DNA of 64,000 bases. Origin: Sphaerotilus microaerophilus (GTDB taxonomy: Bacteria > Pseudomonadota > Gammaproteobacteria > Burkholderiales > Burkholderiaceae_C). The translations under genes were made by a program, and so were the position numbers. Numbering within the stretch: the stretch's first letter is position 1; every line of letters begins with the position of its first letter. The DNA lies in the NCBI RefSeq assembly GCF_023734135.1, contig NZ_AP025730.1:2790001-2854000 (forward strand), given 5' to 3'. Below, piece after piece: positions 1 to 64,000 of this stretch. Below the pieces are notes generated by a model that saw nothing but the letters and a program-made list of their open reading frames with translations, was not told where the DNA came from and did not search any database.

Positions 1-102
1 CAGCCGCTGGCGCTGCTGGGGCGCTGGTCGCTGACCTACTACATGCTGCACCAGCCGGTGCTGCTGGGGCTGATCGGCGCCTGGGTGGCGTTGCGCAGCT
101 GA
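1..102 (+). CDS. C-terminal end of a membrane acyltransferase-like protein (DUF1624 type), partial
   Basis: The window opens inside a gene. The first 33 codons read in frame 1 to a TGA at 100-102. The visible tail contains GRWSLTYYMLHQPVLLGL, a hydrophobic last segment like the C-terminal helix of DUF1624 / heparan-alpha-glucosaminide N-acetyltransferase-type inner-membrane proteins, which share a G-R-x-S-L-x-Y-x-L-H-Q-P pattern. Only the last helix is visible, so the family is suggested rather than proven. The gene converges on the leftward PpiC-type isomerase gene. Confidence 0.6.
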   Translation, partial: QPLALLGRWSLTYYMLHQPVLLGLIGAWVALRS

Positions 103-165
103 ACGCCACGAGGCGCCGCGGCAGGCTCACCTGGATCTGGCCGATTCACGCCTGATCCGGCCATG

Positions 166-187
166 AAAAAGGGCGCCGGAGGCGCCC
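166..187 (-). terminator. Rho-independent terminator of the yciB-bolA-PpiC group
   Basis: On the minus strand a perfect 7-bp GC stem (GGGCGCC/GGCGCCC, arms 171-177 and 181-187, 3-nt loop) is followed by five T residues. It lies 46 bases past the stop codon of the isomerase gene at 234-1037. Confidence 0.85.
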
Positions 188-233
188 TGGTCGCTGCCAC
201 GGACCGCACCTGCTGGCGCGATCCCGGTCTGGC

Positions 234-1037
234 TCACTGGCCGAACTTGTAGTCGGTCTTGGCTTTGGCCTTCAGCTCTTCCTGGAACTTGGCCATCTTC
301 TGCTGCTCCAGGCGCTGGCGCAGCTGGGCCTTGATGTCTTCCAGCGGCGGGAACTGGGCTTCACGCACGTCTTCGAGCTGGATGATGTGGTAGCCGAACT
401 GGCTCTTCACCGGCTCTTCGGTGAACTTGCCCTTTTCCAGCTTGGTCATGGCCTGGGAGAACTCGGGCACGTAGTTGCCCGGTGCGGCCCAGTCCAGGTC
501 GCCGCCGTTCTGGGCCGAGCCCGGGTCCTTGGAGGAGGCCTTGGCCAGGTCCTCGAACTTGGCGCCGCCCTTGATCTTGGCGACCAGGGCCTTGGCCTCG
601 TCTTCCTTCTCGACCAGGATGTGGCGGGCGCGGTATTCCTTGCCGCTGTTCTGGCCCTTGAGCTTGTCGTACTCGGCCTTGAGCTGCTCGTCGGTGACCG
701 GGTTCTTCTTCTGGTAGCTGGTGAACAGCTCGCGGATCAGCAGGCTCTGGCGGGCCAGGTCCATCTGCTGCTTGTACTCGTCGCTTCGCTGCACGCCAGC
801 GCGCTCGGCTTCCTGCACGAAGATCTCGCGCAGCACCAGCTCATCCTTCACTTGGCGCTCCAGATCCGGCGTGCGCGGCTGGTTGCCCTGCTTGGTGATC
901 TGCGTCATCAGGGTATCGAAGCGAGCCTTGGGCACTGCCTTGCCATTGACGATGGCAATGTTCTGCGCGGCCGCCAGGCTCGGCAGCAGCGCGGCCGACA
1001 GGGCAACGGCAGACACGGCAATCTGAAGCTTCTTCAT
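234..1037 (-). CDS. Periplasmic PpiC-type (parvulin) peptidyl-prolyl isomerase
   Basis: The 267-residue protein has a Sec signal peptide (MKK, a hydrophobic stretch to about residue 20, cleavage likely after LAAA at 24). A SurA/PrsA-like N-terminal helical region follows, then a single parvulin domain at about 135-230. That domain has the family landmarks ARHILV, FEDLAKASSKDPGS, GGDLDW and FGYHIIQL. A charged C-terminal helix follows. The family catalyses cis-trans isomerisation of prolyl bonds and assists folding of exported proteins in the periplasm. With one parvulin domain it is shorter than SurA (two domains). It is the last gene of a leftward group after yciB and bolA, and a strong terminator follows it. 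Start ATG at 1035-1037 with GA-rich upstream bases. Confidence 0.9.
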   Translation of the reverse strand: MKKLQIAVSAVALSAALLPSLAAAQNIAIVNGKAVPKARFDTLMTQITKQGNQPRTPDLERQVKDELVLREIFVQEAERAGVQRSDEYKQQMDLARQSLLIRELFTSYQKKNPVTDEQLKAEYDKLKGQNSGKEYRARHILVEKEDEAKALVAKIKGGAKFEDLAKASSKDPGSAQNGGDLDWAAPGNYVPEFSQAMTKLEKGKFTEEPVKSQFGYHIIQLEDVREAQFPPLEDIKAQLRQRLEQQKMAKFQEELKAKAKTDYKFGQ

Positions 1038-1195
1038 GGAGGGGGAAACCTTTCAGCAGGGCGGTCCGGCTGGCATGCACCGCGAGGGGGCCGGGCCGGG
1101 ATCAGGTTGATTCGGCCGAGGCAGCGCTGGCTGTCGGCCGACTGGGGAAACAGCTGCAGGTCGCTCCGGGGAATCCAGCGAGGGGCGGTAGCGCC

Positions 1196-1489
1196 TCAGG
1201 GAACTTCGGCGATGATCGCCAAAGCGTGGATTCCTCTACGGATCTGAGCTGAAAGGGCATCATACACGAGGCGATGTCGGGCCACCCGGCTCAGTCCGGC
1301 GAAGGCCGTGGAGCAGATTTCGACCCGCATGTGGCTGCCTTCGGCCGCTCCGGCGTGGCCGGCATGCTGCTGGCTTTCGTCGATCACGGCGAGCCGGACC
1401 GGCTCGAAGCGCGCTTGCAGGAGGGCCTCGATCTGCGTCGCGCTGGGTCGTTCGGCGAGCGGAACCTGGCGGGAGGTGGTCGCGCTCAT
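1196..1489 (-). CDS. bolA: BolA family protein
   Basis: 97 residues. The KH-like BolA core is visible: a helix (ATQIEALLQARFEPVRLAVID), the ESQQHAGH segment typical of BolA proteins, SHMRVEICSTAFAGLSRVARHRLVYDAL, and the end GIHALAI. BolA proteins bind monothiol glutaredoxin/[2Fe-2S] partners and influence cell shape and iron-sulfur handling; which role applies here cannot be read from sequence. The start codon overlaps the stop of yciB by four bases (1486-1489), which implies translational coupling. The order yciB-bolA-PpiC isomerase recurs in Burkholderiales. Confidence 0.9.
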   Translation of the reverse strand: MSATTSRQVPLAERPSATQIEALLQARFEPVRLAVIDESQQHAGHAGAAEGSHMRVEICSTAFAGLSRVARHRLVYDALSAQIRRGIHALAIIAEVP

Positions 1490-2109
1490 TGGTCCTCGAC
1501 CTTCAGGTGGCGGGTCAGGTAGAAGCCCTGCGCGAGCATGAAGACGAACATCAGCCCCATGCCACCAAAGAGCTTGAAGTTGACCCAGGTGGCGGTCTCG
1601 AAGTTGAAGGCCACCCAGAGGTTGAGCACGCCCATGAAGGCGAAGAACAGCACCCAGGCCCAGTTCAGGCGCTTCCAGGCGAACTCGGGCAGTTCGACCT
1701 GTTCGCCCAGCAGGATCCGCAGCAGGTTCTTGCCGGCCAGCAGCGGGCTGAGCAGGAAGGCCGCCGACATCACCCAGTAGAGCACCGTGGGCTTCCACTT
1801 GATGAAGGCCTCGCTGTGGAAATAGATGGTGGCGCCGCCCAGCACCGTCACCAGCGCCAGGCTGACCCAGAGCATGGTGTCCACCTTCTGGCGCCGCGCC
1901 TTGAGGTACAGCACCTGCGCCAGCGTGGCGGCGATGACCACGACCGTGGCCAGCAGCACCGGGGCCTCCTTGGGGCCGACCACGCCGCCCGAGACCATGA
2001 AACCGAACCAGTCGGAGGCGAGGCGGGCCGCCTCGTCCGCGCGCTTCTCCGCCGCGTTGAACGTGAGGAAGAACAGGACGATGGGCAGGAAATCGAGCAG
2101 CAGCTTCAT
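1486..2109 (-). CDS. yciB: Inner-membrane septation protein A (YciB/IspZ)
   Basis: 207 residues with about five or six hydrophobic segments. The family N-terminus MKLLLDFLPIVLFFLTF is present, as are IYFHSEAFIKWKPTVLYW and LNWAWVLFFAFMGVLNLWVAF. YciB is an integral inner-membrane protein linked to cell-envelope synthesis and septation in enterobacteria; its biochemical activity is unclear. Length fits the family, which is usually about 180-210 residues. First gene of the leftward trio; its promoter should lie in the 524-bp region shared with the divergent acyl-CoA ligase gene. Confidence 0.92.
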   Translation of the reverse strand: MKLLLDFLPIVLFFLTFNAAEKRADEAARLASDWFGFMVSGGVVGPKEAPVLLATVVVIAATLAQVLYLKARRQKVDTMLWVSLALVTVLGGATIYFHSEAFIKWKPTVLYWVMSAAFLLSPLLAGKNLLRILLGEQVELPEFAWKRLNWAWVLFFAFMGVLNLWVAFNFETATWVNFKLFGGMGLMFVFMLAQGFYLTRHLKVEDQ

Positions 2110-2633
2110 CGGTGCAGAGGCAGGGCGGTGCGCGGTGGGCGCAGGGGAGGTGCGAGGGATGTGCAGGCGGCCCGCGCCGGTGGCGCACGGACAGCGGCCG
2201 GATTATGCGGGCGGCCCCCGGGGTAACCCGCGCTGACCATCCCTGCTTCGGGTGGGGTGGTGGCTGCGCGGCTGTCGAATGTTCCCGCTGGCGCAAGGAA
2301 ATGTGGCCCCGGTGGAGGCGCTCAGGCCGTTGCGACACAGCCGCCGTCACGTCGGTGACAGCCTGGGCGGCAGGCGGCCGGTGGCGGTTGACCCAACGCA
2401 TGGGCCGGTCATCGGCACCGTGCCACAGTGCACCGGGTTCGTGCACGGCGCGTCGACGCGAGGCCCTCCCCATCGCCACCGCGCGGGGCCCTGCAACGGT
2501 CGCCTGCAAGACAGTTCCTCCGGGAAAGATGCTAGGGGGCGGGTGGGGCGCGGCTCCTATAGTGACCGCCGCCTTGGCGCGCCGCGCCGCCGTGATCCCG
2601 GGATCCCTGATTCCATTGGAAGGAGTGATACGA
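2110..2633. other. Non-coding divergent region between yciB and the acyl-CoA ligase gene
   Basis: 524 bases with no gene I can support. Open frames here are rich in Arg, Gly and Pro with no recognisable motif. A TATAGT hexamer at 2558-2563 sits 70 bases before the ligase start and could be a -10 element, but I find no convincing -35. The ribosome-binding site GGAAGGA (2618-2624) serves the ATG at 2634. Confidence 0.5.
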
Positions 2634-4283
2634 ATGAGCAGCCTGATGGGCCAGATGATGCGCATGCCGATGTTGATCTCGTCGCTGCTGGTGCATGCGG
2701 CCAGGCACAGCGCGGACACGGAGATCGTGTCCAAGCGCGTGGAGGGCGATGTCCATCGCTATACCTACAAGGACGCCGAGCTGCGCTCGCGCAAGCTCGC
2801 CCAGGCCTTCGCCCGGCTGGGCTGCGTGGCCGGCGACCGGGTGGCCACGCTGGCCTGGAACGGCTACCGGCACTTCGAGATCTACTACGGCGCGTCCGGC
2901 TCCGAGCTGGTCTGCCACACCATCAACCCGCGCCTGTTTCCCGAGCAGATCGCCTGGATCGCCGGCGATGCGGCCGACAAGGTGCTGTGCTTCGACCTCA
3001 ACTTCCTGCCGCTGATCGAGAAGCTGGCCCCCGCGATGCCCTGCATCCAGCACTACGTGCTGATGACCGACCGGGCGCACATGCCCGAGGCGTCGAAGAT
3101 CTCCAACCTGCTGTGCTACGAGGAACTGATCGAGGCCGAGAACGGAAACTATGCCTGGCCCGAGTTCGACGAGAACACCGCGTCGAGCATCTGCTACACC
3201 TCCGGCACCACGGGCAACCCGAAGGGCGCCGTGTACAGCCACCGCTCCTCGGTGCTGCATGCCTACGCTGCGGCGCTGCCGGATGCGATGTGCTGCGCCT
3301 CGTCGGACACCATCCTGCCGGTGGTGCCGATGTTCCACGTCAACGCCTGGGGCCTGCCGTACAGTGCGCCGCTGGTGGGCGCGCGGCTGGTGTTCCCGGG
3401 GCCGCATCTGGACGGCAAGTCGCTGCACGAGCTGTTCGAGAACGAACGCGTGACCTTCTCGGCCGGCGTTCCCACGGTGTGGCTGGGCGTCATCAACCAC
3501 ATGAAGAACAACGGCCTGAAGCTGTCCACGCTGCGCCGCACGGTGATCGGCGGCTCGGCCTGCCCGCCAGCGATGATGCGCACGCTGGAGGACGACTTCA
3601 ACGTCGAGGTGATCCATGCCTGGGGCATGACCGAGCTGTCGCCGCTGGGCACGCTGTCCAAGCTCAAGGCCAAGCACGCCGACCTGCCGGCGGTGGACAA
3701 GCACCGCCTGCTGGAAAAGCAGGGCCGCTCGATCTACGGCATCGACATGTGCATCGTCGGCAACGACGGCAACGAACTGCCCTGGGATGGCCGGGCCAGT
3801 GGCGACCTGCTGGTGCGTGGCGGCTGGGTGATCTCCAGCTACTTCAACAAGGCCGACGAGTCGCCGCTGCGCGAGTTGAACGGCCAGGCCTGGTTCCCGA
3901 CCGGCGACGTGGCCACCATCGACGCCGATGGCTTCATGCAGATCACCGACCGCAGCAAGGACGTGATCAAGTCCGGTGGCGAGTGGATCAGCTCGATCGA
4001 CCTGGAGAACGTCGCGATGGCGCACCCGGCGGTGATGGAGGCCGCCGCGATCTCCTGCCATCACCCCAAGTGGGACGAGCGCCCGCTGCTGGTGGTGGTG
4101 CGCCGCCCGGGCAAGGAGCTCACCCGCGAGGAGATGCTGGCCTTCTACGACGGGCGCATCGCCAAGTGGCAGATTCCCGACGACGTGGTGTTCGTGGACG
4201 ACATCCCCCACACCGCCACCGGCAAGATGCTCAAGGCCAAGCTGCGCGAGCAGTTCAAGGACCACAAGCTGCCGGGCGCCTGA
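2634..4283 (+). CDS. AMP-forming fatty acyl-CoA ligase (AlkK-like)
   Basis: 549 residues from the ATG at 2634, preceded by GGAAGGA. It belongs to the ANL superfamily. The adenylate-binding P-loop [17 protein letters not shown] lies at about residues 186-202, the A5-type motif [12 protein letters not shown] at about 326, and [31 protein letters not shown] opens the C-terminal subdomain. The C-terminal catalytic lysine motif is [13 protein letters not shown]. The family activates a carboxylic acid with ATP and joins it to CoA. The extended [16 protein letters not shown] form is typical of medium/long-chain AlkK-like enzymes, but chain length cannot be read from sequence. It sits upstream of the liv-type transporter, an association common in Burkholderiales. 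Confidence 0.88.
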
Positions 4284-4298
4284 GCCGGCCCTGTCCGG

Positions 4299-4321
4299 TG
4301 CTCGCCCCACGTGGGCGAGCA
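4299..4321 (+). terminator. Strong hairpin downstream of the acyl-CoA ligase gene
   Basis: A perfect 9-bp inverted repeat (TGCTCGCCC / GGGCGAGCA) with a 5-base loop lies 15 bases after the ligase stop. There is no T-run after it, so it may be a weak terminator or an mRNA-stabilising hairpin. Confidence 0.4.
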
Positions 4322-4572
4322 TCCGGCGCGTCAAGCCGGGTTGGTGCTCCTCGGGGTGCGTTGGATCGGCTGTTTTCGAGGCCGGGGAGAGGCTGCGCTC
4401 GCACGGGCGGCGGCCCTTTTGGGCGTGGCGTTGAGGTGGTCGGAGGGGCGGCTCGACGGGTTTGTCCCTCGTGCGACAGACCCGTCGGGTAGTCCCTGAA
4501 GGCAGATCGCCGGTGCTCCGTTACCGTCCTGTCCATTCGATTTGCACCCCACCTCGACTCAGGAGACTCCGC

Positions 4573-5811
4573 ATGAAGCTGGTTCGCAAACCCCTCGTGA
4601 TGGCCGCCACCGCGGCGCTGCTGCTGGCCGCAGGATCGGCCCAGGCGCAGAAGGGCGAGACGGTCAAGATCGCCTGGATCGACCCGCTCAGCGGCCTGAT
4701 GGCCCCGGTGGGCCAGAACCAGGTCAAGACCTTCCAGTTCCTGGCCGAGCACTTCAACAAGAGCAACCCGGCCGGCGTGAAGTTCGAGATCATCCCGATC
4801 GACAACAAGCTCAGCCCGGCCGAGAGCCTGAACGCACTGAAGGCAGCGATCGACCAGGGCGCGCGCTTCATCACCCAGGGCAACGGCTCCAGCGTCGCGC
4901 TGGCGCTGGTGGATGCGGTCAACAAGCACAACGAACGCAACCCCGGCAAGGAGGTGATCTACCTCAACCACGCCGCGGTGGACCCCGACCTGACCAACAG
5001 CAAGTGCAGCTACTGGCACTTCCGCTTCGACGCCGACACCTCCATGAAGATGGAGGCGCTGACCACCTTCATGAAGGATCAGGCCGACGTCAAGAAGGTC
5101 TACCTGATCAACCAGAACTACTCGCACGGTCACCAGGTCAGCAAGTTTGCGAAGGAGATCATGGCCCGCAAGCGCCCGGACGTCCAGTTCGTTGGCGATG
5201 ACCTGCACCCGCTGGCCCAGGTCAAGGACTTCGCTCCCTACGTGGCCAAGATCAAGGCGTCGGGTGCCGACACCGTGATCACCGGCAACTGGGGCTCCGA
5301 CCTGACGCTGCTGATCAAGGCGGCCAACGACGCCGGCCTGAACGTCAAGTTCTACACCTACTACGCCTCGGTGAGTGGTGCGCCCACGGCCATTGGCGCG
5401 GCCGGCGCTGGCCGCGTCTACATGGTGGCCTACGGCCACTCGAACATGCCTGGCGCGTTCGGCAAGCTCAGCGACGAGTTCAAGGCCAAGTTCAACGACG
5501 ACCTGTACACCCAGGACGTGTATAACGAACTGCTGGCCGTGTCCGAGGCCATGGCCAAGGCCAAGTCCACCGACCCGGTCAAGGTGGCGGCGGCCATGGA
5601 GGGGCTGAAGTTCAAGGGCTTCAACGGCGAGGTCGAGATCCGCAAGGCCGACCACCAGATGCAGCAGGGCCTGTTCATCTCGGTGTGGCAGAAGACCGAC
5701 GCCAAGAATAAGTACAGCGTCGAGAACACCGGCTACACCTTTGCGCCGGTCAAGGCCTACGACGCGTACGTGGCCAGCACGCCCACCTCCTGCCAGATGA
5801 AGCGCCCTTGA
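4573..5811 (+). CDS. Periplasmic binding protein of a branched-chain amino-acid type ABC transporter
   Basis: 412 residues from the ATG at 4573, with AGGAGA at 4561-4566. A Sec signal peptide ends near AQA at 25. The mature protein starts ETVKIAWIDPLSGLMAPVGQN, the first strand and loop of type I periplasmic binding proteins of the LivJ/LivK class (Peripla_BP_6). It binds a small ligand in the periplasm and delivers it to the LivHM permease encoded next. The ligand may be a branched-chain amino acid, but the class also takes up amides, urea and aromatic acids, so the substrate is open. A terminator-like hairpin separates it from livH. Confidence 0.88.
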   Translation: MKLVRKPLVMAATAALLLAAGSAQAQKGETVKIAWIDPLSGLMAPVGQNQVKTFQFLAEHFNKSNPAGVKFEIIPIDNKLSPAESLNALKAAIDQGARFITQGNGSSVALALVDAVNKHNERNPGKEVIYLNHAAVDPDLTNSKCSYWHFRFDADTSMKMEALTTFMKDQADVKKVYLINQNYSHGHQVSKFAKEIMARKRPDVQFVGDDLHPLAQVKDFAPYVAKIKASGADTVITGNWGSDLTLLIKAANDAGLNVKFYTYYASVSGAPTAIGAAGAGRVYMVAYGHSNMPGAFGKLSDEFKAKFNDDLYTQDVYNELLAVSEAMAKAKSTDPVKVAAAMEGLKFKGFNGEVEIRKADHQMQQGLFISVWQKTDAKNKYSVENTGYTFAPVKAYDAYVASTPTSCQMKRP

Positions 5812-5854
5812 GCGCTGCAGGCATGCCGGCGCCGCAGCCGGCCGGGTGATCCCC

Positions 5855-5890
5855 AGGCCCGGAGGAACGCGATCCGCCGGGCCTTTTCTT
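5855..5890 (+). terminator. Terminator-like hairpin between the binding-protein gene and livH
   Basis: An 8-bp GC stem (AGGCCCGG 5855-5862 with CCGGGCCT 5877-5884) is followed at once by TTTTCTTT. It lies 43 bases after the binding-protein stop and 30 bases before the livH start. It probably stops most transcripts, so that binding protein is made in excess over the membrane and ATPase subunits. Confidence 0.75.
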
Positions 5891-5920
5891 TGCAGCACGA
5901 CAGCGAGCCGACCTACCCAC

Positions 5921-6940
5921 GTGGACCAGATCCTCATCAACCTGCTCAACGGCATCAGCTCCGGCCTGCTGCTGTTCATGCTCAGCTCAGGCCTGACGCT
6001 GATCTTCAGCATGATGGGCGTGCTGAACTTTGCCCACGCCAGCTTCTACATGGTGGGCGCCTATGCGGCCTATACCCTGACCGGTGTCATCGGCTTCACG
6101 GCTTCGCTGGTCGTCTCGCCGCTGCTGGTGGGGGCGCTGGGGGCGCTGTTCGAGCGCACCGCGCTGCGGCGGGTGCACAAGTTCGGCCACGTGCCGGAGC
6201 TGCTCATCACCTTCGGCCTGAGCTACGTGGTCGGCGAGGTGGTGGCGCTGGTCTGGGGACGCTCGCCTTTGACCTTTGATCCGCCCCTCTGGCTGCAGGG
6301 GCCGGCCTTCACCATCGTGCAGTCGGCCGTGCGTGGCCTCTCGGTGGTGGCCGGTGCGGCGCCGGCGGAGCTGTGCAGCGGCGTGGGCGATGCCTGCACC
6401 CGCTTCCCGATGACGCGCGCCTTCATGGCCCTGGTGGCGCTGGGCATGCTGGCCTCGCTGTGGCTGCTGCTCACCCGCACCCGCATCGGCCTGGTGATCC
6501 AGGCGGCGCTGACCCACCCGGAAATGGCCGAGGCCCTGGGCCACAACGTGCCGCGGGTGTTCATGCTGGTGTTCGGCAGCGGCTGTGCGCTGGCGGGCCT
6601 GGCGGGCGTGATCGGTGGCGTCACCTTCGTCACCGAGCCCAACATGGCCAACATCGGCCCGATCATCTTTGCGGTGATCGTCATTGGCGGCATGGGCTCG
6701 CTCTCCGGCGCCTTCGTCGGCTCGCTGGTGGTGGGCCTGTTGCAGACGCTGCCGCTGACGGTGGATGCCAACGGGGTGGATGTGTTCCGCCACCTCGGCC
6801 TGGCCATCGGCCCGGACAGCCCGCTGTTCCCGTTGCTGCGCATCAAGCTGTCCGAAACGGCCCAGATCCTGCCCTACCTGATGCTGGTGCTGATCCTGAT
6901 CTTCCGGCCCAAGGGTCTGCTGGGCACCCGGGAGTCCTGA
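5921..6940 (+). CDS. livH: Branched-chain amino-acid type ABC permease, LivH family
   Basis: 339 residues using a GTG start at 5921. This start gives the usual LivH N-terminus (DQILINLLNGISSGLLLFML), whereas an upstream ATG at 5846 would add an atypical proline/arginine leader running through the terminator hairpin. Multiple transmembrane segments are evident, with the conserved GVLNFAHASFYMVGAYAAY loop and MRAF-type cytoplasmic segments. It forms the inner-membrane channel with LivM. No clear ribosome-binding site precedes the GTG, which suggests modest expression. The gene ends 2 bp before livM. Confidence 0.88.
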   Translation: MDQILINLLNGISSGLLLFMLSSGLTLIFSMMGVLNFAHASFYMVGAYAAYTLTGVIGFTASLVVSPLLVGALGALFERTALRRVHKFGHVPELLITFGLSYVVGEVVALVWGRSPLTFDPPLWLQGPAFTIVQSAVRGLSVVAGAAPAELCSGVGDACTRFPMTRAFMALVALGMLASLWLLLTRTRIGLVIQAALTHPEMAEALGHNVPRVFMLVFGSGCALAGLAGVIGGVTFVTEPNMANIGPIIFAVIVIGGMGSLSGAFVGSLVVGLLQTLPLTVDANGVDVFRHLGLAIGPDSPLFPLLRIKLSETAQILPYLMLVLILIFRPKGLLGTRES

Positions 6941-6942
6941 CC

Positions 6943-8256
6943 ATGCACCACACCAGCGAAAACCAGCCGAACTTCCATTTCAAGCCCTGGAACGTCGGCC
7001 GCATCCTGATCTGGGGGCTGTATGCGCTGGTGCTGCTGGTGGCGCCGCTGCTGTGGACCAGCAGCTTCGCCCAGACCATGCTCAGCCAGATGGGCATCGC
7101 CATCATCGTCTGCCTGGCCTACAACATCCTGCTGGGGCAGGGCGGCATGCTCAGCTTCGGGCATGCGGTCTACAGCGGCCTGGGCAGCTTCCTGGCCATC
7201 CACGCGCTCAACAAGGTGGGTGCCGGCTCGCTGGGCCTGCCGGTCAGCCTGGTGCCGCTGGTGGGCGGCCTGGGCGGCCTGTTGTTCGCCGCGCTGCTGG
7301 GCTACGTCTCGACCAAGAAGGCTGGCACCACCTTCGCGATGATCACGCTGGGCGTGAGCGAGCTGGTCTGGTCGATGTCGCTGATGCTGCCCGAGTTCTT
7401 CGGCGGCGAGGGCGGCGTCTCGGCCAACCGGGTGGTGGGCGAGAAGGTGCTGGGCATCAGCTTCGGGCCGCAGATCCAGGTCTACTACCTGATCGCGATC
7501 TACTGCTTCATCTGCACGGCGGCCATGTTCGCGCTCACGCGCACCCCGCTGGGGCGCATCCTCAACGCCGTGCGCGACAACCCCGAGCGCGTCGAGTTCA
7601 TCGGCTACAGCACCCGGCGGGTGCGCTACCTCGCCTTCATGATCTCCGGCTTCTTCGCCGGCATCTCCGGCGGCCTGGCGGCGGTGAACTTCGAGATCGT
7701 TACCGCCGAGGTGGTCGGCGCTGCGCGCTCAGGCGCCTACCTGCTGTTCGTGTTCCTGGGCGGCGCCACCTTCTTCTTCGGGCCCATCCTGGGCGCCGTG
7801 CTGATGGTCATCGCGCTGGTGCTGCTGTCGGAGCTGACCAAGGCCTGGCTGCTGTACCTGGGCCTGGTCTTCCTGCTGATGGTGATGTACGCGCCGGGCG
7901 GGCTGGCCAGCCTGCTGATGATGAACCTGCGCCTGGCCGCCTTCGGCAAGCTGCGCCGCCTCTGGGTGGCCTACCTGGCGCTCGGTGGCATCGGGCTGGC
8001 GGCCCTGACGGGCGTGGCCGCGATGATCGAGATGCTCTACCACATGCAGCTCAACGCCGCGCTGGGCCCGCAGCTCAAGTTCATGGGTGCGCAGCTGAAC
8101 ACCCACGGGGTGGACAGCTGGGCCGGTGCCATCTTCCTCACCCTGACCGGCGCGGCGCTGTTCGAGCTGACGCGCCGGCATTTCCAGGCCCAGTGGGGCG
8201 AGATCCAGGAAGACATCGAGAAGGAAATCAAGCGCCGGGAGGCGATTTCGACATGA
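6943..8256 (+). CDS. livM: Branched-chain amino-acid type ABC permease, LivM family
   Basis: 437 residues. After a short polar N-terminus come the LivM landmarks IIVCLAYNILLGQGGMLSFGHAVY and a long run of membrane helices, including VSELVWSMSLMLPEFFGGEGGVS. There is a conserved cytoplasmic coupling loop (GRILNAVRDNPERVEFIGY). The protein is longer than a minimal LivM of about 300-360 residues, because it has an extra hydrophobic segment around 340-380 and a charged C-terminal tail ending in EDIEKEIKRREA. Its stop overlaps the livG start by four bases. Confidence 0.9.
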   Translation: MHHTSENQPNFHFKPWNVGRILIWGLYALVLLVAPLLWTSSFAQTMLSQMGIAIIVCLAYNILLGQGGMLSFGHAVYSGLGSFLAIHALNKVGAGSLGLPVSLVPLVGGLGGLLFAALLGYVSTKKAGTTFAMITLGVSELVWSMSLMLPEFFGGEGGVSANRVVGEKVLGISFGPQIQVYYLIAIYCFICTAAMFALTRTPLGRILNAVRDNPERVEFIGYSTRRVRYLAFMISGFFAGISGGLAAVNFEIVTAEVVGAARSGAYLLFVFLGGATFFFGPILGAVLMVIALVLLSELTKAWLLYLGLVFLLMVMYAPGGLASLLMMNLRLAAFGKLRRLWVAYLALGGIGLAALTGVAAMIEMLYHMQLNAALGPQLKFMGAQLNTHGVDSWAGAIFLTLTGAALFELTRRHFQAQWGEIQEDIEKEIKRREAIST

Positions 8257-9056
8257 CTGTGGCACAGCAGAAATCCTCGTCCGAGTTCGCCCTCGAACTC
8301 GTCGATGTGCGCAAGAGCTTCGGCAAGACCGAGATCATCCGCGGCGCCAACCTCAAGGTGAAGCCCGGCGAGCGCGTGGCCATCATCGGCCCCAACGGCG
8401 CCGGCAAGAGCACCCTGTTCAACCTCATCAGCGGGCGCTTTGGCATCAGCAGTGGCGAGATCCGCCTGGGCGGCGCACGCATCGACGGCCTGCAGCCCTA
8501 CGAGATCAACCGCCGCGGGTTGGCGCGCAGCTTCCAGGTCAGCAACCTGTTCTCGCGCCTGTCGGTGTTCGAGAACATCCGTTGCGCGGTGCTCTGGTCG
8601 CAGGGCCACCGCTACGCGTTCTGGAAGTTCCTGGCCGACCTGCACGACGCCAATGACCGTGCCGAGGAAATCGTCGAGGCGGTAGGGCTCGACAAGCGCC
8701 GCGACCACCTGGCCGTCAACCTCACCTACGCCGAGCAGCGTGCGCTGGAGATCGGCATCACCATCGCCGGCGGTTCGTCCGTCATCCTGCTCGACGAGCC
8801 CACCGCCGGCATGAGCAAGAGCGAGACCAAGCGCTTCATCCAGCTCATCCGCCAGGTGACCGAGGGCCGCACCTTGCTCACGGTGGAGCACGACATGGGC
8901 GTGGTCTTCGGGCTGGCCGACCGCATCGCGGTGCTGGTCTACGGCGAGGTCATCGCCTTCGACACCCCCGAGGCGGTGCGCGCCAACCCGCGCGTGCAGG
9001 AGGCCTACCTCGGCTCGGTGCTCGCCGATCAGCAGGCGGCCCAGGCCGGTCACTGA
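8253..9056 (+). CDS. livG: Branched-chain amino-acid type ABC transporter ATPase, LivG family
   Basis: 267 residues. Walker A is GPNGAGKST at about 44-52. The signature region is LTYAEQRALEIGI, in place of a classical LSGGQ, as is common in LivG proteins. Walker B is SVILLDEPTAGMS, followed by the H-loop VEHDMGVVFGLADR. It energises transport at the cytoplasmic face as a heterodimer with LivF. The start ATG overlaps the livM stop (8253-8256). The C-terminus YLGSVLADQQA fits LivG. Confidence 0.92.
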   Translation: MTVAQQKSSSEFALELVDVRKSFGKTEIIRGANLKVKPGERVAIIGPNGAGKSTLFNLISGRFGISSGEIRLGGARIDGLQPYEINRRGLARSFQVSNLFSRLSVFENIRCAVLWSQGHRYAFWKFLADLHDANDRAEEIVEAVGLDKRRDHLAVNLTYAEQRALEIGITIAGGSSVILLDEPTAGMSKSETKRFIQLIRQVTEGRTLLTVEHDMGVVFGLADRIAVLVYGEVIAFDTPEAVRANPRVQEAYLGSVLADQQAAQAGH

Positions 9057-9073
9057 AGGAGGCCACAGGCACC

Positions 9074-9784
9074 ATGCTCAAACTCGACCAACTGCACGCC
9101 TTCTACGGCAAGAGCCACGTGCTGCACGGCGTGAGCTTCGAGGTCCCGCCCGGCGAGATCGTCGCCCTGCTGGGCCGCAACGGCTCCGGGCGCTCCACCA
9201 CCGTCAAGGCCATCATGGGCCTGGTGGACGGCAAGGGCAGCATCCGCTGGAAGGACGAGGAGATCCTCGACCGCAAGGCCTTCGAGATCGCCCACCGCGG
9301 CATCGGCTACGTGCCCGAGAACCGCGACATCTTCCCCAAGCTCACGGTGCACCAGAACCTGATGCTGGGCGAGAAGAAGAGCAGGAGGGGCAGCGGCAAG
9401 GACCAGCCGCGCTGGAGCTTCGACGACATATACGCGATGTTCCCGCGCCTGAAGGAGCGCCAGCACACCGAGGCCGGCGTGCTCTCCGGCGGCGAGCAGC
9501 AGATGCTCACGCTCTGCCGCACGCTGATGGGCGACCCTGAGCTGATCATGATCGACGAGCCCACCGAGGGCCTCGCCCCCAAGATCGTCGAACTGGTGGG
9601 TGAGTACCTGCGCGAACTCAAACGCCGCGGCCTGGCCGTGCTGCTGGTGGAGCAGAAGCTGACCATCGCCCTCGAAGTCGCCGACCGCTGCCTCGTCATG
9701 GGCCACGGGCGCATCGTTTTCGAGGGCACCCCCGCTGAACTACGGGCCAACAGCTACATCCGCAAGGAGTGGCTGGAGGTGTGA
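9074..9784 (+). CDS. livF: Branched-chain amino-acid type ABC transporter ATPase, LivF family, with Arg in Walker A
   Basis: 236 residues with a normal LivF fold order: Walker A at 34-41, Q-loop region YVPENRDIFPKLTVHQNL, signature LSGGEQQML, Walker B ELIMIDEPTEGLAP, and EQKLTIALEVADR as H-loop region. In the last of these the switch residue aligned with His is Lys or Gln, as in many LivF proteins. The Walker A reads GRNGSGRST: the lysine that contacts ATP phosphates is arginine 40 (codon CGC at 9191-9193). Partner LivG keeps a normal lysine, so the heterodimer may have one weak site. Last gene of the liv cluster; the accessory island begins right after it. Confidence 0.9.
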   Translation: MLKLDQLHAFYGKSHVLHGVSFEVPPGEIVALLGRNGSGRSTTVKAIMGLVDGKGSIRWKDEEILDRKAFEIAHRGIGYVPENRDIFPKLTVHQNLMLGEKKSRRGSGKDQPRWSFDDIYAMFPRLKERQHTEAGVLSGGEQQMLTLCRTLMGDPELIMIDEPTEGLAPKIVELVGEYLRELKRRGLAVLLVEQKLTIALEVADRCLVMGHGRIVFEGTPAELRANSYIRKEWLEV

Positions 9785-9832
9785 GGGCAGGCCGCTTCGT
9801 CCTGGGGGTTGGGGGGTAGGTGTGAAGACTCA

Positions 9833-10550
9833 TTAAGGTACATAAGCACTGATACGAAGCAATGAATAACCCTGGGTCTGAAGTTCTGCTTGCTGTTTGT
9901 CAAAGTCAGCCCGAGTCCAGCCCCATACCGTAGGTCTTTCCTCATTGTTCTTACACCAAATTGCGTTGAAATGTTCTCGACCATTTGGTAGAACAAAAGT
10001 ATTCAGTTCTTCAAGACGAAAACCTTGAGCCTGTAGTTCTTCCTGGTGTTTATCAAAATCATCCCGAGCCCAGCCCCATACCGCAGGTTTTTCCTCATTG
10101 CTCTTACACCAAATTGCATTGAAATGTTCGCGGCCATTTGGTAGAACAAAAGCATTCAGTTCTTCAAGACGAAAACCTTGAGCCTGTAGTTCTTCCTGGT
10201 GTTTATCAAAATCATTCCGAGCCCAGCCCCATACCGCGGGTCTTTCTTCGTTGTTTTTGCACCAAATTGCATTGAAATGTTCGCGGCCATTTGGTAGAAC
10301 AAAAGCATTCAGCTTCTTTAGACGGAAACCTTGAGTCTGTAGTTCATTTTGACGCTTATCGAAATCATCCCGAGCCCAGCCCCATACGGCAGACCTTTCC
10401 TCATCGTTCTTACACCAAATTGCATTGAACTGTTCACTACCATTTGGCAAAACAAAAGTATTCAGCTCGTCAAGAAGATAACCTTGTGACAGTAGTTTCT
10501 GTTGCTGCCGATCAAAGTCCTCTCTGGCTAAGCCCCATACGGCAGGTCTC
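9833..10550 (-). repeat. Tandem 153-bp coding repeats (51-residue units)
   Basis: Four near-identical units plus the end of a fifth lie here. The same landmark (ATTCAGTTCT and its variants, plus-strand sense) recurs at 10001, 10154 and 10307, a period of exactly 153 bases. Each unit encodes a variant of EHFNAIWCKNNEERPAVWGW followed by ARxDFDKxQxELQxQGFRLxxLNxFVLPNGR. The middle units are the most alike at DNA level, which suggests recent duplication or gene conversion. The first unit is split by the insertion sequence at 10556-11713 and resumes at 11714. Confidence 0.85.
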
Positions 10551-10555
10551 TTATT

Positions 10556-11713
10556 TAGGACTTACGCAGGGTCACTTCAGCTAGCGCAATGATTCGCCAT
10601 TTCGACTCAATATGTCAGATGGGTGCCATGCGAATGGTTGGTGACCGAAGTTCCTTCTTGAGGAATTCCGAGAGGATTCCCTTCTTCAGGCTGTAGATGT
10701 TTGTCTTCAGCGCTTTGGCCGTCTCGCAGAGGTGGACCCAGGCCAATATCGCGCAGGCGATGTGATTCTTCTGTGACCGGGCCATTCTGCACTGACATTT
10801 TTCGATGCCAAGAACCTGCTTGATCTCCCTGTGGTACTGCTCAATCTTCCAGCGCACGGCACACATCTCATGCGTATCGTCCGTCGAATCTTGAGATAGG
10901 TCGTTTGTCACAACCCAGTCCGTGCGATTGGTATCAACCACAACCCGGAACAGTTTCAGCTTGATGTCACTGGGAAACTTGAACAGTTTGACGTGTTTGC
11001 CATGCACATGTTCTTGGGCACTCCACTGCAGCGTACTGACCGCCTTGTAGGGCTGCTGGCCTTGGCTGTCGTCAACCTTGCGATTGCTCTTGAGCGGGCA
11101 GTAGAAGTGCTTGCCCGCCCGGTGGATGTGCTTCATCAGATCCATGGTGGCGTACCAGGAGTCCATCAGCACGGTGCGAAAGGGCAGCTTCTTGTGCGCC
11201 ATGGCATTGTCGAACATCTCCTGGACATGATCCAGCTTGGACTTGCCGTCTTCGTCAGGCGCATAGATGCGCCAGTCGATGATCCAGTAGTGGCCGGTCT
11301 TGATGTTCACGTACAGGCAGTTGACCACCCCAATGCCCTTGATCAGGCCGTGGGCGTTGCCGCTGTACTGTTTGCGCACCAGCTCGATTTTGTGCGAGTG
11401 GTTCTTGTCCAGAACGCTGTCATCGAAAACCAGGCAGGCATCGTCGTCAAATTCGATGTTTCGTCGGGCCAGATTCCAGACATCGGCCGGGCTGATATTG
11501 GCAGCCTGCAAGTAGCGATTTATGGCGTCATGAGAAAACCTCTGATGGTGATCCGCAAAATAGGTCTGCGTGTAGTTGATTTGTGTGGATATCAGAAATT
11601 GGCAGTAGTCTCGGCTCGTGGGTTTCATGGTGAATATATTATCACAAATACCACGAAATCGGCGCCGATATATTAAATAATCTAGTTTGATTTAAACGTT
11701 TGCGTAAGTCCTA
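10556..11713 (-). mobile_element. IS4/IS701-type insertion sequence, 1158 bp
   Basis: The ends are perfect 13-bp inverted repeats, TAGGACTTACGCA (10556-10568) and TGCGTAAGTCCTA (11701-11713). They are flanked by a 5-bp direct repeat TTATT at 10551-10555 and 11714-11718. The element holds one transposase gene, leftward. It sits inside the first repeat unit of the metalloprotease gene. The intact ends and perfect duplication point to a recent insertion. Family placement is inferred from the transposase; the 5-bp duplication would be unusual for IS701 proper (4 bp). Confidence 0.85.
10615..11628 (-). CDS. IS4/IS701-type DDE transposase
   Basis: 337 residues. A DDE nuclease core is visible: first Asp in CLVFDDSVLDKN (about 86-97), second Asp in RTVLMDSWYATMDLM, and Glu in the RWKIEQYHREIKQVLGIEKCQCR helix near 265. 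The SHKIELVRKQYSGNAHG segment is shared with IS701-like transposases. It fills most of the 1158-bp element and looks full length, so the element may be active. Confidence 0.88.
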   Translation of the reverse strand: MKPTSRDYCQFLISTQINYTQTYFADHHQRFSHDAINRYLQAANISPADVWNLARRNIEFDDDACLVFDDSVLDKNHSHKIELVRKQYSGNAHGLIKGIGVVNCLYVNIKTGHYWIIDWRIYAPDEDGKSKLDHVQEMFDNAMAHKKLPFRTVLMDSWYATMDLMKHIHRAGKHFYCPLKSNRKVDDSQGQQPYKAVSTLQWSAQEHVHGKHVKLFKFPSDIKLKLFRVVVDTNRTDWVVTNDLSQDSTDDTHEMCAVRWKIEQYHREIKQVLGIEKCQCRMARSQKNHIACAILAWVHLCETAKALKTNIYSLKKGILSEFLKKELRSPTIRMAPI

Positions 11714-11849
11714 TTATTGGTACTTTTGTGCCAAATGGCATTAAAGCGTTCGGATGTGTTCGCCATAACAGTGTGCTGGCGATTGCCTTCGCGAAGAGCA
11801 TTGCGCATCCGTCGCGCTTGGTCCGAAGAGAAGTGCTGATTAAAGTTTA

Positions 11850-12976
11850 TTAACCTGGCAATTAAATACAAATGTTAGTATAATGTTTGCATGAATAAGC
11901 CTACTGACGCCCGTTCACTTTCAGAAGAATCCCTGGAGTTGCTGCGCCGGCAGGCGCACCGACTGCGTCAGGACGGGCGGGTATGGTCCGAGATTGCCCA
12001 GATCGTTGGAGTCCACCAAAGCACGCTCATGAGTTGGGCACGGCGTTTCAATGTGGGCGGTGAAAAGGCGCCAACGAATGTGAGTTCGGCGCGGCGCGGG
12101 CGCCGTGTGGGTGAAAAGCGCACGATCAGCCTGCTCGATGAGATGGCCCTGCGCGATCAGATCGTCGGGGGCAATCCAGATCAGATGTCGTTGCCGTTCG
12201 CGTTGTGGACGCGCAAGGCGGTGCAGGAGGCCATCAAGCTCAAGTTGGGCATCGACATGCCCATTCGCACCGTGGGCGAGTATCTGCGGCGTTGGGGTTT
12301 CACGCCTCAGAGGCCCGCCAAACGGGCCGTCGAGCAGCGCAGCGAGCTGGTGCAGCAATGGATGCAGGTGGACTACCCCGCGCTGGTGCGTCGGGCCAAG
12401 GCTGAAGCAGGCGAGATCTACTGGGGCGATGAGACGGCCATCCGCCAGGACACCGCCTGGGTGCGCGGCTACGCCCCGGCCGGGCAGACCCCGGTGCTGC
12501 GGCATGCCGCGCGCTGGACCAGCATCACCATGATCTCGGCGCTGACCAACCAGGGACTGCTGAAGTTCGCCTTCCACGACGGCGCGATCAACCAGGATCG
12601 ATTCATCGAGTTCCTCGCTGCGCTCGTGGCCGACAGTGCCGGCAAGAAGGTCTTCCTGATCGTGGACAACCTTCGGGTTCACCGGGCCAAGGCCGTCACG
12701 CAATGGCTCGAAGGCAAGGAGAGGCAAATCGAGGTTCATTACTTGCCGCCGTACTCGCCCGAAGCCAATCCCGACGAGATCCTCAACCGCGACTTGAAGA
12801 CCGAGTTGCGCATGCGCCCGGCGGCCAAGGATTCCGATGAGCTCAAACGTATTGCTGCGGATTTCATGAAGACACTCGCTGAACTACCCGGAAAGATCAA
12901 ACGCTACTTCAGGAGCAAGACGGTTTCATATGCGAGCGTCGCCATGAACTGGTCTTATATTTAATTGCCGGGTTAA
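11850..12976 (+). mobile_element. IS630-family insertion sequence, 1127 bp
   Basis: The imperfect terminal inverted repeats begin TTAACC(T/C)GGCAATTAAATA, with about 20 of 23 positions matching between 11850-11872 and the complement of 12954-12976. TA dinucleotides at 11848-11849 and 12977-12978 are the target duplication expected for IS630/Tc1-type elements. The element lies inside the metalloprotease gene just after the Met-turn codons, in opposite orientation to that gene. Confidence 0.85.
11891..12964 (+). CDS. IS630-family transposase (first copy)
   Basis: 357 residues. An N-terminal helix-turn-helix (LRQDGRVWSEIAQIVGVHQSTLMSWARRF) is followed by a winged-helix segment (SLPFALWTRKAVQEAI, GEYLRRWGFTPQRP) and a DDE domain. 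The catalytic residues lie in WGDETAIRQD, FLIVDNLRVHRAK and PEANPDEILNRDLK (spacing D-x34-D/E type). Full length. The stop codon at 12962-12964 lies inside the right inverted repeat. It resembles the transposase at 14116-15153 but is clearly a different element. Confidence 0.93.
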   Translation: MNKPTDARSLSEESLELLRRQAHRLRQDGRVWSEIAQIVGVHQSTLMSWARRFNVGGEKAPTNVSSARRGRRVGEKRTISLLDEMALRDQIVGGNPDQMSLPFALWTRKAVQEAIKLKLGIDMPIRTVGEYLRRWGFTPQRPAKRAVEQRSELVQQWMQVDYPALVRRAKAEAGEIYWGDETAIRQDTAWVRGYAPAGQTPVLRHAARWTSITMISALTNQGLLKFAFHDGAINQDRFIEFLAALVADSAGKKVFLIVDNLRVHRAKAVTQWLEGKERQIEVHYLPPYSPEANPDEILNRDLKTELRMRPAAKDSDELKRIAADFMKTLAELPGKIKRYFRSKTVSYASVAMNWSYI

Positions 12977-14075
12977 TAAGCAACCTTTAAAGTAGCTCAT
13001 CACCAAACTTCGGTCCGGGCTATAGCTTACAATTGCTCCATTCTTCAGTGTCAAATTGACTTCACCTATGAGTCCACATCCGTCTCCACCATTGGCAACC
13101 CGATTGAGGTAATGCAGTAGTTCGCCGCTGTCATCCGGTGGCGTATCATGAACAACTGCTGTGTCAGCGTTAAGAATATTTAAGACATTTTCTAATGGGA
13201 TACCGTTTGCAAGTTCGTTATTGAGGACTTCTTTTACTCGCTGGGTTAGGAGTTCGACCTTCTGTTGATCCGTGAGACTTTGATTCCCATTCTCTGAGCT
13301 AGTAAGTGATATCTTGTAAAAGGGATGCCACAGATGCAAGTAGTGACCCACTTCGTGCGACAGAAATGTCGCATAGTCTTCGGTGGCGGCATTTGTGGTA
13401 CCGACATAGGCGGATAATTTCACAAAACTTAAATCCTCCCAGGAGAATCCTCCTCCAGAAGGGTTGGATATTATCCAGTGCTGTTTATTCTCATCAAAAA
13501 ATCTGCTGGTTCCTTCTGCAAACAATAGAACCATCTTTCCAACATAATTGTTGGCCACTTCATTCCGATGGGCTATCGTAGAATTTGCATTACAAATTTC
13601 ATCAATTTCGGCTTCGGTGAGAGGAGGGTTCTGTGTTAGTTTCCATTGTTCCGAAGGTGGAATAATGAAATCTTGATTCAATTGTGTGTCGTTGCGAATT
13701 TCAAGATCGGCAGTGGCATTAAAAAATAGTTTAATGCCTGTTCCTTCAAAGATCTCGTTCGTATGAAAGATGACTCTGGAAATCGCTTCTCCCAGTTCCG
13801 GATAAGCCTGCCCTGTGTGCCCGCTTGAGAGGAGGCCATTATCATTGCGGCAGGCAATAGCTTGAACGTGAACTCGTAGCGGGGGAGCAGGTTGGTCTCG
13901 ACCGTTTTCGGCATACGCGGAATCTGATTCAATCATCCGTCGTGCGCTGCGTAACGGACGGTTGGAGTCAGTTCTAGCGACGACTCTCAACGCAGTACGT
14001 TGCTCGTCGGTCAGTGTTATATATTCCACCCAAGGGTCACGACTGTCATCAGCATAGGTAGGCGCCCCCAAGCTA

Positions 14076-15179
14076 TTAGTTCGGCAACTCTATAGAGCGT
14101 GTTATTATATTTATCATGAAACCCCAAGACGCACGCAGTATTTCACCCGACGCCCAGCGTGAAAAGCGCACCGTTGCACTCAACATGCGGACGCAGGGAT
14201 ACACTTTCGTCGAGATAGGGCATGCCGTTGGAGTTCACTCTCGAACGGTGCAGAAATGGTTGGCGCGAGCCGAGATGGACGGGACGGATGCGGCCATCGA
14301 CGGCAAGCCACGGGGTTATGCGGTGGGCGAGCACCGGCAATTGACTCAAGAGCAGGAATCGCAGATTCGCTCGTACATCACCGATCGAATGCCCGATCAG
14401 TTGAAGATGCCCTACGCCCTGTGGACGCGCAAGGCAGTGCGCGACCTGATTCAGGACGTCACCGGCGTGACCATGCCCATTCGCACCGTTGGCCTGTACC
14501 TCAGCCGCTGGGGCTACACGCCGCAGCGCCCGCTCAAACGCGCCTACGAACAACGCCCCGCGGAGGTGCAGAAGTGGCTGGAGGTGAGCTACCCGGAAAT
14601 ACAGCAGCGCGCCACGAAGGAAGAGGCGGAGATCTTCTGGGGCGACGAGACTGGCGTGAACTCGCGCAGCCAGCAAGGGCGCAGCTACGCGCCGGTGGGC
14701 AAGACCCCAGCGGTGGCGCTGACCGCCAAGCGCTTTGGCATCAACATGATCAGCGCATTCTCCAACCGTGGCGAGTTGCATTTCATGCTCTACCGCGAAA
14801 CCTTCGATGCAGCCAAATGCACCGAATTCCTTGGGCGCTTGACGCGCTGCAGTACCAAGAAAATCTTCCTCATTTTGGACAACTTGAAGGTGCATCACGC
14901 CAAGGATGTCAAGGAATGGGTCGAGGACAACAAGGACAAGATCGAGTTGTTCTTCCTGCCATCGTATTCACCCGAACTCAATCCGGACGAGTATTTGAAC
15001 GGCGACCTGAAGAACCGGATTGCAGAGAAACCTCAGGCAAGAAACAAAGAAACGCTGGAAAGCAATGTAAAGAGCATCATGACCGACCTTGCGGCCAAAC
15101 CAGTTCACATTCGTTCATACTTCAGACATCCGAAGATCCGCTACGCGGCTTGATGCGCCCTGTAGAGTTACCGGATTAA
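14076..15179 (+). mobile_element. IS630-family insertion sequence, 1104 bp (second, distinct)
   Basis: The terminal inverted repeats start TTA(G/A)T(T/C)CGG(C/T)AACTCTA, with about 19 of 24 positions matching between 14076-14099 and the complement of 15156-15179. TA duplications are at 14074-14075 and 15180-15181. This element interrupts the metalloprotease gene near its 5' end, after 36 codons. Its ends differ from those of the IS630 element at 11850-12976, so the two are independent insertions rather than copies of one element. Confidence 0.85.
14116..15153 (+). CDS. IS630-family transposase (second copy)
   Basis: 345 residues with the same plan as the transposase at 11891-12964. The helix-turn-helix is MRTQGYTFVEIGHAVGVHSR, the linker MPYALWTRKAVRDLI, and the conserved VGLYLSRWGYTPQRPLKRAYEQRP. 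The DDE residues lie in WGDETGVNSR, FLILDNLKVHHAK and PELNPDEYLNGDLK. Complete, with no frameshift, so probably functional. Confidence 0.93.
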   Translation: MKPQDARSISPDAQREKRTVALNMRTQGYTFVEIGHAVGVHSRTVQKWLARAEMDGTDAAIDGKPRGYAVGEHRQLTQEQESQIRSYITDRMPDQLKMPYALWTRKAVRDLIQDVTGVTMPIRTVGLYLSRWGYTPQRPLKRAYEQRPAEVQKWLEVSYPEIQQRATKEEAEIFWGDETGVNSRSQQGRSYAPVGKTPAVALTAKRFGINMISAFSNRGELHFMLYRETFDAAKCTEFLGRLTRCSTKKIFLILDNLKVHHAKDVKEWVEDNKDKIELFFLPSYSPELNPDEYLNGDLKNRIAEKPQARNKETLESNVKSIMTDLAAKPVHIRSYFRHPKIRYAA

Positions 15180-15305
15180 TAGGTCGCGATGGAAGAAGTC
15201 GCAGAACATCAATCAACTGCGACTTCGTAATTTCGCCGTGTAACTTCTTTTGAGTCATGATTTTACGGATTTGATCAAATCGATTCATGGGTTTCTCCAA
15301 TGGAT

Positions 15306-15322
15306 GATAAGGCTAACTTATC
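15306..15322 (-). promoter_or_regulatory. Small inverted repeat just upstream of the metalloprotease start
   Basis: GATAAG (15306-15311) and CTTATC (15317-15322) form a 6-bp inverted repeat with a 5-base spacer. It is 18 bases upstream of the ATG at 15288, close enough to be an operator or a 5'-UTR hairpin. No protein is known to bind it. Confidence 0.35.
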
Positions 15323-15367
15323 GTAAAGATGCTGAAGGCTGCGGATTGCGGAAACTACGTAACGCCG

Positions 15368-16825
15368 TCACGTGCCAAACGTAATGTCGACCGCGACAAG
15401 ATGGCTGTACACGCCATTCGAGAGGTCGGCCGCCAATATGAAACAATCCGAGTATCTATCGTTGTCCTTCTTCTCTCCGAACTTCGGATTCACTGTCGAG
15501 TAGTGCGTACCGTCCCAAGATCCTCTGATGGGGCCACAGCCAGCCAGGGTCGTGTAGGTGACGTTGGGTTCGAGTGAGAACGGCAGCGGGAGCTCTGCAG
15601 ACGTTGAGCTGGCAAAGTTCCACGGGAGGTGCATATGCATTACTCGAATGACCCGTCCGCTGTGGAAGTGGCGCGTGGCCTGCCAGGATCGGCCATCGGC
15701 GGCATACTCAAAGGTTGGTGCGCCGAGTGGTCTGCCGTACCGACTTGGCCAGTCGTGCCACGGCTTGGCTGCATCCTCCAAGTCGTCGGAGGTTGCGACG
15801 AAGAGTGCGTCGCCCTGGTTTCGCAGGACCATTGCCAGCGCTGCTGCCCACAGGGCACCGGACAGGCTATCGTAGTTGTGCGGATAGGGTGCAATGACCA
15901 CCAAAGCGTCGACGTCGAGGATGCTGCGGAGTGTGTCGAATTCATCTTTGCTCAGGTTCCCAGGCCCACTTTCCTCGTCTCTGTAGCGGAAAGGGGCTTC
16001 GAGATAAATGCCGCTGTGGCGGGTCATACTTTCGAGAAAGCTTTCGCGCAAACCATGTAATTGCGCGGGGTCGTTGGAGTAGTTACTCCAGTATGGGATC
16101 GTGCCGAGGTTGAAGACGGACCCGATGCTCACTTCCTGCAATCGTGTCGAGATCGCCGTCATGTGGGCAATGAAGGCTTGGCAGAACCCCACGTCGAGGG
16201 CTGAACCGGGTTCTGGCAGCGATAGGCGGTGCATGTTGTCGAAGAACACAAAGTCGGTGTGCCCCGTTGCAGCCTCGACCAACAGCTGATCCTGATATCG
16301 AGTGATGTCCCGTGAGTCTGTCGGGTTGACGTACCATCGTCCACATTTACAGTCCGCGTCGAGCAGGTCGTCCTTTCCGGGAGGTGAATGAAGCCCACCC
16401 TGCCCCAATGGTGCGATGTCGTGACAGTCGATCGTGTCGCGTGGATAGAGAACCGTAGCCGTGTTGCGGCAGTTCGAGCCGGTCAGGTATCGCCCGATCA
16501 GTTGGTGCGGTGATGTCCGGTGGAGCAGGCGACGGAAGTTCCAGTAGGTGCTCTGTTGGTTGTAGAACGTGAAGAAGTCCGGAGAGTGACTGGCGATGAG
16601 AGCCTTGTCTTCGCTGGTGAGGGAGTGTGGGTAAATTCCCTCGGGACCGATTTCTGCCAGCACCTCGTCCGAACTTGGTGTTTGGACAGGACAGGTGTAG
16701 AACTCCAAAACAATCGGCATCTTCGCGATGTTCTGGAAGGTCGTCTGCTTTATTGCCGCAGACATGAAGCGCGATTGCGTCGTGTCCAAGCGGTGGTCGG
16801 ACGAGGGCCAATACTTTCGTTGCAT
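15368..16825 (-). CDS. Unknown protein, possible glycoside-hydrolase-like TIM barrel
   Basis: 485 residues from the ATG at 16825, which follows a GGAAGTGAG-type ribosome-binding site; an upstream ATG at 16924 would add an unlikely basic leader. I do not recognise it with certainty. Features resembling hypothetical glycosyl hydrolases of the GHL15 type are GRYLTG, WYVNPTDSRDITRYQDQLL, TDFVFFDNMHRL (a possible strand-end Asp), and near the end PSRYGRPLGAP with RHFHSGRVIRV. There is no signal peptide. Cysteines are fairly frequent, with a CKCG cluster near residue 190. It is less GC-rich than core genes. It is leftward, 79 bp upstream of the broken metalloprotease gene, so the two may have formed an operon. 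The LuxR gene is divergent. Confidence 0.6.
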   Translation of the reverse strand: MQRKYWPSSDHRLDTTQSRFMSAAIKQTTFQNIAKMPIVLEFYTCPVQTPSSDEVLAEIGPEGIYPHSLTSEDKALIASHSPDFFTFYNQQSTYWNFRRLLHRTSPHQLIGRYLTGSNCRNTATVLYPRDTIDCHDIAPLGQGGLHSPPGKDDLLDADCKCGRWYVNPTDSRDITRYQDQLLVEAATGHTDFVFFDNMHRLSLPEPGSALDVGFCQAFIAHMTAISTRLQEVSIGSVFNLGTIPYWSNYSNDPAQLHGLRESFLESMTRHSGIYLEAPFRYRDEESGPGNLSKDEFDTLRSILDVDALVVIAPYPHNYDSLSGALWAAALAMVLRNQGDALFVATSDDLEDAAKPWHDWPSRYGRPLGAPTFEYAADGRSWQATRHFHSGRVIRVMHMHLPWNFASSTSAELPLPFSLEPNVTYTTLAGCGPIRGSWDGTHYSTVNPKFGEKKDNDRYSDCFILAADLSNGVYSHLVAVDITFGT

Positions 16826-16950
16826 GATGACGCTCACTTCCCGTGTCTTCCTAGGATGATGCTGGCAGGCGCTCGGTCTGTGCCGTGAGGCCTTTCGTGG
16901 GGTCATGCCGAGCCGACAAGGCAATGCTAGGTGCAGGGGATTCTTGGAAA

Positions 16951-16968
16951 TACCTCCGGTCGGAGGTA
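16951..16968. promoter_or_regulatory. 18-bp palindrome between the glycosidase-like and luxR genes, candidate operator
   Basis: TACCTCCGGTCGGAGGTA is an inverted repeat with 8-bp perfect arms and a 2-base centre. It lies 82 bases before the regulator start and 125 bases before the leftward gene start. The ACCT/AGGT outer bases are like the 18-20-bp dyads bound by LuxR-type dimers. Binding is inferred, not shown. Confidence 0.5.
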
Positions 16969-17050
16969 AAAGAAGAACTGGATGTCTTGGTCAACGGGGC
17001 ATCCAATGCTCGTGAACCACAGATGTTACAAAGTGAGTCAGGGGTAACAA

Positions 17051-18139
17051 ATGAATTCATCGACCCGTGCCAAGGCCCGCTTTCGCCAGATCTGCACCCT
17101 TGGCCCAGGAGGGCTTGGCTGTATTCCCGATCTTCTGGCGGCGGTACGGGATGTGGTTCCATCCGGTCCGAATGCTTTTCTGGTGGTGGATCAGGACCAG
17201 CGTTGTGAATACCTGACCGTTGAGGACTGTCCCGACTCGGTGATGGAGACCTTCCGTTCCGAGTTCGGTGGGGCGATGCAGCCGGATATCGACAACATCA
17301 CGCGTTTCTTTGCTTTGTGTCAAACCGGTGCGTATTTTGGCTTCGAGGAACGGGCGTCGCCCGGTTTCTATGGGCGGGGGCTCTACCACGAGGCGTGGCG
17401 ACCGTTGGGGCAGCACCACTCGATGGCGGGCGTGGTGCAACTCGATGGGCGCCTGCGTGGGTTGATGCAGTTGTATCGCGGCAGCAAGGAGCCTGCCTTC
17501 TCTGGGCAAGAAGCGAGAGAACTCGGTTGGCTGCTGCCTTTTGTTCCGCGTGTATTGCAGGCCTCACTGAGCCAAGGGCTGCTGCGCGTGGCGGTCACTA
17601 GAACTGGATTTGTCTTGCTGGATCGGTCCGGCCGGGTTTCGCATGCTTGCGAGAACAGCAAGCGAATGCTCGGCAACCTGCGTCTCGAGTATTCCTGGAA
17701 CAACCGTCAGGTGGAGATCGACAACGGGTTGGCGGATCTGGCGACGCGATTGGAGCGGATCGCGGACGGAAGGCCTGCATCGCCTCCGGAAGTCCGCTTT
17801 GGCTACTCAGGGGGAGAGGTCCGGTTTCGTGCACACGGTCTGCAGCAGGCGTTGGAGGGGGCAGAGCACGTCATTCTGGCAACCGTCGAGCAGCGCGAAT
17901 GGGACTCGCTGTGCCTCCTGCGGGGATTGCGGACGCTGCCGCTGTCGTCACGGGAAAGTGATGTGTGCTTCTGGCTTTCGCAGGGAATGACGACGGCGCT
18001 CGTCGCCGATCGAATGGGATTGAAGCCCAGTACGGTCAAGGCCTATGCGGACTCGGTGTACGCGAAGCTGGGCGTCTCCAGTCGAGAGGACTTGAGGGCA
18101 AGAATCATGTCGGGATCCTTGGGTGATGGACCCTCTTGA
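17051..18139 (+). CDS. LuxR-family transcriptional regulator
   Basis: 362 residues. The last 70 residues are a clear LuxR-type helix-turn-helix: LPLSSRESDVCFWLSQGMTT, then VADRMGLKPSTVKAYADSVYAKLGVSSRED, including the recognition helix. The N-terminal 280 residues have no response-regulator receiver Asp pocket and do not look like an autoinducer-binding domain. They could hold GAF/PAS-like folds (VVQLDGRLRGLMQLYRGS, GFVLLDRSGRVSHACENSKRML). This suggests a ligand- or cofactor-sensing orphan regulator; the signal is unknown. It is divergent from the glycosidase-like gene across a 225-bp region holding the 18-bp palindrome, and convergent with hoxW. Confidence 0.85.
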   Translation: MNSSTRAKARFRQICTLGPGGLGCIPDLLAAVRDVVPSGPNAFLVVDQDQRCEYLTVEDCPDSVMETFRSEFGGAMQPDIDNITRFFALCQTGAYFGFEERASPGFYGRGLYHEAWRPLGQHHSMAGVVQLDGRLRGLMQLYRGSKEPAFSGQEARELGWLLPFVPRVLQASLSQGLLRVAVTRTGFVLLDRSGRVSHACENSKRMLGNLRLEYSWNNRQVEIDNGLADLATRLERIADGRPASPPEVRFGYSGGEVRFRAHGLQQALEGAEHVILATVEQREWDSLCLLRGLRTLPLSSRESDVCFWLSQGMTTALVADRMGLKPSTVKAYADSVYAKLGVSSREDLRARIMSGSLGDGPS

Positions 18140-18231
18140 TCTGCCAGTTGTCTTTGGTAAACAGAAGTCCGGTCGCTGTCATGCGCCGGAGCTGTGCGTG
18201 GATGCGCTGCGGGCGTTCCTGGGTGGGCTCG

Positions 18232-18822
18232 TCAGTCCCGGCCATCGGGGTTGGATGCGTTCCCCATCTCACCGCCGTACGAGTGACGGACGTTGCCCTC
18301 AAGTGGACGGGCACCATCTCTCTGCAACTTCTGCCGCCACTTCCCTGCATCCGCCTTGCTACACAACTCCCTCACCAGCCCCTTCGCCACCTCCAGCCGC
18401 TCGCAGGCCACCGCGCTCATCGGCTCGCCCAGCCCGAACTGCTCGCCGCGTACGCAGAGAACGAAGGCCGGTGGTGGCTCCTGGCCGTGGATCTGGCGGT
18501 AGACCGACAGTACTGCCTCGGGCAGCAGGGCGTGGGTGGAGGCAGTGAAGACGCCGGCCGGTTGCGCTTCGTAGAAGACGTAGGGTGCGGCGGTTTGGGT
18601 GCCGGCGTCGAGAAAGAGAACCAGATCCGCACCGACCATGTCCAGGGCGTGTTCGATCTGGAGCTGGAAGTCCTCGATCGTCTCGACGCCAGGCAGATGC
18701 GCGGCCTCCAGGTCGGCCAGCAGCAGCGGGCCGATGGCGTCGTCGCCGCGGCTGGTGTTGCCCCAGCCGAAGACCACCACTTTCGCGGCGACCTTTGGGG
18801 CGTGGGTTTCGGCTCCGCTCAA
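18232..18822 (-). CDS. hoxW: Hydrogenase maturation endopeptidase HoxW
   Basis: 196 residues of the HyaD/HybD peptidase family. GWGNTSRGDDAIGP near the N-terminus holds the first nickel-binding acidic residue (Asp of GDDA), and LFLDAGTQ holds the second region. The family removes the C-terminal peptide of a [NiFe]-hydrogenase large subunit after nickel insertion. The target here is HoxH: the two genes overlap by four bases (18819-18822). The last 40 residues are polar and less family-like. Last gene of the hox operon. Confidence 0.9.
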   Translation of the reverse strand: MSGAETHAPKVAAKVVVFGWGNTSRGDDAIGPLLLADLEAAHLPGVETIEDFQLQIEHALDMVGADLVLFLDAGTQTAAPYVFYEAQPAGVFTASTHALLPEAVLSVYRQIHGQEPPPAFVLCVRGEQFGLGEPMSAVACERLEVAKGLVRELCSKADAGKWRQKLQRDGARPLEGNVRHSYGGEMGNASNPDGRD

Positions 18823-20309
18823 CCCGCGGTGCCTGTCATGTTGCGTTGGCGGCGGCTGAGCAGCTGGCCGTCCGGGGCCACCAGGTCCACCTCCAGCGGC
18901 ATCTTGCCCAGCGCGTGGGTGGCGCAGCTCAGGCAGGGGTCGTAGGCGCGGATGGCCACTTCGATGTGGTTGAGCAGGCCCTCGGTGACCTCGTTGCCGT
19001 CGATGAAGGTGCGCGCCACGTGGCGGATCGCCTCGTTCATCGCCTGGTTGTTGTTGGTGGTGGAGACGATCAGGTTGCAGAACTTGACCAGGTCGTCCTC
19101 GCCGACACGGTAGTGGTGGAACAGCGTGCCGCGTGGCGCCTCGATCACGCCCACCCCTTCGCGCATCCCTTCCTGGCGCGGGCCGAAGTCGGCCATCAGG
19201 TCGGTGCCGAGGATCTCCGGGTCGTCCAGCAGGTCGCGGATCAGCTCGGCGCTGTGCAGCACCTCGATCAGCCGGGCCCAGTGGTAAAGCAGGGTGCCGT
19301 GCGGCGGGCGGCCGTTGCCCACGGCCATCATCTCCGTGCGCTCCTGGTTGGCCAGCTCGGTGGAGAGGAAGTCGGCCGCCGCCACGCGGGCCAGCGGGCC
19401 GACGCGGTACCAGCCCTTTTCCTCGCCCAGCGAGCGCAGGTGCGGGAACTTCATGTACGACCAGGGCTTGGCCTGCTCGTCGATCACTTCCTCGTAGCGG
19501 GCGTAGTCGAGGTGGTCGAAGAGGATGCGGCGGTCCGCATCAGTGGCGCGCAGGCCGCCGTGGTAGAAGTCCAGCGCACCGCGCTCGTCCACCAGACCCA
19601 TCAGGTTGGAGTCGAACTCGCCGAAGCGGTTGTAGAACGCCGGCTTGGTCAGGTGCATCTGCTTGACCAGATCCACCGCGCCCTTGGACCAGGCGATCAT
19701 CTGGTCGACGTCGCGGCGCAGCTCGTCACGCTCGGCCACCGTCAGCGCCTTGTTCATGCCGCCGGGGATGGCGCCGGTGCCGTGGATGCGCTTGCCGCTG
19801 GTGTGGCGGATCACCTCCTGGCCGAACTTGCGCAGCAGGATGCCCTGCTTGGCGATCTCAGGGTGCTGCTCGGCCACGGTGAGGATGTGGCGGCGGGTGA
19901 AGTCGCTGTCGAAGCCCAGCAGCAGGTCCGGCGAGCAGAGGTGGAAGAAGTGCAGCGCGTGGCTCTGCAGGATCTGCCCGTAGTGCATCAGGCGGCGCAG
20001 CTTCTCCGCGGTGGGCGGGATCTGCTTCGCACCGGCGATGATGTCCATCGCCTTGACGGCGGCGATGTGGTGCGACACCGGGCAGATGCCGCACAGGCGC
20101 TGCACCGTGACGGGCACTTCCCAGAACGGCCGGCCTTCGATGAAGACCTCGAAGCCGCGGAACTCGACGATGTGCAGGCGCACCTGGTGCACCTTGCGGT
20201 CCTCGTCGAGCAGCAGGGTGACCTTGCCGTGGCCTTCGACGCGGCTGACGGGGTCGATCGCCACGCGGCGCAGCTTCTGCGGGTTGGCGGCGGTTTCCAG
20301 TTCAAACAT
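18819..20309 (-). CDS. hoxH: NAD-reducing [NiFe] hydrogenase large subunit HoxH
   Basis: 496 residues. The nickel-iron site ligands are RLCGIC (Cys73, Cys76) near the N-terminus and DPCLSC (Cys459, Cys462) near the C-terminus. The L2-type motif continues PVSHHIAAVKAMD. DPCLSCATH is followed by a 31-residue extension starting ALGKMP, the peptide HoxW would remove after His465. Length and the VAIDPVSRVEGHGKV start match HoxH of Cupriavidus-type soluble hydrogenases. The enzyme splits H2 and passes electrons through HoxY and the HoxFU diaphorase to NAD+ in the cytoplasm. There is no Tat signal, as expected for a soluble enzyme. Confidence 0.96.
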   Translation of the reverse strand: MFELETAANPQKLRRVAIDPVSRVEGHGKVTLLLDEDRKVHQVRLHIVEFRGFEVFIEGRPFWEVPVTVQRLCGICPVSHHIAAVKAMDIIAGAKQIPPTAEKLRRLMHYGQILQSHALHFFHLCSPDLLLGFDSDFTRRHILTVAEQHPEIAKQGILLRKFGQEVIRHTSGKRIHGTGAIPGGMNKALTVAERDELRRDVDQMIAWSKGAVDLVKQMHLTKPAFYNRFGEFDSNLMGLVDERGALDFYHGGLRATDADRRILFDHLDYARYEEVIDEQAKPWSYMKFPHLRSLGEEKGWYRVGPLARVAAADFLSTELANQERTEMMAVGNGRPPHGTLLYHWARLIEVLHSAELIRDLLDDPEILGTDLMADFGPRQEGMREGVGVIEAPRGTLFHHYRVGEDDLVKFCNLIVSTTNNNQAMNEAIRHVARTFIDGNEVTEGLLNHIEVAIRAYDPCLSCATHALGKMPLEVDLVAPDGQLLSRRQRNMTGTAG

Positions 20310-20327
20310 GGTGGAGTCTCCCCGGGG

Positions 20328-20897
20328 TCAGTCGAAACGCAGCAGACCGTGTTCCAGGCGCGGCATGCGCCCGGCGATCAGGTCAGTGAGGAATTTCCAG
20401 ATCGCGTCGCCGGAGGGCGGGCAGCCGGGGATGAAGTAGTCGATGCGCACCACCTCGTTGATCGGGCGCACTTTGTCGAGCAGCAGTGGCAGCTCGGGGT
20501 CGTTGGGCACCTGGTGACGGCCGACGCCGCGCTCGCAGTAGACGCGCTGCAGGCAGTCGGCCACATCCAGCGCGTTGCGGCTGGCGGGCAGGCCGCCGTT
20601 GACGGCGCAGGCGCCCAGCGCCACGAGGATCTTGCAGCTGGCGCGGAACTCGCGCAGCACGTGCACGTTCTCGGCGTTGCAGACGCTGCCCTCGATCAGG
20701 CCGATGTCCACGTGGGCGGAGCAGTGCTTGATGTCGGTGAGCGGCGAGCGGTCGAACTCGGCCACCTCGGCCAGTTCGAGGATGCGCTCGTCGATGTCGC
20801 ACAGCGAGGTGTGGCAGCCGAAGCAGCCCGACAGCGAGGTGGTGGCGATCTTCAGTTTTGGCTTGGCAGCCAGAGGGGGGGGCATGACGGCACTCAT
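20328..20897 (-). CDS. hoxY: NAD-reducing hydrogenase small subunit HoxY
   Basis: 189 residues. It carries the ligands of the single proximal [4Fe-4S] cluster: SGCFGCHTSLCDID near the N-terminus, LGACAVNGG in the middle and FIPGCPPSGDAIW late. Like other HoxY proteins it is short and lacks the medial and distal clusters and the Tat leader of membrane-bound uptake hydrogenases. It pairs with HoxH. The gene lies 3 bases after hoxU and 18 bases before hoxH. Confidence 0.95.
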   Translation of the reverse strand: MSAVMPPPLAAKPKLKIATTSLSGCFGCHTSLCDIDERILELAEVAEFDRSPLTDIKHCSAHVDIGLIEGSVCNAENVHVLREFRASCKILVALGACAVNGGLPASRNALDVADCLQRVYCERGVGRHQVPNDPELPLLLDKVRPINEVVRIDYFIPGCPPSGDAIWKFLTDLIAGRMPRLEHGLLRFD

Positions 20898-20900
20898 GGT

Positions 20901-21710
20901 TCAGGCCTCCTTCTGCGCCACGGTGGCGCTGGCGGTCGCACCGCAACCGCCGCCGGAGGCGCCGCTGCCGCAGCCGCAGCAACCTGACTCCGCGGTGGCT
21001 CCGGAGAGCCGTCCCACCTGCGCGCTGATCGGGATCGGGTCGTACAGCCGCTCGCCGATGGGCACCTTGTAGCCCACCCGCTTGGGCAGGATGGCGCCGA
21101 CCGGGCAGATGGTGGCGGCGCGGTCGGTGACGGCCAGGTCGCTGTCGCCCAGCAGGCCGGTGGGGGAGTTGACGACGATCTTGGACGCCATGCCGCGCCC
21201 GGCCAGCGAGAAGACGTTCTTGCCGTCGAAGTCCCGGCTGGCGCGCACGCACAGCTCGCACATCACGCAGCGGTTCAGGTCCAGCAGCACGTCGGGGTGC
21301 GAGGCGTCCACCGGCCGGTCCGGGAAGAAGTGCGCAAAGTGAGGCGTCAGCATCTCCATCTCGTAGGCCAGGGCCTGCAGGGTGCAGTTGCCGCTCTTCT
21401 CGCAACCGGGGCAGAAGTGGTGGCCCTCGACGAAGAGCATCTGCAGCAGGACGCGGCGGCGCGAGTTGAGCTCCGGCGTATCGGACTGCACGTCCATGCC
21501 GGGCATCGCCGCGATGGTGCAGGCCGAGCCGCTGCGGCCGTTGACCGTCACGGTGCAGAGCTTGCACGAGCCGTGCGGGGTGAACTCCGGGTGCGCGCAG
21601 AGGTGCGGGATGAACACGCCCGCGGCCAGCGCGGCCTGCAGGATGGTCTGCCCGGGCTCGAAGTCGACGGGGCCGCCGTCGATGTTGAAACGGTTGGCGA
21701 TTTCGTTCAT
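20901..21710 (-). CDS. hoxU: Hydrogenase diaphorase subunit HoxU with a Cys/Gly-rich tail
   Basis: 269 residues. An N-terminal [2Fe-2S] ferredoxin-like domain has Cys in CAHPEFTPHGSCKLC and SACTIA, then a His/Cys segment HHFCPGCEKSGNC. A [4Fe-4S] site uses CVMCELC and ICPVGAI. This part ends near residue 229 with RLYDPIPI, where HoxU proteins as I know them stop. Here about 40 extra residues follow, holding SGCCGCGSGASGGGCGATA with cysteines at 244, 245, 247 and 256. HoxU carries electrons between HoxYH and the FMN subunit HoxF. Two bases separate it from hoxF. Confidence 0.93.
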   Translation of the reverse strand: MNEIANRFNIDGGPVDFEPGQTILQAALAAGVFIPHLCAHPEFTPHGSCKLCTVTVNGRSGSACTIAAMPGMDVQSDTPELNSRRRVLLQMLFVEGHHFCPGCEKSGNCTLQALAYEMEMLTPHFAHFFPDRPVDASHPDVLLDLNRCVMCELCVRASRDFDGKNVFSLAGRGMASKIVVNSPTGLLGDSDLAVTDRAATICPVGAILPKRVGYKVPIGERLYDPIPISAQVGRLSGATAESGCCGCGSGASGGGCGATASATVAQKEA

Positions 21711-21712
21711 GG

Positions 21713-23533
21713 TCAGTGTTGCTCCATGCCTTGGGCGAGGTGGGCGTCGGCGTCATCGCGGCCGGTCACCTCGCGGGCCTTGGCCAGGGCGGCGTCCAGG
21801 TCGAAGGCGGGCTCGAAGTCCACCGCCTTCAGCCGCTTCTCGTAGGCGGGGCGGAACTTCTGCACCGTGTCGACGATGGCGTTGCACGACGCCGTGCCCA
21901 GGCCGCAGTGCGCCGAGCCCTTGATCACGCCGGCCAGCCGGTTCAGCTCGTTCATCTCGTACTGCGTGCCGTGGCCAGCAGCGATCTTGTCCATCAGGTT
22001 GGATACCAGCGTGGTGCCGACCCGGCAGGGGGTGCAGAAGCCGCAGCTCTCGTGGGCGAAGAAGTGCGTGAAGTTGCGCGCCACCTCGAACAGGTCGCGC
22101 TGCGCGCCGAACACCATGAAGGAGCCGGCGGTGGGCACGTCCTCGAAGGCGATGCGCCGGCCGAACTCGCGCTCGGACAGGCACATGCCGGCCGCGCCGG
22201 AGACCTGCACCGCCTGCGGGTGGCGCGCACCGCAGTCCTCCAGCACCTGGGCGATGCGCACGCCGAAGGGGTACTCGTACAGCCCGGGGCGATCGACGTC
22301 CCCGCTGACGCTGAGGATCTTGGTGCCGGTGGACTGCTTGGTGCCCAGGCCGGCGTAGCGGGCGCCGCCGTGGGTGGCGATCTCCAGCACCTTGCACAGC
22401 GTCTCGACGTTGTTGACCACCGTCGGCTGGCCCAGGTAGCCGTGCGTGACGGGGAAGGGCGGGCGGATGCGCGGGCGGCCCGGCTTGCCTTCCAGGCTCT
22501 CGATCAGCGCGGTCTCCTCGCCGCAGACGTAGGCGCCGGCACCGACGTGGATCTCGATGTCGAAGTCGAAGCCCTCGACCCCGCACACCGACCGGCCCAG
22601 CAGGTTCATCTTGCGCAGGTCGGCCAGGTGCTTCTCCAGCGCCTGGAGCAGGTAGGTGTACTCGCCGCGCAGGTAGAGGAAGCCGCGGCTGGCGCCGATG
22701 GCGTAGCCGGCGATCGTCATGCCCTCGAAGACGTGGCCGGCGTAGGACTGCAGCAGCACCCGGTCCTTGAAGGTGCCGGGCTCGCCCTCGTCGGCGTTGC
22801 AGACCACGTAGCGGGTGGCGTTCGGACCGTGCCCGGGGGCGTTGCGCGCGGCCTCCCACTTCACCGCGGTGGTGAAGCCGGCACCGCCGCGCCCGCGCAG
22901 GTTGGACAGGCGCAGCTCGTGGATCATGCCCTGCGGCCCGAGGGAGGTGGCCGCACGCAGCGCCTCACCCGGCGACCACTGCGCTGCGAGCAGCATGTCG
23001 GCGCGGCGGATGTTGTCGTCCACCTTGAAGTAGAAGCTCGGCCAGTCGTCCAGCGGCACCTGGGCGCGGATCAGCTCGCAGATCTCGTCGATGCGCCGCG
23101 GCGTCAGGCGGGTGATGGTGCGGTTGTTGACCAGCATCGCCGGGCCCTGGTCGCACATGCCGGTGCACGACGTCAGGCCTACCGATACGACGCCGTCGGC
23201 CGACACCTCGCCCAGCTTCAGCTTGAGGCGGTTGAGCATGTGCTCCACCAGCGCCATCGAGCCGAGCATGCGGTCGGTGATGTTGTCCGAGATGAGCACG
23301 CGGTAGCGGCCCATCGGGCGGTCATGGAAGAAGGCGTAGAAGGCCGTGACCGCCTCCACCTGCCCGATCGGCACGCCCAGCGCGCTGGCGACGTAGGCCA
23401 TCGCCGCGGGTGGGATGTGGTCGAGGGCGTCCTGAACCTCGCGCAGGACCTGGACGAGGTAGGTCGGCTGGCGCCGATACTTGTCCACGATGGCGCTCAG
23501 CGCGCCGAGATTCGCTTCCGACAGATCGCTCAA
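21713..23533 (-). CDS. hoxF: Hydrogenase diaphorase subunit HoxF (NAD/FMN)
   Basis: 606 residues from a TTG start at 23533 with an AAAGGA ribosome-binding site (23541-23546). Residues 1-150 form a NuoE-like thioredoxin-fold domain in which only SCTGMC survives; the first cysteine pair of NuoE is absent. The NuoF-like part follows, with FMN/NADH motif GRGGAGF near 215, CNADEGEPGTFKDR, GAGAYVCGEETALIES, and [4Fe-4S] ligands ESCGFCTPCR and HCGLGTASC. It reduces NAD+ with electrons from hydrogen. First gene of the compact operon hoxFUYHW. No hox regulator, hoxI or hyp maturation gene is nearby, so those must lie elsewhere. Confidence 0.94.
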   Translation of the reverse strand: MSDLSEANLGALSAIVDKYRRQPTYLVQVLREVQDALDHIPPAAMAYVASALGVPIGQVEAVTAFYAFFHDRPMGRYRVLISDNITDRMLGSMALVEHMLNRLKLKLGEVSADGVVSVGLTSCTGMCDQGPAMLVNNRTITRLTPRRIDEICELIRAQVPLDDWPSFYFKVDDNIRRADMLLAAQWSPGEALRAATSLGPQGMIHELRLSNLRGRGGAGFTTAVKWEAARNAPGHGPNATRYVVCNADEGEPGTFKDRVLLQSYAGHVFEGMTIAGYAIGASRGFLYLRGEYTYLLQALEKHLADLRKMNLLGRSVCGVEGFDFDIEIHVGAGAYVCGEETALIESLEGKPGRPRIRPPFPVTHGYLGQPTVVNNVETLCKVLEIATHGGARYAGLGTKQSTGTKILSVSGDVDRPGLYEYPFGVRIAQVLEDCGARHPQAVQVSGAAGMCLSEREFGRRIAFEDVPTAGSFMVFGAQRDLFEVARNFTHFFAHESCGFCTPCRVGTTLVSNLMDKIAAGHGTQYEMNELNRLAGVIKGSAHCGLGTASCNAIVDTVQKFRPAYEKRLKAVDFEPAFDLDAALAKAREVTGRDDADAHLAQGMEQH

Positions 23534-23916
23534 GGTCTCGTCCTTTCGCCCGCAGCCCGCCTGCGCAAGACCCTCAGGCTACGGCCGTCGACCGGTTCGC
23601 GGCCTGATGCAGGTCAGCCGTACCGCCGATCGACATAACCTGTTGTTTGATAAGGATTTTTTGTAACCCGCCCGGTGGCAGGATACCCATGCGCCGGGTG
23701 GTGCCGGGCCGGCCTGCCAAGCAGCGCGCGGGCCGGCGACTCGGGTAGTCACCAAGGCGCCTTGTCTCGTGGCGGACAGGGATCGCGGGGGTGGCTGCCT
23801 ACACTGCACAGCCACGCGTCACCCGTCGCTGCCGGTCCAGTTGCCGCGACGGCTGGCCCTGCCGCTTTCTGGTTTTCCCGCCACCTGCATCTCTGATCCT
23901 CCGAGGGGACACACGC
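23534..23916. other. Divergent intergenic region between hoxF and the fatty-acid operon
   Basis: 383 bases with no supported gene. It holds the promoters of two long operons. An AT-rich patch at 23633-23669 (around TTGTTTGATAAGGATTTTTT) stands out and could be part of the hox promoter. I find no convincing sigma-54 -24/-12 pair and no complete FNR-type dyad. GAGGGGA at 23903-23909 is the ribosome-binding site for the gene at 23917. Confidence 0.45.
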
Positions 23917-26010
23917 ATGACAGCCCACTACGAAGTGCGCGGCGACGTTGCCGTCATCACGCTCGACAACCCGCCGGTCAACGGCCTGGGCTACGCCACC
24001 CGCGCGGCGCTGGCCGCCGGCGTCAACCGGGCCGAGGACGACCCAGCGATTCGCGCCATCGTCGTCACCGGCGCCGGCAAGGCTTTCTCGGGCGGGGCGG
24101 ACATCAAGGAGTTCGGCTCGCCCAAGGCCACTTCCGAGCCCAACCTGCTCAGCCTGATCGCCCAGCTCGAAGCCTGCAGCAAGCCCACCGTGGCGGCCGT
24201 GCACACCGTGTGCATGGGCGGCGGCCTGGAGCTGGCGCTGGGCTGCCACTACCGCGTGGCGGCGCCGGGCGCCGCCGTGGCGCTGCCGGAAGTGAAGATC
24301 GGCCTGGTGCCGGGGGCGGGCGGCACGCAGCGCCTGCCGCGCGTCATCGGCGTGGAGCCGGCGCTGAACATGATCGTCAGCGGCGACCCGGTCAAGAGCG
24401 AGCTGCTGGCGCAGATCCCCGGCCAGAAGCTGTTCCAGAAGATCGTCGAGGGTGACCTGCTCGACGGCGCCGTGGCCTTTGCCCGCGAGGTGGCCGATGT
24501 GCGCCCGCTGCCGCGCGTGCGTGACCTGCCGGCCCGCCACCCGGAGGCGGATGGCTACTTCCAATTCGCCCGCAACACCGTCAAGGCGGTGGCGAAGAAC
24601 TTCCCGGCGCCCGCCAAGTGCGTGGACTGCGTCGAGCAGGCGGTGAAGTCCAAGTTCGAGGCCGGCATGACCTTTGAGCTGTCGACCTTCATGTCGCTGA
24701 TGTTCACGCCGGAGAGCCGCGCGCTGCGCCACGCCTTCTTCGCCGAGCGCGCCACCAGCAAGATCGCCGACGTGCCCGAGGACACGCCCAAGCGCGCCAT
24801 CAACCAGGTGGCCGTCATCGGCGCCGGCACGATGGGTGGCGGCATCAGCATGAACTTCCTGAACGCCGGCATCCCGGTGGTCATCCTGGAGATGAAGCAG
24901 GAGGCGCTGGACCGCGGCATCGCCACCATCCGCAAGAATTACGAGGCCCAGGTCAAGAAGGGCAAGCTCAAGCCGGAGAAGTACGAGGAGCGCATGGCGC
25001 TGCTGACCTCCACGCTGAGCTACGCCGAGATCGGCGGCGCCGACCTGGTGATCGAGGCGGTGTTCGAGGACCTCGACGTCAAGAAGGTGGTGTTCGAGCA
25101 GCTCGACGCGGTGATGAAGCCTGGTGCGATCCTGGCCTCCAACACCTCGACGCTGGACGTCAACCGCATCGCCAGCTTCACGAAGCGGCCGCAGGACGTG
25201 GTGGGCCTGCACTTCTTCAGCCCCGCCAACGTGATGAAGCTGCTGGAGGTGGTGCGCGGCGCCGCCACCGCCAAGGACGTCATGGCCACGGTCATGGCGC
25301 TGGGCAAGAAGATCCGCAAGACCTGCGTGGTCTCGGGCGTGTGCGACGGCTTCATCGGCAACCGCATGATCGAGCAGTACAGCCGCCAGGCTGGCTTCCT
25401 GCTGGAAGAGGGCTGCACCCCGGCGCAGGTGGACCGCGCGGCCGAGAAGTTCGGCTTCGCGATGGGCCCCTTCCGTATGGGTGACCTGGCCGGCAACGAC
25501 ATCGGCTGGTACATCCGCAAGCGTCGCTACCAGGAGAAGCCGGACCTGCGCTACAGCCGGACGGCCGACCTGCTCTGCGAGCTGGGCCGCTTCGGCCAGA
25601 AGACCGGTGCGGGCTGGTACGACTACCAGCCGGGCCAGCGCAACGCCATCCCGTCCAAGCTGGTCGAAGACATGATTGCCAAGCACCGCGCCGACCTGGG
25701 CATCACGCCGCGCAAGATCAGCGACGAGGAGATCGTGCAGCGCCTGGTCTACTCGCTCGTCAACGAGGGCGCCAAGATCCTGGAGGAAGGCATTGCCTCC
25801 AAGGCCAGCGACATCGACATGGTCTACCTGACCGGCTACGGCTTCCCGCTGCACCGCGGTGGCCCGATGTGCTACGCCGACACCCAGGGCCTGTTCAACG
25901 TGGTGCAGGCGATGCGCCGCTTCGCCAAGAACCCGCTCGACGACGCCGAGTTCTGGCAGCCTGCGCCGCTGCTGGCCAAGCTGGCCGCCGAAGGCAAATC
26001 GTTCAGCTGA
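23917..26010 (+). CDS. Bifunctional enoyl-CoA hydratase / 3-hydroxyacyl-CoA dehydrogenase (FadJ/FadB-like)
   Basis: 697 residues from the ATG at 23917. The N-terminal crotonase domain (about 1-190) shows GGADIKEF and GGGLELALG, whose Glu matches one catalytic acid, and [20 protein letters not shown], whose Glu matches the second. The dehydrogenase domain starts near 298 with [15 protein letters not shown]. It has the catalytic His region [19 protein letters not shown] and a duplicated C-terminal dimerisation domain with [15 protein letters not shown]. It performs steps two and three of beta-oxidation in the cytoplasm. It has the domain order of the FadB/FadJ alpha chain and is followed by its thiolase partner. 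Confidence 0.93.
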
Positions 26011-26044
26011 TCAACCGACACGACCCGAGCACAGGAGAACACAC

Positions 26045-27220
<1,176 letters not shown>

Positions 27221-27236
27221 CGCGGCGGGCCGGGCC

Positions 27237-29102
27237 ATGCGCGCGACCATCGACTTCCTGCTGCACGACTGGCTGCAGGCCGAGGCACTCACCGCCCGGC
27301 CGCGCTTCGCTGACCACAGCCGAGAGACCTGGGGCCAGGTGCTCGACACCTGCGAACGCATCGCCCGCGAGAAATACGCGCCCTTCAACCGACTGGTGGA
27401 CACCGAGGAGCCCCGTGTCGTTTCCGATTCGGACGGCGAGAAGGTGATCCTGCCCCAGGCCACGCACGAGGCCTGGAAGGCGCTGGCCGACTCCGGCCTG
27501 CTGGCGGCGGCGCAGGACTACGAGCTGGGCGGCATGCAGCTGCCCTACACGGTGGAGTCGGCGGCGCACGCCTTCCTGAGCAAGGCCTCAGTGAGCATCG
27601 TCGCGGGCATGCTCACCAGCGGCAACGCCAACCTGCTGATGGCGCACGGCACGCCGGCCCAGCAGCGCGCCTTCGCCACGCGCGAGTTCAGCGGCGAGTG
27701 GGCCGGCACGATGTGCCTGTCCGAGCCGCAGGCGGGCTCCAGCCTGTCGGACATCGCCACCCGGGCCGAGCCGGACGGCGAGGACTTCGAGGGCGACCCG
27801 CTCGGGCCGCGCTATCGCCTGCGCGGTAACAAGATGTGGATCTCCGCCGGCGAGCATGAGCTCACCGGCAACATCGTCCACCTCGTGCTGGCCAAGATCC
27901 CGGGGCCGGACGGCAAGCTGGTGCCGGGCACGCGCGGCATCTCGCTGTTCATCGTGCCCAAGCGGCTGGTGGACGCCGAGGGACAGTTCACCGGTGAGCG
28001 CAACGACGTCGCGCTGGCCGGCCTGAATCACAAGTGCGGCTGGCGCGGCACGCCCAACACGCTGCTGAACTTCGGCGAGGGCAAGTTCACGCCCGGTGGT
28101 CGAGCCGGTGCGATCGGCTACCGCGTGGGCGCGCCCGGCCAGGGCCTGGCCGGCATGTTCCACATGATGAACGAGGCCCGCATCGCCATCGGCCTGGCCG
28201 CCACGATGCTGGGCATGGCGGGCTACGAAGCCTCGCTGGCCTACGCCAGGGAGCGCCCGCAGGGCCGCCCGATGGGGCCGGCCGGGAAAGATCCCGCCAG
28301 CCCGCAGGTGCCGATCATCCAGCACGCCGACGTCCGCCGCATGCTGCTGGCGCAGAAGAGCTACAGCGAGGGCGCGCTCGCGCTGCTGCTGTACTGCGCC
28401 CGGCTGGTCGACGAGCAGCACACCGGCGATGCGGCTGCGGCGGCCGAGGCCAGGCTGCTGCTGGAGGTGCTGACCCCGGTGGCCAAGAGCTGGCCCAGCG
28501 AGTTCGGCCTGGAGGCCAACAGCCTGGCCATCCAGATCCACGGCGGCTACGGCTACACCCGCGACTACCCAGTGGAGCAGTACTGGCGCGACAACCGCCT
28601 GAACATGATTCACGAGGGTAGCCACGGCATCCAGGCGCTGGACCTGCTGGGCCGCAAGGTGGTGATGAACGGCGGCGCCGGGCTGAAGGCCGTGGCGGCG
28701 CGCATGCAGCGCACCATCGACGCGGCACTGCCGGTGCCGGCCGGGCCGCTGCCCGAGCTGCACGAGTACGCCAGCGCGCTGGCGTCGGCGCTGTCCAAGG
28801 TGGGTGCAGCGACCCAGTCGGCCTGGGCCACCGGTGTGCCGGAGGAGGCGCTGGCCAACGCGGTGCCCTACCTGCAGGCCTTCGGCCACACCGTGCTGGC
28901 CTGGACCTGGCTGGACGTGGCCCTGGCCGCCCAGCGCCTGCTGGCCGAACACCGCGGCCCCGAGGCCGAGGCCCTGGCGCGCGGCAAGCTGGCCGCCTGC
29001 CGCTACTTCTTCCATTACGAGCTGCCGCGCATCGACGCCTGGCTGGCGGTGGTCGCCTCGCGCGACGACACCTGCCGCACGATGCAGGACGACTGGTTCT
29101 GA
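27237..29102 (+). CDS. Acyl-CoA dehydrogenase, long form (DmdC/FadE-like)
   Basis: 621 residues. The acyl-CoA dehydrogenase core is clear: MCLSEPQAGSSLSDI, RGNKMWISAGEHEL, GLAGMFHMMNEARIAIG, and the late IQIHGGYGYTRDYPVEQYWRDNRLNMIHEGSHGIQ segment holding FAD and active-site residues. About 120 extra residues at the C-terminus, largely helical, match the long dehydrogenase class that includes 3-methylmercaptopropionyl-CoA dehydrogenase DmdC. The substrate cannot be chosen from sequence. It catalyses the FAD-dependent first oxidation of an acyl-CoA and would pass electrons to ETF. It starts 16 bases after the thiolase stop. Confidence 0.9.
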   Translation: MRATIDFLLHDWLQAEALTARPRFADHSRETWGQVLDTCERIAREKYAPFNRLVDTEEPRVVSDSDGEKVILPQATHEAWKALADSGLLAAAQDYELGGMQLPYTVESAAHAFLSKASVSIVAGMLTSGNANLLMAHGTPAQQRAFATREFSGEWAGTMCLSEPQAGSSLSDIATRAEPDGEDFEGDPLGPRYRLRGNKMWISAGEHELTGNIVHLVLAKIPGPDGKLVPGTRGISLFIVPKRLVDAEGQFTGERNDVALAGLNHKCGWRGTPNTLLNFGEGKFTPGGRAGAIGYRVGAPGQGLAGMFHMMNEARIAIGLAATMLGMAGYEASLAYARERPQGRPMGPAGKDPASPQVPIIQHADVRRMLLAQKSYSEGALALLLYCARLVDEQHTGDAAAAAEARLLLEVLTPVAKSWPSEFGLEANSLAIQIHGGYGYTRDYPVEQYWRDNRLNMIHEGSHGIQALDLLGRKVVMNGGAGLKAVAARMQRTIDAALPVPAGPLPELHEYASALASALSKVGAATQSAWATGVPEEALANAVPYLQAFGHTVLAWTWLDVALAAQRLLAEHRGPEAEALARGKLAACRYFFHYELPRIDAWLAVVASRDDTCRTMQDDWF

Positions 29103-29174
29103 CCCCGCCGGGCGGCGACAGCGCCGCTCCCGGCCTTCCCCCGAATTACCGGACTTCCTCAGGAGACACGCCCG

Positions 29175-29969
29175 ATGAGCACCCCTGTGCAGCAACTGTT
29201 CGACTTGACCGGCCAGGTCGCCCTGGTCACCGGCGGCTCCCGCGGCCTGGGCCTGCAGATCGCCGAATCCCTCGGCGAGGCCGGCGCCAAGGTCATGATC
29301 TCGGCGCGCAAGGCCGCCGAGCTGGAGGAGGGCGTGGCCCACCTGCAGGCCCGCGGCATCGACGCCCGCTGGATCGCCGCCGACGCCTCCAAGCCCGAGG
29401 ACCTTCAGCGCCTGGCCAGCGAAACGCTGGAGCGCCTGGGCCAGGTCGACGTGCTGGTCAACAACGCCGGCGCCACCTGGGGCGCCCCGGCGGAGGAGCA
29501 CCCGCTGGAGGCCTGGGACAAGGTGATGAACCTGAACGTGCGCTCGATGTTCCTGCTCAGCCAGGCCATCGGCCGCGACTGCATGATCCCGCGCCGCAGG
29601 GGCCGCATCATCAACGTGGCCTCGATCGCCGGTCTGTCCGGCAACTCGGTGGAGATGAAGACGGTCGCCTACAACACCAGCAAGGCCGCGGCGATCAACT
29701 TCACGCGCGCGCTGGCGGGCGAGTGGGGCGTCTACGGCATCAACGTCAACGCGATCGCCCCGGGTTTCTTCCCGAGCAAGATGACGCGCGGCATCCTGGA
29801 GCACCTGGGCGCGGACAAGATGGCAGCCCACGCCCCGCTGCGGCGCCTGGGCGACGACGACGACCTCAAGGGCATCGCCCTGCTGTTCGCCAGCGCCGCG
29901 GGCAAGCACATCACCGGCCAGGTGATGGCGGTGGATGGGGGTGTGAGCGCCATCCACGGCGGGGCCTGA
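29175..29969 (+). CDS. Short-chain dehydrogenase/reductase (first of two)
   Basis: 264 residues of classical SDR type. The nucleotide-binding motif is TGGSRGLGLQ, followed by the NNAGATWG strand, the Ser in NVASIAG, and the active-site YNTSKAA (YxxxK). The C-terminus GQVMAVDGGVSAIHGG is FabG-like. It probably oxidises or reduces a hydroxyacyl/ketoacyl intermediate of the same pathway. Good ribosome-binding site AGGAGA at 29160-29165. Confidence 0.88.
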   Translation: MSTPVQQLFDLTGQVALVTGGSRGLGLQIAESLGEAGAKVMISARKAAELEEGVAHLQARGIDARWIAADASKPEDLQRLASETLERLGQVDVLVNNAGATWGAPAEEHPLEAWDKVMNLNVRSMFLLSQAIGRDCMIPRRRGRIINVASIAGLSGNSVEMKTVAYNTSKAAAINFTRALAGEWGVYGINVNAIAPGFFPSKMTRGILEHLGADKMAAHAPLRRLGDDDDLKGIALLFASAAGKHITGQVMAVDGGVSAIHGGA

Positions 29970-29977
29970 ACCCGAGA

Positions 29978-30469
29978 ATGCAGCCGCTGCCCATGGACTT
30001 CCCCGTTCACATTCCCTTCGTCGAGCACCTGGGCTTCGAGCTGCTGTGCTTCGAGGGCGGCGAGGCGCAGATCGCGCTGGACCTGCGCGCCGAGCAGTGC
30101 AATTCCTTCCTGGTCGCGCACGGCGGCGTCACGATGACGCTGCTGGACGTGGTGATGGCGCACGCCGCGCGCAGCGTCAACCGGGACGTGGAGGGCGGCG
30201 GCCCGGGCGTGGTGACAATCGAGATGAAGACCACCTTCATGCGCCCCGGCGAAGGACGCCTGGTCGGTGTCGGCCGGCTGCTGCACCGCACCGCGACGAT
30301 GGCCTTCGTCGAAGGCAGCGTCTACACCGGGGACGCGGCCAGCGAAGGCGAAGACCGCCTGCTCTGTGCCCACGCCACCGGCACCTTCAAGTACGTGCGC
30401 AAGCTGCCCACCCAGGGCCGCGAGCTGAAACCCCTGCAACGCAAACTGGACGGCGCGGGTTCAGACTGA
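29978..30469 (+). CDS. PaaI-type hotdog thioesterase
   Basis: 163 residues. The hotdog-fold thioesterase signature CNSFLVAHGGVTMTLLDVVMAHAAR is clear (HGGxxxxLLD, with the Asp as likely catalytic base), followed by TIEMKTTFMRPGEGRLVGVGR. The family hydrolyses acyl-CoAs and may clear stalled intermediates or free CoA. Start ATG at 29978, 8 bases after the SDR stop; an ATG at 29993 is a possible alternative. Confidence 0.85.
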   Translation: MQPLPMDFPVHIPFVEHLGFELLCFEGGEAQIALDLRAEQCNSFLVAHGGVTMTLLDVVMAHAARSVNRDVEGGGPGVVTIEMKTTFMRPGEGRLVGVGRLLHRTATMAFVEGSVYTGDAASEGEDRLLCAHATGTFKYVRKLPTQGRELKPLQRKLDGAGSD

Positions 30470-30497
30470 GCCCGCCGAACGTTCATCAGGAGACGAC

Positions 30498-31532
30498 ATG
30501 ACCCAAACCTCGACGCACACCGTGAACCGCCAGATCCTGCTCGCCTCCCGCCCCGAGGGCGAGGCGACGGTGGCGAACTTCCGCCTCGCCGAGGCGCCCA
30601 TCGCCCCGCTGGAGGACGGCGAGGTGCTGGTGCGCAACCACTTCCTCAGTCTGGACCCCTACATGCGCGGGCGCATGAACGAGTCCAAGAGCTACGCGCA
30701 GCCGCAGCCGCTGGACGAGGTGATGATCGGCGGCACCGCCGGTGAGGTGGTGGCCTCCCGCAACGCGCACTTCCAGGTCGGCGACGCGGTCGTCGGCATG
30801 GGCGGCTGGCAGGAATATCAGCGCGTGCCCGCCGGTGCGCGCGGCGTGCTGCAGAAGGTGGACACCCGCCACGTGCCGCTGTCGGCCTACCTGGGCGCGG
30901 TCGGCATGCCCGGCGTGACGGCCTGGTACGGCCTGACGCAGATCATCGCGCCCAAGGCGGGCGAGACGGTGGTCGTCAGCGCCGCCAGCGGTGCGGTGGG
31001 TGGCGCGGTGGGCCAGCTGGCCAAGGTGCGTGGCTGCCGGGCGGTGGGCCTGGCCGGTGGCCCGGACAAGTGCGCCTACGTGGTCAATGAACTGGGCTTC
31101 GATGCCTGCATCGACTACAAGGCCCATCCGGACCTGAAGTCGCTGTCCAAGGCGCTCAAGGAAGCCTGCCCTAACGGCATCGACGGCTACTTCGAGAACG
31201 TCGGCGGGATGATCCTCGACGCCGTGATGCTGCGCATGAACGCCTTCAGCCGCATGGCGCTGTGCGGGATGATCGCCGGCTACGACGGCACGCCCACGCC
31301 GATGAGCAACCCGGCGCTGATCCTCATCAACCGCATGAAGGTCGAGGGCTTCATCGTCAGCGAGCACATGAACCTCTGGCCCGAGGCGCTGAAGGAACTC
31401 GGTACGCTGGTGGCCACCGGCAAGCTCAAGTACCGCGAGACGGTGGCTCAGGGGCTGGAGAGCGCACCCGAGGCCTTCCTCGGCCTGTTGAAGGGCCGGA
31501 ACTTCGGCAAGCAGCTGGTCAAGCTGATCTGA
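30498..31532 (+). CDS. NADP-dependent medium-chain oxidoreductase (leukotriene B4 12-hydroxydehydrogenase type)
   Basis: 344 residues of the zinc-free MDR group. LDPYMRGRM near residue 55 and the Rossmann segment VVVSAASGAVGGAVGQLAK, then CRAVGLAGGPDKC, are family hallmarks; the end is EAFLGLLKGRNFGKQLVK. Relatives reduce alpha,beta-unsaturated carbonyls (curcumin reductase, prostaglandin reductase). In this operon it may act on an unsaturated acyl intermediate; the true substrate is unknown. AGGAGA precedes the ATG. Confidence 0.88.
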   Translation: MTQTSTHTVNRQILLASRPEGEATVANFRLAEAPIAPLEDGEVLVRNHFLSLDPYMRGRMNESKSYAQPQPLDEVMIGGTAGEVVASRNAHFQVGDAVVGMGGWQEYQRVPAGARGVLQKVDTRHVPLSAYLGAVGMPGVTAWYGLTQIIAPKAGETVVVSAASGAVGGAVGQLAKVRGCRAVGLAGGPDKCAYVVNELGFDACIDYKAHPDLKSLSKALKEACPNGIDGYFENVGGMILDAVMLRMNAFSRMALCGMIAGYDGTPTPMSNPALILINRMKVEGFIVSEHMNLWPEALKELGTLVATGKLKYRETVAQGLESAPEAFLGLLKGRNFGKQLVKLI

Positions 31533-31548
31533 TCCTCGGGGGAGCGCG

Positions 31549-32448
31549 ATGAAGGAACTCAAGGGCCGTGTGGCCGTATTGACCGGCGCGGCGTCCGGTT
31601 TCGGGCTGGAGGTGGCGCGCCTGGCCGCGGCCGCCGGCATGAAGGTGGTGATGGCCGACGTGCAGGCCGAGGCGCTGGCGCGCGCGGCCGAGGAGGTCCG
31701 CGGCCTGGGCGCGCAGGTGCTGGCGCAGCGCTGCGACGTCTCCAAGGCCGAGGACGTGGAGGCGCTGGGCGCGGCCACGCAGGCGGCCTTCGGGGCGCCG
31801 AACTTCGTCTTCAACAACGCGGGCGTGGCCTCCGGAGGGCTGGTGTGGGAGCACAGCGTCGCGGACTGGAACTGGGTCCTGGGCGTCAACCTCTGGGGCG
31901 TGATCCACGGCGTGCGCGTCTTCACCCCGATGATGCTGGCCGCCGCCCAGGCCGACCCGAGCTACGAGGGCCACATCGTCAACACCGCGTCGATGGCCGG
32001 CATGGCCTCGGCGCCGAACATGGGCGTCTACAACGTCAGCAAGCACGGCGTGGTGACGCTCAGCGAAACGCTCTACCAGGACCTCGCGCTGGTCACCGAC
32101 CAGGTCAGCGCCAGCGTGCTCTGCCCCTACTTCATCCCCACCGGCATCCACCTCAGCGAGCGCAACCGGCCCAGCGAGCTGGCGGCGGGGGTGGAAACCA
32201 AGAGCCAGATGATCTCGCGCTTGATGAGCGAGAAGGCCATCACCTCCGCCAAGGTCACCGCCGCCGAGATCGCGGCCAAGGTGCTGGCGGCCGTGCAGGC
32301 GCGCCAGTTTTACATCTTCAGCCACCCGCACGCGCTGGCGCCGGTGCAAAGCCGGCTGGACGACATCCTGCAGCAGCGCAACCCCAGCGACCCCTTCCTG
32401 GCCCGCCCGGAGGTGGGCGACCAGCTGCGCGCGGCCCTGCGCGGCTGA
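31549..32448 (+). CDS. Short-chain dehydrogenase/reductase (second)
   Basis: 299 residues. The classical SDR elements are TGAASGFGLEVARLAAAAG (cofactor), CDVSKAEDV, FNNAGVASGG, NTASMAGM and the catalytic YNVSKHG. The extended C-terminus with FYIFSHPHALAPVQSRLDDILQQRNPSDPF is shared by a group of uncharacterised SDRs found in acyl-CoA gene clusters. Last gene of the operon that begins at 23917. Confidence 0.87.
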   Translation: MKELKGRVAVLTGAASGFGLEVARLAAAAGMKVVMADVQAEALARAAEEVRGLGAQVLAQRCDVSKAEDVEALGAATQAAFGAPNFVFNNAGVASGGLVWEHSVADWNWVLGVNLWGVIHGVRVFTPMMLAAAQADPSYEGHIVNTASMAGMASAPNMGVYNVSKHGVVTLSETLYQDLALVTDQVSASVLCPYFIPTGIHLSERNRPSELAAGVETKSQMISRLMSEKAITSAKVTAAEIAAKVLAAVQARQFYIFSHPHALAPVQSRLDDILQQRNPSDPFLARPEVGDQLRAALRG

Positions 32449-32576
32449 TCGGGCCCACAGTCGTCCGGTTCGCGGGCGGCTTATTCGCCTCAAGATCACA
32501 GCGCTGCCTGTCGATGTTCCTCGGGTCTGCCCGGCCACGTCGTCGTTGCCGGGCAGACCTACCACAGCGGGGATCG

Positions 32577-34469
32577 ATGGGCAACGCGACGATGGACAGG
32601 TTTCGGGCAGGGTGCCGGCCGGCTTGGCGCGGTGCGCTGCTCTTGTTCTCGCTGCTGCTGGTGATGTGGCTGCCGCGGCTGGCCGTTGCCGGGCCGCTTC
32701 AGTTTGACGTGGCCCTGTCCTACCACGAGGATCCGCAGGGGCAACTCGGCGTCCATCAGGTGCGTGCGCTGGGCGAGCCGAGCTGGACGGCGGCGCGCGG
32801 CCACAGCGTCTCGCTGGGCTACACCGCATCGGCCGTGTGGTTCCGCCTGCGCGTGGACGCACGCGGCACGGACGCTGTCGTTCCCGTGGACGCGATCGTC
32901 GAGATTGCCTACCCGTTGCTGAAGGACCTGCAGGTGCACGGTTCTGCCGCGGAGGTCCTCCAGCTGGGGGCTGGCCTGCCCTTTGCACAGCGGCCGATCG
33001 CGCACCGCAACTTCCTGATCCCGGTGGTGGTGCAGCCCGGACGGACGCTGGAACTGCTGGTGCGGGTGCGTACCGATACCGCGCTGCAGTTTCCCGTGCG
33101 CATGCATGAGCGCGTCGAGCGCGAGCAGGGCGAGCAGGGCGTTCTGCTGATGCATGGGGCCTACCTGGGTGTGGTGCTGGCGATGCTGGCCCACAACCTG
33201 TTCATGTGGGTGGCGCTGCGCGACCAGCTCTATGGCTGGTACCTGGGGTGGATGCTCTTCATCGCCGGTTTCGTCTGGGGGATGTCGGGGCAGGCCTATC
33301 AGTGGTGGTGGCCCGATTCGCCGCAGTGGAACCAGACCAGCCTGCCGCTGATGCTGTCACTCTCGCTGGTATTTGCCACCGAGTTCTTTGCCCGCTTCCT
33401 GCAGGTCAAGCGCTGGTCACTGCCGGTGTGGTGGACCAACCGCTTCATCCTGCTCATCAATGGCTTGGCGTCGGTGGCGGCGCTGACACTGCCCTACTCG
33501 GAGGCGGTGCGCCTGGCGATCGCCTGCGCCATCTTCACCGTGCCGGTGTCGATCGTCCAGGCCATCGTGATTGCCCGCCATGGCGAACCTGCAGGCAAGC
33601 TGTTCCTGCTGAATTTCTCGATCCTTCTGGCCGGCGGAATCGTGATGGCTTTGAGCAAGATTGGCCTGCTGCCCCACGCGCCGTTGACTGAGCTGGCGCC
33701 CCAAGTGGGCTCGGCGATCGAGCTGCTGCTGTTCTCCTTCGCGCTGGCCCTGCGCGTGCAGACCGAGCGCCGTCTGCGCGAGCAGGCGCAGCGGGAGGTC
33801 ATTGCCCAGCAGGCCCGCCTGACGGGTGAGCTGGAGCAGCGTGTGGCCGAGCGCACCGCGGAGCTCGAACGTCTCAACGGCGAGCTGGCGTCGCTCAGCC
33901 GCACCGATGCGCTGACCGGCCTGTTCAACCGCCGCCACCTCGACGAGCGGCTCGACGAGGAAGCGGCCCGCTGCCGCCGGCTGCGCACGCCGATGGCCGT
34001 GATGATGATCGACATCGACCACTTCAAGCGCCTCAACGACAGCCACGGGCATGCCGCGGGGGACCGCTGCCTGCAGGAAGTCGCCACGCGGCTGAGGGCC
34101 GGCATCCGGCTTGGCCAAGACCTGCTGGCGCGCTACGGTGGCGAGGAGTTCTGCCTGCTTGTGCCCGCGACGAACGACGAGGGCGTGGAGACGGTGGCCG
34201 AGCGCCTGCGGCGCGCCGTGGCCGACGAGGCCGTGACCTGGGGAGATCAGCGCCTGCAGCTGACCGTGAGCATCGGCGTGGCCCGCGGCCAGCCGGTCGA
34301 TCGCGCCGGTGTGGAGCGGCTGCGCCAGCAGGCCGACCAGGCCCTGTATGCCGCCAAGGCGGGCGGGCGAAACCGCTGGGCTCTCGCCGGCTCAGCGACG
34401 ACCGGCACGCACGACACGGCGCCGCCCGCAGCTGCTTTCAGCGCGCCAGTGCCCGCTCCAGCAGGCTGA
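32577..34469 (+). CDS. Membrane-bound diguanylate cyclase (7TM-DISM receptor plus GGDEF)
   Basis: 630 residues. A signal peptide to about residue 38 is followed by a periplasmic DISMED2-like sensor domain (about 40-185) with SYHEDPQGQLGVHQV, SLGYTASAVWFRLRV and HRNFLIPVVV. Seven hydrophobic helices (about 190-400), a short coiled coil (QARLTGELEQRVAERTAELERL) and a GGDEF domain complete it. The active site is GGEEF (about 520), so c-di-GMP synthesis is expected. The inhibitory I-site is degenerate: LGQD replaces RxxD. Its last 32 bases overlap the end of malQ on the other strand. Confidence 0.9.
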   Translation: MGNATMDRFRAGCRPAWRGALLLFSLLLVMWLPRLAVAGPLQFDVALSYHEDPQGQLGVHQVRALGEPSWTAARGHSVSLGYTASAVWFRLRVDARGTDAVVPVDAIVEIAYPLLKDLQVHGSAAEVLQLGAGLPFAQRPIAHRNFLIPVVVQPGRTLELLVRVRTDTALQFPVRMHERVEREQGEQGVLLMHGAYLGVVLAMLAHNLFMWVALRDQLYGWYLGWMLFIAGFVWGMSGQAYQWWWPDSPQWNQTSLPLMLSLSLVFATEFFARFLQVKRWSLPVWWTNRFILLINGLASVAALTLPYSEAVRLAIACAIFTVPVSIVQAIVIARHGEPAGKLFLLNFSILLAGGIVMALSKIGLLPHAPLTELAPQVGSAIELLLFSFALALRVQTERRLREQAQREVIAQQARLTGELEQRVAERTAELERLNGELASLSRTDALTGLFNRRHLDERLDEEAARCRRLRTPMAVMMIDIDHFKRLNDSHGHAAGDRCLQEVATRLRAGIRLGQDLLARYGGEEFCLLVPATNDEGVETVAERLRRAVADEAVTWGDQRLQLTVSIGVARGQPVDRAGVERLRQQADQALYAAKAGGRNRWALAGSATTGTHDTAPPAAAFSAPVPAPAG

Positions 34470-35961
34470 ACGGCGCCCGCCCGCTGGCCGCACTGATCAG
34501 CCCCAGCACCCGGCCCGGTTCCGGGCCGACCATGTCCCAGTCGAAGCGCCAGCCCCAGTTGCCGGTCGAGGTGCCGGGGATGTTCATGCGGTGCTCGCTG
34601 CCCAGGCCCAGCACGTCCTGCAGCGGGAAGATCGCCAGCTTCGCCACCGAGTTGCAGGCGGCGCGGACCAGGCCCCAGTGGATGTCGTGCTCGCCGGCGG
34701 GCAGGTAGCTGGCGGCAAAGCGGCGCTCGGCGGCGCTGGCGGTGTTCCACCAGCCGCGCGCGGTGTCGGTGTCGTGGGTGCCGGTGTAGGCCACCGTGCC
34801 GGGCACGTGGTGGTGCGGCAGGTAGCTGTGCGTGGCGTCGCCGCCGAAGGCGAACAGCAGCACGCGCATGCCGGGGTAGCCACAATCGGCCAGCAGCTGG
34901 GCCACGTCCGGCGTGATCACGCCCAGGTCTTCGGCGACGATGGGCAGCTCGCCCAGTGCGGCGCGCAGCGCCTGGAACAGCGCCAGGCCCGGCCCGGGCT
35001 GCCAGGCGCCGGCCAGGGCGGTGGGCGACTCGGCCGGGATGGCCCAGTAGGCCGCGAAGCCGCGGAAGTGGTCGATGCGGAACAGGTCGGCCAGCTGCAT
35101 CGCGCGCTGCAGGCGGGCGATCCACCAGGCGTAGCCGTCCTCGGCCATGCGGTCCCAGCGGTAGAGCGGGTTGCCCCAGTGCTGGCCCTCGGGGCCGAGC
35201 GGGTCGGGCGGCGCACCGGCGACGATGGTGGGCTGGTCCTGCGTGTCGAGGTAGAAGAGCTCGGGCCGGGCCCAGCAATCGACGCTGTGGTGGGCGACGA
35301 AGATCGGCAGGTCGCCCATCAGCGCCACGCCGCGTGCGTTGGCATAGGCCTTCAGGGCGGCGAGTTGGCTGTCGAAGCACCACTGCAGGAAGGTCCAGAA
35401 GGCGATCTCCTCGGCCAGCTGCTCGCGCGCTGCGGCCAGCGCAGCGGCCTCGCGGCAGCGCAGCCCGGCCGCCCAGCGCCACCAGGGGGCCCCGGCGTGC
35501 AGCGTCTCCAGCGCCATGAAGAGGGCGTAGTCGTCCAGCCAGGCCCGCTGGCTGCCGGCCCAGCGCTGCAGCTCGGCGCGCTCGCCGGCCGTGGCGCGCG
35601 CGGCAAAGCCCGCGGCGGCCGAGCGCAGGGCGGCCAGGCGCCAGGCGCCCACCGCGCCGAAGTCGGCCCGGTCGGTCGGCCAGCCGTCCTCGGGCAGCGC
35701 CAGGTCGGTCAGCCAGCCGCGCTCCACCAGCGGCTCCAGCGCCACCATCAGCGGGCTGCCGGCAAAGGCCGAGGGGCTCTGGTAGGGCGAGCCGGTGCCA
35801 TCGGGCGGCGTGGTCGGCAGCCACTGCCAGACGCTCTGGCCGGCGCCCTGCAGCCAGTCCACGAAGTGGTAGGCACTCGGCCCCAGGTCGCCCAGGCCAT
35901 TCGGGCCGGGCAGCGAGGTGGGGTGCAGCAGCACGCCGGCGGCGCGGGCAGGGAGCTTCAT
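34438..35961 (-). CDS. malQ: 4-alpha-glucanotransferase (amylomaltase)
   Basis: 507 residues from the ATG at 35961. GH77 landmarks: GVLLHPTSLPGPNGLGDLG at the start, WQWLPTTPPDGTGSPYQS, FRIDHFRGF (nucleophile Asp), IVAEDLGVI (acid/base Glu), and YTGTHDTDTARGWW (third carboxylate). It transfers alpha-1,4-glucan chains and releases glucose, which the adjacent glucokinase can phosphorylate. It is 44 bases downstream of glk on the same strand. The 3' end overlaps the diguanylate cyclase gene by 32 bases, tail to tail. Confidence 0.95.
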   Translation of the reverse strand: MKLPARAAGVLLHPTSLPGPNGLGDLGPSAYHFVDWLQGAGQSVWQWLPTTPPDGTGSPYQSPSAFAGSPLMVALEPLVERGWLTDLALPEDGWPTDRADFGAVGAWRLAALRSAAAGFAARATAGERAELQRWAGSQRAWLDDYALFMALETLHAGAPWWRWAAGLRCREAAALAAAREQLAEEIAFWTFLQWCFDSQLAALKAYANARGVALMGDLPIFVAHHSVDCWARPELFYLDTQDQPTIVAGAPPDPLGPEGQHWGNPLYRWDRMAEDGYAWWIARLQRAMQLADLFRIDHFRGFAAYWAIPAESPTALAGAWQPGPGLALFQALRAALGELPIVAEDLGVITPDVAQLLADCGYPGMRVLLFAFGGDATHSYLPHHHVPGTVAYTGTHDTDTARGWWNTASAAERRFAASYLPAGEHDIHWGLVRAACNSVAKLAIFPLQDVLGLGSEHRMNIPGTSTGNWGWRFDWDMVGPEPGRVLGLISAASGRAPFSLLERALAR

Positions 35962-36005
35962 GGGGTGGCGTCGGTGGGCGGTGGGAGGTGGGCGGAGGGA
36001 GGGGT

Positions 36006-37073
36006 TCAGCGGCTGCGATGTTGCAGCAGCGCCAGCGCGGTGCCGCGCAGGGCGGCCAGCGTGTCGGTGATCAGCGCGGTGGGAACGCCTTCGAGGTAGC
36101 CGCGGAAGCGCCCCTTGGCCTCGAAGCGCGCACGGAATTCGGAGGCGTAGAAGCGCTCGCCCAGGCGCGGCACGATGCCCCCGCCGATGAAGACGCCGCC
36201 GCGCGCCCCCAGCGTCAGCGCCAGGTTGCCGGCCACACCGCCGAGCATGGCGCAGAAGGTGTCGATGGTGCGGCTGCAGGCGGCGTCCTGGCCGGACAAG
36301 CCGCGCTCGATGATCTCCGGCGGCGTCAGCTCGGGTGAGGGTTGGCCGAGGGCCTCGGCCACGCACAGGTGCATCGTCGGCAGGCCGGTGCCGGAGAGGA
36401 AGCGCTCGGCCGAGACATGTTCGAACTCGCGCCGCGCCAGGCGCAGGATCTCGGCCTCGAAGTCGTTGGCGGCGGCCAGCGTGACGTGCCCCCCTTCGCC
36501 CGGCAGGGCCTGCCAGCCGCTGGGTGTGCGGGTCACGGCGCCAACGCCCAGGCCGGTGCCGGGGCCGAGCACCGCCAGCGTGCCCTGCGCCTGTGGCAGC
36601 GCGGCGTGGGGGCGCAGCTGTGCGGCGCCCAGGGTGGGCAGCGACAGTGCCAGCGCCTCGAAGTCGTTGAGCACCAACAGCGCCTGCAGCCCGAGATCGG
36701 CCTGCAGCGCCTGGCGCGAGAAGGACCAGGGGCTGTTCGTGAAGCTCACCTGGTCGCCGGTGATCGGCGTGGCCACCGCCAGCGCGGCCTTGCGTGGCGG
36801 CTGCCAGGGCCGGCCGGCGGCGCGGGCCTGCTCGGCCAGCCCTGCCAGGTAGGCCTGTGCCGCCGCGCCCAGCGTGGCATGGTCGGCCACGGGCAGGGTC
36901 TTCACCTGCGCCACGCTGTGGCGGGCCGCCTCGGCGGGGTCGTCGATCCAGCCGAAGCGGGCGTTGGTGCCGCCGATGTCGGCGACCAGCCAGGGCAGGG
37001 TGGCCGCCACCTCGTCGGGCAGGGTGGTGGACGCAGTGGACAAGTCGTTCGCAGGGGACGGGGTCGGGCTCAT
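36006..37073 (-). CDS. glk: Glucokinase (ROK-independent, bacterial Glk type)
   Basis: 355 residues from the ATG at 37073. Signatures of the bacterial glucokinase family: phosphate-binding LVADIGGTNARFGWID, substrate region LNDFEALALSLPTL with the catalytic Asp, GPGTGLGVGAV, and LPGEGGHVTLAA. Near the C-terminus is LGARGGVFIGGGIVPRL. The first 28 residues are a polar Ser/Thr/Pro-rich leader. It phosphorylates glucose with ATP in the cytoplasm. It is divergent from ligA across 87 bases and followed by malQ. Confidence 0.93.
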   Translation of the reverse strand: MSPTPSPANDLSTASTTLPDEVAATLPWLVADIGGTNARFGWIDDPAEAARHSVAQVKTLPVADHATLGAAAQAYLAGLAEQARAAGRPWQPPRKAALAVATPITGDQVSFTNSPWSFSRQALQADLGLQALLVLNDFEALALSLPTLGAAQLRPHAALPQAQGTLAVLGPGTGLGVGAVTRTPSGWQALPGEGGHVTLAAANDFEAEILRLARREFEHVSAERFLSGTGLPTMHLCVAEALGQPSPELTPPEIIERGLSGQDAACSRTIDTFCAMLGGVAGNLALTLGARGGVFIGGGIVPRLGERFYASEFRARFEAKGRFRGYLEGVPTALITDTLAALRGTALALLQHRSR

Positions 37074-37157
37074 CGTGGGGGCGCGTGGCGGCGGGTCGGA
37101 ACAGCCGCCGATTGTCGCGGCTGGCTCGGCCTGGTGGGCCTCGGCGCCTAAACTTGA

Positions 37158-39278
<2,121 letters not shown>

Positions 39279-39323
39279 GAGCGCCCCCAGACCTGCCGCT
39301 TCGCGTCAGGCTCCCCGAGGGGG

Positions 39324-39358
39324 ATGAGGAAACTCGGGGCGGCCCGGCGTTTCCTCAT
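39324..39358. terminator. Perfect 10-bp hairpin between convergent ligA and the AhpD-like gene
   Basis: ATGAGGAAAC (39324-39333) pairs with GTTTCCTCAT (39349-39358) around a GC-rich 15-base loop. There is no T-run on either side, so it may only be a weak bidirectional terminator. A second overlapping dyad, CCCCGAG/CTCGGGG, is also present. Confidence 0.4.
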
Positions 39359-39379
39359 GAGGCCGCACCGCCTGCAGCG

Positions 39380-39970
39380 TCAGCCGGCCTTCGGCGCTTT
39401 CGGCAGCCGTCCCATCAGGTAGAACTCGTCGTTCGGCCGCATGCTGATCAGGTTGGCCATGCGGTTGGACAGGCCGAAGAAGGCGGTGATGGCGCCGATG
39501 TCCCAGACGTCCTCGTCGCTGAAGCCGTGGCGGCGCAGCGCCTCATGGTCGGCCTCGACCAGGCGGGACGAGTCGCTGCAGACCTTCAGTGCGAAGTCCA
39601 GCATCGCTTTCTGGCGCTCGCTCAGGTCGGCCTTGTGGTGGTTCACCGCCACCTGATCGGCCAGCAGAGGCGCCTTTTCGTAGATGCGCAGGATGGCGCC
39701 GTGCGCCACCACGCAGTACAGGCAGCGGTTGGCCGCCGAGGTGGCCACCACGATCATCTCCTTCTCGCCCTTGCTCAGGCCGGAGGGGCGCAGCATCAGC
39801 GCGTCGTGGTAGGCGAAGAAGGCGCGGCACTCGTCCGGCCGGTGCGCCAGGGCGAGGAAGACGTTGGGCACGAAGCCGGACTTGGCCTGCACCTCCAGGA
39901 TGCGGCTGCGCAGGTCCTCGGGCAGGTCGGCGATCTCGGGCACGGGGTAGCGGCTGATGGGCGCGCTCAT
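39380..39970 (-). CDS. Peroxidase-related AhpD/carboxymuconolactone-decarboxylase-like protein
   Basis: 196 residues from the ATG at 39970, preceded by AGGAGA on the minus strand. The AhpD-like active-site motif CLYCVVAHG (CxxC plus His) lies near residue 85, in the helical setting KGEKEMIVVATSAANR. The end FFGLSNRMANLISMRPNDEFYLMGR is typical of the uncharacterised peroxidase-related group. A thiol-disulfide or hydroperoxide role is inferred from the CxxC. It is divergent from tolB. Confidence 0.85.
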   Translation of the reverse strand: MSAPISRYPVPEIADLPEDLRSRILEVQAKSGFVPNVFLALAHRPDECRAFFAYHDALMLRPSGLSKGEKEMIVVATSAANRCLYCVVAHGAILRIYEKAPLLADQVAVNHHKADLSERQKAMLDFALKVCSDSSRLVEADHEALRRHGFSDEDVWDIGAITAFFGLSNRMANLISMRPNDEFYLMGRLPKAPKAG

Positions 39971-40135
39971 GGCGGGTGTCTCCTGGGGCGTTGGGCGGGT
40001 CGAACCGGGCCAGTTTGCCATGCACGCCTCCCTGCATGCACCCTGCCCGCACCCTGCACGTACTTCCGCTGACGAGGCAGCCGGGCCCGTGGGCTATATT
40101 CCCAGCGCCTGCCGATGCCTGGAATCCTGACCGTG

Positions 40136-41422
40136 ATGACTTCTCGCCGTGACCTCGTTCGCCTGACTGCCGGACTGAGTTCCACCCTCTTGCTGCCCGT
40201 CGCAGCGCGGGCCCAGTTCCGGGTCGAGATCTCCGGCGTCGGCGCCAGCCAAGTGCCGATCGCGGTGCTGAAGCTGCGCGACGAGGAGCGCGCGCCGCTG
40301 CCGATCTCGGCCATCGTGCGGGCCGACCTGGAGCGCAGCGGCCTGTTCAAGATGGTCGATGGCGGTGCCGCCGCCTTCGACGAGACGGCGCGCCCGGTCT
40401 TCGCCGACTGGCGCGGCAAGGGCAGCGACGCGCTGGCGGCCGGCTCGATCACCCGCCTGGCCGATGGCCGCTTCGACGTGCGCTACCGCCTCTGGGACGT
40501 CGTCAAGGGCACGGAGCTGGCCGCCCAGGCCGTGGCGGTGCCCAAGGAAGACCTGCGGCTGGCCGCGCACCGCATCGCCGACGAGATCTACCAGAAGCTC
40601 ACCGGTGACCGCGGAGTGTTCTCCACCCGCATCGCCTACGTCTCGAAGACCGCCGGCCGCTACACCCTCTGGATCGCGGACGCCGATGGCGAAGCTGCCC
40701 AGGTGGCGGTGTCCGGGCCGGAGCCGATCATCTCGCCGGCCTGGTCGCCGGACGGGCGCTCGCTGGCCTACGTGTCCTTCGAGGCGCGCAAGGCGATGGT
40801 CTACGTGCAGGAGGTGGCCAGCGGCAAGCGTCGCGTGGTGGCCGGCTACAAGGGCAGCAACAGCGCGCCGGCCTGGTCACCTGATGGCACGCAGTTGGTC
40901 GTGACGCTCACCCGCGACGGCCTCTCGCAGCTATACAGCCTCAGCCGCACCGGCGACAACCTGCAGCGCCTGACCACCAGCAACGCCATCGACACCGAGG
41001 CCACCTTCTCGCCCGATGGCAAGTGGGTCTACTTCGTCAGCGACCGGGGCGGCAGCCCGCAGATCTACCGGCTGCCTGCGCGCGGTGGCAACGCCGAACG
41101 GGTGACCTTCTCCGGCGGCTACAACATCAGCCCGGCGCTCAGCCCGGACGGCCGTTCCATGGCGTATGTCACGCGCCTGAACGGCAATACCTTCCGCCTC
41201 GCGCTGATGGACTTTGGCAGTGGCAACGTCACAACGCTGACCGACAGCAGCGACGACGAGAGCCCGTGCTTTGCCCCCAATGGCCGCCTGATCATGTACG
41301 CCAGCCGCGCCGGCGGGCGCGACGTGCTGATGACCACGACGCTGGACGGCTCGATCAAGGCCCGGCTCAACGCACCGCAGGCCGACGTGCGTGAACCGGT
41401 CTGGGGGCCCTTCGGGCGCTGA
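40136..41422 (+). CDS. tolB: Tol-Pal system beta-propeller protein TolB
   Basis: 428 residues from the ATG at 40136. An ATG at 40115 is also in frame, but 40136 gives a proper leader and the usual length. The leader reads MTSRRDLVRLTAGLSST and ends at ARA; the SRRDLV start resembles a twin-arginine signal. The N-terminal D1 domain (EISGVGASQVPIAVLKLRDE) and a six-bladed propeller of repeated SPDG blades (for example AWSPDGRSLAYVS, TFSPDGKWVYFVSDRGG) follow. TolB binds Pal in the periplasm and helps envelope constriction. Next genes are pal and cpoB; tolQRA are not upstream in this window. Confidence 0.95.
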   Translation: MTSRRDLVRLTAGLSSTLLLPVAARAQFRVEISGVGASQVPIAVLKLRDEERAPLPISAIVRADLERSGLFKMVDGGAAAFDETARPVFADWRGKGSDALAAGSITRLADGRFDVRYRLWDVVKGTELAAQAVAVPKEDLRLAAHRIADEIYQKLTGDRGVFSTRIAYVSKTAGRYTLWIADADGEAAQVAVSGPEPIISPAWSPDGRSLAYVSFEARKAMVYVQEVASGKRRVVAGYKGSNSAPAWSPDGTQLVVTLTRDGLSQLYSLSRTGDNLQRLTTSNAIDTEATFSPDGKWVYFVSDRGGSPQIYRLPARGGNAERVTFSGGYNISPALSPDGRSMAYVTRLNGNTFRLALMDFGSGNVTTLTDSSDDESPCFAPNGRLIMYASRAGGRDVLMTTTLDGSIKARLNAPQADVREPVWGPFGR

Positions 41423-41476
41423 GGCACGACAAGACAGGCCCTGGCGGTGCGGGCGCCGGGGCAGCAGGAGTGAACG

Positions 41477-42154
41477 ATGAAGCACAGACCCCATCCCGAG
41501 GCCGGCGCAACGTGGCGCCACCCGGGCCTGGACCTGAACAAGAACCTGGGTCGCCCGGCCCGCTGGGCCGTCGTGGTCGGCAGCCTGGCGGCCTTGCTGG
41601 TGGCCGGCTGCTCGTCCACCCGGGTGGATGGCCTGGCTCCGGTCGAGGACCGGCTGGCTGCAGGCTCGGCCGCTGCGCGTGGCAGCACCTCGGCCACGGC
41701 GGCCTCGGGTGTTGGGTCCGGGGGGGGAGCGGCCGTTTCGGAAACCCAGATCGCCAGCGTCGACCTTGGCGCGCTCGGTGCTCAGGGCGGTGGCAAGGCC
41801 GGTGGCAGCATCGACGCGGCACCGGTAGCGCAGCGGGTGGTCTACTTCGACTTTGACAGCTTTGTCGTCAAGGATGAATACCGGCCCGTGGTCGACTTCG
41901 CGGCACGGTATCTGAACGCCGACCGCCAGCGCCGCGTACTCGTCGAGGGGCACACCGACGACCGCGGCGGGCGCGAGTACAACCTGGCGCTCGGGCAGAA
42001 GCGCGCTGATGCCGTCGTGCGTGCCCTGCAGCTGCTGGGTGCCCAGGACGCGCAGATGGAAGCCGTGAGCTATGGCGAGGAGCGCCCGGCGGCGCCTGGC
42101 AGCAGCGAGGCCGCCTGGGCGAAGAACCGCCGTGCCGAACTGAAGGATCGTTGA
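41477..42154 (+). CDS. pal: Peptidoglycan-associated lipoprotein Pal
   Basis: 225 residues. An unusually long 29-residue polar start precedes the hydrophobic stretch and the lipobox LVAGC (Cys45). Ser follows the Cys, which favours sorting to the outer membrane. A Gly/Ser/Ala-rich linker leads to the OmpA-like domain from about 120: VVYFDFDSFVVKDEYR, then VEGHTDDRGGREYNLALGQKRADAV, the peptidoglycan-binding motif. CAGGAG upstream supports this start. It anchors the outer membrane to murein and partners TolB. Confidence 0.94.
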   Translation: MKHRPHPEAGATWRHPGLDLNKNLGRPARWAVVVGSLAALLVAGCSSTRVDGLAPVEDRLAAGSAAARGSTSATAASGVGSGGGAAVSETQIASVDLGALGAQGGGKAGGSIDAAPVAQRVVYFDFDSFVVKDEYRPVVDFAARYLNADRQRRVLVEGHTDDRGGREYNLALGQKRADAVVRALQLLGAQDAQMEAVSYGEERPAAPGSSEAAWAKNRRAELKDR

Positions 42155-43017
42155 TGAAAAACGCCGTCTCTGTGGCTGCTGGCGGTTCGCGCCGCGCTGG
42201 CCTGTCCCGTCCGGGCCCCGTGCTCGCCCTCGCCGTGGCGCTTGCCCTGGCCGGGCTCGGGACGTGGTCGAGCCCGGCCCGCGCCGGGCTGTTCGATGAC
42301 GAGGAGGCCCGCAAGGCCATCCTGGACCTGCGCCGCAGCATCGACCAGAACCAGCAGGAAAGCCAGCGCCAGCACGCCGCCCGGCAGGCCGAATACACCG
42401 AACAGCTCAACCTGCTCAAGCGCAGCCTGCTGGACCTGAACAACCAGCTGGAGCAGCTGCGCGGCGAGCTGGCCAAGCTGCGCGGGCAGGAGGAGCAGAC
42501 CGGCAACGCGACGCGTGACGTTGCGCGTGACGTGGCCGAACTGCAGCGCCGGCAGAAGGACACGCTGGCTGCCCTGGAAGAGCGCCTGCGCCGGCTGGAG
42601 CCGCAGAAAGTCAGCCTCGACGGGCGCGAGGTGGTGGTCGAGTCCATCGAAAAGAAGTCCTACGACGAGGCGATCACCACCCTGCGCAAGGGCGAGTTCG
42701 CCCGCGCTGCCGACGCGCTACAGGGCTTCCAGCAGCGTTTCCCCGCCAGTGCCTACGGTGGTCATGTGCAGTACTGGCTCGGCAATGCCCAGTACGGCAA
42801 GGGCGATGTGAAGGCCGCGGCGGTGACCTTCCGCGCCCTGGTGTCCGGCAGTCCGGAGCACCCGCGCGCCGCCGAGGCCCTGCTGGCGCTCGCGAACTGC
42901 CAAGTCGAGCTCAAGGACGCCAAGGCCGCGCGCCGCACGCTCGAAGAGCTGGTGAAGTCCTATCCCAACTCGGACGCCGCCGTCGCCGGCAAGGAACGGT
43001 TGGCCCAGCTCAAATGA
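42154..43017 (+). CDS. cpoB: Tol-Pal system protein CpoB (YbgF)
   Basis: 287 residues from the ATG at 42154, sharing one base with the pal stop. A signal peptide ends near SPARA. A coiled coil follows (about 45-135, rich in Gln/Leu/Arg, as in the YbgF trimerisation domain). Then come TPR repeats (SYDEAITTLRKGEFARAADALQGFQQRFP, YWLGNAQYGKGDVKAA). CpoB links murein synthesis with outer-membrane constriction. A four-base overlap joins it to tcdA. Confidence 0.92.
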   Translation: MKNAVSVAAGGSRRAGLSRPGPVLALAVALALAGLGTWSSPARAGLFDDEEARKAILDLRRSIDQNQQESQRQHAARQAEYTEQLNLLKRSLLDLNNQLEQLRGELAKLRGQEEQTGNATRDVARDVAELQRRQKDTLAALEERLRRLEPQKVSLDGREVVVESIEKKSYDEAITTLRKGEFARAADALQGFQQRFPASAYGGHVQYWLGNAQYGKGDVKAAAVTFRALVSGSPEHPRAAEALLALANCQVELKDAKAARRTLEELVKSYPNSDAAVAGKERLAQLK

Positions 43018-43832
43018 CACCGCTGGACGCCGAGTCGCGGGCCGAGTATGACGCCGAGCGGCGCTTTGGCGGCCTGCGCCGCCTCTGGGGTGACGAGGCC
43101 TATGCCCGTGTGCGGGCCGCCCGGATCGGCGTGGTCGGCATCGGCGGCGTCGGATCCTGGGCCGTCGAGGCGCTGGCGCGCTGCGGCGTGGCCGAGCTCG
43201 TGCTGTTCGATCTCGACCATGTCGCCGAGTCCAATATCAACCGCCAGATCCAGGCCCTGGGCAGCACGCTCGGTGCAGCCAAGGTCGAGGCCATGGCAGC
43301 CCGGGTGCGCGACATCCACCCAGGATGTCGGCTGACCCTGGTCGACGATTTCGTGGATGCGGGCAACTGGCCGGCCCTGCTGCCCGCGCCGGTGGATGTG
43401 CTGATCGACGCCTGCGACCAGGGACGTGCCAAGCAGGCGATGGCACGCTGGGCGCTGCACGAGCGGCGAGCCCTGGTGGTCGTCGGCGCTGCAGGGGGCA
43501 AGTCGCAGGCCCACACCGTCGAGGTGGCCGACCTGGCCGACGTCTCCCACGACCCGATGCTCGCCCGACTGCGCCAGCAGCTGCGGCGTGACCAGCGTGA
43601 TGGCCTGTTGCCGGCTTCGGCGGCCGGGCGCAAGGGCCAGCCAGTGCCCTTCGGCCTGAGCTGCGTCTTCTCGCGCGAAAGCGTGCATCGGCCCGAAGAG
43701 GGCTGCGCGGTGGATGGCAGCCTCAACTGTGCCGGCTACGGATCGAGCGTGATGGTGACGGCCAGCTTCGGCATGGCCGCCGCTGCGCAGGCGCTGACCA
43801 TGGTGCGTGACTGCAACGTGGCCAAGGCCTGA
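43014..43832 (+). CDS. tcdA: tRNA threonylcarbamoyladenosine dehydratase (TcdA/CsdL), ThiF superfamily
   Basis: 272 residues. The E1-like adenylating fold shows YDAERRFGGLRRLWGDEAY at the start, the ATP-binding GVVGIGGVGSWAVEALARCG, DLDHVAESNINRQ, and the C-terminal GSVMVTASFGMAAAAQAL type. TcdA cyclises t6A to ct6A at position 37 of ANN-decoding tRNAs, using ATP. The start overlaps the cpoB stop by four bases. The next genes are three tRNA-Lys genes; tRNA-Lys is a t6A-carrying species, so the neighbour fits, though it may be chance. Confidence 0.92.
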   Translation: MTPLDAESRAEYDAERRFGGLRRLWGDEAYARVRAARIGVVGIGGVGSWAVEALARCGVAELVLFDLDHVAESNINRQIQALGSTLGAAKVEAMAARVRDIHPGCRLTLVDDFVDAGNWPALLPAPVDVLIDACDQGRAKQAMARWALHERRALVVVGAAGGKSQAHTVEVADLADVSHDPMLARLRQQLRRDQRDGLLPASAAGRKGQPVPFGLSCVFSRESVHRPEEGCAVDGSLNCAGYGSSVMVTASFGMAAAAQALTMVRDCNVAKA

Positions 43833-43844
43833 GCGTTGCTGGCG

Positions 43845-43873
43845 TTGCGACGGCAATTTGGCCGTGACATAAT
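43845..43873 (+). promoter_or_regulatory. Probable sigma-70 promoter of the tRNA-Lys cluster
   Basis: TTGCGA (43845-43850) and CATAAT (43868-43873) are spaced by exactly 17 bases, 51 bases before the first tRNA. It is the only AT-rich patch between tcdA and the tRNAs. Confidence 0.6.
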
Positions 43874-43923
43874 ATAGGGCTTGATTGGCTGGTGTCACCG
43901 ATTTGCGTCAGTGACGGCGGTTG

Positions 43924-43999
43924 GGGTTGTTAGCTCAGTCGGTAGAGCAGCGGACTTTTAATCCGTTGGTCGCAGGTTCAAGTCCTGCACAACCCACCA
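43924..43999 (+). tRNA. tRNA-Lys (anticodon TTT)
   Basis: 76 nt including encoded CCA. The acceptor stem GGGTTGT/ACAACCC pairs fully. The D loop AGCTCAGTCGGTAGAGC, anticodon loop CTTTTAA and T arm GCAGGTTCAAGTCCTGC are all standard. Confidence 0.97.
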
Positions 44000-44025
44000 A
44001 AACTCTGCTACAATGGCAGGCTGTC

Positions 44026-44101
44026 GGGCTCTTAGCTCAGTTGGTAGAGCAGCGGACTCTTAATCCGTTGGTCGAGTGTTCGAGTCACTCAGGGCCCACC
44101 A
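44026..44101 (+). tRNA. tRNA-Lys (anticodon CTT), copy 1
   Basis: 76 nt including encoded CCA. The acceptor GGGCTCT/AGGGCCC pairs with one G-U. The anticodon loop CTCTTAA gives CTT, reading AAG. The anticodon stem is identical to that of the TTT isoacceptor 26 bases upstream. Confidence 0.97.
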
Positions 44102-44175
44102 AATCCGACATTGTTTGCCGCCATGCGGCGGGCAATTCAAATCAGCATGGATGACATGCTGACCGTATCAGAAAC

Positions 44176-44251
44176 GGGCTCTTAGCTCAGTTGGTAGAGC
44201 AGCGGACTCTTAATCCGTTGGTCGAGTGTTCGAGTCACTCAGGGCCCACCA
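44176..44251 (+). tRNA. tRNA-Lys (anticodon CTT), copy 2
   Basis: Base-for-base identical to the tRNA at 44026-44101 and spaced from it by 74 bases of unrelated sequence. Probably a local gene duplication that raises supply for AAG, the favoured Lys codon in this GC-rich DNA. Confidence 0.97.
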
Positions 44252-44278
44252 ACATTTTCAACGCCAAGAGCGTTGAGC

Positions 44279-44319
44279 AAAATGGACCTGGCAGCAATGC
44301 CCGGTCCATTTTTGTTTTT
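44279..44319 (+). terminator. Rho-independent terminator of the tRNA-Lys cluster
   Basis: AAAATGGACC (44279-44288) pairs with GGTCCATTTT (44303-44312), followed by TGTTTTT. A smaller hairpin CAACGC/GCGTTG at 44260-44276 precedes it. Confidence 0.85.
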
Positions 44320-44436
44320 GTGATCCGGATTGCCGGGCAAGGGGCGTTGTGCTCGCGCATCACGTTGTCGATCTGCCTGTCGGCCTGCCCTCGTACCCGT
44401 CGCGGCAGGGTGCGGCCCCGTATTGACCTTTGACGC

Positions 44437-45390
44437 ATGAGCCCTTCGACCTTCCAGACCTTCGACTGGACCCTGGTCCGCAGCTTCCTCGCCGTGCTCG
44501 ACGCTGGCAGCCTGATGGGGGCCGCGCGCTCGCTGGGGGCACAGCAGCCCACGCTGTCGCGCCACATCGCCGAGCTGGAGGCCCAGTTGGGCGCAGCGCT
44601 GTTCGAGCGCACTGGACGGGGTGTCGTGCCCACGGCTGCTGCATTGGCGATCGCCGAGGCGGCGCGCGAGATGCAGGCCGGCGCCGAGCGCCTCGCCGCC
44701 GGGCTGGACCGCCAGCGCCAGAGCACCACCGGCACGGTGCGCCTGGCGGCCAGCCAGATCGCCGCCAGCCACCTGCTGCCCCCCGTGCTGGCGGCCCTGC
44801 GCGAGGCCGAACCGGGCATCCAGGTCGAACTGGTGGTGTCCAACGCGATCAGCAACCTGCTGCGCCGCGAGGCGGACATCGCCGTGCGCATGGCCCGGCC
44901 CGATCAGGCGTCATTGGTGGCCCGCAAGCTGGCTGACCTGCCCATCGTCGCCTGTGCGCACGAGCGCTACCTCGCGCGGCATGGCATGCCCCTGGCACCG
45001 GCAGAACTGCTCGACGCGGCGCGTGGCCACACCCTGATCGGCTACGAGCGCGACGACACCATCCTGCGTGGCTTTGCCGCCATGGGGTTTGCGGTGGAGC
45101 ACGGGCATTTCATGCTGCGCACCGACGACCAGCTGGCCTACGGCGAACTGATCGCCGCTGGCGCCGGCATCGGTTTCTCGGCGCGCTACTGCCTGCGCAG
45201 CTGGCCGGGCGTGGTGCCGATCCTGCCCGGCTTGCCGATTCCACCCATCCCCTGCTGGCTGGCGGTGCACCGCGAGATCCGTGGCAACGCCGTGGTGCGG
45301 CGTGTGTTCGACTTCCTGGGGGCGATGATCCCCGAGGTCCTGGGCGCAGACGAACCTGCCACGGCCGGCGTCGCGCGCACAAACGAATAG
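44437..45390 (+). CDS. LysR-family transcriptional regulator
   Basis: 317 residues. The N-terminal winged helix-turn-helix is typical of LysR regulators: FLAVLDAGSLMGAARSLGAQQPTLSRHIAELEAQLGAALFERTGRG. The effector domain contains VRLAASQIAASHLLPPVLAALREAEPGIQVELVVSN. The target is unknown. LysR proteins often control neighbours, and the MFS exporter follows 50 bases downstream on the same strand. Confidence 0.93.
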   Translation: MSPSTFQTFDWTLVRSFLAVLDAGSLMGAARSLGAQQPTLSRHIAELEAQLGAALFERTGRGVVPTAAALAIAEAAREMQAGAERLAAGLDRQRQSTTGTVRLAASQIAASHLLPPVLAALREAEPGIQVELVVSNAISNLLRREADIAVRMARPDQASLVARKLADLPIVACAHERYLARHGMPLAPAELLDAARGHTLIGYERDDTILRGFAAMGFAVEHGHFMLRTDDQLAYGELIAAGAGIGFSARYCLRSWPGVVPILPGLPIPPIPCWLAVHREIRGNAVVRRVFDFLGAMIPEVLGADEPATAGVARTNE

Positions 45391-45440
45391 ACGCGCCAGC
45401 GCCAGCACCGGCGGCAGCGCCCACCCATAATCGGCTGCCC

Positions 45441-47159
45441 ATGACCCGCCCGCCCGATTCCCGACCCACCGCCGACTCGCCCTCCATCTGGTCCACCCTG
45501 CGCCACCCCGCCTTCCGCGGCATCTGGCTGGCCAGCGCCCTGTACTTCATCGCCAACGCCATGCATGTGATGGCGGCGGCCTGGATCATGGTGGACCGCG
45601 CGGGCTCCTCCTTCCTGGCCGCACTGGTGCAGACCGCCGTCTTCCTGCCGATGTTCGCGCTGTCGCTGCCAGCAGGCGTGCTGGCGGACACCACCGATCG
45701 GCGGCGGCTGATCCTGCTGTCGTTGGCCGTGCAGGGTGCGGCGGTGCTCCTGTTGGCACTGCTGCTCGTGCTGGGCTGGGCCGGGCCGGCGACGATCCTG
45801 CTGCTCACCTTCGTGGCCGGCTGCTGCATCGCGGTGATGTCGCCGGCCTGGAACTCGGCCATCGCGGAGATCCTGCCGCGCGAGCAGCTGCCGCAGGCCA
45901 TCGTGGCGGTGGGCATCGCCTACAACGCGGCGCGGGCGTTGGGGCCGACGGCGGCGGGGCTGATCTACGCCGTGGTGTCGGCCTGGGTGCTCGCTGATGC
46001 GGGGCAGGGAGCAGCGCCGGCAGCTGGCGTGGCGGCGGGGGCGGCGCATGACGTGGCAGCGGGGGCGGCAGCGGCCCGCGCGGCCGGCTGGGCCGGTGGC
46101 ACGGTGCTGCTGCTGGCGCTGGCCGGGGTGCTGGTGCTGGCCTGGGCGATGAACCACTGGCCAGCGCGCCCGCACCCGCCCAGCCGCCTGCCGCCGGAGC
46201 GGCTCTGGGGTGGCACGCTGGCAGGGCTGCGCTACGCCTGGCACTCGGAGATGATTCTGGCGCAGCTGCTGCGCACCGCTGCCTACGGCGCCGCCGGCTC
46301 GGCCCTGTGGGCGCTGCTGCCGGCCATCGGCGCCCAGCGGCTGGGCTCAGGCGCCGAGGGCTACGGCCTGATGATGGGCTGCCTGGGCGGCGGCGCGGTC
46401 GTGGTGGGGCTGGGGATCGGCCCGCTGCGCCAGCGGTTGGGGTTGGAGGGGCTGGTGGCGACCGCCTGCGTGGTCTTTGCCGCGGCCATGGCCATCGCGG
46501 CGCTGTCGCGCTGGTCGCTGCCGGTGTACCTGGCGCTGGCCGCGGCGGGTGGGGCCTGGATGAGCGTGATGTCCACCTTCAACACCGCCACGCAGACCAG
46601 CGCGCCGCCCTGGGTGCGCTCGCGGGCGACGGCGCTTCATGTGCTGTCGGCGCTGGGTTCCTTCGCGCTGGGGTCGGCTTTCTGGGGCGCGGTGGCAGGT
46701 GTGGCCGGGCTGCAGGCGGCGCTGCTGATCGCCGCCGCATTGCTGCTGGCCGGGTTGCTGCTGGCGCGGCCCTTTCCGCTGCGAATGGGGCAGGCCGACG
46801 AGGTCCGGCAGATGCCCTTCAAGGCCCTGCTGGTGGCCGACGAGCCCGACCCCGAGGCCGGCCCGGTGGCGGTGGAGCTCATCTACCGCGTGCGGCCCGA
46901 TGACGTGGCTGGCTTCCTAGCCGAGGCCGAGCAGCTGCGTGCGCCTCGCCAGCGCGACGGCGCCACCTTCTGGCGCCTGTACCGCGACCTGGATGAACGC
47001 ACCCGCTACGTCGAGCGCTTCATCGTGCACAGCTGGGCCGAGTACCTGCGCCAGCGCGAGCGCGCCACCGAGGCCGACCGGGCGCTGCAGGCGCGCGTGA
47101 ATGCCTTCCTCGCCGACGGCGAGCGGGTGCAGGTGCGGCACTACCTGGCCGAGCGCTGA
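45441..47159 (+). CDS. MFS exporter of the enterobactin-exporter/MFS_3 type
   Basis: 572 residues. Twelve hydrophobic segments lie in the first 440 residues, with MFS-type loops (DTTDRRRLILLS in the conserved loop 2-3) and EILPREQLPQAIVAVGIAYNAARALGPTAAGLIY, a signature of the EntS/MFS_3 group. The last 110 residues form a soluble domain (AVELIYRVRPDDVAGFLAEAEQLRAPRQRDGATFWRLYRD and on) like the dimeric ferredoxin-like end common in MFS_3 proteins. Exported substrate unknown. Confidence 0.87.
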   Translation: MTRPPDSRPTADSPSIWSTLRHPAFRGIWLASALYFIANAMHVMAAAWIMVDRAGSSFLAALVQTAVFLPMFALSLPAGVLADTTDRRRLILLSLAVQGAAVLLLALLLVLGWAGPATILLLTFVAGCCIAVMSPAWNSAIAEILPREQLPQAIVAVGIAYNAARALGPTAAGLIYAVVSAWVLADAGQGAAPAAGVAAGAAHDVAAGAAAARAAGWAGGTVLLLALAGVLVLAWAMNHWPARPHPPSRLPPERLWGGTLAGLRYAWHSEMILAQLLRTAAYGAAGSALWALLPAIGAQRLGSGAEGYGLMMGCLGGGAVVVGLGIGPLRQRLGLEGLVATACVVFAAAMAIAALSRWSLPVYLALAAAGGAWMSVMSTFNTATQTSAPPWVRSRATALHVLSALGSFALGSAFWGAVAGVAGLQAALLIAAALLLAGLLLARPFPLRMGQADEVRQMPFKALLVADEPDPEAGPVAVELIYRVRPDDVAGFLAEAEQLRAPRQRDGATFWRLYRDLDERTRYVERFIVHSWAEYLRQRERATEADRALQARVNAFLADGERVQVRHYLAER

Positions 47160-47279
47160 GCTGCGGCCAGAGGACCGCGGTGACCGTTGACCAGTGAGCG
47201 GTGAGCGGGAGGGGAGGGTGGGCGAGGACATCCCGGGCCCAGGCGTGCAGGGCGGCACGGGTCTGCCTACACTGCGCCG

Positions 47280-48152
47280 ATGAGCCAAGCCACCGACTAC
47301 ACCCCCCCGCGCGTCTGGACCTGGAACAGGCCCAGCGGGGGGCGTTTCGCCAGCATCAACCGCCCGATCGCCGGCCCCACCCATGACAAGGAACTGCCGC
47401 TGGGCCGCCACCCGCTGCAGCTGTACTCACTGGCCACGCCCAACGGCGTCAAGGTCACGGTGATGCTGGAAGAACTGCTCGCGCTCGGCCACGCCGGTGC
47501 CGAGTACGACGCCTGGCTGATCCGCATCCAGGAGGGGGACCAGTTCGGCAGCGGCTTCGTCGCCGTCAACCCCAACTCCAAGATCCCTGCGCTGCTGGAC
47601 CGCAGCGACCCCGCTGCGCCGGTGCGCGTGTTCGAATCCGGTGCAATCCTGCTGTATCTCGCCGAGAAGTTCGGCAATGCCCTGCTGCCCGTCGGGGCGG
47701 GGAAGGCCGAATGCCTGTCCTGGCTGTTCTGGCAGATGGGCAGTGCGCCCTATCTCGGCGGCGGCTTTGGCCACTTCTACGCCTACGCGCCCACGAAGTT
47801 CGAGTACGCCATCGACCGCTTTGCGATGGAGGCCAAGCGCCAGATGGATGTGTTGAACCGCCGCCTGGCCGAGAGCCGCTACCTGGCCGGCGACGAGTAC
47901 ACCATCGCCGACATCGCCGTGTGGCCCTGGTACGGCGCGCTGGCCAAGGGCCAGATCTACGAGGCCGGCGAGTTCCTCTCGGTGCAGGAGTACACCCACC
48001 TCATCCGCTGGGCCGACGAGATTGCCCAGCGCCCTGCCGTACAGCGCGGGCGCAAGGTCAACCGCACCTGGGGAGACCCGGCCAGCCAGTTGCATGAGCG
48101 GCACGATGCGAGGGACTTCGAGCTGCGCACGCAGGACAAACTGGGGGGCTGA
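47280..48152 (+). CDS. yghU: YghU-type glutathione transferase / GSH-dependent disulfide-bond oxidoreductase
   Basis: 290 residues. It has the extended YghU N-terminus (YTPPRVWTWN, GGRFASINRPIAGPTHDKELP), the thioredoxin-fold LYSLATPNGVKVTVMLEEL, NPNSKIPALLD, ESGAILLYLAEKFG, and the helical domain with YLAGDEYTIADIAVWPWYG. The family binds two glutathiones and reduces disulfides or organic hydroperoxides. It converges on the DUF72 gene with a 10-base gap. Confidence 0.9.
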   Translation: MSQATDYTPPRVWTWNRPSGGRFASINRPIAGPTHDKELPLGRHPLQLYSLATPNGVKVTVMLEELLALGHAGAEYDAWLIRIQEGDQFGSGFVAVNPNSKIPALLDRSDPAAPVRVFESGAILLYLAEKFGNALLPVGAGKAECLSWLFWQMGSAPYLGGGFGHFYAYAPTKFEYAIDRFAMEAKRQMDVLNRRLAESRYLAGDEYTIADIAVWPWYGALAKGQIYEAGEFLSVQEYTHLIRWADEIAQRPAVQRGRKVNRTWGDPASQLHERHDARDFELRTQDKLGG

Positions 48153-48162
48153 CCGTCGCGCT

Positions 48163-49272
48163 TCAACCGGCCGCCGGCGGGTCGGCCACTTTCTCGGCCA
48201 AATCCTCGGCCACCGCCTCGGCCAGCGCGAACACCGACAGCGGCGCGCTGCCTTCGGCCTTGTTGCTGACGGTCAGGTGCACCGGCCAGCCGGCGGCCGC
48301 GGTGGCGCGGATGACGCGGGCGAGTGCCTGGCGCGTGGGCAGGTCGGGATCCATCAGCTGGCGGTAGGGCTGGTAGAGCTGTTCGGCGCGCTCGTAGCCG
48401 CGCGGCCCGTGCCGGCGGTGCAGGGTCCAGCGGCCCACCAGGGCGCCGGGCCAGAGCGCGCGCAGCAGCGGCAGCTGGGCGTCGATGGGTGGCAGGCGCG
48501 GGTGCAGGCCCAGGCAGTAGCGCGCGCCGTTGGCCTTCAGGACGCGGGCGAAGTCGGGGGTGAGCCAGTCCGGGTCACGCACTTCGACGGCCAGCACGCC
48601 GTCCGGCGCGGTGGGTGGCAGCGGGGGCAGGGCGTGCAGCAGGCGGTCCAGGCGCTGCAGCAGTGCCGGGACGTCGGCCTTCAGGGCGGGCGGCAGCGGG
48701 CTGATCTCGAACACCAGCGCACCGATGCGCCCGCCCAGCCCGTCGAGCGCGGGTTGTACGAAGACATCCCAGGCCATCTCGGGGTCGAGGAAGTGCGGGT
48801 TGGCGCCGGCACGGCGGCCGTCGCCGTCGCGCGCCATGGCATCGGTCACCAGGGCGGGGCACTTGACCACGAAGCGGAAGTCCGCCGGCACCTGCGCGGC
48901 GTGTGCGGCGTACTCGGTGGCGGTCAGCGGGCGGTAGAAGCTGCGGTCGATGCCGACGGCGCGCAGCAGGGGATGGCAGGCATAGGCGGTCAGGCCGTGG
49001 CGCGACAGGCTGCGCTCGCTGTACTCGCCGTCCCAGACCATCCCGTCCCAGCCGGGATAGCTCCATGACGAGGTGCCAAAGTGGATGCGCGGCGACAGCC
49101 GCTGTGCCAGCTGCTGGTGTCCGGCGGGGACGGGGGCCGGCTCGACCTGGGCGCTGCGGGGCGTTGGCGCAGGCGCCCCATCGTCAGGGCCGTTCGGAAC
49201 CGGGGCGTCGTCAGGGGAGTCATCAGAGGGAAAGAGGGCATCTTGTTGCGGGCCGGGCATGGGGTCGAGCAT
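48163..49272 (-). CDS. DUF72 family protein
   Basis: 369 residues from the ATG at 49272; ATG 49260 is equally possible, and neither has a clear ribosome-binding site. After an acidic Pro-rich start of about 75 residues come the DUF72 landmarks IHFGTSSWSYPGWDGMVW, GIDRSFYRPLTATEY, FRFVVKCPALVTD, VFEISPLPPALK and LAVEVRDPDWL. The fold is a TIM barrel; function is unknown. The C-terminus ends in an Ala/Glu-rich helix. It is divergent from tadA with a 31-base gap. Confidence 0.85.
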   Translation of the reverse strand: MLDPMPGPQQDALFPSDDSPDDAPVPNGPDDGAPAPTPRSAQVEPAPVPAGHQQLAQRLSPRIHFGTSSWSYPGWDGMVWDGEYSERSLSRHGLTAYACHPLLRAVGIDRSFYRPLTATEYAAHAAQVPADFRFVVKCPALVTDAMARDGDGRRAGANPHFLDPEMAWDVFVQPALDGLGGRIGALVFEISPLPPALKADVPALLQRLDRLLHALPPLPPTAPDGVLAVEVRDPDWLTPDFARVLKANGARYCLGLHPRLPPIDAQLPLLRALWPGALVGRWTLHRRHGPRGYERAEQLYQPYRQLMDPDLPTRQALARVIRATAAAGWPVHLTVSNKAEGSAPLSVFALAEAVAEDLAEKVADPPAAG

Positions 49273-49294
49273 AGCCAGGGCTGGGCTAAACTGA

Positions 49295-50047
<753 letters not shown>

Positions 50048-50049
50048 CG

Positions 50050-51012
50050 ATGACCCCCATGGCCACCGACCGCGCCGCGCCCGACCTGCCTGCCGTCCCG
50101 GCGGAACGCAGCTCCCTGCAGTTGTTCACGCCCGCCGGGGTGCTGCTGCGCGCGGCGCCACTCAAGCTGGCCGCCAAGCGGCTGAAGGCGCTGGGCTTCG
50201 AGGTGCAGATCGATGCCAGCGCACTGGCCAAGCAGCAGCGCTTTGCCGGCGATGACGACACCCGCCTGGCGGCGCTGCACCGTGTGGCGCAGGCGGCGCC
50301 GTCGGTGGCGCTGGCCACGCGTGGCGGCTACGGGCTGACGCGGCTGCTCGACCGCATCGACTGGCCGCTGCTGGCCCGCTCGGTGGAACGGGGCACCCGC
50401 TGGGTGGGCCACAGCGACCTGACCGCCCTGCAGATGGGCCTGCTGGCCCACACCGGGGCGACGAGCTGGGCCGGGCCGCTGGCCTGCGACGACTTTGGCC
50501 GCAGCGATGCAGACGGTGGCGTGGACGACATCACCGCGCCCTGCTTCGTGGAGGCGATGAACGGCGAGCTGGAGGCGGTGGGCTTTCGCACCGACGCGGG
50601 CTTCGACGGGCTGGAGACGCAGGGCACGCTCTGGGGCGCCAACCTGACGGTGCTGCTGTCGCTGCTGGGCACGCCGCACTGGCCGAAGGTGAGCGGCGGG
50701 ATCCTGATGCTGGAGGACGTGAACGAGCACCCCTACCGCGTCGAGCGCATGCTGCTGCAGCTGCAGCAGGCGGGGGTGCTGGACGCGCAGCGGGCGGTCG
50801 TGCTGGGTGACTTCTCCGGCTGGCGCAAGTCGCCGCTGGACCGGGGCTACGACCTCAAGGCGATGGTGGCCTGCATCCGTAGCGTGACCCGCACGCCGGT
50901 GCTGACGGGCCTGCCCTTTGGCCATGTGCCGACCAAGGTGACGCTGCCGCTGGGGCGCGAGGTCGAGCTGGTCGTGCAGGGGCGTGACGCCCTGATCGCC
51001 TGGGGACATTGA
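50050..51012 (+). CDS. ldcA: LD-carboxypeptidase (peptidase S66)
   Basis: 320 residues from the ATG at 50050. S66 features: FTPAGVLLRAAPLKLAAKRLKALGF, ALATRGGYGLTRLLDRID (oxyanion region), nucleophile Ser in VGHSDLTALQ, and the Glu in EDVNEHPYRVERMLLQL with the late His in LPFGHVPTKVTLPLG. The family removes the terminal D-Ala from murein tetrapeptides in the cytoplasm during wall recycling; some relatives (MccF) give microcin C immunity. One base separates it from a peptide-binding protein gene, so the two are likely co-transcribed. Confidence 0.9.
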   Translation: MTPMATDRAAPDLPAVPAERSSLQLFTPAGVLLRAAPLKLAAKRLKALGFEVQIDASALAKQQRFAGDDDTRLAALHRVAQAAPSVALATRGGYGLTRLLDRIDWPLLARSVERGTRWVGHSDLTALQMGLLAHTGATSWAGPLACDDFGRSDADGGVDDITAPCFVEAMNGELEAVGFRTDAGFDGLETQGTLWGANLTVLLSLLGTPHWPKVSGGILMLEDVNEHPYRVERMLLQLQQAGVLDAQRAVVLGDFSGWRKSPLDRGYDLKAMVACIRSVTRTPVLTGLPFGHVPTKVTLPLGREVELVVQGRDALIAWGH

Positions 51013-51013
51013 G

Positions 51014-53257
51014 ATGGTCTTTGCCCGCGGGGCCACGGCCTGGATGCTGCTGCTGGCATGGCTGCTGGCGCTGGCCGGGTGTGACAACAGCCCGTACCCG
51101 ATTGGCGAGCCGGCCACCAACACGGCCTACACGGCGTTCTCGGAACGCTCGCCTCGACACCTGGACCCGGTGGCGTCCTACTGGAACCAGGACACGCCCT
51201 ACACCTACAGCATCTACGAGCCGCCCTACGGCTACCACTACCTGAAGCGGCCCTTCATGCTGTTGCCCAAGCTGGCAGAGGCGGTGGTGGAGCCGGTCTA
51301 CCTGGACAAGGACGGCAAGCGCCTGCCGGCCGATGCGCCCGGCGAGCAGGTGGCCGAGAGCGTCTACGAGCTGCGCATCAAGCCGGGCGTGCTGTACCAG
51401 CCGCACCCGGCCTTCGCGAAGGACGGGCAGGGGCGCTACCGCTACCACAGCGACCATCCGCTGCAGCCCGGCGAGCTGGGGGCGCGGCGCTCGCCGCTGG
51501 CCTTCGAGCACCAGGGCACGCGCGAGCTGGTGGCGGAGGACTTCGTCTACGGGCTCAAGCGCCACGCCACCACCCGCGTGACCACGCCGATCTCGGGGAT
51601 CTTCTCCGAGTACATCGTCGGCCTGAAGGACTACATGGCGCTGATCAAGCGCGAGGACGCCAGGCTGCGCGCCGGGCTCGACCCGGCCAGCCTGGACAAG
51701 CCCTTTCTCGATTTCCGCCGCTGGCCGCTGGCGGGGGTCACGGCGCCCGAGAAGCACCTGCTGCGCATCCGCATCCACGGCAAGTACCCACAGTGGAAGT
51801 ACTGGATGGCGATGCCCTTCACCGCGCCGATGCCCTGGGAGGCCGAGGCCTTCTACGCCCAGCCCGGCATGGCGCGCAACGGCCTGTCGATCGACCGCTG
51901 GCCGGTGGGCACTGGCCCGTACATGCTGGTCGAGTTCGAGCAGGATCGCCGCCACGTGCTGCAGCGCAACCCGAACTTCCGGGTCGACACCTACCCCTGC
52001 GAGGGCATGCCGGGGGACCGGGAAGCCGGCCAGCTCGACGACTGCGGCCGTCGCCTGCCCTTCATCGACCGCTACGTCTTCCAGGTCGAGAAGGAGGGCA
52101 CCTCGATGAAGTCCAAGTTCCGCCAGGGCTTCCTCGACACGCCCGAGATCGAGCGCTCCGACCGCGGGCTGGACTTCCTCGTCGAGGCAGAGGACTCCGA
52201 GGAGGTGCGGCGCGACCACGTAGCCAAGGGCTTCCAGCTGCCGAAGATGCCGGACCTGACCAACTGGTTCATTGGCTTCAACATGCTCGATCCGGTGATC
52301 GGCCAGGGCGGCACGCCCGAGCAGCAGGTGCGCAACCGCAAGCTGCGCCAGGCACTCTCGATCGCGCTGGACTGGGAGGAGTGGAGCCGCGTGTTTCCGA
52401 AGAAGAGCGGTGCCACGGCGATGGGCCCGCTCCCGCCAGGCATGTTCGGCTCGCGCCAGGGCACGCTCGAGGGCGTGAACCCGGTCACCCACCGGGTGGT
52501 GGATGGCAAGGTGGTGCGCCGCAGCCTGGCCGAGGCGAAGCAGCTGCTCGCCGAGGCCGGCTACCCCGACGGGCGCGATGCCCAGACCGGGCGCCCGCTG
52601 GTACTGAACTACGACTTCTACCAGGTGCTGACGCCCAGCCTGAAGTCCGAATGCGAGTGGGTGGTCAAGCAGTTCGCCAAGCTGGGCATCCAGCTGGAGC
52701 TGCGCGCCACCGACAACAACCAGTTCCAGGACAAGGTGCGCAAGGGCAAGCACCAGATCTTCTGGTCGGGCTGGCTGGCCGACTACCCGGACGCCGAGAA
52801 CTTCCTCTTCCTGCTCTACGGGCCCAACGGCAAGACCCGTGCCGACGGCGAGAACACCGCCAACTACGGCGTCGAGGCCTTTGACGTGAAGTTCCAGCGC
52901 CTGAAGTTCCTTGACGAAGGGCCGGCCAAGCAGCAGCTGATCGACGAGATGGTGGCGCAGGTGCAGCAGGATGCGCCCTGGATGTTCGGCTACATCCCCT
53001 GGGGCTCGGGCGCCTTCCAGCCCTGGCTGCACAACGCCCGGGTGCCGATCCTGGTCAAGGACCATCTCAAGTACTACCGCCTCGACCCCGCGCTGCGCAC
53101 GGCGCGCCAGCGTGAATGGAACGAGCCCACGCTCTGGCCCGTGGGGGCGGGCGCTGCGGCGCTGGCCCTGTTCGGCTGGCTGGGCTGGCGGGCCTGGCGC
53201 CAGCGCGAGCTGGCCACCGGCCGTGCGGCCGCGGTGCCGCACCGAAGGGAGGGCTGA
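51014..53257 (+). CDS. Peptide ABC transporter binding lipoprotein with an extra C-terminal membrane anchor
   Basis: 747 residues, larger than usual for SBP_bac_5 proteins (500-620). The lipobox LALAGC gives lipid-modified Cys23, and Asp24 at +2 is the inner-membrane retention signal. The family 5 body contains EDFVYGLKRHATTR, RWPVGTGPYMLVEFEQDRRHVLQRNPNFR, and RNRKLRQALSIALDWEEW. At the end, after TLWPVG, a hydrophobic segment (about 706-727) and a basic tail form a second anchor. It presumably binds oligopeptides or muropeptides next to the permease encoded 3 bases on. Confidence 0.88.
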   Translation: MVFARGATAWMLLLAWLLALAGCDNSPYPIGEPATNTAYTAFSERSPRHLDPVASYWNQDTPYTYSIYEPPYGYHYLKRPFMLLPKLAEAVVEPVYLDKDGKRLPADAPGEQVAESVYELRIKPGVLYQPHPAFAKDGQGRYRYHSDHPLQPGELGARRSPLAFEHQGTRELVAEDFVYGLKRHATTRVTTPISGIFSEYIVGLKDYMALIKREDARLRAGLDPASLDKPFLDFRRWPLAGVTAPEKHLLRIRIHGKYPQWKYWMAMPFTAPMPWEAEAFYAQPGMARNGLSIDRWPVGTGPYMLVEFEQDRRHVLQRNPNFRVDTYPCEGMPGDREAGQLDDCGRRLPFIDRYVFQVEKEGTSMKSKFRQGFLDTPEIERSDRGLDFLVEAEDSEEVRRDHVAKGFQLPKMPDLTNWFIGFNMLDPVIGQGGTPEQQVRNRKLRQALSIALDWEEWSRVFPKKSGATAMGPLPPGMFGSRQGTLEGVNPVTHRVVDGKVVRRSLAEAKQLLAEAGYPDGRDAQTGRPLVLNYDFYQVLTPSLKSECEWVVKQFAKLGIQLELRATDNNQFQDKVRKGKHQIFWSGWLADYPDAENFLFLLYGPNGKTRADGENTANYGVEAFDVKFQRLKFLDEGPAKQQLIDEMVAQVQQDAPWMFGYIPWGSGAFQPWLHNARVPILVKDHLKYYRLDPALRTARQREWNEPTLWPVGAGAAALALFGWLGWRAWRQRELATGRAAAVPHRREG

Positions 53258-53260
53258 GCG

Positions 53261-54244
53261 ATGTTGCGTTACCTGCTGCGGCGGTTGGCCTACGGCTTCA
53301 CCATCCTGCTGGGGGTCAACCTGCTGACCTTCGTGCTGTTCTTCCAGGTCAACACGCCCGACGACATGGCGCGGCTGAACATCGGCGGCAAGCGCGTGAC
53401 GCCCGAGCTGATCGCCAAGTGGAAGGTTGAGCGTGGCTACGACAAGCCGATGTACTGGAACGAGGCGCGCGAGGGCAGCGACAAGCTCACCCAGACCATC
53501 TTCTGGGAGCGCTCGGTGTCGCTGTTCGCGCTGGACTTCGGCCGTGCCGATTCGGAGAGCGCTGGCGACATCGGCGCCGAGGTGGCCAAGCGCATGGCGG
53601 TGAGCCTGCAGCTGGCGTTGCCGGTATTCCTGCTGCAGCTGATTGCCAGCACGGTCTTTGCGCTGGTGCTGGTGTTCTTCCGCGGCACGCGCATCGACTT
53701 CTGGGGCGTGGTGCTCTGCGTGGTGATGCTGTCGATCTCGGCGCTGTTCTACATCGTGATCGGCCAGTACCTCTTCGCCCGCGTGCTCAAACTGGTGCCG
53801 GTGTCGGGCTATGCGGGCGGGCTGACGGCGGCGAAGTTCCTGATCCTGCCGGTGCTGCTGTCGCTGCTGTCGCGGCTGGGCACCGAGGCGCGGCTGTACC
53901 GCGCCATGATGCTGGAGGAGATCGGCAAGGACTACGTGCGCACTGCGCGCGCCAAAGGCCTGTCGGAGGCCATCGTGCTGGGCCGCCACGTGCTGCGCAA
54001 CGCGCTGATCCCGATCCTCACCAGCGCGGGTGGCTACCTGCCCTACGTCTTCCTGGGCTCGCTGGTGTTCGAGAGCTTCTTCGCCATCCCGGGGCTGGGC
54101 TCCTACGTGATCGATGCCATCAGCGGGCAGGACTTCGCCATCGTGCGCACCATGGTCTTCCTGGGCTCGCTGCTCTACATCCTGTCCTACATCCTGGTCG
54201 ACCTGGCCTACAGCTGGGTTGATCCGCGGGTGCGGCTGGCCTGA
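53261..54244 (+). CDS. Peptide ABC transporter permease (DppB/YejB-like)
   Basis: 327 residues. An N-terminal helix (YLLRRLAYGFTILLGVNLLTFVLFF) is followed by a periplasmic region, then five core helices. The coupling EAA-type loop is RAMMLEEIGKDYVRTARAKGLSEAIVLGRHVLRNALIPILT, and GSLVFESFFAIPGLGSYVIDAI is typical of DppB/OppB. It is a transmembrane subunit of the importer with the permease encoded at 54266. Confidence 0.92.
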   Translation: MLRYLLRRLAYGFTILLGVNLLTFVLFFQVNTPDDMARLNIGGKRVTPELIAKWKVERGYDKPMYWNEAREGSDKLTQTIFWERSVSLFALDFGRADSESAGDIGAEVAKRMAVSLQLALPVFLLQLIASTVFALVLVFFRGTRIDFWGVVLCVVMLSISALFYIVIGQYLFARVLKLVPVSGYAGGLTAAKFLILPVLLSLLSRLGTEARLYRAMMLEEIGKDYVRTARAKGLSEAIVLGRHVLRNALIPILTSAGGYLPYVFLGSLVFESFFAIPGLGSYVIDAISGQDFAIVRTMVFLGSLLYILSYILVDLAYSWVDPRVRLA

Positions 54245-54265
54245 GAACCTGACGGGGAACGCACG

Positions 54266-55756
54266 ATGATGCCCAAGTTCGTGGTCCTCTGGACCGATGC
54301 CGTGCTCTGGGGCGCCTGGGCGGCCACGCTGGCCTACGCCTGGCACGTGCGCCGCCAACCGCACCTGAGCGCCAGCTGGCGCAAGGTCTGGCGCGACGGC
54401 GCAGCGATGTCCGCCACCGTGGTGCTCGCCTTCTTCATGGTCGTCACGCTGCTGGACAGCGTGCACTTTCGCCGCGCGCTGCCGCCGACGGCCGGCCAGG
54501 CCGCGGGTCAGGTTTTCCACGCGACGCGCACCGAGTCGGTCCTCGACGTGCTGCTCGCGGGCCAGGCCAACCAGCAGGAGGCCACCTACTCGCGCCCGCT
54601 GTCCTACCAGGGCTTCACCCGCGTGTCGGAGGAGGTCGGCGGCGAGGTCCGGCGCGTGCACCCGCGGCTGCAGTACGGCGGTGCCCACCTGCAGGATCCC
54701 GAGCGGCAATGGCTCGGCGACCTGGCCTGGCGTGGTGGCCTGGGGCTGGCCGCCGGGGCGCTGGCGGGCGGCCTGCTGCTGCTGGCCGGGCTGCCGCTGG
54801 CACGTCGCCAGGATGCCGCGCTGAGCGGCGTGCCGACCGCCCTGGCGCTGCGCCGCCTGCTGGCCGACCGCTGCGAGCTGCCCTGGCGCGCCGGCTGGAT
54901 CACTGCGCTGCTGCTGTGCCTGCTGGCCGGGCTGGCCGTCGGCCTGGGCAGTGGCTACCACGTGCTGGGCACCGACAACCTCGGCAACGACGTGTTCTAC
55001 CAGGCGCTCAAGAGCGTGCGCACCGCCTTCGTGATCGGCACGATGGCCAGCGTCGCGACGCTGCCCTTCGCGATCGCGCTGGGCATCCTGGCCGGCTGGT
55101 ACCGCGGCTGGGTGGACGAGGTGATCCAGTACCTCTATACCGTGCTGTCCTCGGTGCCCAACGTGCTGCTGATTGCCGCCTGCGTGCTGATGGTGCAGGT
55201 CTTCCTCGACAAGCACCCGGAGCTGTTCGAGACCGGGGCCGAGCGCGCCGACCTGAAGATCTTCATGCTCTGCCTCATCCTCGGCCTGACCGGCTGGGCC
55301 GGCCTGTGCCGGCTGCTGCGCGGCGAGACCCTCAAGCTGCGCGAGCTGGACTACGTGCAGGCGGCCACGGCCTTTGGCGTTGGCTCGCTGCGCATCATGC
55401 ACCGCCACATCCTGCCCAACGTGGTGCACCTGGTGCTGATCAACACCGTGCTGGACTTCTCCGCGCTGATCCTCTACGAGGCGGTGCTGAGCTACGTTGG
55501 CGTCGGGGTCGACCCGTCCATGAACAGCTTCGGCGGCATGATCAACATGGGCCGCGACGAGATGAGCCGCGACCCGCTGGTGTGGTGGTCCTTCTCGGCC
55601 GCCTTCGTCTTCATGGTCGCGCTGGTGCTGGCGGCCAACCTCTTTGCCGACGGGGTGCGCGATGCCTTCGACCCCCGCGCACGCAACCTGCGCCCGAGGC
55701 TCGGCCTGGGGCGTGCCGGTCAGCGCCGCGCGGGCGTGACGGGGGAGTCGGCATGA
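54266..55756 (+). CDS. Peptide ABC transporter permease (DppC/YejE-like) with enlarged N-terminal half
   Basis: 496 residues, against about 300-340 for DppC/YejE. Two hydrophobic helices lie in the first 80 residues, followed by a periplasmic domain of about 70 residues and a third helix (GLGLAAGALAGGLLLLAGLPL). Then comes the normal permease core with GTDNLGNDVFYQALKSVRTAFVIG and the coupling loop LRELDYVQAATAFGVGSLRIMHRHILPNV. The added region may dock the anchored binding protein; that is inference. The stop overlaps the next start by four bases. Confidence 0.9.
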   Translation: MMPKFVVLWTDAVLWGAWAATLAYAWHVRRQPHLSASWRKVWRDGAAMSATVVLAFFMVVTLLDSVHFRRALPPTAGQAAGQVFHATRTESVLDVLLAGQANQQEATYSRPLSYQGFTRVSEEVGGEVRRVHPRLQYGGAHLQDPERQWLGDLAWRGGLGLAAGALAGGLLLLAGLPLARRQDAALSGVPTALALRRLLADRCELPWRAGWITALLLCLLAGLAVGLGSGYHVLGTDNLGNDVFYQALKSVRTAFVIGTMASVATLPFAIALGILAGWYRGWVDEVIQYLYTVLSSVPNVLLIAACVLMVQVFLDKHPELFETGAERADLKIFMLCLILGLTGWAGLCRLLRGETLKLRELDYVQAATAFGVGSLRIMHRHILPNVVHLVLINTVLDFSALILYEAVLSYVGVGVDPSMNSFGGMINMGRDEMSRDPLVWWSFSAAFVFMVALVLAANLFADGVRDAFDPRARNLRPRLGLGRAGQRRAGVTGESA

Positions 55757-57612
55757 GCGGCGCCCCTGTTCCCATGACGGGCTCGGCCCTCGCGGTGACC
55801 GACCTGACGGTCGAGCTGGAGGCCGACGCCGGCCTGCTGCGCGCCATCGACGGCCTGCGCCTGGCGATCGAGCGGCGCCAGACCTTCGCGCTGGTGGGCG
55901 AGTCCGGCTGCGGCAAGAGCATGACCGCGCTGGCGCTGCTGCGCCTGCTGCCGGAAAACGGCCGGGTGTGCGCCGGCCACATCCGCCTGGACGGCGCCGA
56001 CCTGCTCGACCTGCCCGAGCGCGAGATGCGCCGCCTGCGTGGCGGGCGCCTCTCGATGATCTTCCAGGAGCCGGCCACGAGCCTGAACCCGGTGATGCGT
56101 GTGGGCGAGCAGCTGCGCGAGGCCATCGAGACGCACACCCCCTTGCGTGGTGCGGCGGCGCGCGCCAAGGCGATCGACTGGTTGCGGCGCGTGGGCATTC
56201 CCGAGCCCGAGCGACGCATCGACGACTACCCCTTCCGCATGTCGGGCGGGCAGAAGCAGCGCGTGATGATCGCGATGGCGCTGGCCGCCGAGCCCGACTT
56301 CCTGATCGCCGACGAGCCCACCACGGCGCTGGACGTGACGATCCAGAAGCAGATCCTCGACCTGCTGCTGCAACTGCAGCGCGAGCAGGGCCTGGGGCTG
56401 CTGCTGATCACCCACGACCTGGCGGTGGTGCGGGGCATGGCGCAGCAGGTGGCGCTGATGTATGCCGGCGAGATCGTCGAGCAGGCCCCTGCCGAGGACT
56501 TCTTCGCCCGCCCGCGCCACCCGTATGCCCGCCTGCTGCTGGCGGCGCTGCCCGATGCCCACAAGCGCGGCCAGGCCCTGGCGGCGATCCCCGGCACCGT
56601 GCCTGCGCTGACGCAGCACTTCGAGGGCTGCCGCTTTGCGCCCCGCTGCGGCCAGGCCCGCGCGGGCTGCGCATCGTCGCTGCCGCCGATCCAGCAGCAC
56701 GGCAGCCACCTGGTGCGCTGCGTGCTTGAAGACGATGCGGTCTGGGCCGAGGCGGCGGCGCAGGCGCCGCTGAACTCCCACGGGGGGGGCGCTGTTCCGT
56801 CGGCGGGGCCGGGCGCGGTTCCCCTGTTGAGCGTGCGCGACCTGAACGTGTCCTTCGACAGCGGTGGTGGCTGGCTGGGCCGCAAGCGGCACAGCTTCCA
56901 GGCGGTGGAGGGCGTCGGCTTTGACCTCGCTGCCGGCGAAACGCTGGCGCTGGTGGGCGAATCCGGCTGCGGCAAGACCACCACCGGCAAGGCGCTGGTG
57001 CAATTGCTGCGCGGCAGTGCCCGGGTCAGCGGTCAGGCGCTGCTGGATGGTCAGGACCTGTTCGCGCTGGAAGGCGAGGCGCTGCGCCAGGCCCGCCGCT
57101 CGGTGCAGATCATCTTCCAGGACCCCTTCGCCTCGCTGAACCCGCGCATGCGCGTGGCCGAAATCCTGGAAGAAGGGCTGGAGACGCTGCGGCCGGACTT
57201 ATCGCCCGGCCAGCGGCGCGATCGGGTCCTGGCGCTGTGCGGGCGCGTCGGCCTGCGCGAGGACGTGCTGCAGCGCTACCCGCACGAGTTCTCGGGCGGG
57301 CAGCGCCAGCGCATCGCGATCGCCCGGGCCCTGGCCGTCGAGCCCCGCCTGATCGTCTGTGACGAGCCGACCTCGGCGCTGGACGTCTCGGTGCAGGCGC
57401 AGATCCTCAACCTGCTGCGCGAACTGCAGCGCGAGACCGGTGTGGCGCTGCTGTTCATCACCCACAACATTGCCGTGGTCGAGTACGTGGCGCACCGCAT
57501 CGCGGTGATGAACCGCGGGCGCATTGTCGAGACCGGCCCCACCGAGCGCGTGCTGGGAGCGCCCGAGCAGGACTACACGCGTACGTTGCTCGCCGCGGTG
57601 CCCCGGCTCTGA
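55753..57612 (+). CDS. Fused double ATPase of a peptide ABC transporter (YejF-like)
   Basis: 619 residues with two complete ABC domains in tandem. First domain: Walker [11 protein letters not shown], signature [12 protein letters not shown], Walker [15 protein letters not shown], and the Opp/Dpp C-terminal cysteine region [13 protein letters not shown]. Second domain from about 355: [45 protein letters not shown]. Fusion of the DppD-like and DppF-like ATPases is the architecture of YejF. Last gene of the run that starts with tadA, closed by a terminator at 57640. Confidence 0.93.
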
Positions 57613-57639
57613 CCCGGCGATCCGTGCAGGCAGGATGAA

Positions 57640-57664
57640 CAAGGCCCGCCAAAGGCGGGCCTTG
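57640..57664. terminator. Bidirectional-type hairpin terminator
   Basis: A perfect 11-bp stem CAAGGCCCGCC/GGCGGGCCTTG with an AAA loop lies between the convergent ABC ATPase and PhoH genes. Only TTG follows the stem, so T-run support is weak, but the stem is very stable. Confidence 0.65.
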
Positions 57665-57686
57665 TTGCGTCAGCGTGGCGCGGTCG

Positions 57687-59510
57687 TCACAGCACGTCGG
57701 AGGCGAAGTCGGCCAATCTGGAGCGCTCGCCGCGCGCCAAGGTGACGTGGCCCGAGTGCGGCCAGCCCTTGAAGCGGTCCACCACGTAGGTCAGGCCCGA
57801 GCTGCCCTCGGTCAGGTAGGGCGTGTCGATCTGCGCCAGGTTGCCCAGGCAGACGATCTTGCTGCCCGGCCCAGCGCGGGTGATCAGCGTCTTCATCTGC
57901 TTGGGCGTGAGGTTCTGCGCCTCATCGATCAGCACGAACTTGTTCAGGAACGTGCGCCCTCGCATGAAGTTCAGGCTCTTGATCTTGATCTTGCTGCGTA
58001 CCAGGTCCTGGGTGGCGGCACGGCCCCAGTCACCCGCACCGCCATCGCCGCGCGCGAGCACCTCCATGTTGTCGTCAAGCGCGCCCATCCAGGGGCTCAT
58101 CTTCTCTTCCTCGTTGCCGGGCAGGAAGCCGATGTCCTCGCCCACGGGCACCGTCACGCGGGTGACGATGATCTCCGAGTAGCGCCGCTCGTCGAGCACC
58201 TGGGCCAGCGCGGCGGCCAGCGTCATCAGCGTCTTGCCGGTGCCTGCGGTGCCGGTGAGGGTGACGAAGTCGCACTCCGGGTCCATCAGCAGGTTGAGCG
58301 CGAAGTTCTGCTCCCGGTTGCGTGCCGTCACGCCCCAGACCGAGTGCTTGGCGTGGGTGTAGTCCTTGACGGTGCGCAGCACGGCGGTCTTGCCGGTGAT
58401 CTCGGTGACCTTGGCGTACAGCGCCGCGCTGCCAGGGGCCTCCAGGTAGACGAACTGGTTGATCATCAGCGAGGGCACCAGCGGGCCGCTGACGCGGTAG
58501 CAGGTGGCGCCGCCCTGCTGCCAGCTCTCCATCGACTTGCCGTGGCGCTCCCAGAAGTCAGCCGGCAGCGCGAGCACGCCGGTGTAGAGCAGGTCGCCGT
58601 CCTCCAGCACCTTGTCGTTGAAGTAGTCCTCCGCCGGCAGGCCCAGGGCACGCGCCTTGATGCGCATGTTGATGTCCTTGGACACCAGCACGACTTCGCG
58701 GTCGGTCCGGGCGGCGCGCAGGCTCTGCACCACGCCCAGGATCTGGTTGTCCGCCTTGCCCTGCGGCAGCCCGTCGGGCAGCTTGACGTTGAGCAGCGTG
58801 GTCTGGAAGTACAGCTTGCCGCCAGCTTCGCGGTGGCCGGTGCGGGCCAGCGGGATCCCGTCGGTGGCATCGCCGCCGTTGGCCTGACCGTTGCTTTCGA
58901 GCCCGGCGGCCAGTGCATCCAGCTCGCGGCTGACCTGGCGCACGTTGCGGGCGACCTCGGTCATGCCCTTCTTGTGGCCGTCCAGCTCTTCGAGCGTGAT
59001 CATCGGCAGGTAGATGTCGTGTTCCTCGAAGCGGAAGATCGACATCGGGTCGTGCATCAGCACGTTGGTGTCCAGTACGAAGAGCTTGGCCGGGCCGCTG
59101 CCGCGCGGCGTGCGGCGCCGGCGTGTCGGAGCGGGCGATGCCGCGCTGGCCACGGCGGGGGCTGGCGGCACGGTGCCGGCCGGAGCCGCCGCCGTCACTG
59201 CCACCGTCACGGGCACGGTTGCGACGGCGGCAGCGGCCATGTCGACCTGTGGTGTTGCCGGCAAGGGCGCTGGCGCGGCCTTGCCGCGGCGCTTGGCCGG
59301 GGCCGCTTGGGCCGTCTTGGCAGGCGTCTGCAGCGGGCTTGGCAGGGCCTGTGACGCTGCCGTCACCGGGGTCGGCAGGGTTTTCGGCTGCGGCGCTGCC
59401 ACATCGGCGGCACGGGACTTCGCCTTCGGCTTGCTCGGGGTCAGCGTGGCCTCGAAGGCGCTTGCGTCGAGCAGGGCGCCGCGTTTGGCTGGGGGCTTGG
59501 GCAGGGGCAT
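57687..59510 (-). CDS. PIN-PhoH protein (PhoH-like ATPase / RNase)
   Basis: 607 residues in three parts. Residues 1-140 are an Ala/Pro/Lys-rich low-complexity leader, unusual in length. A PIN nuclease domain starts at 142 (KLFVLDTNVLMHDP, then LEELDGHKKG, SKDINMRIKARALG), keeping the acidic metal-binding residues. The PhoH ATPase domain has Walker A GTAGTGKT at about 418-425 and FVLIDEAQNLTPKQMKTLITRAGPGSKIV as Walker B region. PIN-PhoH proteins (YlaK/PhoH2 class) are reported RNA helicase/ribonucleases; the exact role is unsettled. The start at 59510 lies just after the bcp terminator, so it has its own promoter. Confidence 0.9.
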   Translation of the reverse strand: MPLPKPPAKRGALLDASAFEATLTPSKPKAKSRAADVAAPQPKTLPTPVTAASQALPSPLQTPAKTAQAAPAKRRGKAAPAPLPATPQVDMAAAAVATVPVTVAVTAAAPAGTVPPAPAVASAASPAPTRRRRTPRGSGPAKLFVLDTNVLMHDPMSIFRFEEHDIYLPMITLEELDGHKKGMTEVARNVRQVSRELDALAAGLESNGQANGGDATDGIPLARTGHREAGGKLYFQTTLLNVKLPDGLPQGKADNQILGVVQSLRAARTDREVVLVSKDINMRIKARALGLPAEDYFNDKVLEDGDLLYTGVLALPADFWERHGKSMESWQQGGATCYRVSGPLVPSLMINQFVYLEAPGSAALYAKVTEITGKTAVLRTVKDYTHAKHSVWGVTARNREQNFALNLLMDPECDFVTLTGTAGTGKTLMTLAAALAQVLDERRYSEIIVTRVTVPVGEDIGFLPGNEEEKMSPWMGALDDNMEVLARGDGGAGDWGRAATQDLVRSKIKIKSLNFMRGRTFLNKFVLIDEAQNLTPKQMKTLITRAGPGSKIVCLGNLAQIDTPYLTEGSSGLTYVVDRFKGWPHSGHVTLARGERSRLADFASDVL

Positions 59511-59570
59511 GGTGGTGGTCAGGTCGCCAGAGAGGCTCGCGCCCGCCGACGGGGCAGGGCGCGTCCGGAA

Positions 59571-59607
59571 TGAAAAAAGCCGTACAGCGCCAAGGGGCTG
59601 TACGGCT
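59571..59607 (-). terminator. Rho-independent terminator of bcp
   Basis: On the minus strand an 11-bp perfect stem (AGCCGTACAGC/GCTGTACGGCT, arms 59578-59588 and 59597-59607, 8-base loop) runs into a T-tract (59573-59578). It is 116 bases past the bcp stop and 60 bases before the PhoH start. Confidence 0.85.
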
Positions 59608-59723
59608 CGTTGCCGTGGGGGCGGGTGCGGGGGCCGATACAGGGGCCGGTGGTGCCAGCCGGGCAGCGCTTCGCTTGCATGCCGGCGATCATACCGGCCA
59701 GGCCATTCGCGCCATGTGGCAGG

Positions 59724-60200
59724 TCAGGCGGCAGGCTTCATCTCCTGCACGGCCTTGAGCACTTCTTCCACGTGGCCGGCCACCTTGATGCCACGCCACT
59801 CGGTGCGCAGCACGCCCTGGGGGTCGATCAGGAAGGTGCTGCGCTCGATGCCCTTGACCTTCTTGCCGTACATGATCTTGTTCTTGACCACGCCGAACAT
59901 GTGGCAGAGCTTTTCTTCCGTGTCGGCGATCAGCTCGAAGGGCAGTTCGAGGTTCTGCTTGAACTTGTCGTGCGAGGCCATGTTGTCGCGCGACACGCCG
60001 AACACCACCGCACCCGCCTGGGCGAATTCCTTGTGGTGATCGCGAAACTGCATGGCTTCGGTGGTACAACCCGGCGTGTTGTCCTTCGGGTAGAAATACA
60101 GCACCACGGTCTTGCCCAGGAAGGCCTGGGGGGTGAACTTCACACCGCCGGTGGCATTCGCTTCGATATCCGGGAGAGGTTTGTTCAGAGCGGGCGTCAT
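59724..60200 (-). CDS. bcp: Thioredoxin-dependent thiol peroxidase (peroxiredoxin Bcp/PrxQ)
   Basis: 158 residues. The peroxidatic cysteine lies in YFYPKDNTPGCTTEAMQFRD. The usual resolving Cys five positions later is Met, so it would work as a 1-Cys or alternative 2-Cys enzyme; the only other Cys is in EEKLCHMFGV. It detoxifies hydroperoxides in the cytoplasm. Flanked by its own terminator and by the leftward Mth938-like gene upstream. Confidence 0.92.
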   Translation of the reverse strand: MTPALNKPLPDIEANATGGVKFTPQAFLGKTVVLYFYPKDNTPGCTTEAMQFRDHHKEFAQAGAVVFGVSRDNMASHDKFKQNLELPFELIADTEEKLCHMFGVVKNKIMYGKKVKGIERSTFLIDPQGVLRTEWRGIKVAGHVEEVLKAVQEMKPAA

Positions 60201-60293
60201 GCAGCAGAGGTTTTGTATGGGCGCCCCGGGCGGACGCCAGCCTGTGATTATAAGTCGGGCCGGCGGCTGGCGTCCGGATGGCTGACCAAGCGG

Positions 60294-60665
60294 TCAGCCC
60301 AGCAGCAGCACGGCGGTGACGCGGCGGCGTTCGGACACCAGCACGTTGTAGGTGCGGCAGGCCGCGACGGTGTCCATGCACTCCACGCCGATGCGCCGCT
60401 CGATCAGCGGGCGCAGCAGCTGCGGCGGCACGAAACGCTGGCGCGCGCCGGTACCCACCAGCACGATCTCCGGCGTGTCGGCGAGCAGCGCCTCGAAGTG
60501 AGCCGGCGTGAGCGCCTCGAAGGCGGCGCAGTCCCAGCCCCGCACCTCGCCCTGGCCGGGCACCACCACGCTGCTCGTCCAGCGCCGGGCGTTGACGATG
60601 ATCCCCTGCGCGTCGTGGGCGGCAATGGCGTTGACGCCGTCGAGGCGGTCGGGCTGCAGTTTCAA
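60294..60665 (-). CDS. Mth938-like domain protein (DUF498)
   Basis: 123 residues from a TTG start at 60665, chosen because the family begins MKLQPDRLDG and the length then matches (about 120-125). Other landmarks are VNAIAAHDAQGIIVNARRWTSSVVV, PEIVLVGTGARQRF and LIERRIGVECMDTVAACRTYNVLVSE. The family resembles the mitochondrial complex I assembly factor NDUFAF3; its bacterial role is unknown. The TTG start suggests low expression. It is divergent from alaA. Confidence 0.85.
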   Translation of the reverse strand: MKLQPDRLDGVNAIAAHDAQGIIVNARRWTSSVVVPGQGEVRGWDCAAFEALTPAHFEALLADTPEIVLVGTGARQRFVPPQLLRPLIERRIGVECMDTVAACRTYNVLVSERRRVTAVLLLG

Positions 60666-60852
60666 GGTGGGGATCCTCGGTCGTTGCGGCAGCGGGGGCA
60701 CTGCCTTGCTATGGTTAAATTCTAACTTTTTGGCCCATTCCACCCGCCCCAGCCGCCCATCCGCCGTGAACAGGCCTGCCCAGGCCCGCAGCCGCGGTGC
60801 ATCCCGACCCGCCGCGCCCCAGGCGCTGGCCCCGCGTACCCCAGGAGTCCCT

Positions 60853-62082
60853 GTGCTCAAGACCGTTTCCAAGTCCAGCAAGCTCGCCAACGTGTGCTAC
60901 GACGTCCGTGGCCCGGTGGTCGAGAAGGCGCGCCAGATGGAGGAGGAGGGGCACAAGATCATCAAGCTGAACATCGGCAACCTGGCGGTGTTCGGCCTGG
61001 AGCCGCCCGACGAGATCGTGCAGGACATGATCCGCAACCTCGCCAACGCGGCGGGTTACACCGACAGCAAGGGCCTGTTCGCGCCGCGCAAGGCAGTGGT
61101 GCACCACTGCCAGGAAAAGAATATCCGTGGCGTCACGGTCGATGACGTCTACCTGGGCAACGGCGCCTCCGAGCTGATCGCCATGAGCATGAATGCGCTG
61201 CTCGACGATGGCGACGAGGTGCTCATCCCCTCGCCCGACTACCCGCTCTACACCGCCGTGGTGGCGCTGTCGGGCGGCCGTCCGGTGCACTACGTCTGCG
61301 ACGAGCAGAGCGAGTGGATGCCCGACATCGCCGACATCCGCGCCAAGGTCACGTCGCGCACCAAGGCGATCGTGATCATCAACCCGAACAACCCGACCGG
61401 GGCGCTCTACCCGGACAGCGTGCTGCAGGAGATCATCGAGGTCGCCCGCGAGCACCAGCTGATCGTCTTTGCCGACGAGATCTACGACAAGACGCTCTAC
61501 GACGGCAATGCCCACACCAGCATCGCCTCGCTGGCCGACGACGTGCTGTTCCTGACCTTCAACGGCCTGAGCAAGAACTACCGCTCCTGCGGCTACCGCG
61601 CCGGCTGGATGGTGGTGTCGGGCGACAAGCGCCATGCCAAGGACTACATCGAGGGCCTGAACATGCTGGCCACGATGCGCCTGTGCGCCAACACGCCGGG
61701 TCAGCTGGCCATCCAGACCGCGCTGGGCGGTTACCAGAGCATCAAGGACCTGGTCGCGCCGGGCGGGCGTCTGTGCCGCCAGCGCGACCTGGCGCACAAG
61801 CTGCTGACCGAGATCCCGGGCGTCACCTGCGTCAAGCCCAAGGCGGCGCTGTACATGTTCCCGAAGCTCGACCCGAAGATGTACCCCATCGCCGATGACC
61901 AGCAGTTCGCCTACGAACTGCTGGATGCCGAGCGGGTGCTGATCGTACAGGGCACCGGCTTCAACTGGTCGGCGCCGGACCACTTCCGCCTGGTTTTCCT
62001 CCCCAACTCGGATGACCTCACCGATGCGATCGGCCGCATCGCCCGCTTCCTCGACCAGTACCGCAAGCGCCACGGCACCTGA
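60853..62082 (+). CDS. alaA: Alanine transaminase AlaA (PLP aminotransferase)
   Basis: 409 residues from the GTG at 60853, with AGGAG at 60843. It closely follows the AlaA pattern: SKSSKLANVCYDVRGPV at the start, IIKLNIGN, GYTDSKGLFAPRKAV, INPNNPTGALY, FADEIYDKTLYD. The PLP lysine is in TFNGLSKNYRSCGYRAGWM, and RLVFLP closes the active site. It makes alanine from pyruvate and glutamate. In Burkholderiales it commonly precedes hom and thrC, as here. Confidence 0.93.
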   Translation: MLKTVSKSSKLANVCYDVRGPVVEKARQMEEEGHKIIKLNIGNLAVFGLEPPDEIVQDMIRNLANAAGYTDSKGLFAPRKAVVHHCQEKNIRGVTVDDVYLGNGASELIAMSMNALLDDGDEVLIPSPDYPLYTAVVALSGGRPVHYVCDEQSEWMPDIADIRAKVTSRTKAIVIINPNNPTGALYPDSVLQEIIEVAREHQLIVFADEIYDKTLYDGNAHTSIASLADDVLFLTFNGLSKNYRSCGYRAGWMVVSGDKRHAKDYIEGLNMLATMRLCANTPGQLAIQTALGGYQSIKDLVAPGGRLCRQRDLAHKLLTEIPGVTCVKPKAALYMFPKLDPKMYPIADDQQFAYELLDAERVLIVQGTGFNWSAPDHFRLVFLPNSDDLTDAIGRIARFLDQYRKRHGT

Positions 62083-62159
62083 GCCGGTCGGCCCCGCCGT
62101 CCCTGCGCTATTCCGCTTTCCCCGAACCCGGCGCCCTCGAAGCGCCCGTGAGACTCTCC

Positions 62160-63488
62160 ATGAAACCCATCCAAGTCGGCCTGCTGGGCATCGGTACCGT
62201 CGGCAGCGGCACGTTTGCCGTCCTGAAGCGCAACCAGGAAGAGATCCGCCGCCGCGCCGGCCGCGGCATCGAGATCACCATGGTGGCCGACCTCAACGTC
62301 GAGCGCGCCCGCGAGATCGTCGGCGAGGGCACCCAGGTGGTGGCCGACGCGCGCGCCGTCATCGCCAACCCGGACATCGACATCGTCATCGAGCTGATCG
62401 GCGGCTACGGCATCGCCAAGGCGCTGGTGCTGGAAGCCATCGCTGCGGGCAAGCACGTCGTCACCGCCAACAAGGCGCTGCTGGCGGTGCACGGCACGGA
62501 GATCTTCGCCGCCGCGCGCGAGAAGGGCGTGATGGTGGCCTTCGAGGCCGCAGTCGCCGGGGGCATCCCCATCATCAAGGCGCTGCGCGAGGGCCTGACC
62601 GCCAACCAGGTGCAGTGGCTGGCCGGCATCATCAACGGCACGACCAACTTCATCCTGTCGGAGATGCGCGACAAGGGCCTCGACTTCGCCGTCGTGCTCA
62701 AGGAGGCGCAGCGCCTGGGCTATGCCGAGGCGGACCCGACCTTCGACATCGAGGGCGTGGACGCCGCCCACAAGGCCACGCTGATGAGCGCGCTGGCCTT
62801 CGGCATCCCCGTGCAGTTCGACAAGGCCCACGTCGAGGGCATCACCCAGCTGTCGGCCACCGACATCCGCTACGCCGAGCAGCTGGGCTACCGCATCAAG
62901 CTGCTGGGCATCGCCAAGCGGCGTGACGACGCGAACGAGGGCAAGGGCGGCATCGAGTTGCGGGTGCACCCGACCCTGGTCCCCAGCAAGCGCCTGATCG
63001 CCAACGTCGAGGGCGCGATGAACGCCGTGATGGTCCAGGGCGACGCCGTGGGCACCACGCTGTATTACGGCAAGGGGGCCGGCAGCGAGCCCACCGCCTC
63101 GGCCGTGATCGCCGATCTGGTGGACATCACCCGCCTGCACACCGCCGACCCGGACCACCGCGTGCCGCACCTGGCCTTCCAGCCCGACGAGCTGCACGCC
63201 ACGCCGATCCTGCCGATCGACGCCGTGCGCACCGCCTTCTACCTGCGCCTGCGCGTGGCGGACCAAAAGGGCGTGCTGGCCGCGATCACCCGCATCCTGG
63301 CCGAGGCCGACATCTCGATCGATGCGCTGCTGCAGCGGGAATCCGCCGAGGGCGAGAACCAGACCGACGTGATCATCCTGACCCACGACACGGTGGAAGG
63401 CGACATGCGCGCCGCCATCGCCCGGATGCAGGCGCTGCCGACGGTGCTCGCGCCGATCGTCTCGCTGCGCAAGGAAGAGCTGGCCTGA
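62160..63488 (+). CDS. hom: Homoserine dehydrogenase
   Basis: 442 residues from the ATG at 62160. The Rossmann motif is VGLLGIGTVGSGTF. The catalytic domain has VTANKALLAVHG, FEAAVAGGIPIIKALREGL, the family signature region AGIINGTTNFILSEM and YAEADPTFDIEGVDAAHKATLM with catalytic Asp/Lys. A C-terminal ACT domain (about 355-440: FYLRLRVADQKGVLAAITRILAEADISID) implies threonine feedback. It reduces aspartate semialdehyde to homoserine. Confidence 0.96.
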   Translation: MKPIQVGLLGIGTVGSGTFAVLKRNQEEIRRRAGRGIEITMVADLNVERAREIVGEGTQVVADARAVIANPDIDIVIELIGGYGIAKALVLEAIAAGKHVVTANKALLAVHGTEIFAAAREKGVMVAFEAAVAGGIPIIKALREGLTANQVQWLAGIINGTTNFILSEMRDKGLDFAVVLKEAQRLGYAEADPTFDIEGVDAAHKATLMSALAFGIPVQFDKAHVEGITQLSATDIRYAEQLGYRIKLLGIAKRRDDANEGKGGIELRVHPTLVPSKRLIANVEGAMNAVMVQGDAVGTTLYYGKGAGSEPTASAVIADLVDITRLHTADPDHRVPHLAFQPDELHATPILPIDAVRTAFYLRLRVADQKGVLAAITRILAEADISIDALLQRESAEGENQTDVIILTHDTVEGDMRAAIARMQALPTVLAPIVSLRKEELA

Positions 63489-63531
63489 TTGGGCCTGAGC
63501 CGCGAACTGGTCGGATTGCCCATGAAATACA

Positions 63532-64000
63532 TCAGCACCCGCGGCGACGCCACCCGCCGCGGCTTCTCCGAGATCCTGCTCGAAGGCCTGGCGCCGGACG
63601 GCGGGTTGTACCTGCCCGAGGCCTACCCGCGCATCGACGCGCCCACGCTGGCGCGTTGGCGTGAGGTGCAGGCCACGCAGGGCTACGCGGCCCTGGCCTT
63701 CGAGATCCTGTCGCTGTACATCGACGACATCCCGGCCGAGGACCTGCGCGCGCTCTGCGCCCGGACCTACACCGCGGAGGTCTATGGCAGCGATGCCATC
63801 GTGCCGCTCAAGCCGCTGGAGCCGGGCCTGTGCCTGGAGTCGCTGTCCAACGGGCCGACGCTGGCCTTCAAGGACATGGCGATGCAGCTGCTGGGCCACC
63901 TGTTCGAGTACGAACTGGGCCGGCGCGGCGAGACGCTCAACATCCTGGGCGCCACCTCCGGCGACACCGGCAGCGCGGCCGAGTACGCGATGCGTGGCAA
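63532..64000 (+). CDS. thrC: Threonine synthase, 5' part (cut by window end)
   Basis: The first 156 codons are present. MKYISTRGDATRRGFSEILLEGLAPDGGLYLPE is the class II threonine synthase N-terminus. The PLP lysine is in GPTLAFKDMAMQLLG, and ILGATSGDTGSAAEYAM holds the phosphate-binding loop. It converts O-phosphohomoserine to threonine. It starts 43 bases after hom, so the two form one operon. Confidence 0.95.

What the first reader, a model, noticed from the sequence alone, without database searches (positions are those of the whole stretch)
9833..15288. One gene hit by three different insertion sequences, and its original frame is fully recoverable
Seen in sequence: removing 14076-15179, 11850-12976 and 10556-11713, each with one copy of its TA, TA and TTATT duplication, leaves 2058 bases, exactly 686 codons, with no stop. 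All three junctions keep frame and rebuild motifs (FKGCL-NFNQH after the Met-turn; KSTN-KRPAV inside a repeat). No other lesion is present, so inactivation looks recent. Three independent hits in one 2-kb gene suggest that loss was selected, or that this AT-rich patch attracts elements.
Basis: seen in the sequence. Interest (0 to 1): 0.8.

Follow-up and report, generated by a model that had tools for sequence, protein, structure and literature searches.

The report
Foreign protease gene broken by transposons
A protease gene that this bacterium seems to have picked up from elsewhere has been cut into four by three jumping elements, most likely because those elements favour AT-rich DNA and not because losing the gene was useful.

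The parts
15182..15288 (-). gene piece 1 (start codon at 15288; first 35 codons plus 2 bases)
   Evidence: aligns alone to residues 1-35 of P0011, 62.9% identical
14076..15179 (+). IS630-family element A, transposase 14116-15153
   Evidence: NF033545 227.3 bits, cut-off 100; TA on both sides; 100% copy at 649093 and a copy with 6 mismatches at 646037
12979..14075 (-). gene piece 2: metzincin-like protease domain with HEVGHYLHLWH and the Met-turn MSYFKGC
   Evidence: aligns alone to residues 37-404 of P0011, 68.5% identical; PF05572 21.6 bits, under its cut-off of 23
11850..12976 (+). IS630-family element B, transposase 11891-12964
   Evidence: NF033545 218.8 bits; TA on both sides; two further uninterrupted copies with 10 and 18 mismatches and one interrupted copy
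11719..11849 (-). gene piece 3: last helix of the protease domain and start of repeat 1
   Evidence: aligns alone to residues 406-448 of P0011, 81% identical
10556..11713 (-). IS701-type element C, transposase 10615-11628
   Evidence: NF049921 392.3 bits, cut-off 250; TTATT on both sides; 27 full-length copies, this one included, at 100%
9833..10555 (-). gene piece 4: rest of repeat 1 and repeats 2-5, stop at 9833-9835
   Evidence: PF17660 87.2 bits, cut-off 23 (on 9833-10450); aligns alone to residues 449-691 of P0011; 153-base unit; FNAIW once in piece 3 and four times in piece 4
15368..16924 (-). ORF directly upstream on the same strand (518 aa from a TTG), no family known
   Evidence: no Pfam or NCBIfam match; only itself in the protein search
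9785..18352 (.). stretch missing from the nearest congener G012, which has 280 other bases there
   Evidence: G012 matches up to 9784 and again from 18353; its spacer is 70% GC

Best explanation
A horizontally acquired, AT-rich gene for a metzincin-like protease with a five-repeat C-terminal barrel sits next to the urea/branched-chain-type transporter genes of a GC-rich bacterium. Mobile elements of this genome that favour AT-rich targets struck it three times, each by simple insertion with target duplication. The first break in reading order lies after codon 35, so no full-length protein can be made; the two others part the last helix of the protease domain and the repeat barrel from the catalytic residues. 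The triple hit follows from target preference plus a gene that could be lost without visible cost. Shown: insertions, duplications, frame, intact relatives, AT bias of the elements. Inferred: horizontal origin, dispensability, loss of activity.
For: Ends and duplications. Pieces collinear with intact P0011. GC 0.455 against 0.689, and third-position GC 0.36-0.43 against 0.94 in the neighbouring transporter gene. No match in 59 of 59 relatives or in 368 of 368 other genomes of the class. IS701-type sites: 18 of 20 usable under 60% GC against 10 of 394 background windows, Mann-Whitney p 8e-13; 9 of 9 IS630 copies outside the eight-copy subgroup are also under 60%. Sites scoring as well as the one hit are 7.8 times commoner per base in this gene than in the background. 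Two further clusters of three elements elsewhere.
Against: The AT bias may be partly survival of insertions in dispensable DNA and not targeting alone; the sharper AT signal at the 9-base site points to targeting but does not exclude both. One IS630 subgroup of eight copies is not AT-biased (1 of 8 under 60%). The expected number of triple-hit stretches is a rough model whose element counts I set by hand. Donor not identified. No empty-site allele of this gene was seen.
Confidence: 0.85

Rival explanations
1. Loss of the protease was selected, and three independent insertions are repeated loss-of-function events.
For: Three hits in 2 kb; under uniform landing of 50 elements, at least one group of three or more is expected in 8.3% of trials.
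Against: After the first break later ones bring no further gain in the same lineage. Landing is not uniform, and two other groups of three exist; under uniform landing two or more groups occur in 0.3% of trials, so clustering is a property of the elements. No population data.
Confidence: 0.06
2. Piece 2 is still expressed from the element beside it and works as a shortened protease.
For: It has an open frame of 381 codons from a TTG at 14071 and keeps the zinc-binding and Met-turn motifs; a 336-residue version is a database protein (P0001).
Against: It lacks Q415, M419, R420, A422 and R428 of P0011, which are invariant among 14 relatives, and all repeats. No promoter was tested.
Confidence: 0.07
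3. The three insertions are an assembly or joining artefact.
For: Repeated elements can cause misjoins; 27 identical copies of one of them exist.
Against: All three elements have matching duplications on both sides and the flanking pieces are collinear on an intact relative; the chromosome is a single contig of 6,027,181 bases.
Confidence: 0.02

Closest known systems
IS630-family insertion sequences
   Same: DDE_3 transposase over the NCBIfam cut-off and TA duplication
   Different: nothing that I found
IS701-family insertion sequences (NCBIfam NF049921)
   Same: transposase well over the model's cut-off
   Different: 5-base duplication in 27 of 27 copies; the review PMC2266710 (passages seen) gives exactly four bases for almost all IS701 elements
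Pappalysin-type metzincins, peptidase family M43 (PAPP-A, mirolysin)
Fungal polyglycine hydrolases (7tpu), repeat PF17660
   Different: barrel at the C end, with a metalloprotease in place of the beta-lactamase-like serine protease domain

Membership tests
IS630 family (elements A and B) | IS630-type DDE transposase | tested here: met
   NF033545 227.3 and 218.8 bits, cut-off 100
IS630 family (elements A and B) | insertion at TA with TA duplication | tested here: met
   also TA beside the other four copies read (two of A, two of B)
IS701 family (element C) | IS701 transposase model | tested here: met
   NF049921 392.3 bits, cut-off 250; the other IS701 models NF033540 and NF049999 are under their cut-offs
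IS701 family (element C) | 4-base target duplication | tested here: not met
   5 bases in 27 of 27 copies; four bases given for almost all members in PMC2266710; so only 'IS701-type by NCBI's model'
Peptidase family M43 | Pfam PF05572 over its cut-off | tested here: not met
   21.6 bits against 23 for the window's ORF 12926-14071; 15.3 for each of P0002, P0003 and P0005, no M43 match for P0006 and P0010
Peptidase family M43 | metzincin zinc motif HExxHxxGxxH/D (recalled) and Met-turn | tested here: inconclusive
   HEVGHYLHLWH has histidine at the glycine; Met-turn MSY is invariant in 14 of 14 relatives and present in piece 2
Polyglycine hydrolase | repeat domain PF17660 in five copies | tested here: met
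   87.2 bits, cut-off 23; five units
Polyglycine hydrolase | beta-lactamase-like serine protease domain | tested here: not met
   Pfam finds none in the window's pieces or in P0002, P0003, P0005, P0006, P0010; the other domain of the modelled relative matches metzincins

The most novel reading that the evidence does not exclude
The five-repeat barrel is a general targeting module that bacteria fuse to catalytic domains of unrelated kinds: besides this metzincin-like protease, proteins with the repeat carry C1A cysteine, S8 subtilisin, S1/V8-like and M10 domains in the precomputed annotation (nine sequences read). The fungal polyglycine hydrolase would then be one case of a wider protease-plus-barrel plan, and the barrel, whose function is unknown in print as far as PMC9912923 (passages) says, would be the part that finds the substrate.
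Probability: 0.4. Interest if true: 0.5.

Novelty: new member of a known kind. Interest (0 to 1): 0.25.

Why it matters
As a case of gene decay it is ordinary, but clean: each break is exact and an intact relative shows all three junctions. It is also a warning that several insertions in one gene need not mean selection when elements favour AT-rich, recently acquired DNA. The protein family behind it may say what the repeat barrel of polyglycine hydrolases is for.

Tried and rejected
Rejected: selected loss (clustering recurs elsewhere); phage or plasmid carriage of the gene (no match to P0011 in the phages or plasmids collections at E 1e-5; none in viral contigs); a solved close relative by sequence (none at E 0.01 for the profile A1; for P0003 one match at E 1, taken as chance).

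Led nowhere: naming the host. The second contig resembles IncP-type plasmids in several genera, and the IS701-type element has no near match in plasmids. The 4,909,403-base contig of congener G010 agrees in length, by my recall, with Leptothrix cholodnii SP-6, so I take the host to be of the Leptothrix/Sphaerotilus group; no call names it. Paper searches for such a genome with element counts gave listings only; passages of PMC6856280 describe a different strain. The search on AT-rich islands with IS630 listed one paper, not read. Locus L104 was fetched and not used.

Rows dropped before counts: of 27 full IS701-type copies, 20 were used for flank GC (dropped: three nested in the same element, one nested in an IS630 copy, the window's own, and two neighbours that lie in each other's flanks). 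Background: 394 of 400 one-kb windows from 20 evenly placed 20-kb stretches (six with sequence of the three elements dropped). Of 20 IS630 places, 17 had flanks measured, where neighbouring elements in the flanks were not masked. The target matrix left out the gene's own site and one of two possibly duplicated nested copies; only 8 of 27 sites carry both favoured letters, 11 carry one and 8 neither. One search scored 40 of 67 candidates, so 27 is a lower bound. One search scored only the 8000 candidates sharing most words.

Full report
Observation. The window holds, on the minus strand from 15288 down to 9833, four coding stretches parted by three insertion sequences. Counting each duplication once, the stretches have 107, 1097, 131 and 723 bases: 2058 in all, 686 codons with the stop, in one phase. 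Each stretch translated alone is free of stops.

Test against an intact relative. A protein search with the second piece, then with one of its relatives, found full-length proteins such as P0011 (692 aa), P0012 (705) and P0013 (710). Each window piece was aligned alone. On P0011 they cover 1-35, 37-404, 406-448 and 449-691, with 62.9%, 68.5%, 81.4% and about 74% identity, nothing missing but the two split codons. Of 29 residues invariant in the 14 relatives aligned, 28 are kept; aspartate 341 is asparagine. Of 40 nearly invariant ones 35 are kept, one of the five others being a split codon.

Where it comes from. The pieces have 45.5% GC in a genome of 68.9%, and third-position GC of 0.36 and 0.43 in pieces 4 and 2, against 0.94 in the transporter gene next door. 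No match was found in 59 of 59 relatives, 12 of them congeners, some of these incomplete, nor in 368 of 368 other genomes of the class. The nearest congener, G012, matches the window up to 9784 and again from 18353, with 280 unrelated bases between. Named relatives in genome contigs are few and distant: 8 loci, the best 53% identical in an Acidobacteria MAG. A horizontal origin is the simplest reading; the donor is unknown.

Why three hits. Element C has at least 27 full-length identical copies, all with 5-base duplications. Of 20 usable sites, 18 lie in 1 kb of flank under 60% GC; of 394 background windows, 10 do (p 8e-13). Its sites share a weak symmetrical pattern (C before and G after an AT-rich core, both in 8 of 27, one in 11, neither in 8), and sites scoring as well as the one used here are 7.8 times commoner per base in this gene than in the genome. 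The element has also hit itself at the same five bases in three places, in two relative orientations. The IS630 copies are AT-biased in 9 of 9 outside one subgroup; that subgroup of eight is not (1 of 8). Counting 50 elements, three groups of three or more exist, this one among them; uniform landing gives 0.086 such groups on average, and two or more in 0.3% of trials. If landings are confined to AT-rich DNA, 0.56-0.98 stretches of 2058 bases with three hits are expected (a rough model with counts set by hand). So the triple hit does not need selection.

How recent. Element C is identical to 26 other full copies and element A to one; element B differs from its two uninterrupted kin by 10 and 18 of 1127 bases. 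The open frame alone bounds random decay at about 68 substitutions, 3.3%. Recent, but not precisely datable. The order of the three insertions is not known.

Verdict. The thing is a recently broken acquired gene, a common kind of debris. The wider family, a barrel shared by proteases of several kinds, is the part worth following.

Noticed in passing
G000:C1 1156944-1159264, 3186523-3188843, 4010565-4012885: The IS701-type element has inserted into itself at the same five bases (403-407) in three places, twice in opposite and once in the same relative orientation.
   Followed up: partly
G000:C1 645-651 kb (L039): Three IS630 elements lie within about 4.2 kb, two copies of element A with a third kind between.
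   Followed up: partly
window 10556-11713: An element named IS701 by NCBI's model makes 5-base duplications in 27 of 27 copies, where four are described for almost all of the family.
   Followed up: partly
window 15368-16924: A 518-codon ORF upstream of the broken gene on the same strand has no known family and finds only itself.
   Followed up: partly
P0015, P0021, P0030, P0039 and others: The same repeat barrel is annotated beside C1A, S8, S1/V8-like and M10 protease domains, and beside non-protease domains.
   Followed up: partly
P0014, P0017, P0022: Some relatives carry cysteine-rich repeats (WRWCKKCQGLFF-like) set into the protease domain before the zinc motif.
   Followed up: no
L041 (second contig of the genome): A 30.8-kb plasmid whose first 12.6 kb hold stretches identical to a plasmid of Aminobacter sp. 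MSH1 (100% over 63% of the 20-kb query).
   Followed up: no
window 43924-44251: Three tRNA-Lys genes in a row, one with anticodon ttt and two with ctt.
   Followed up: no
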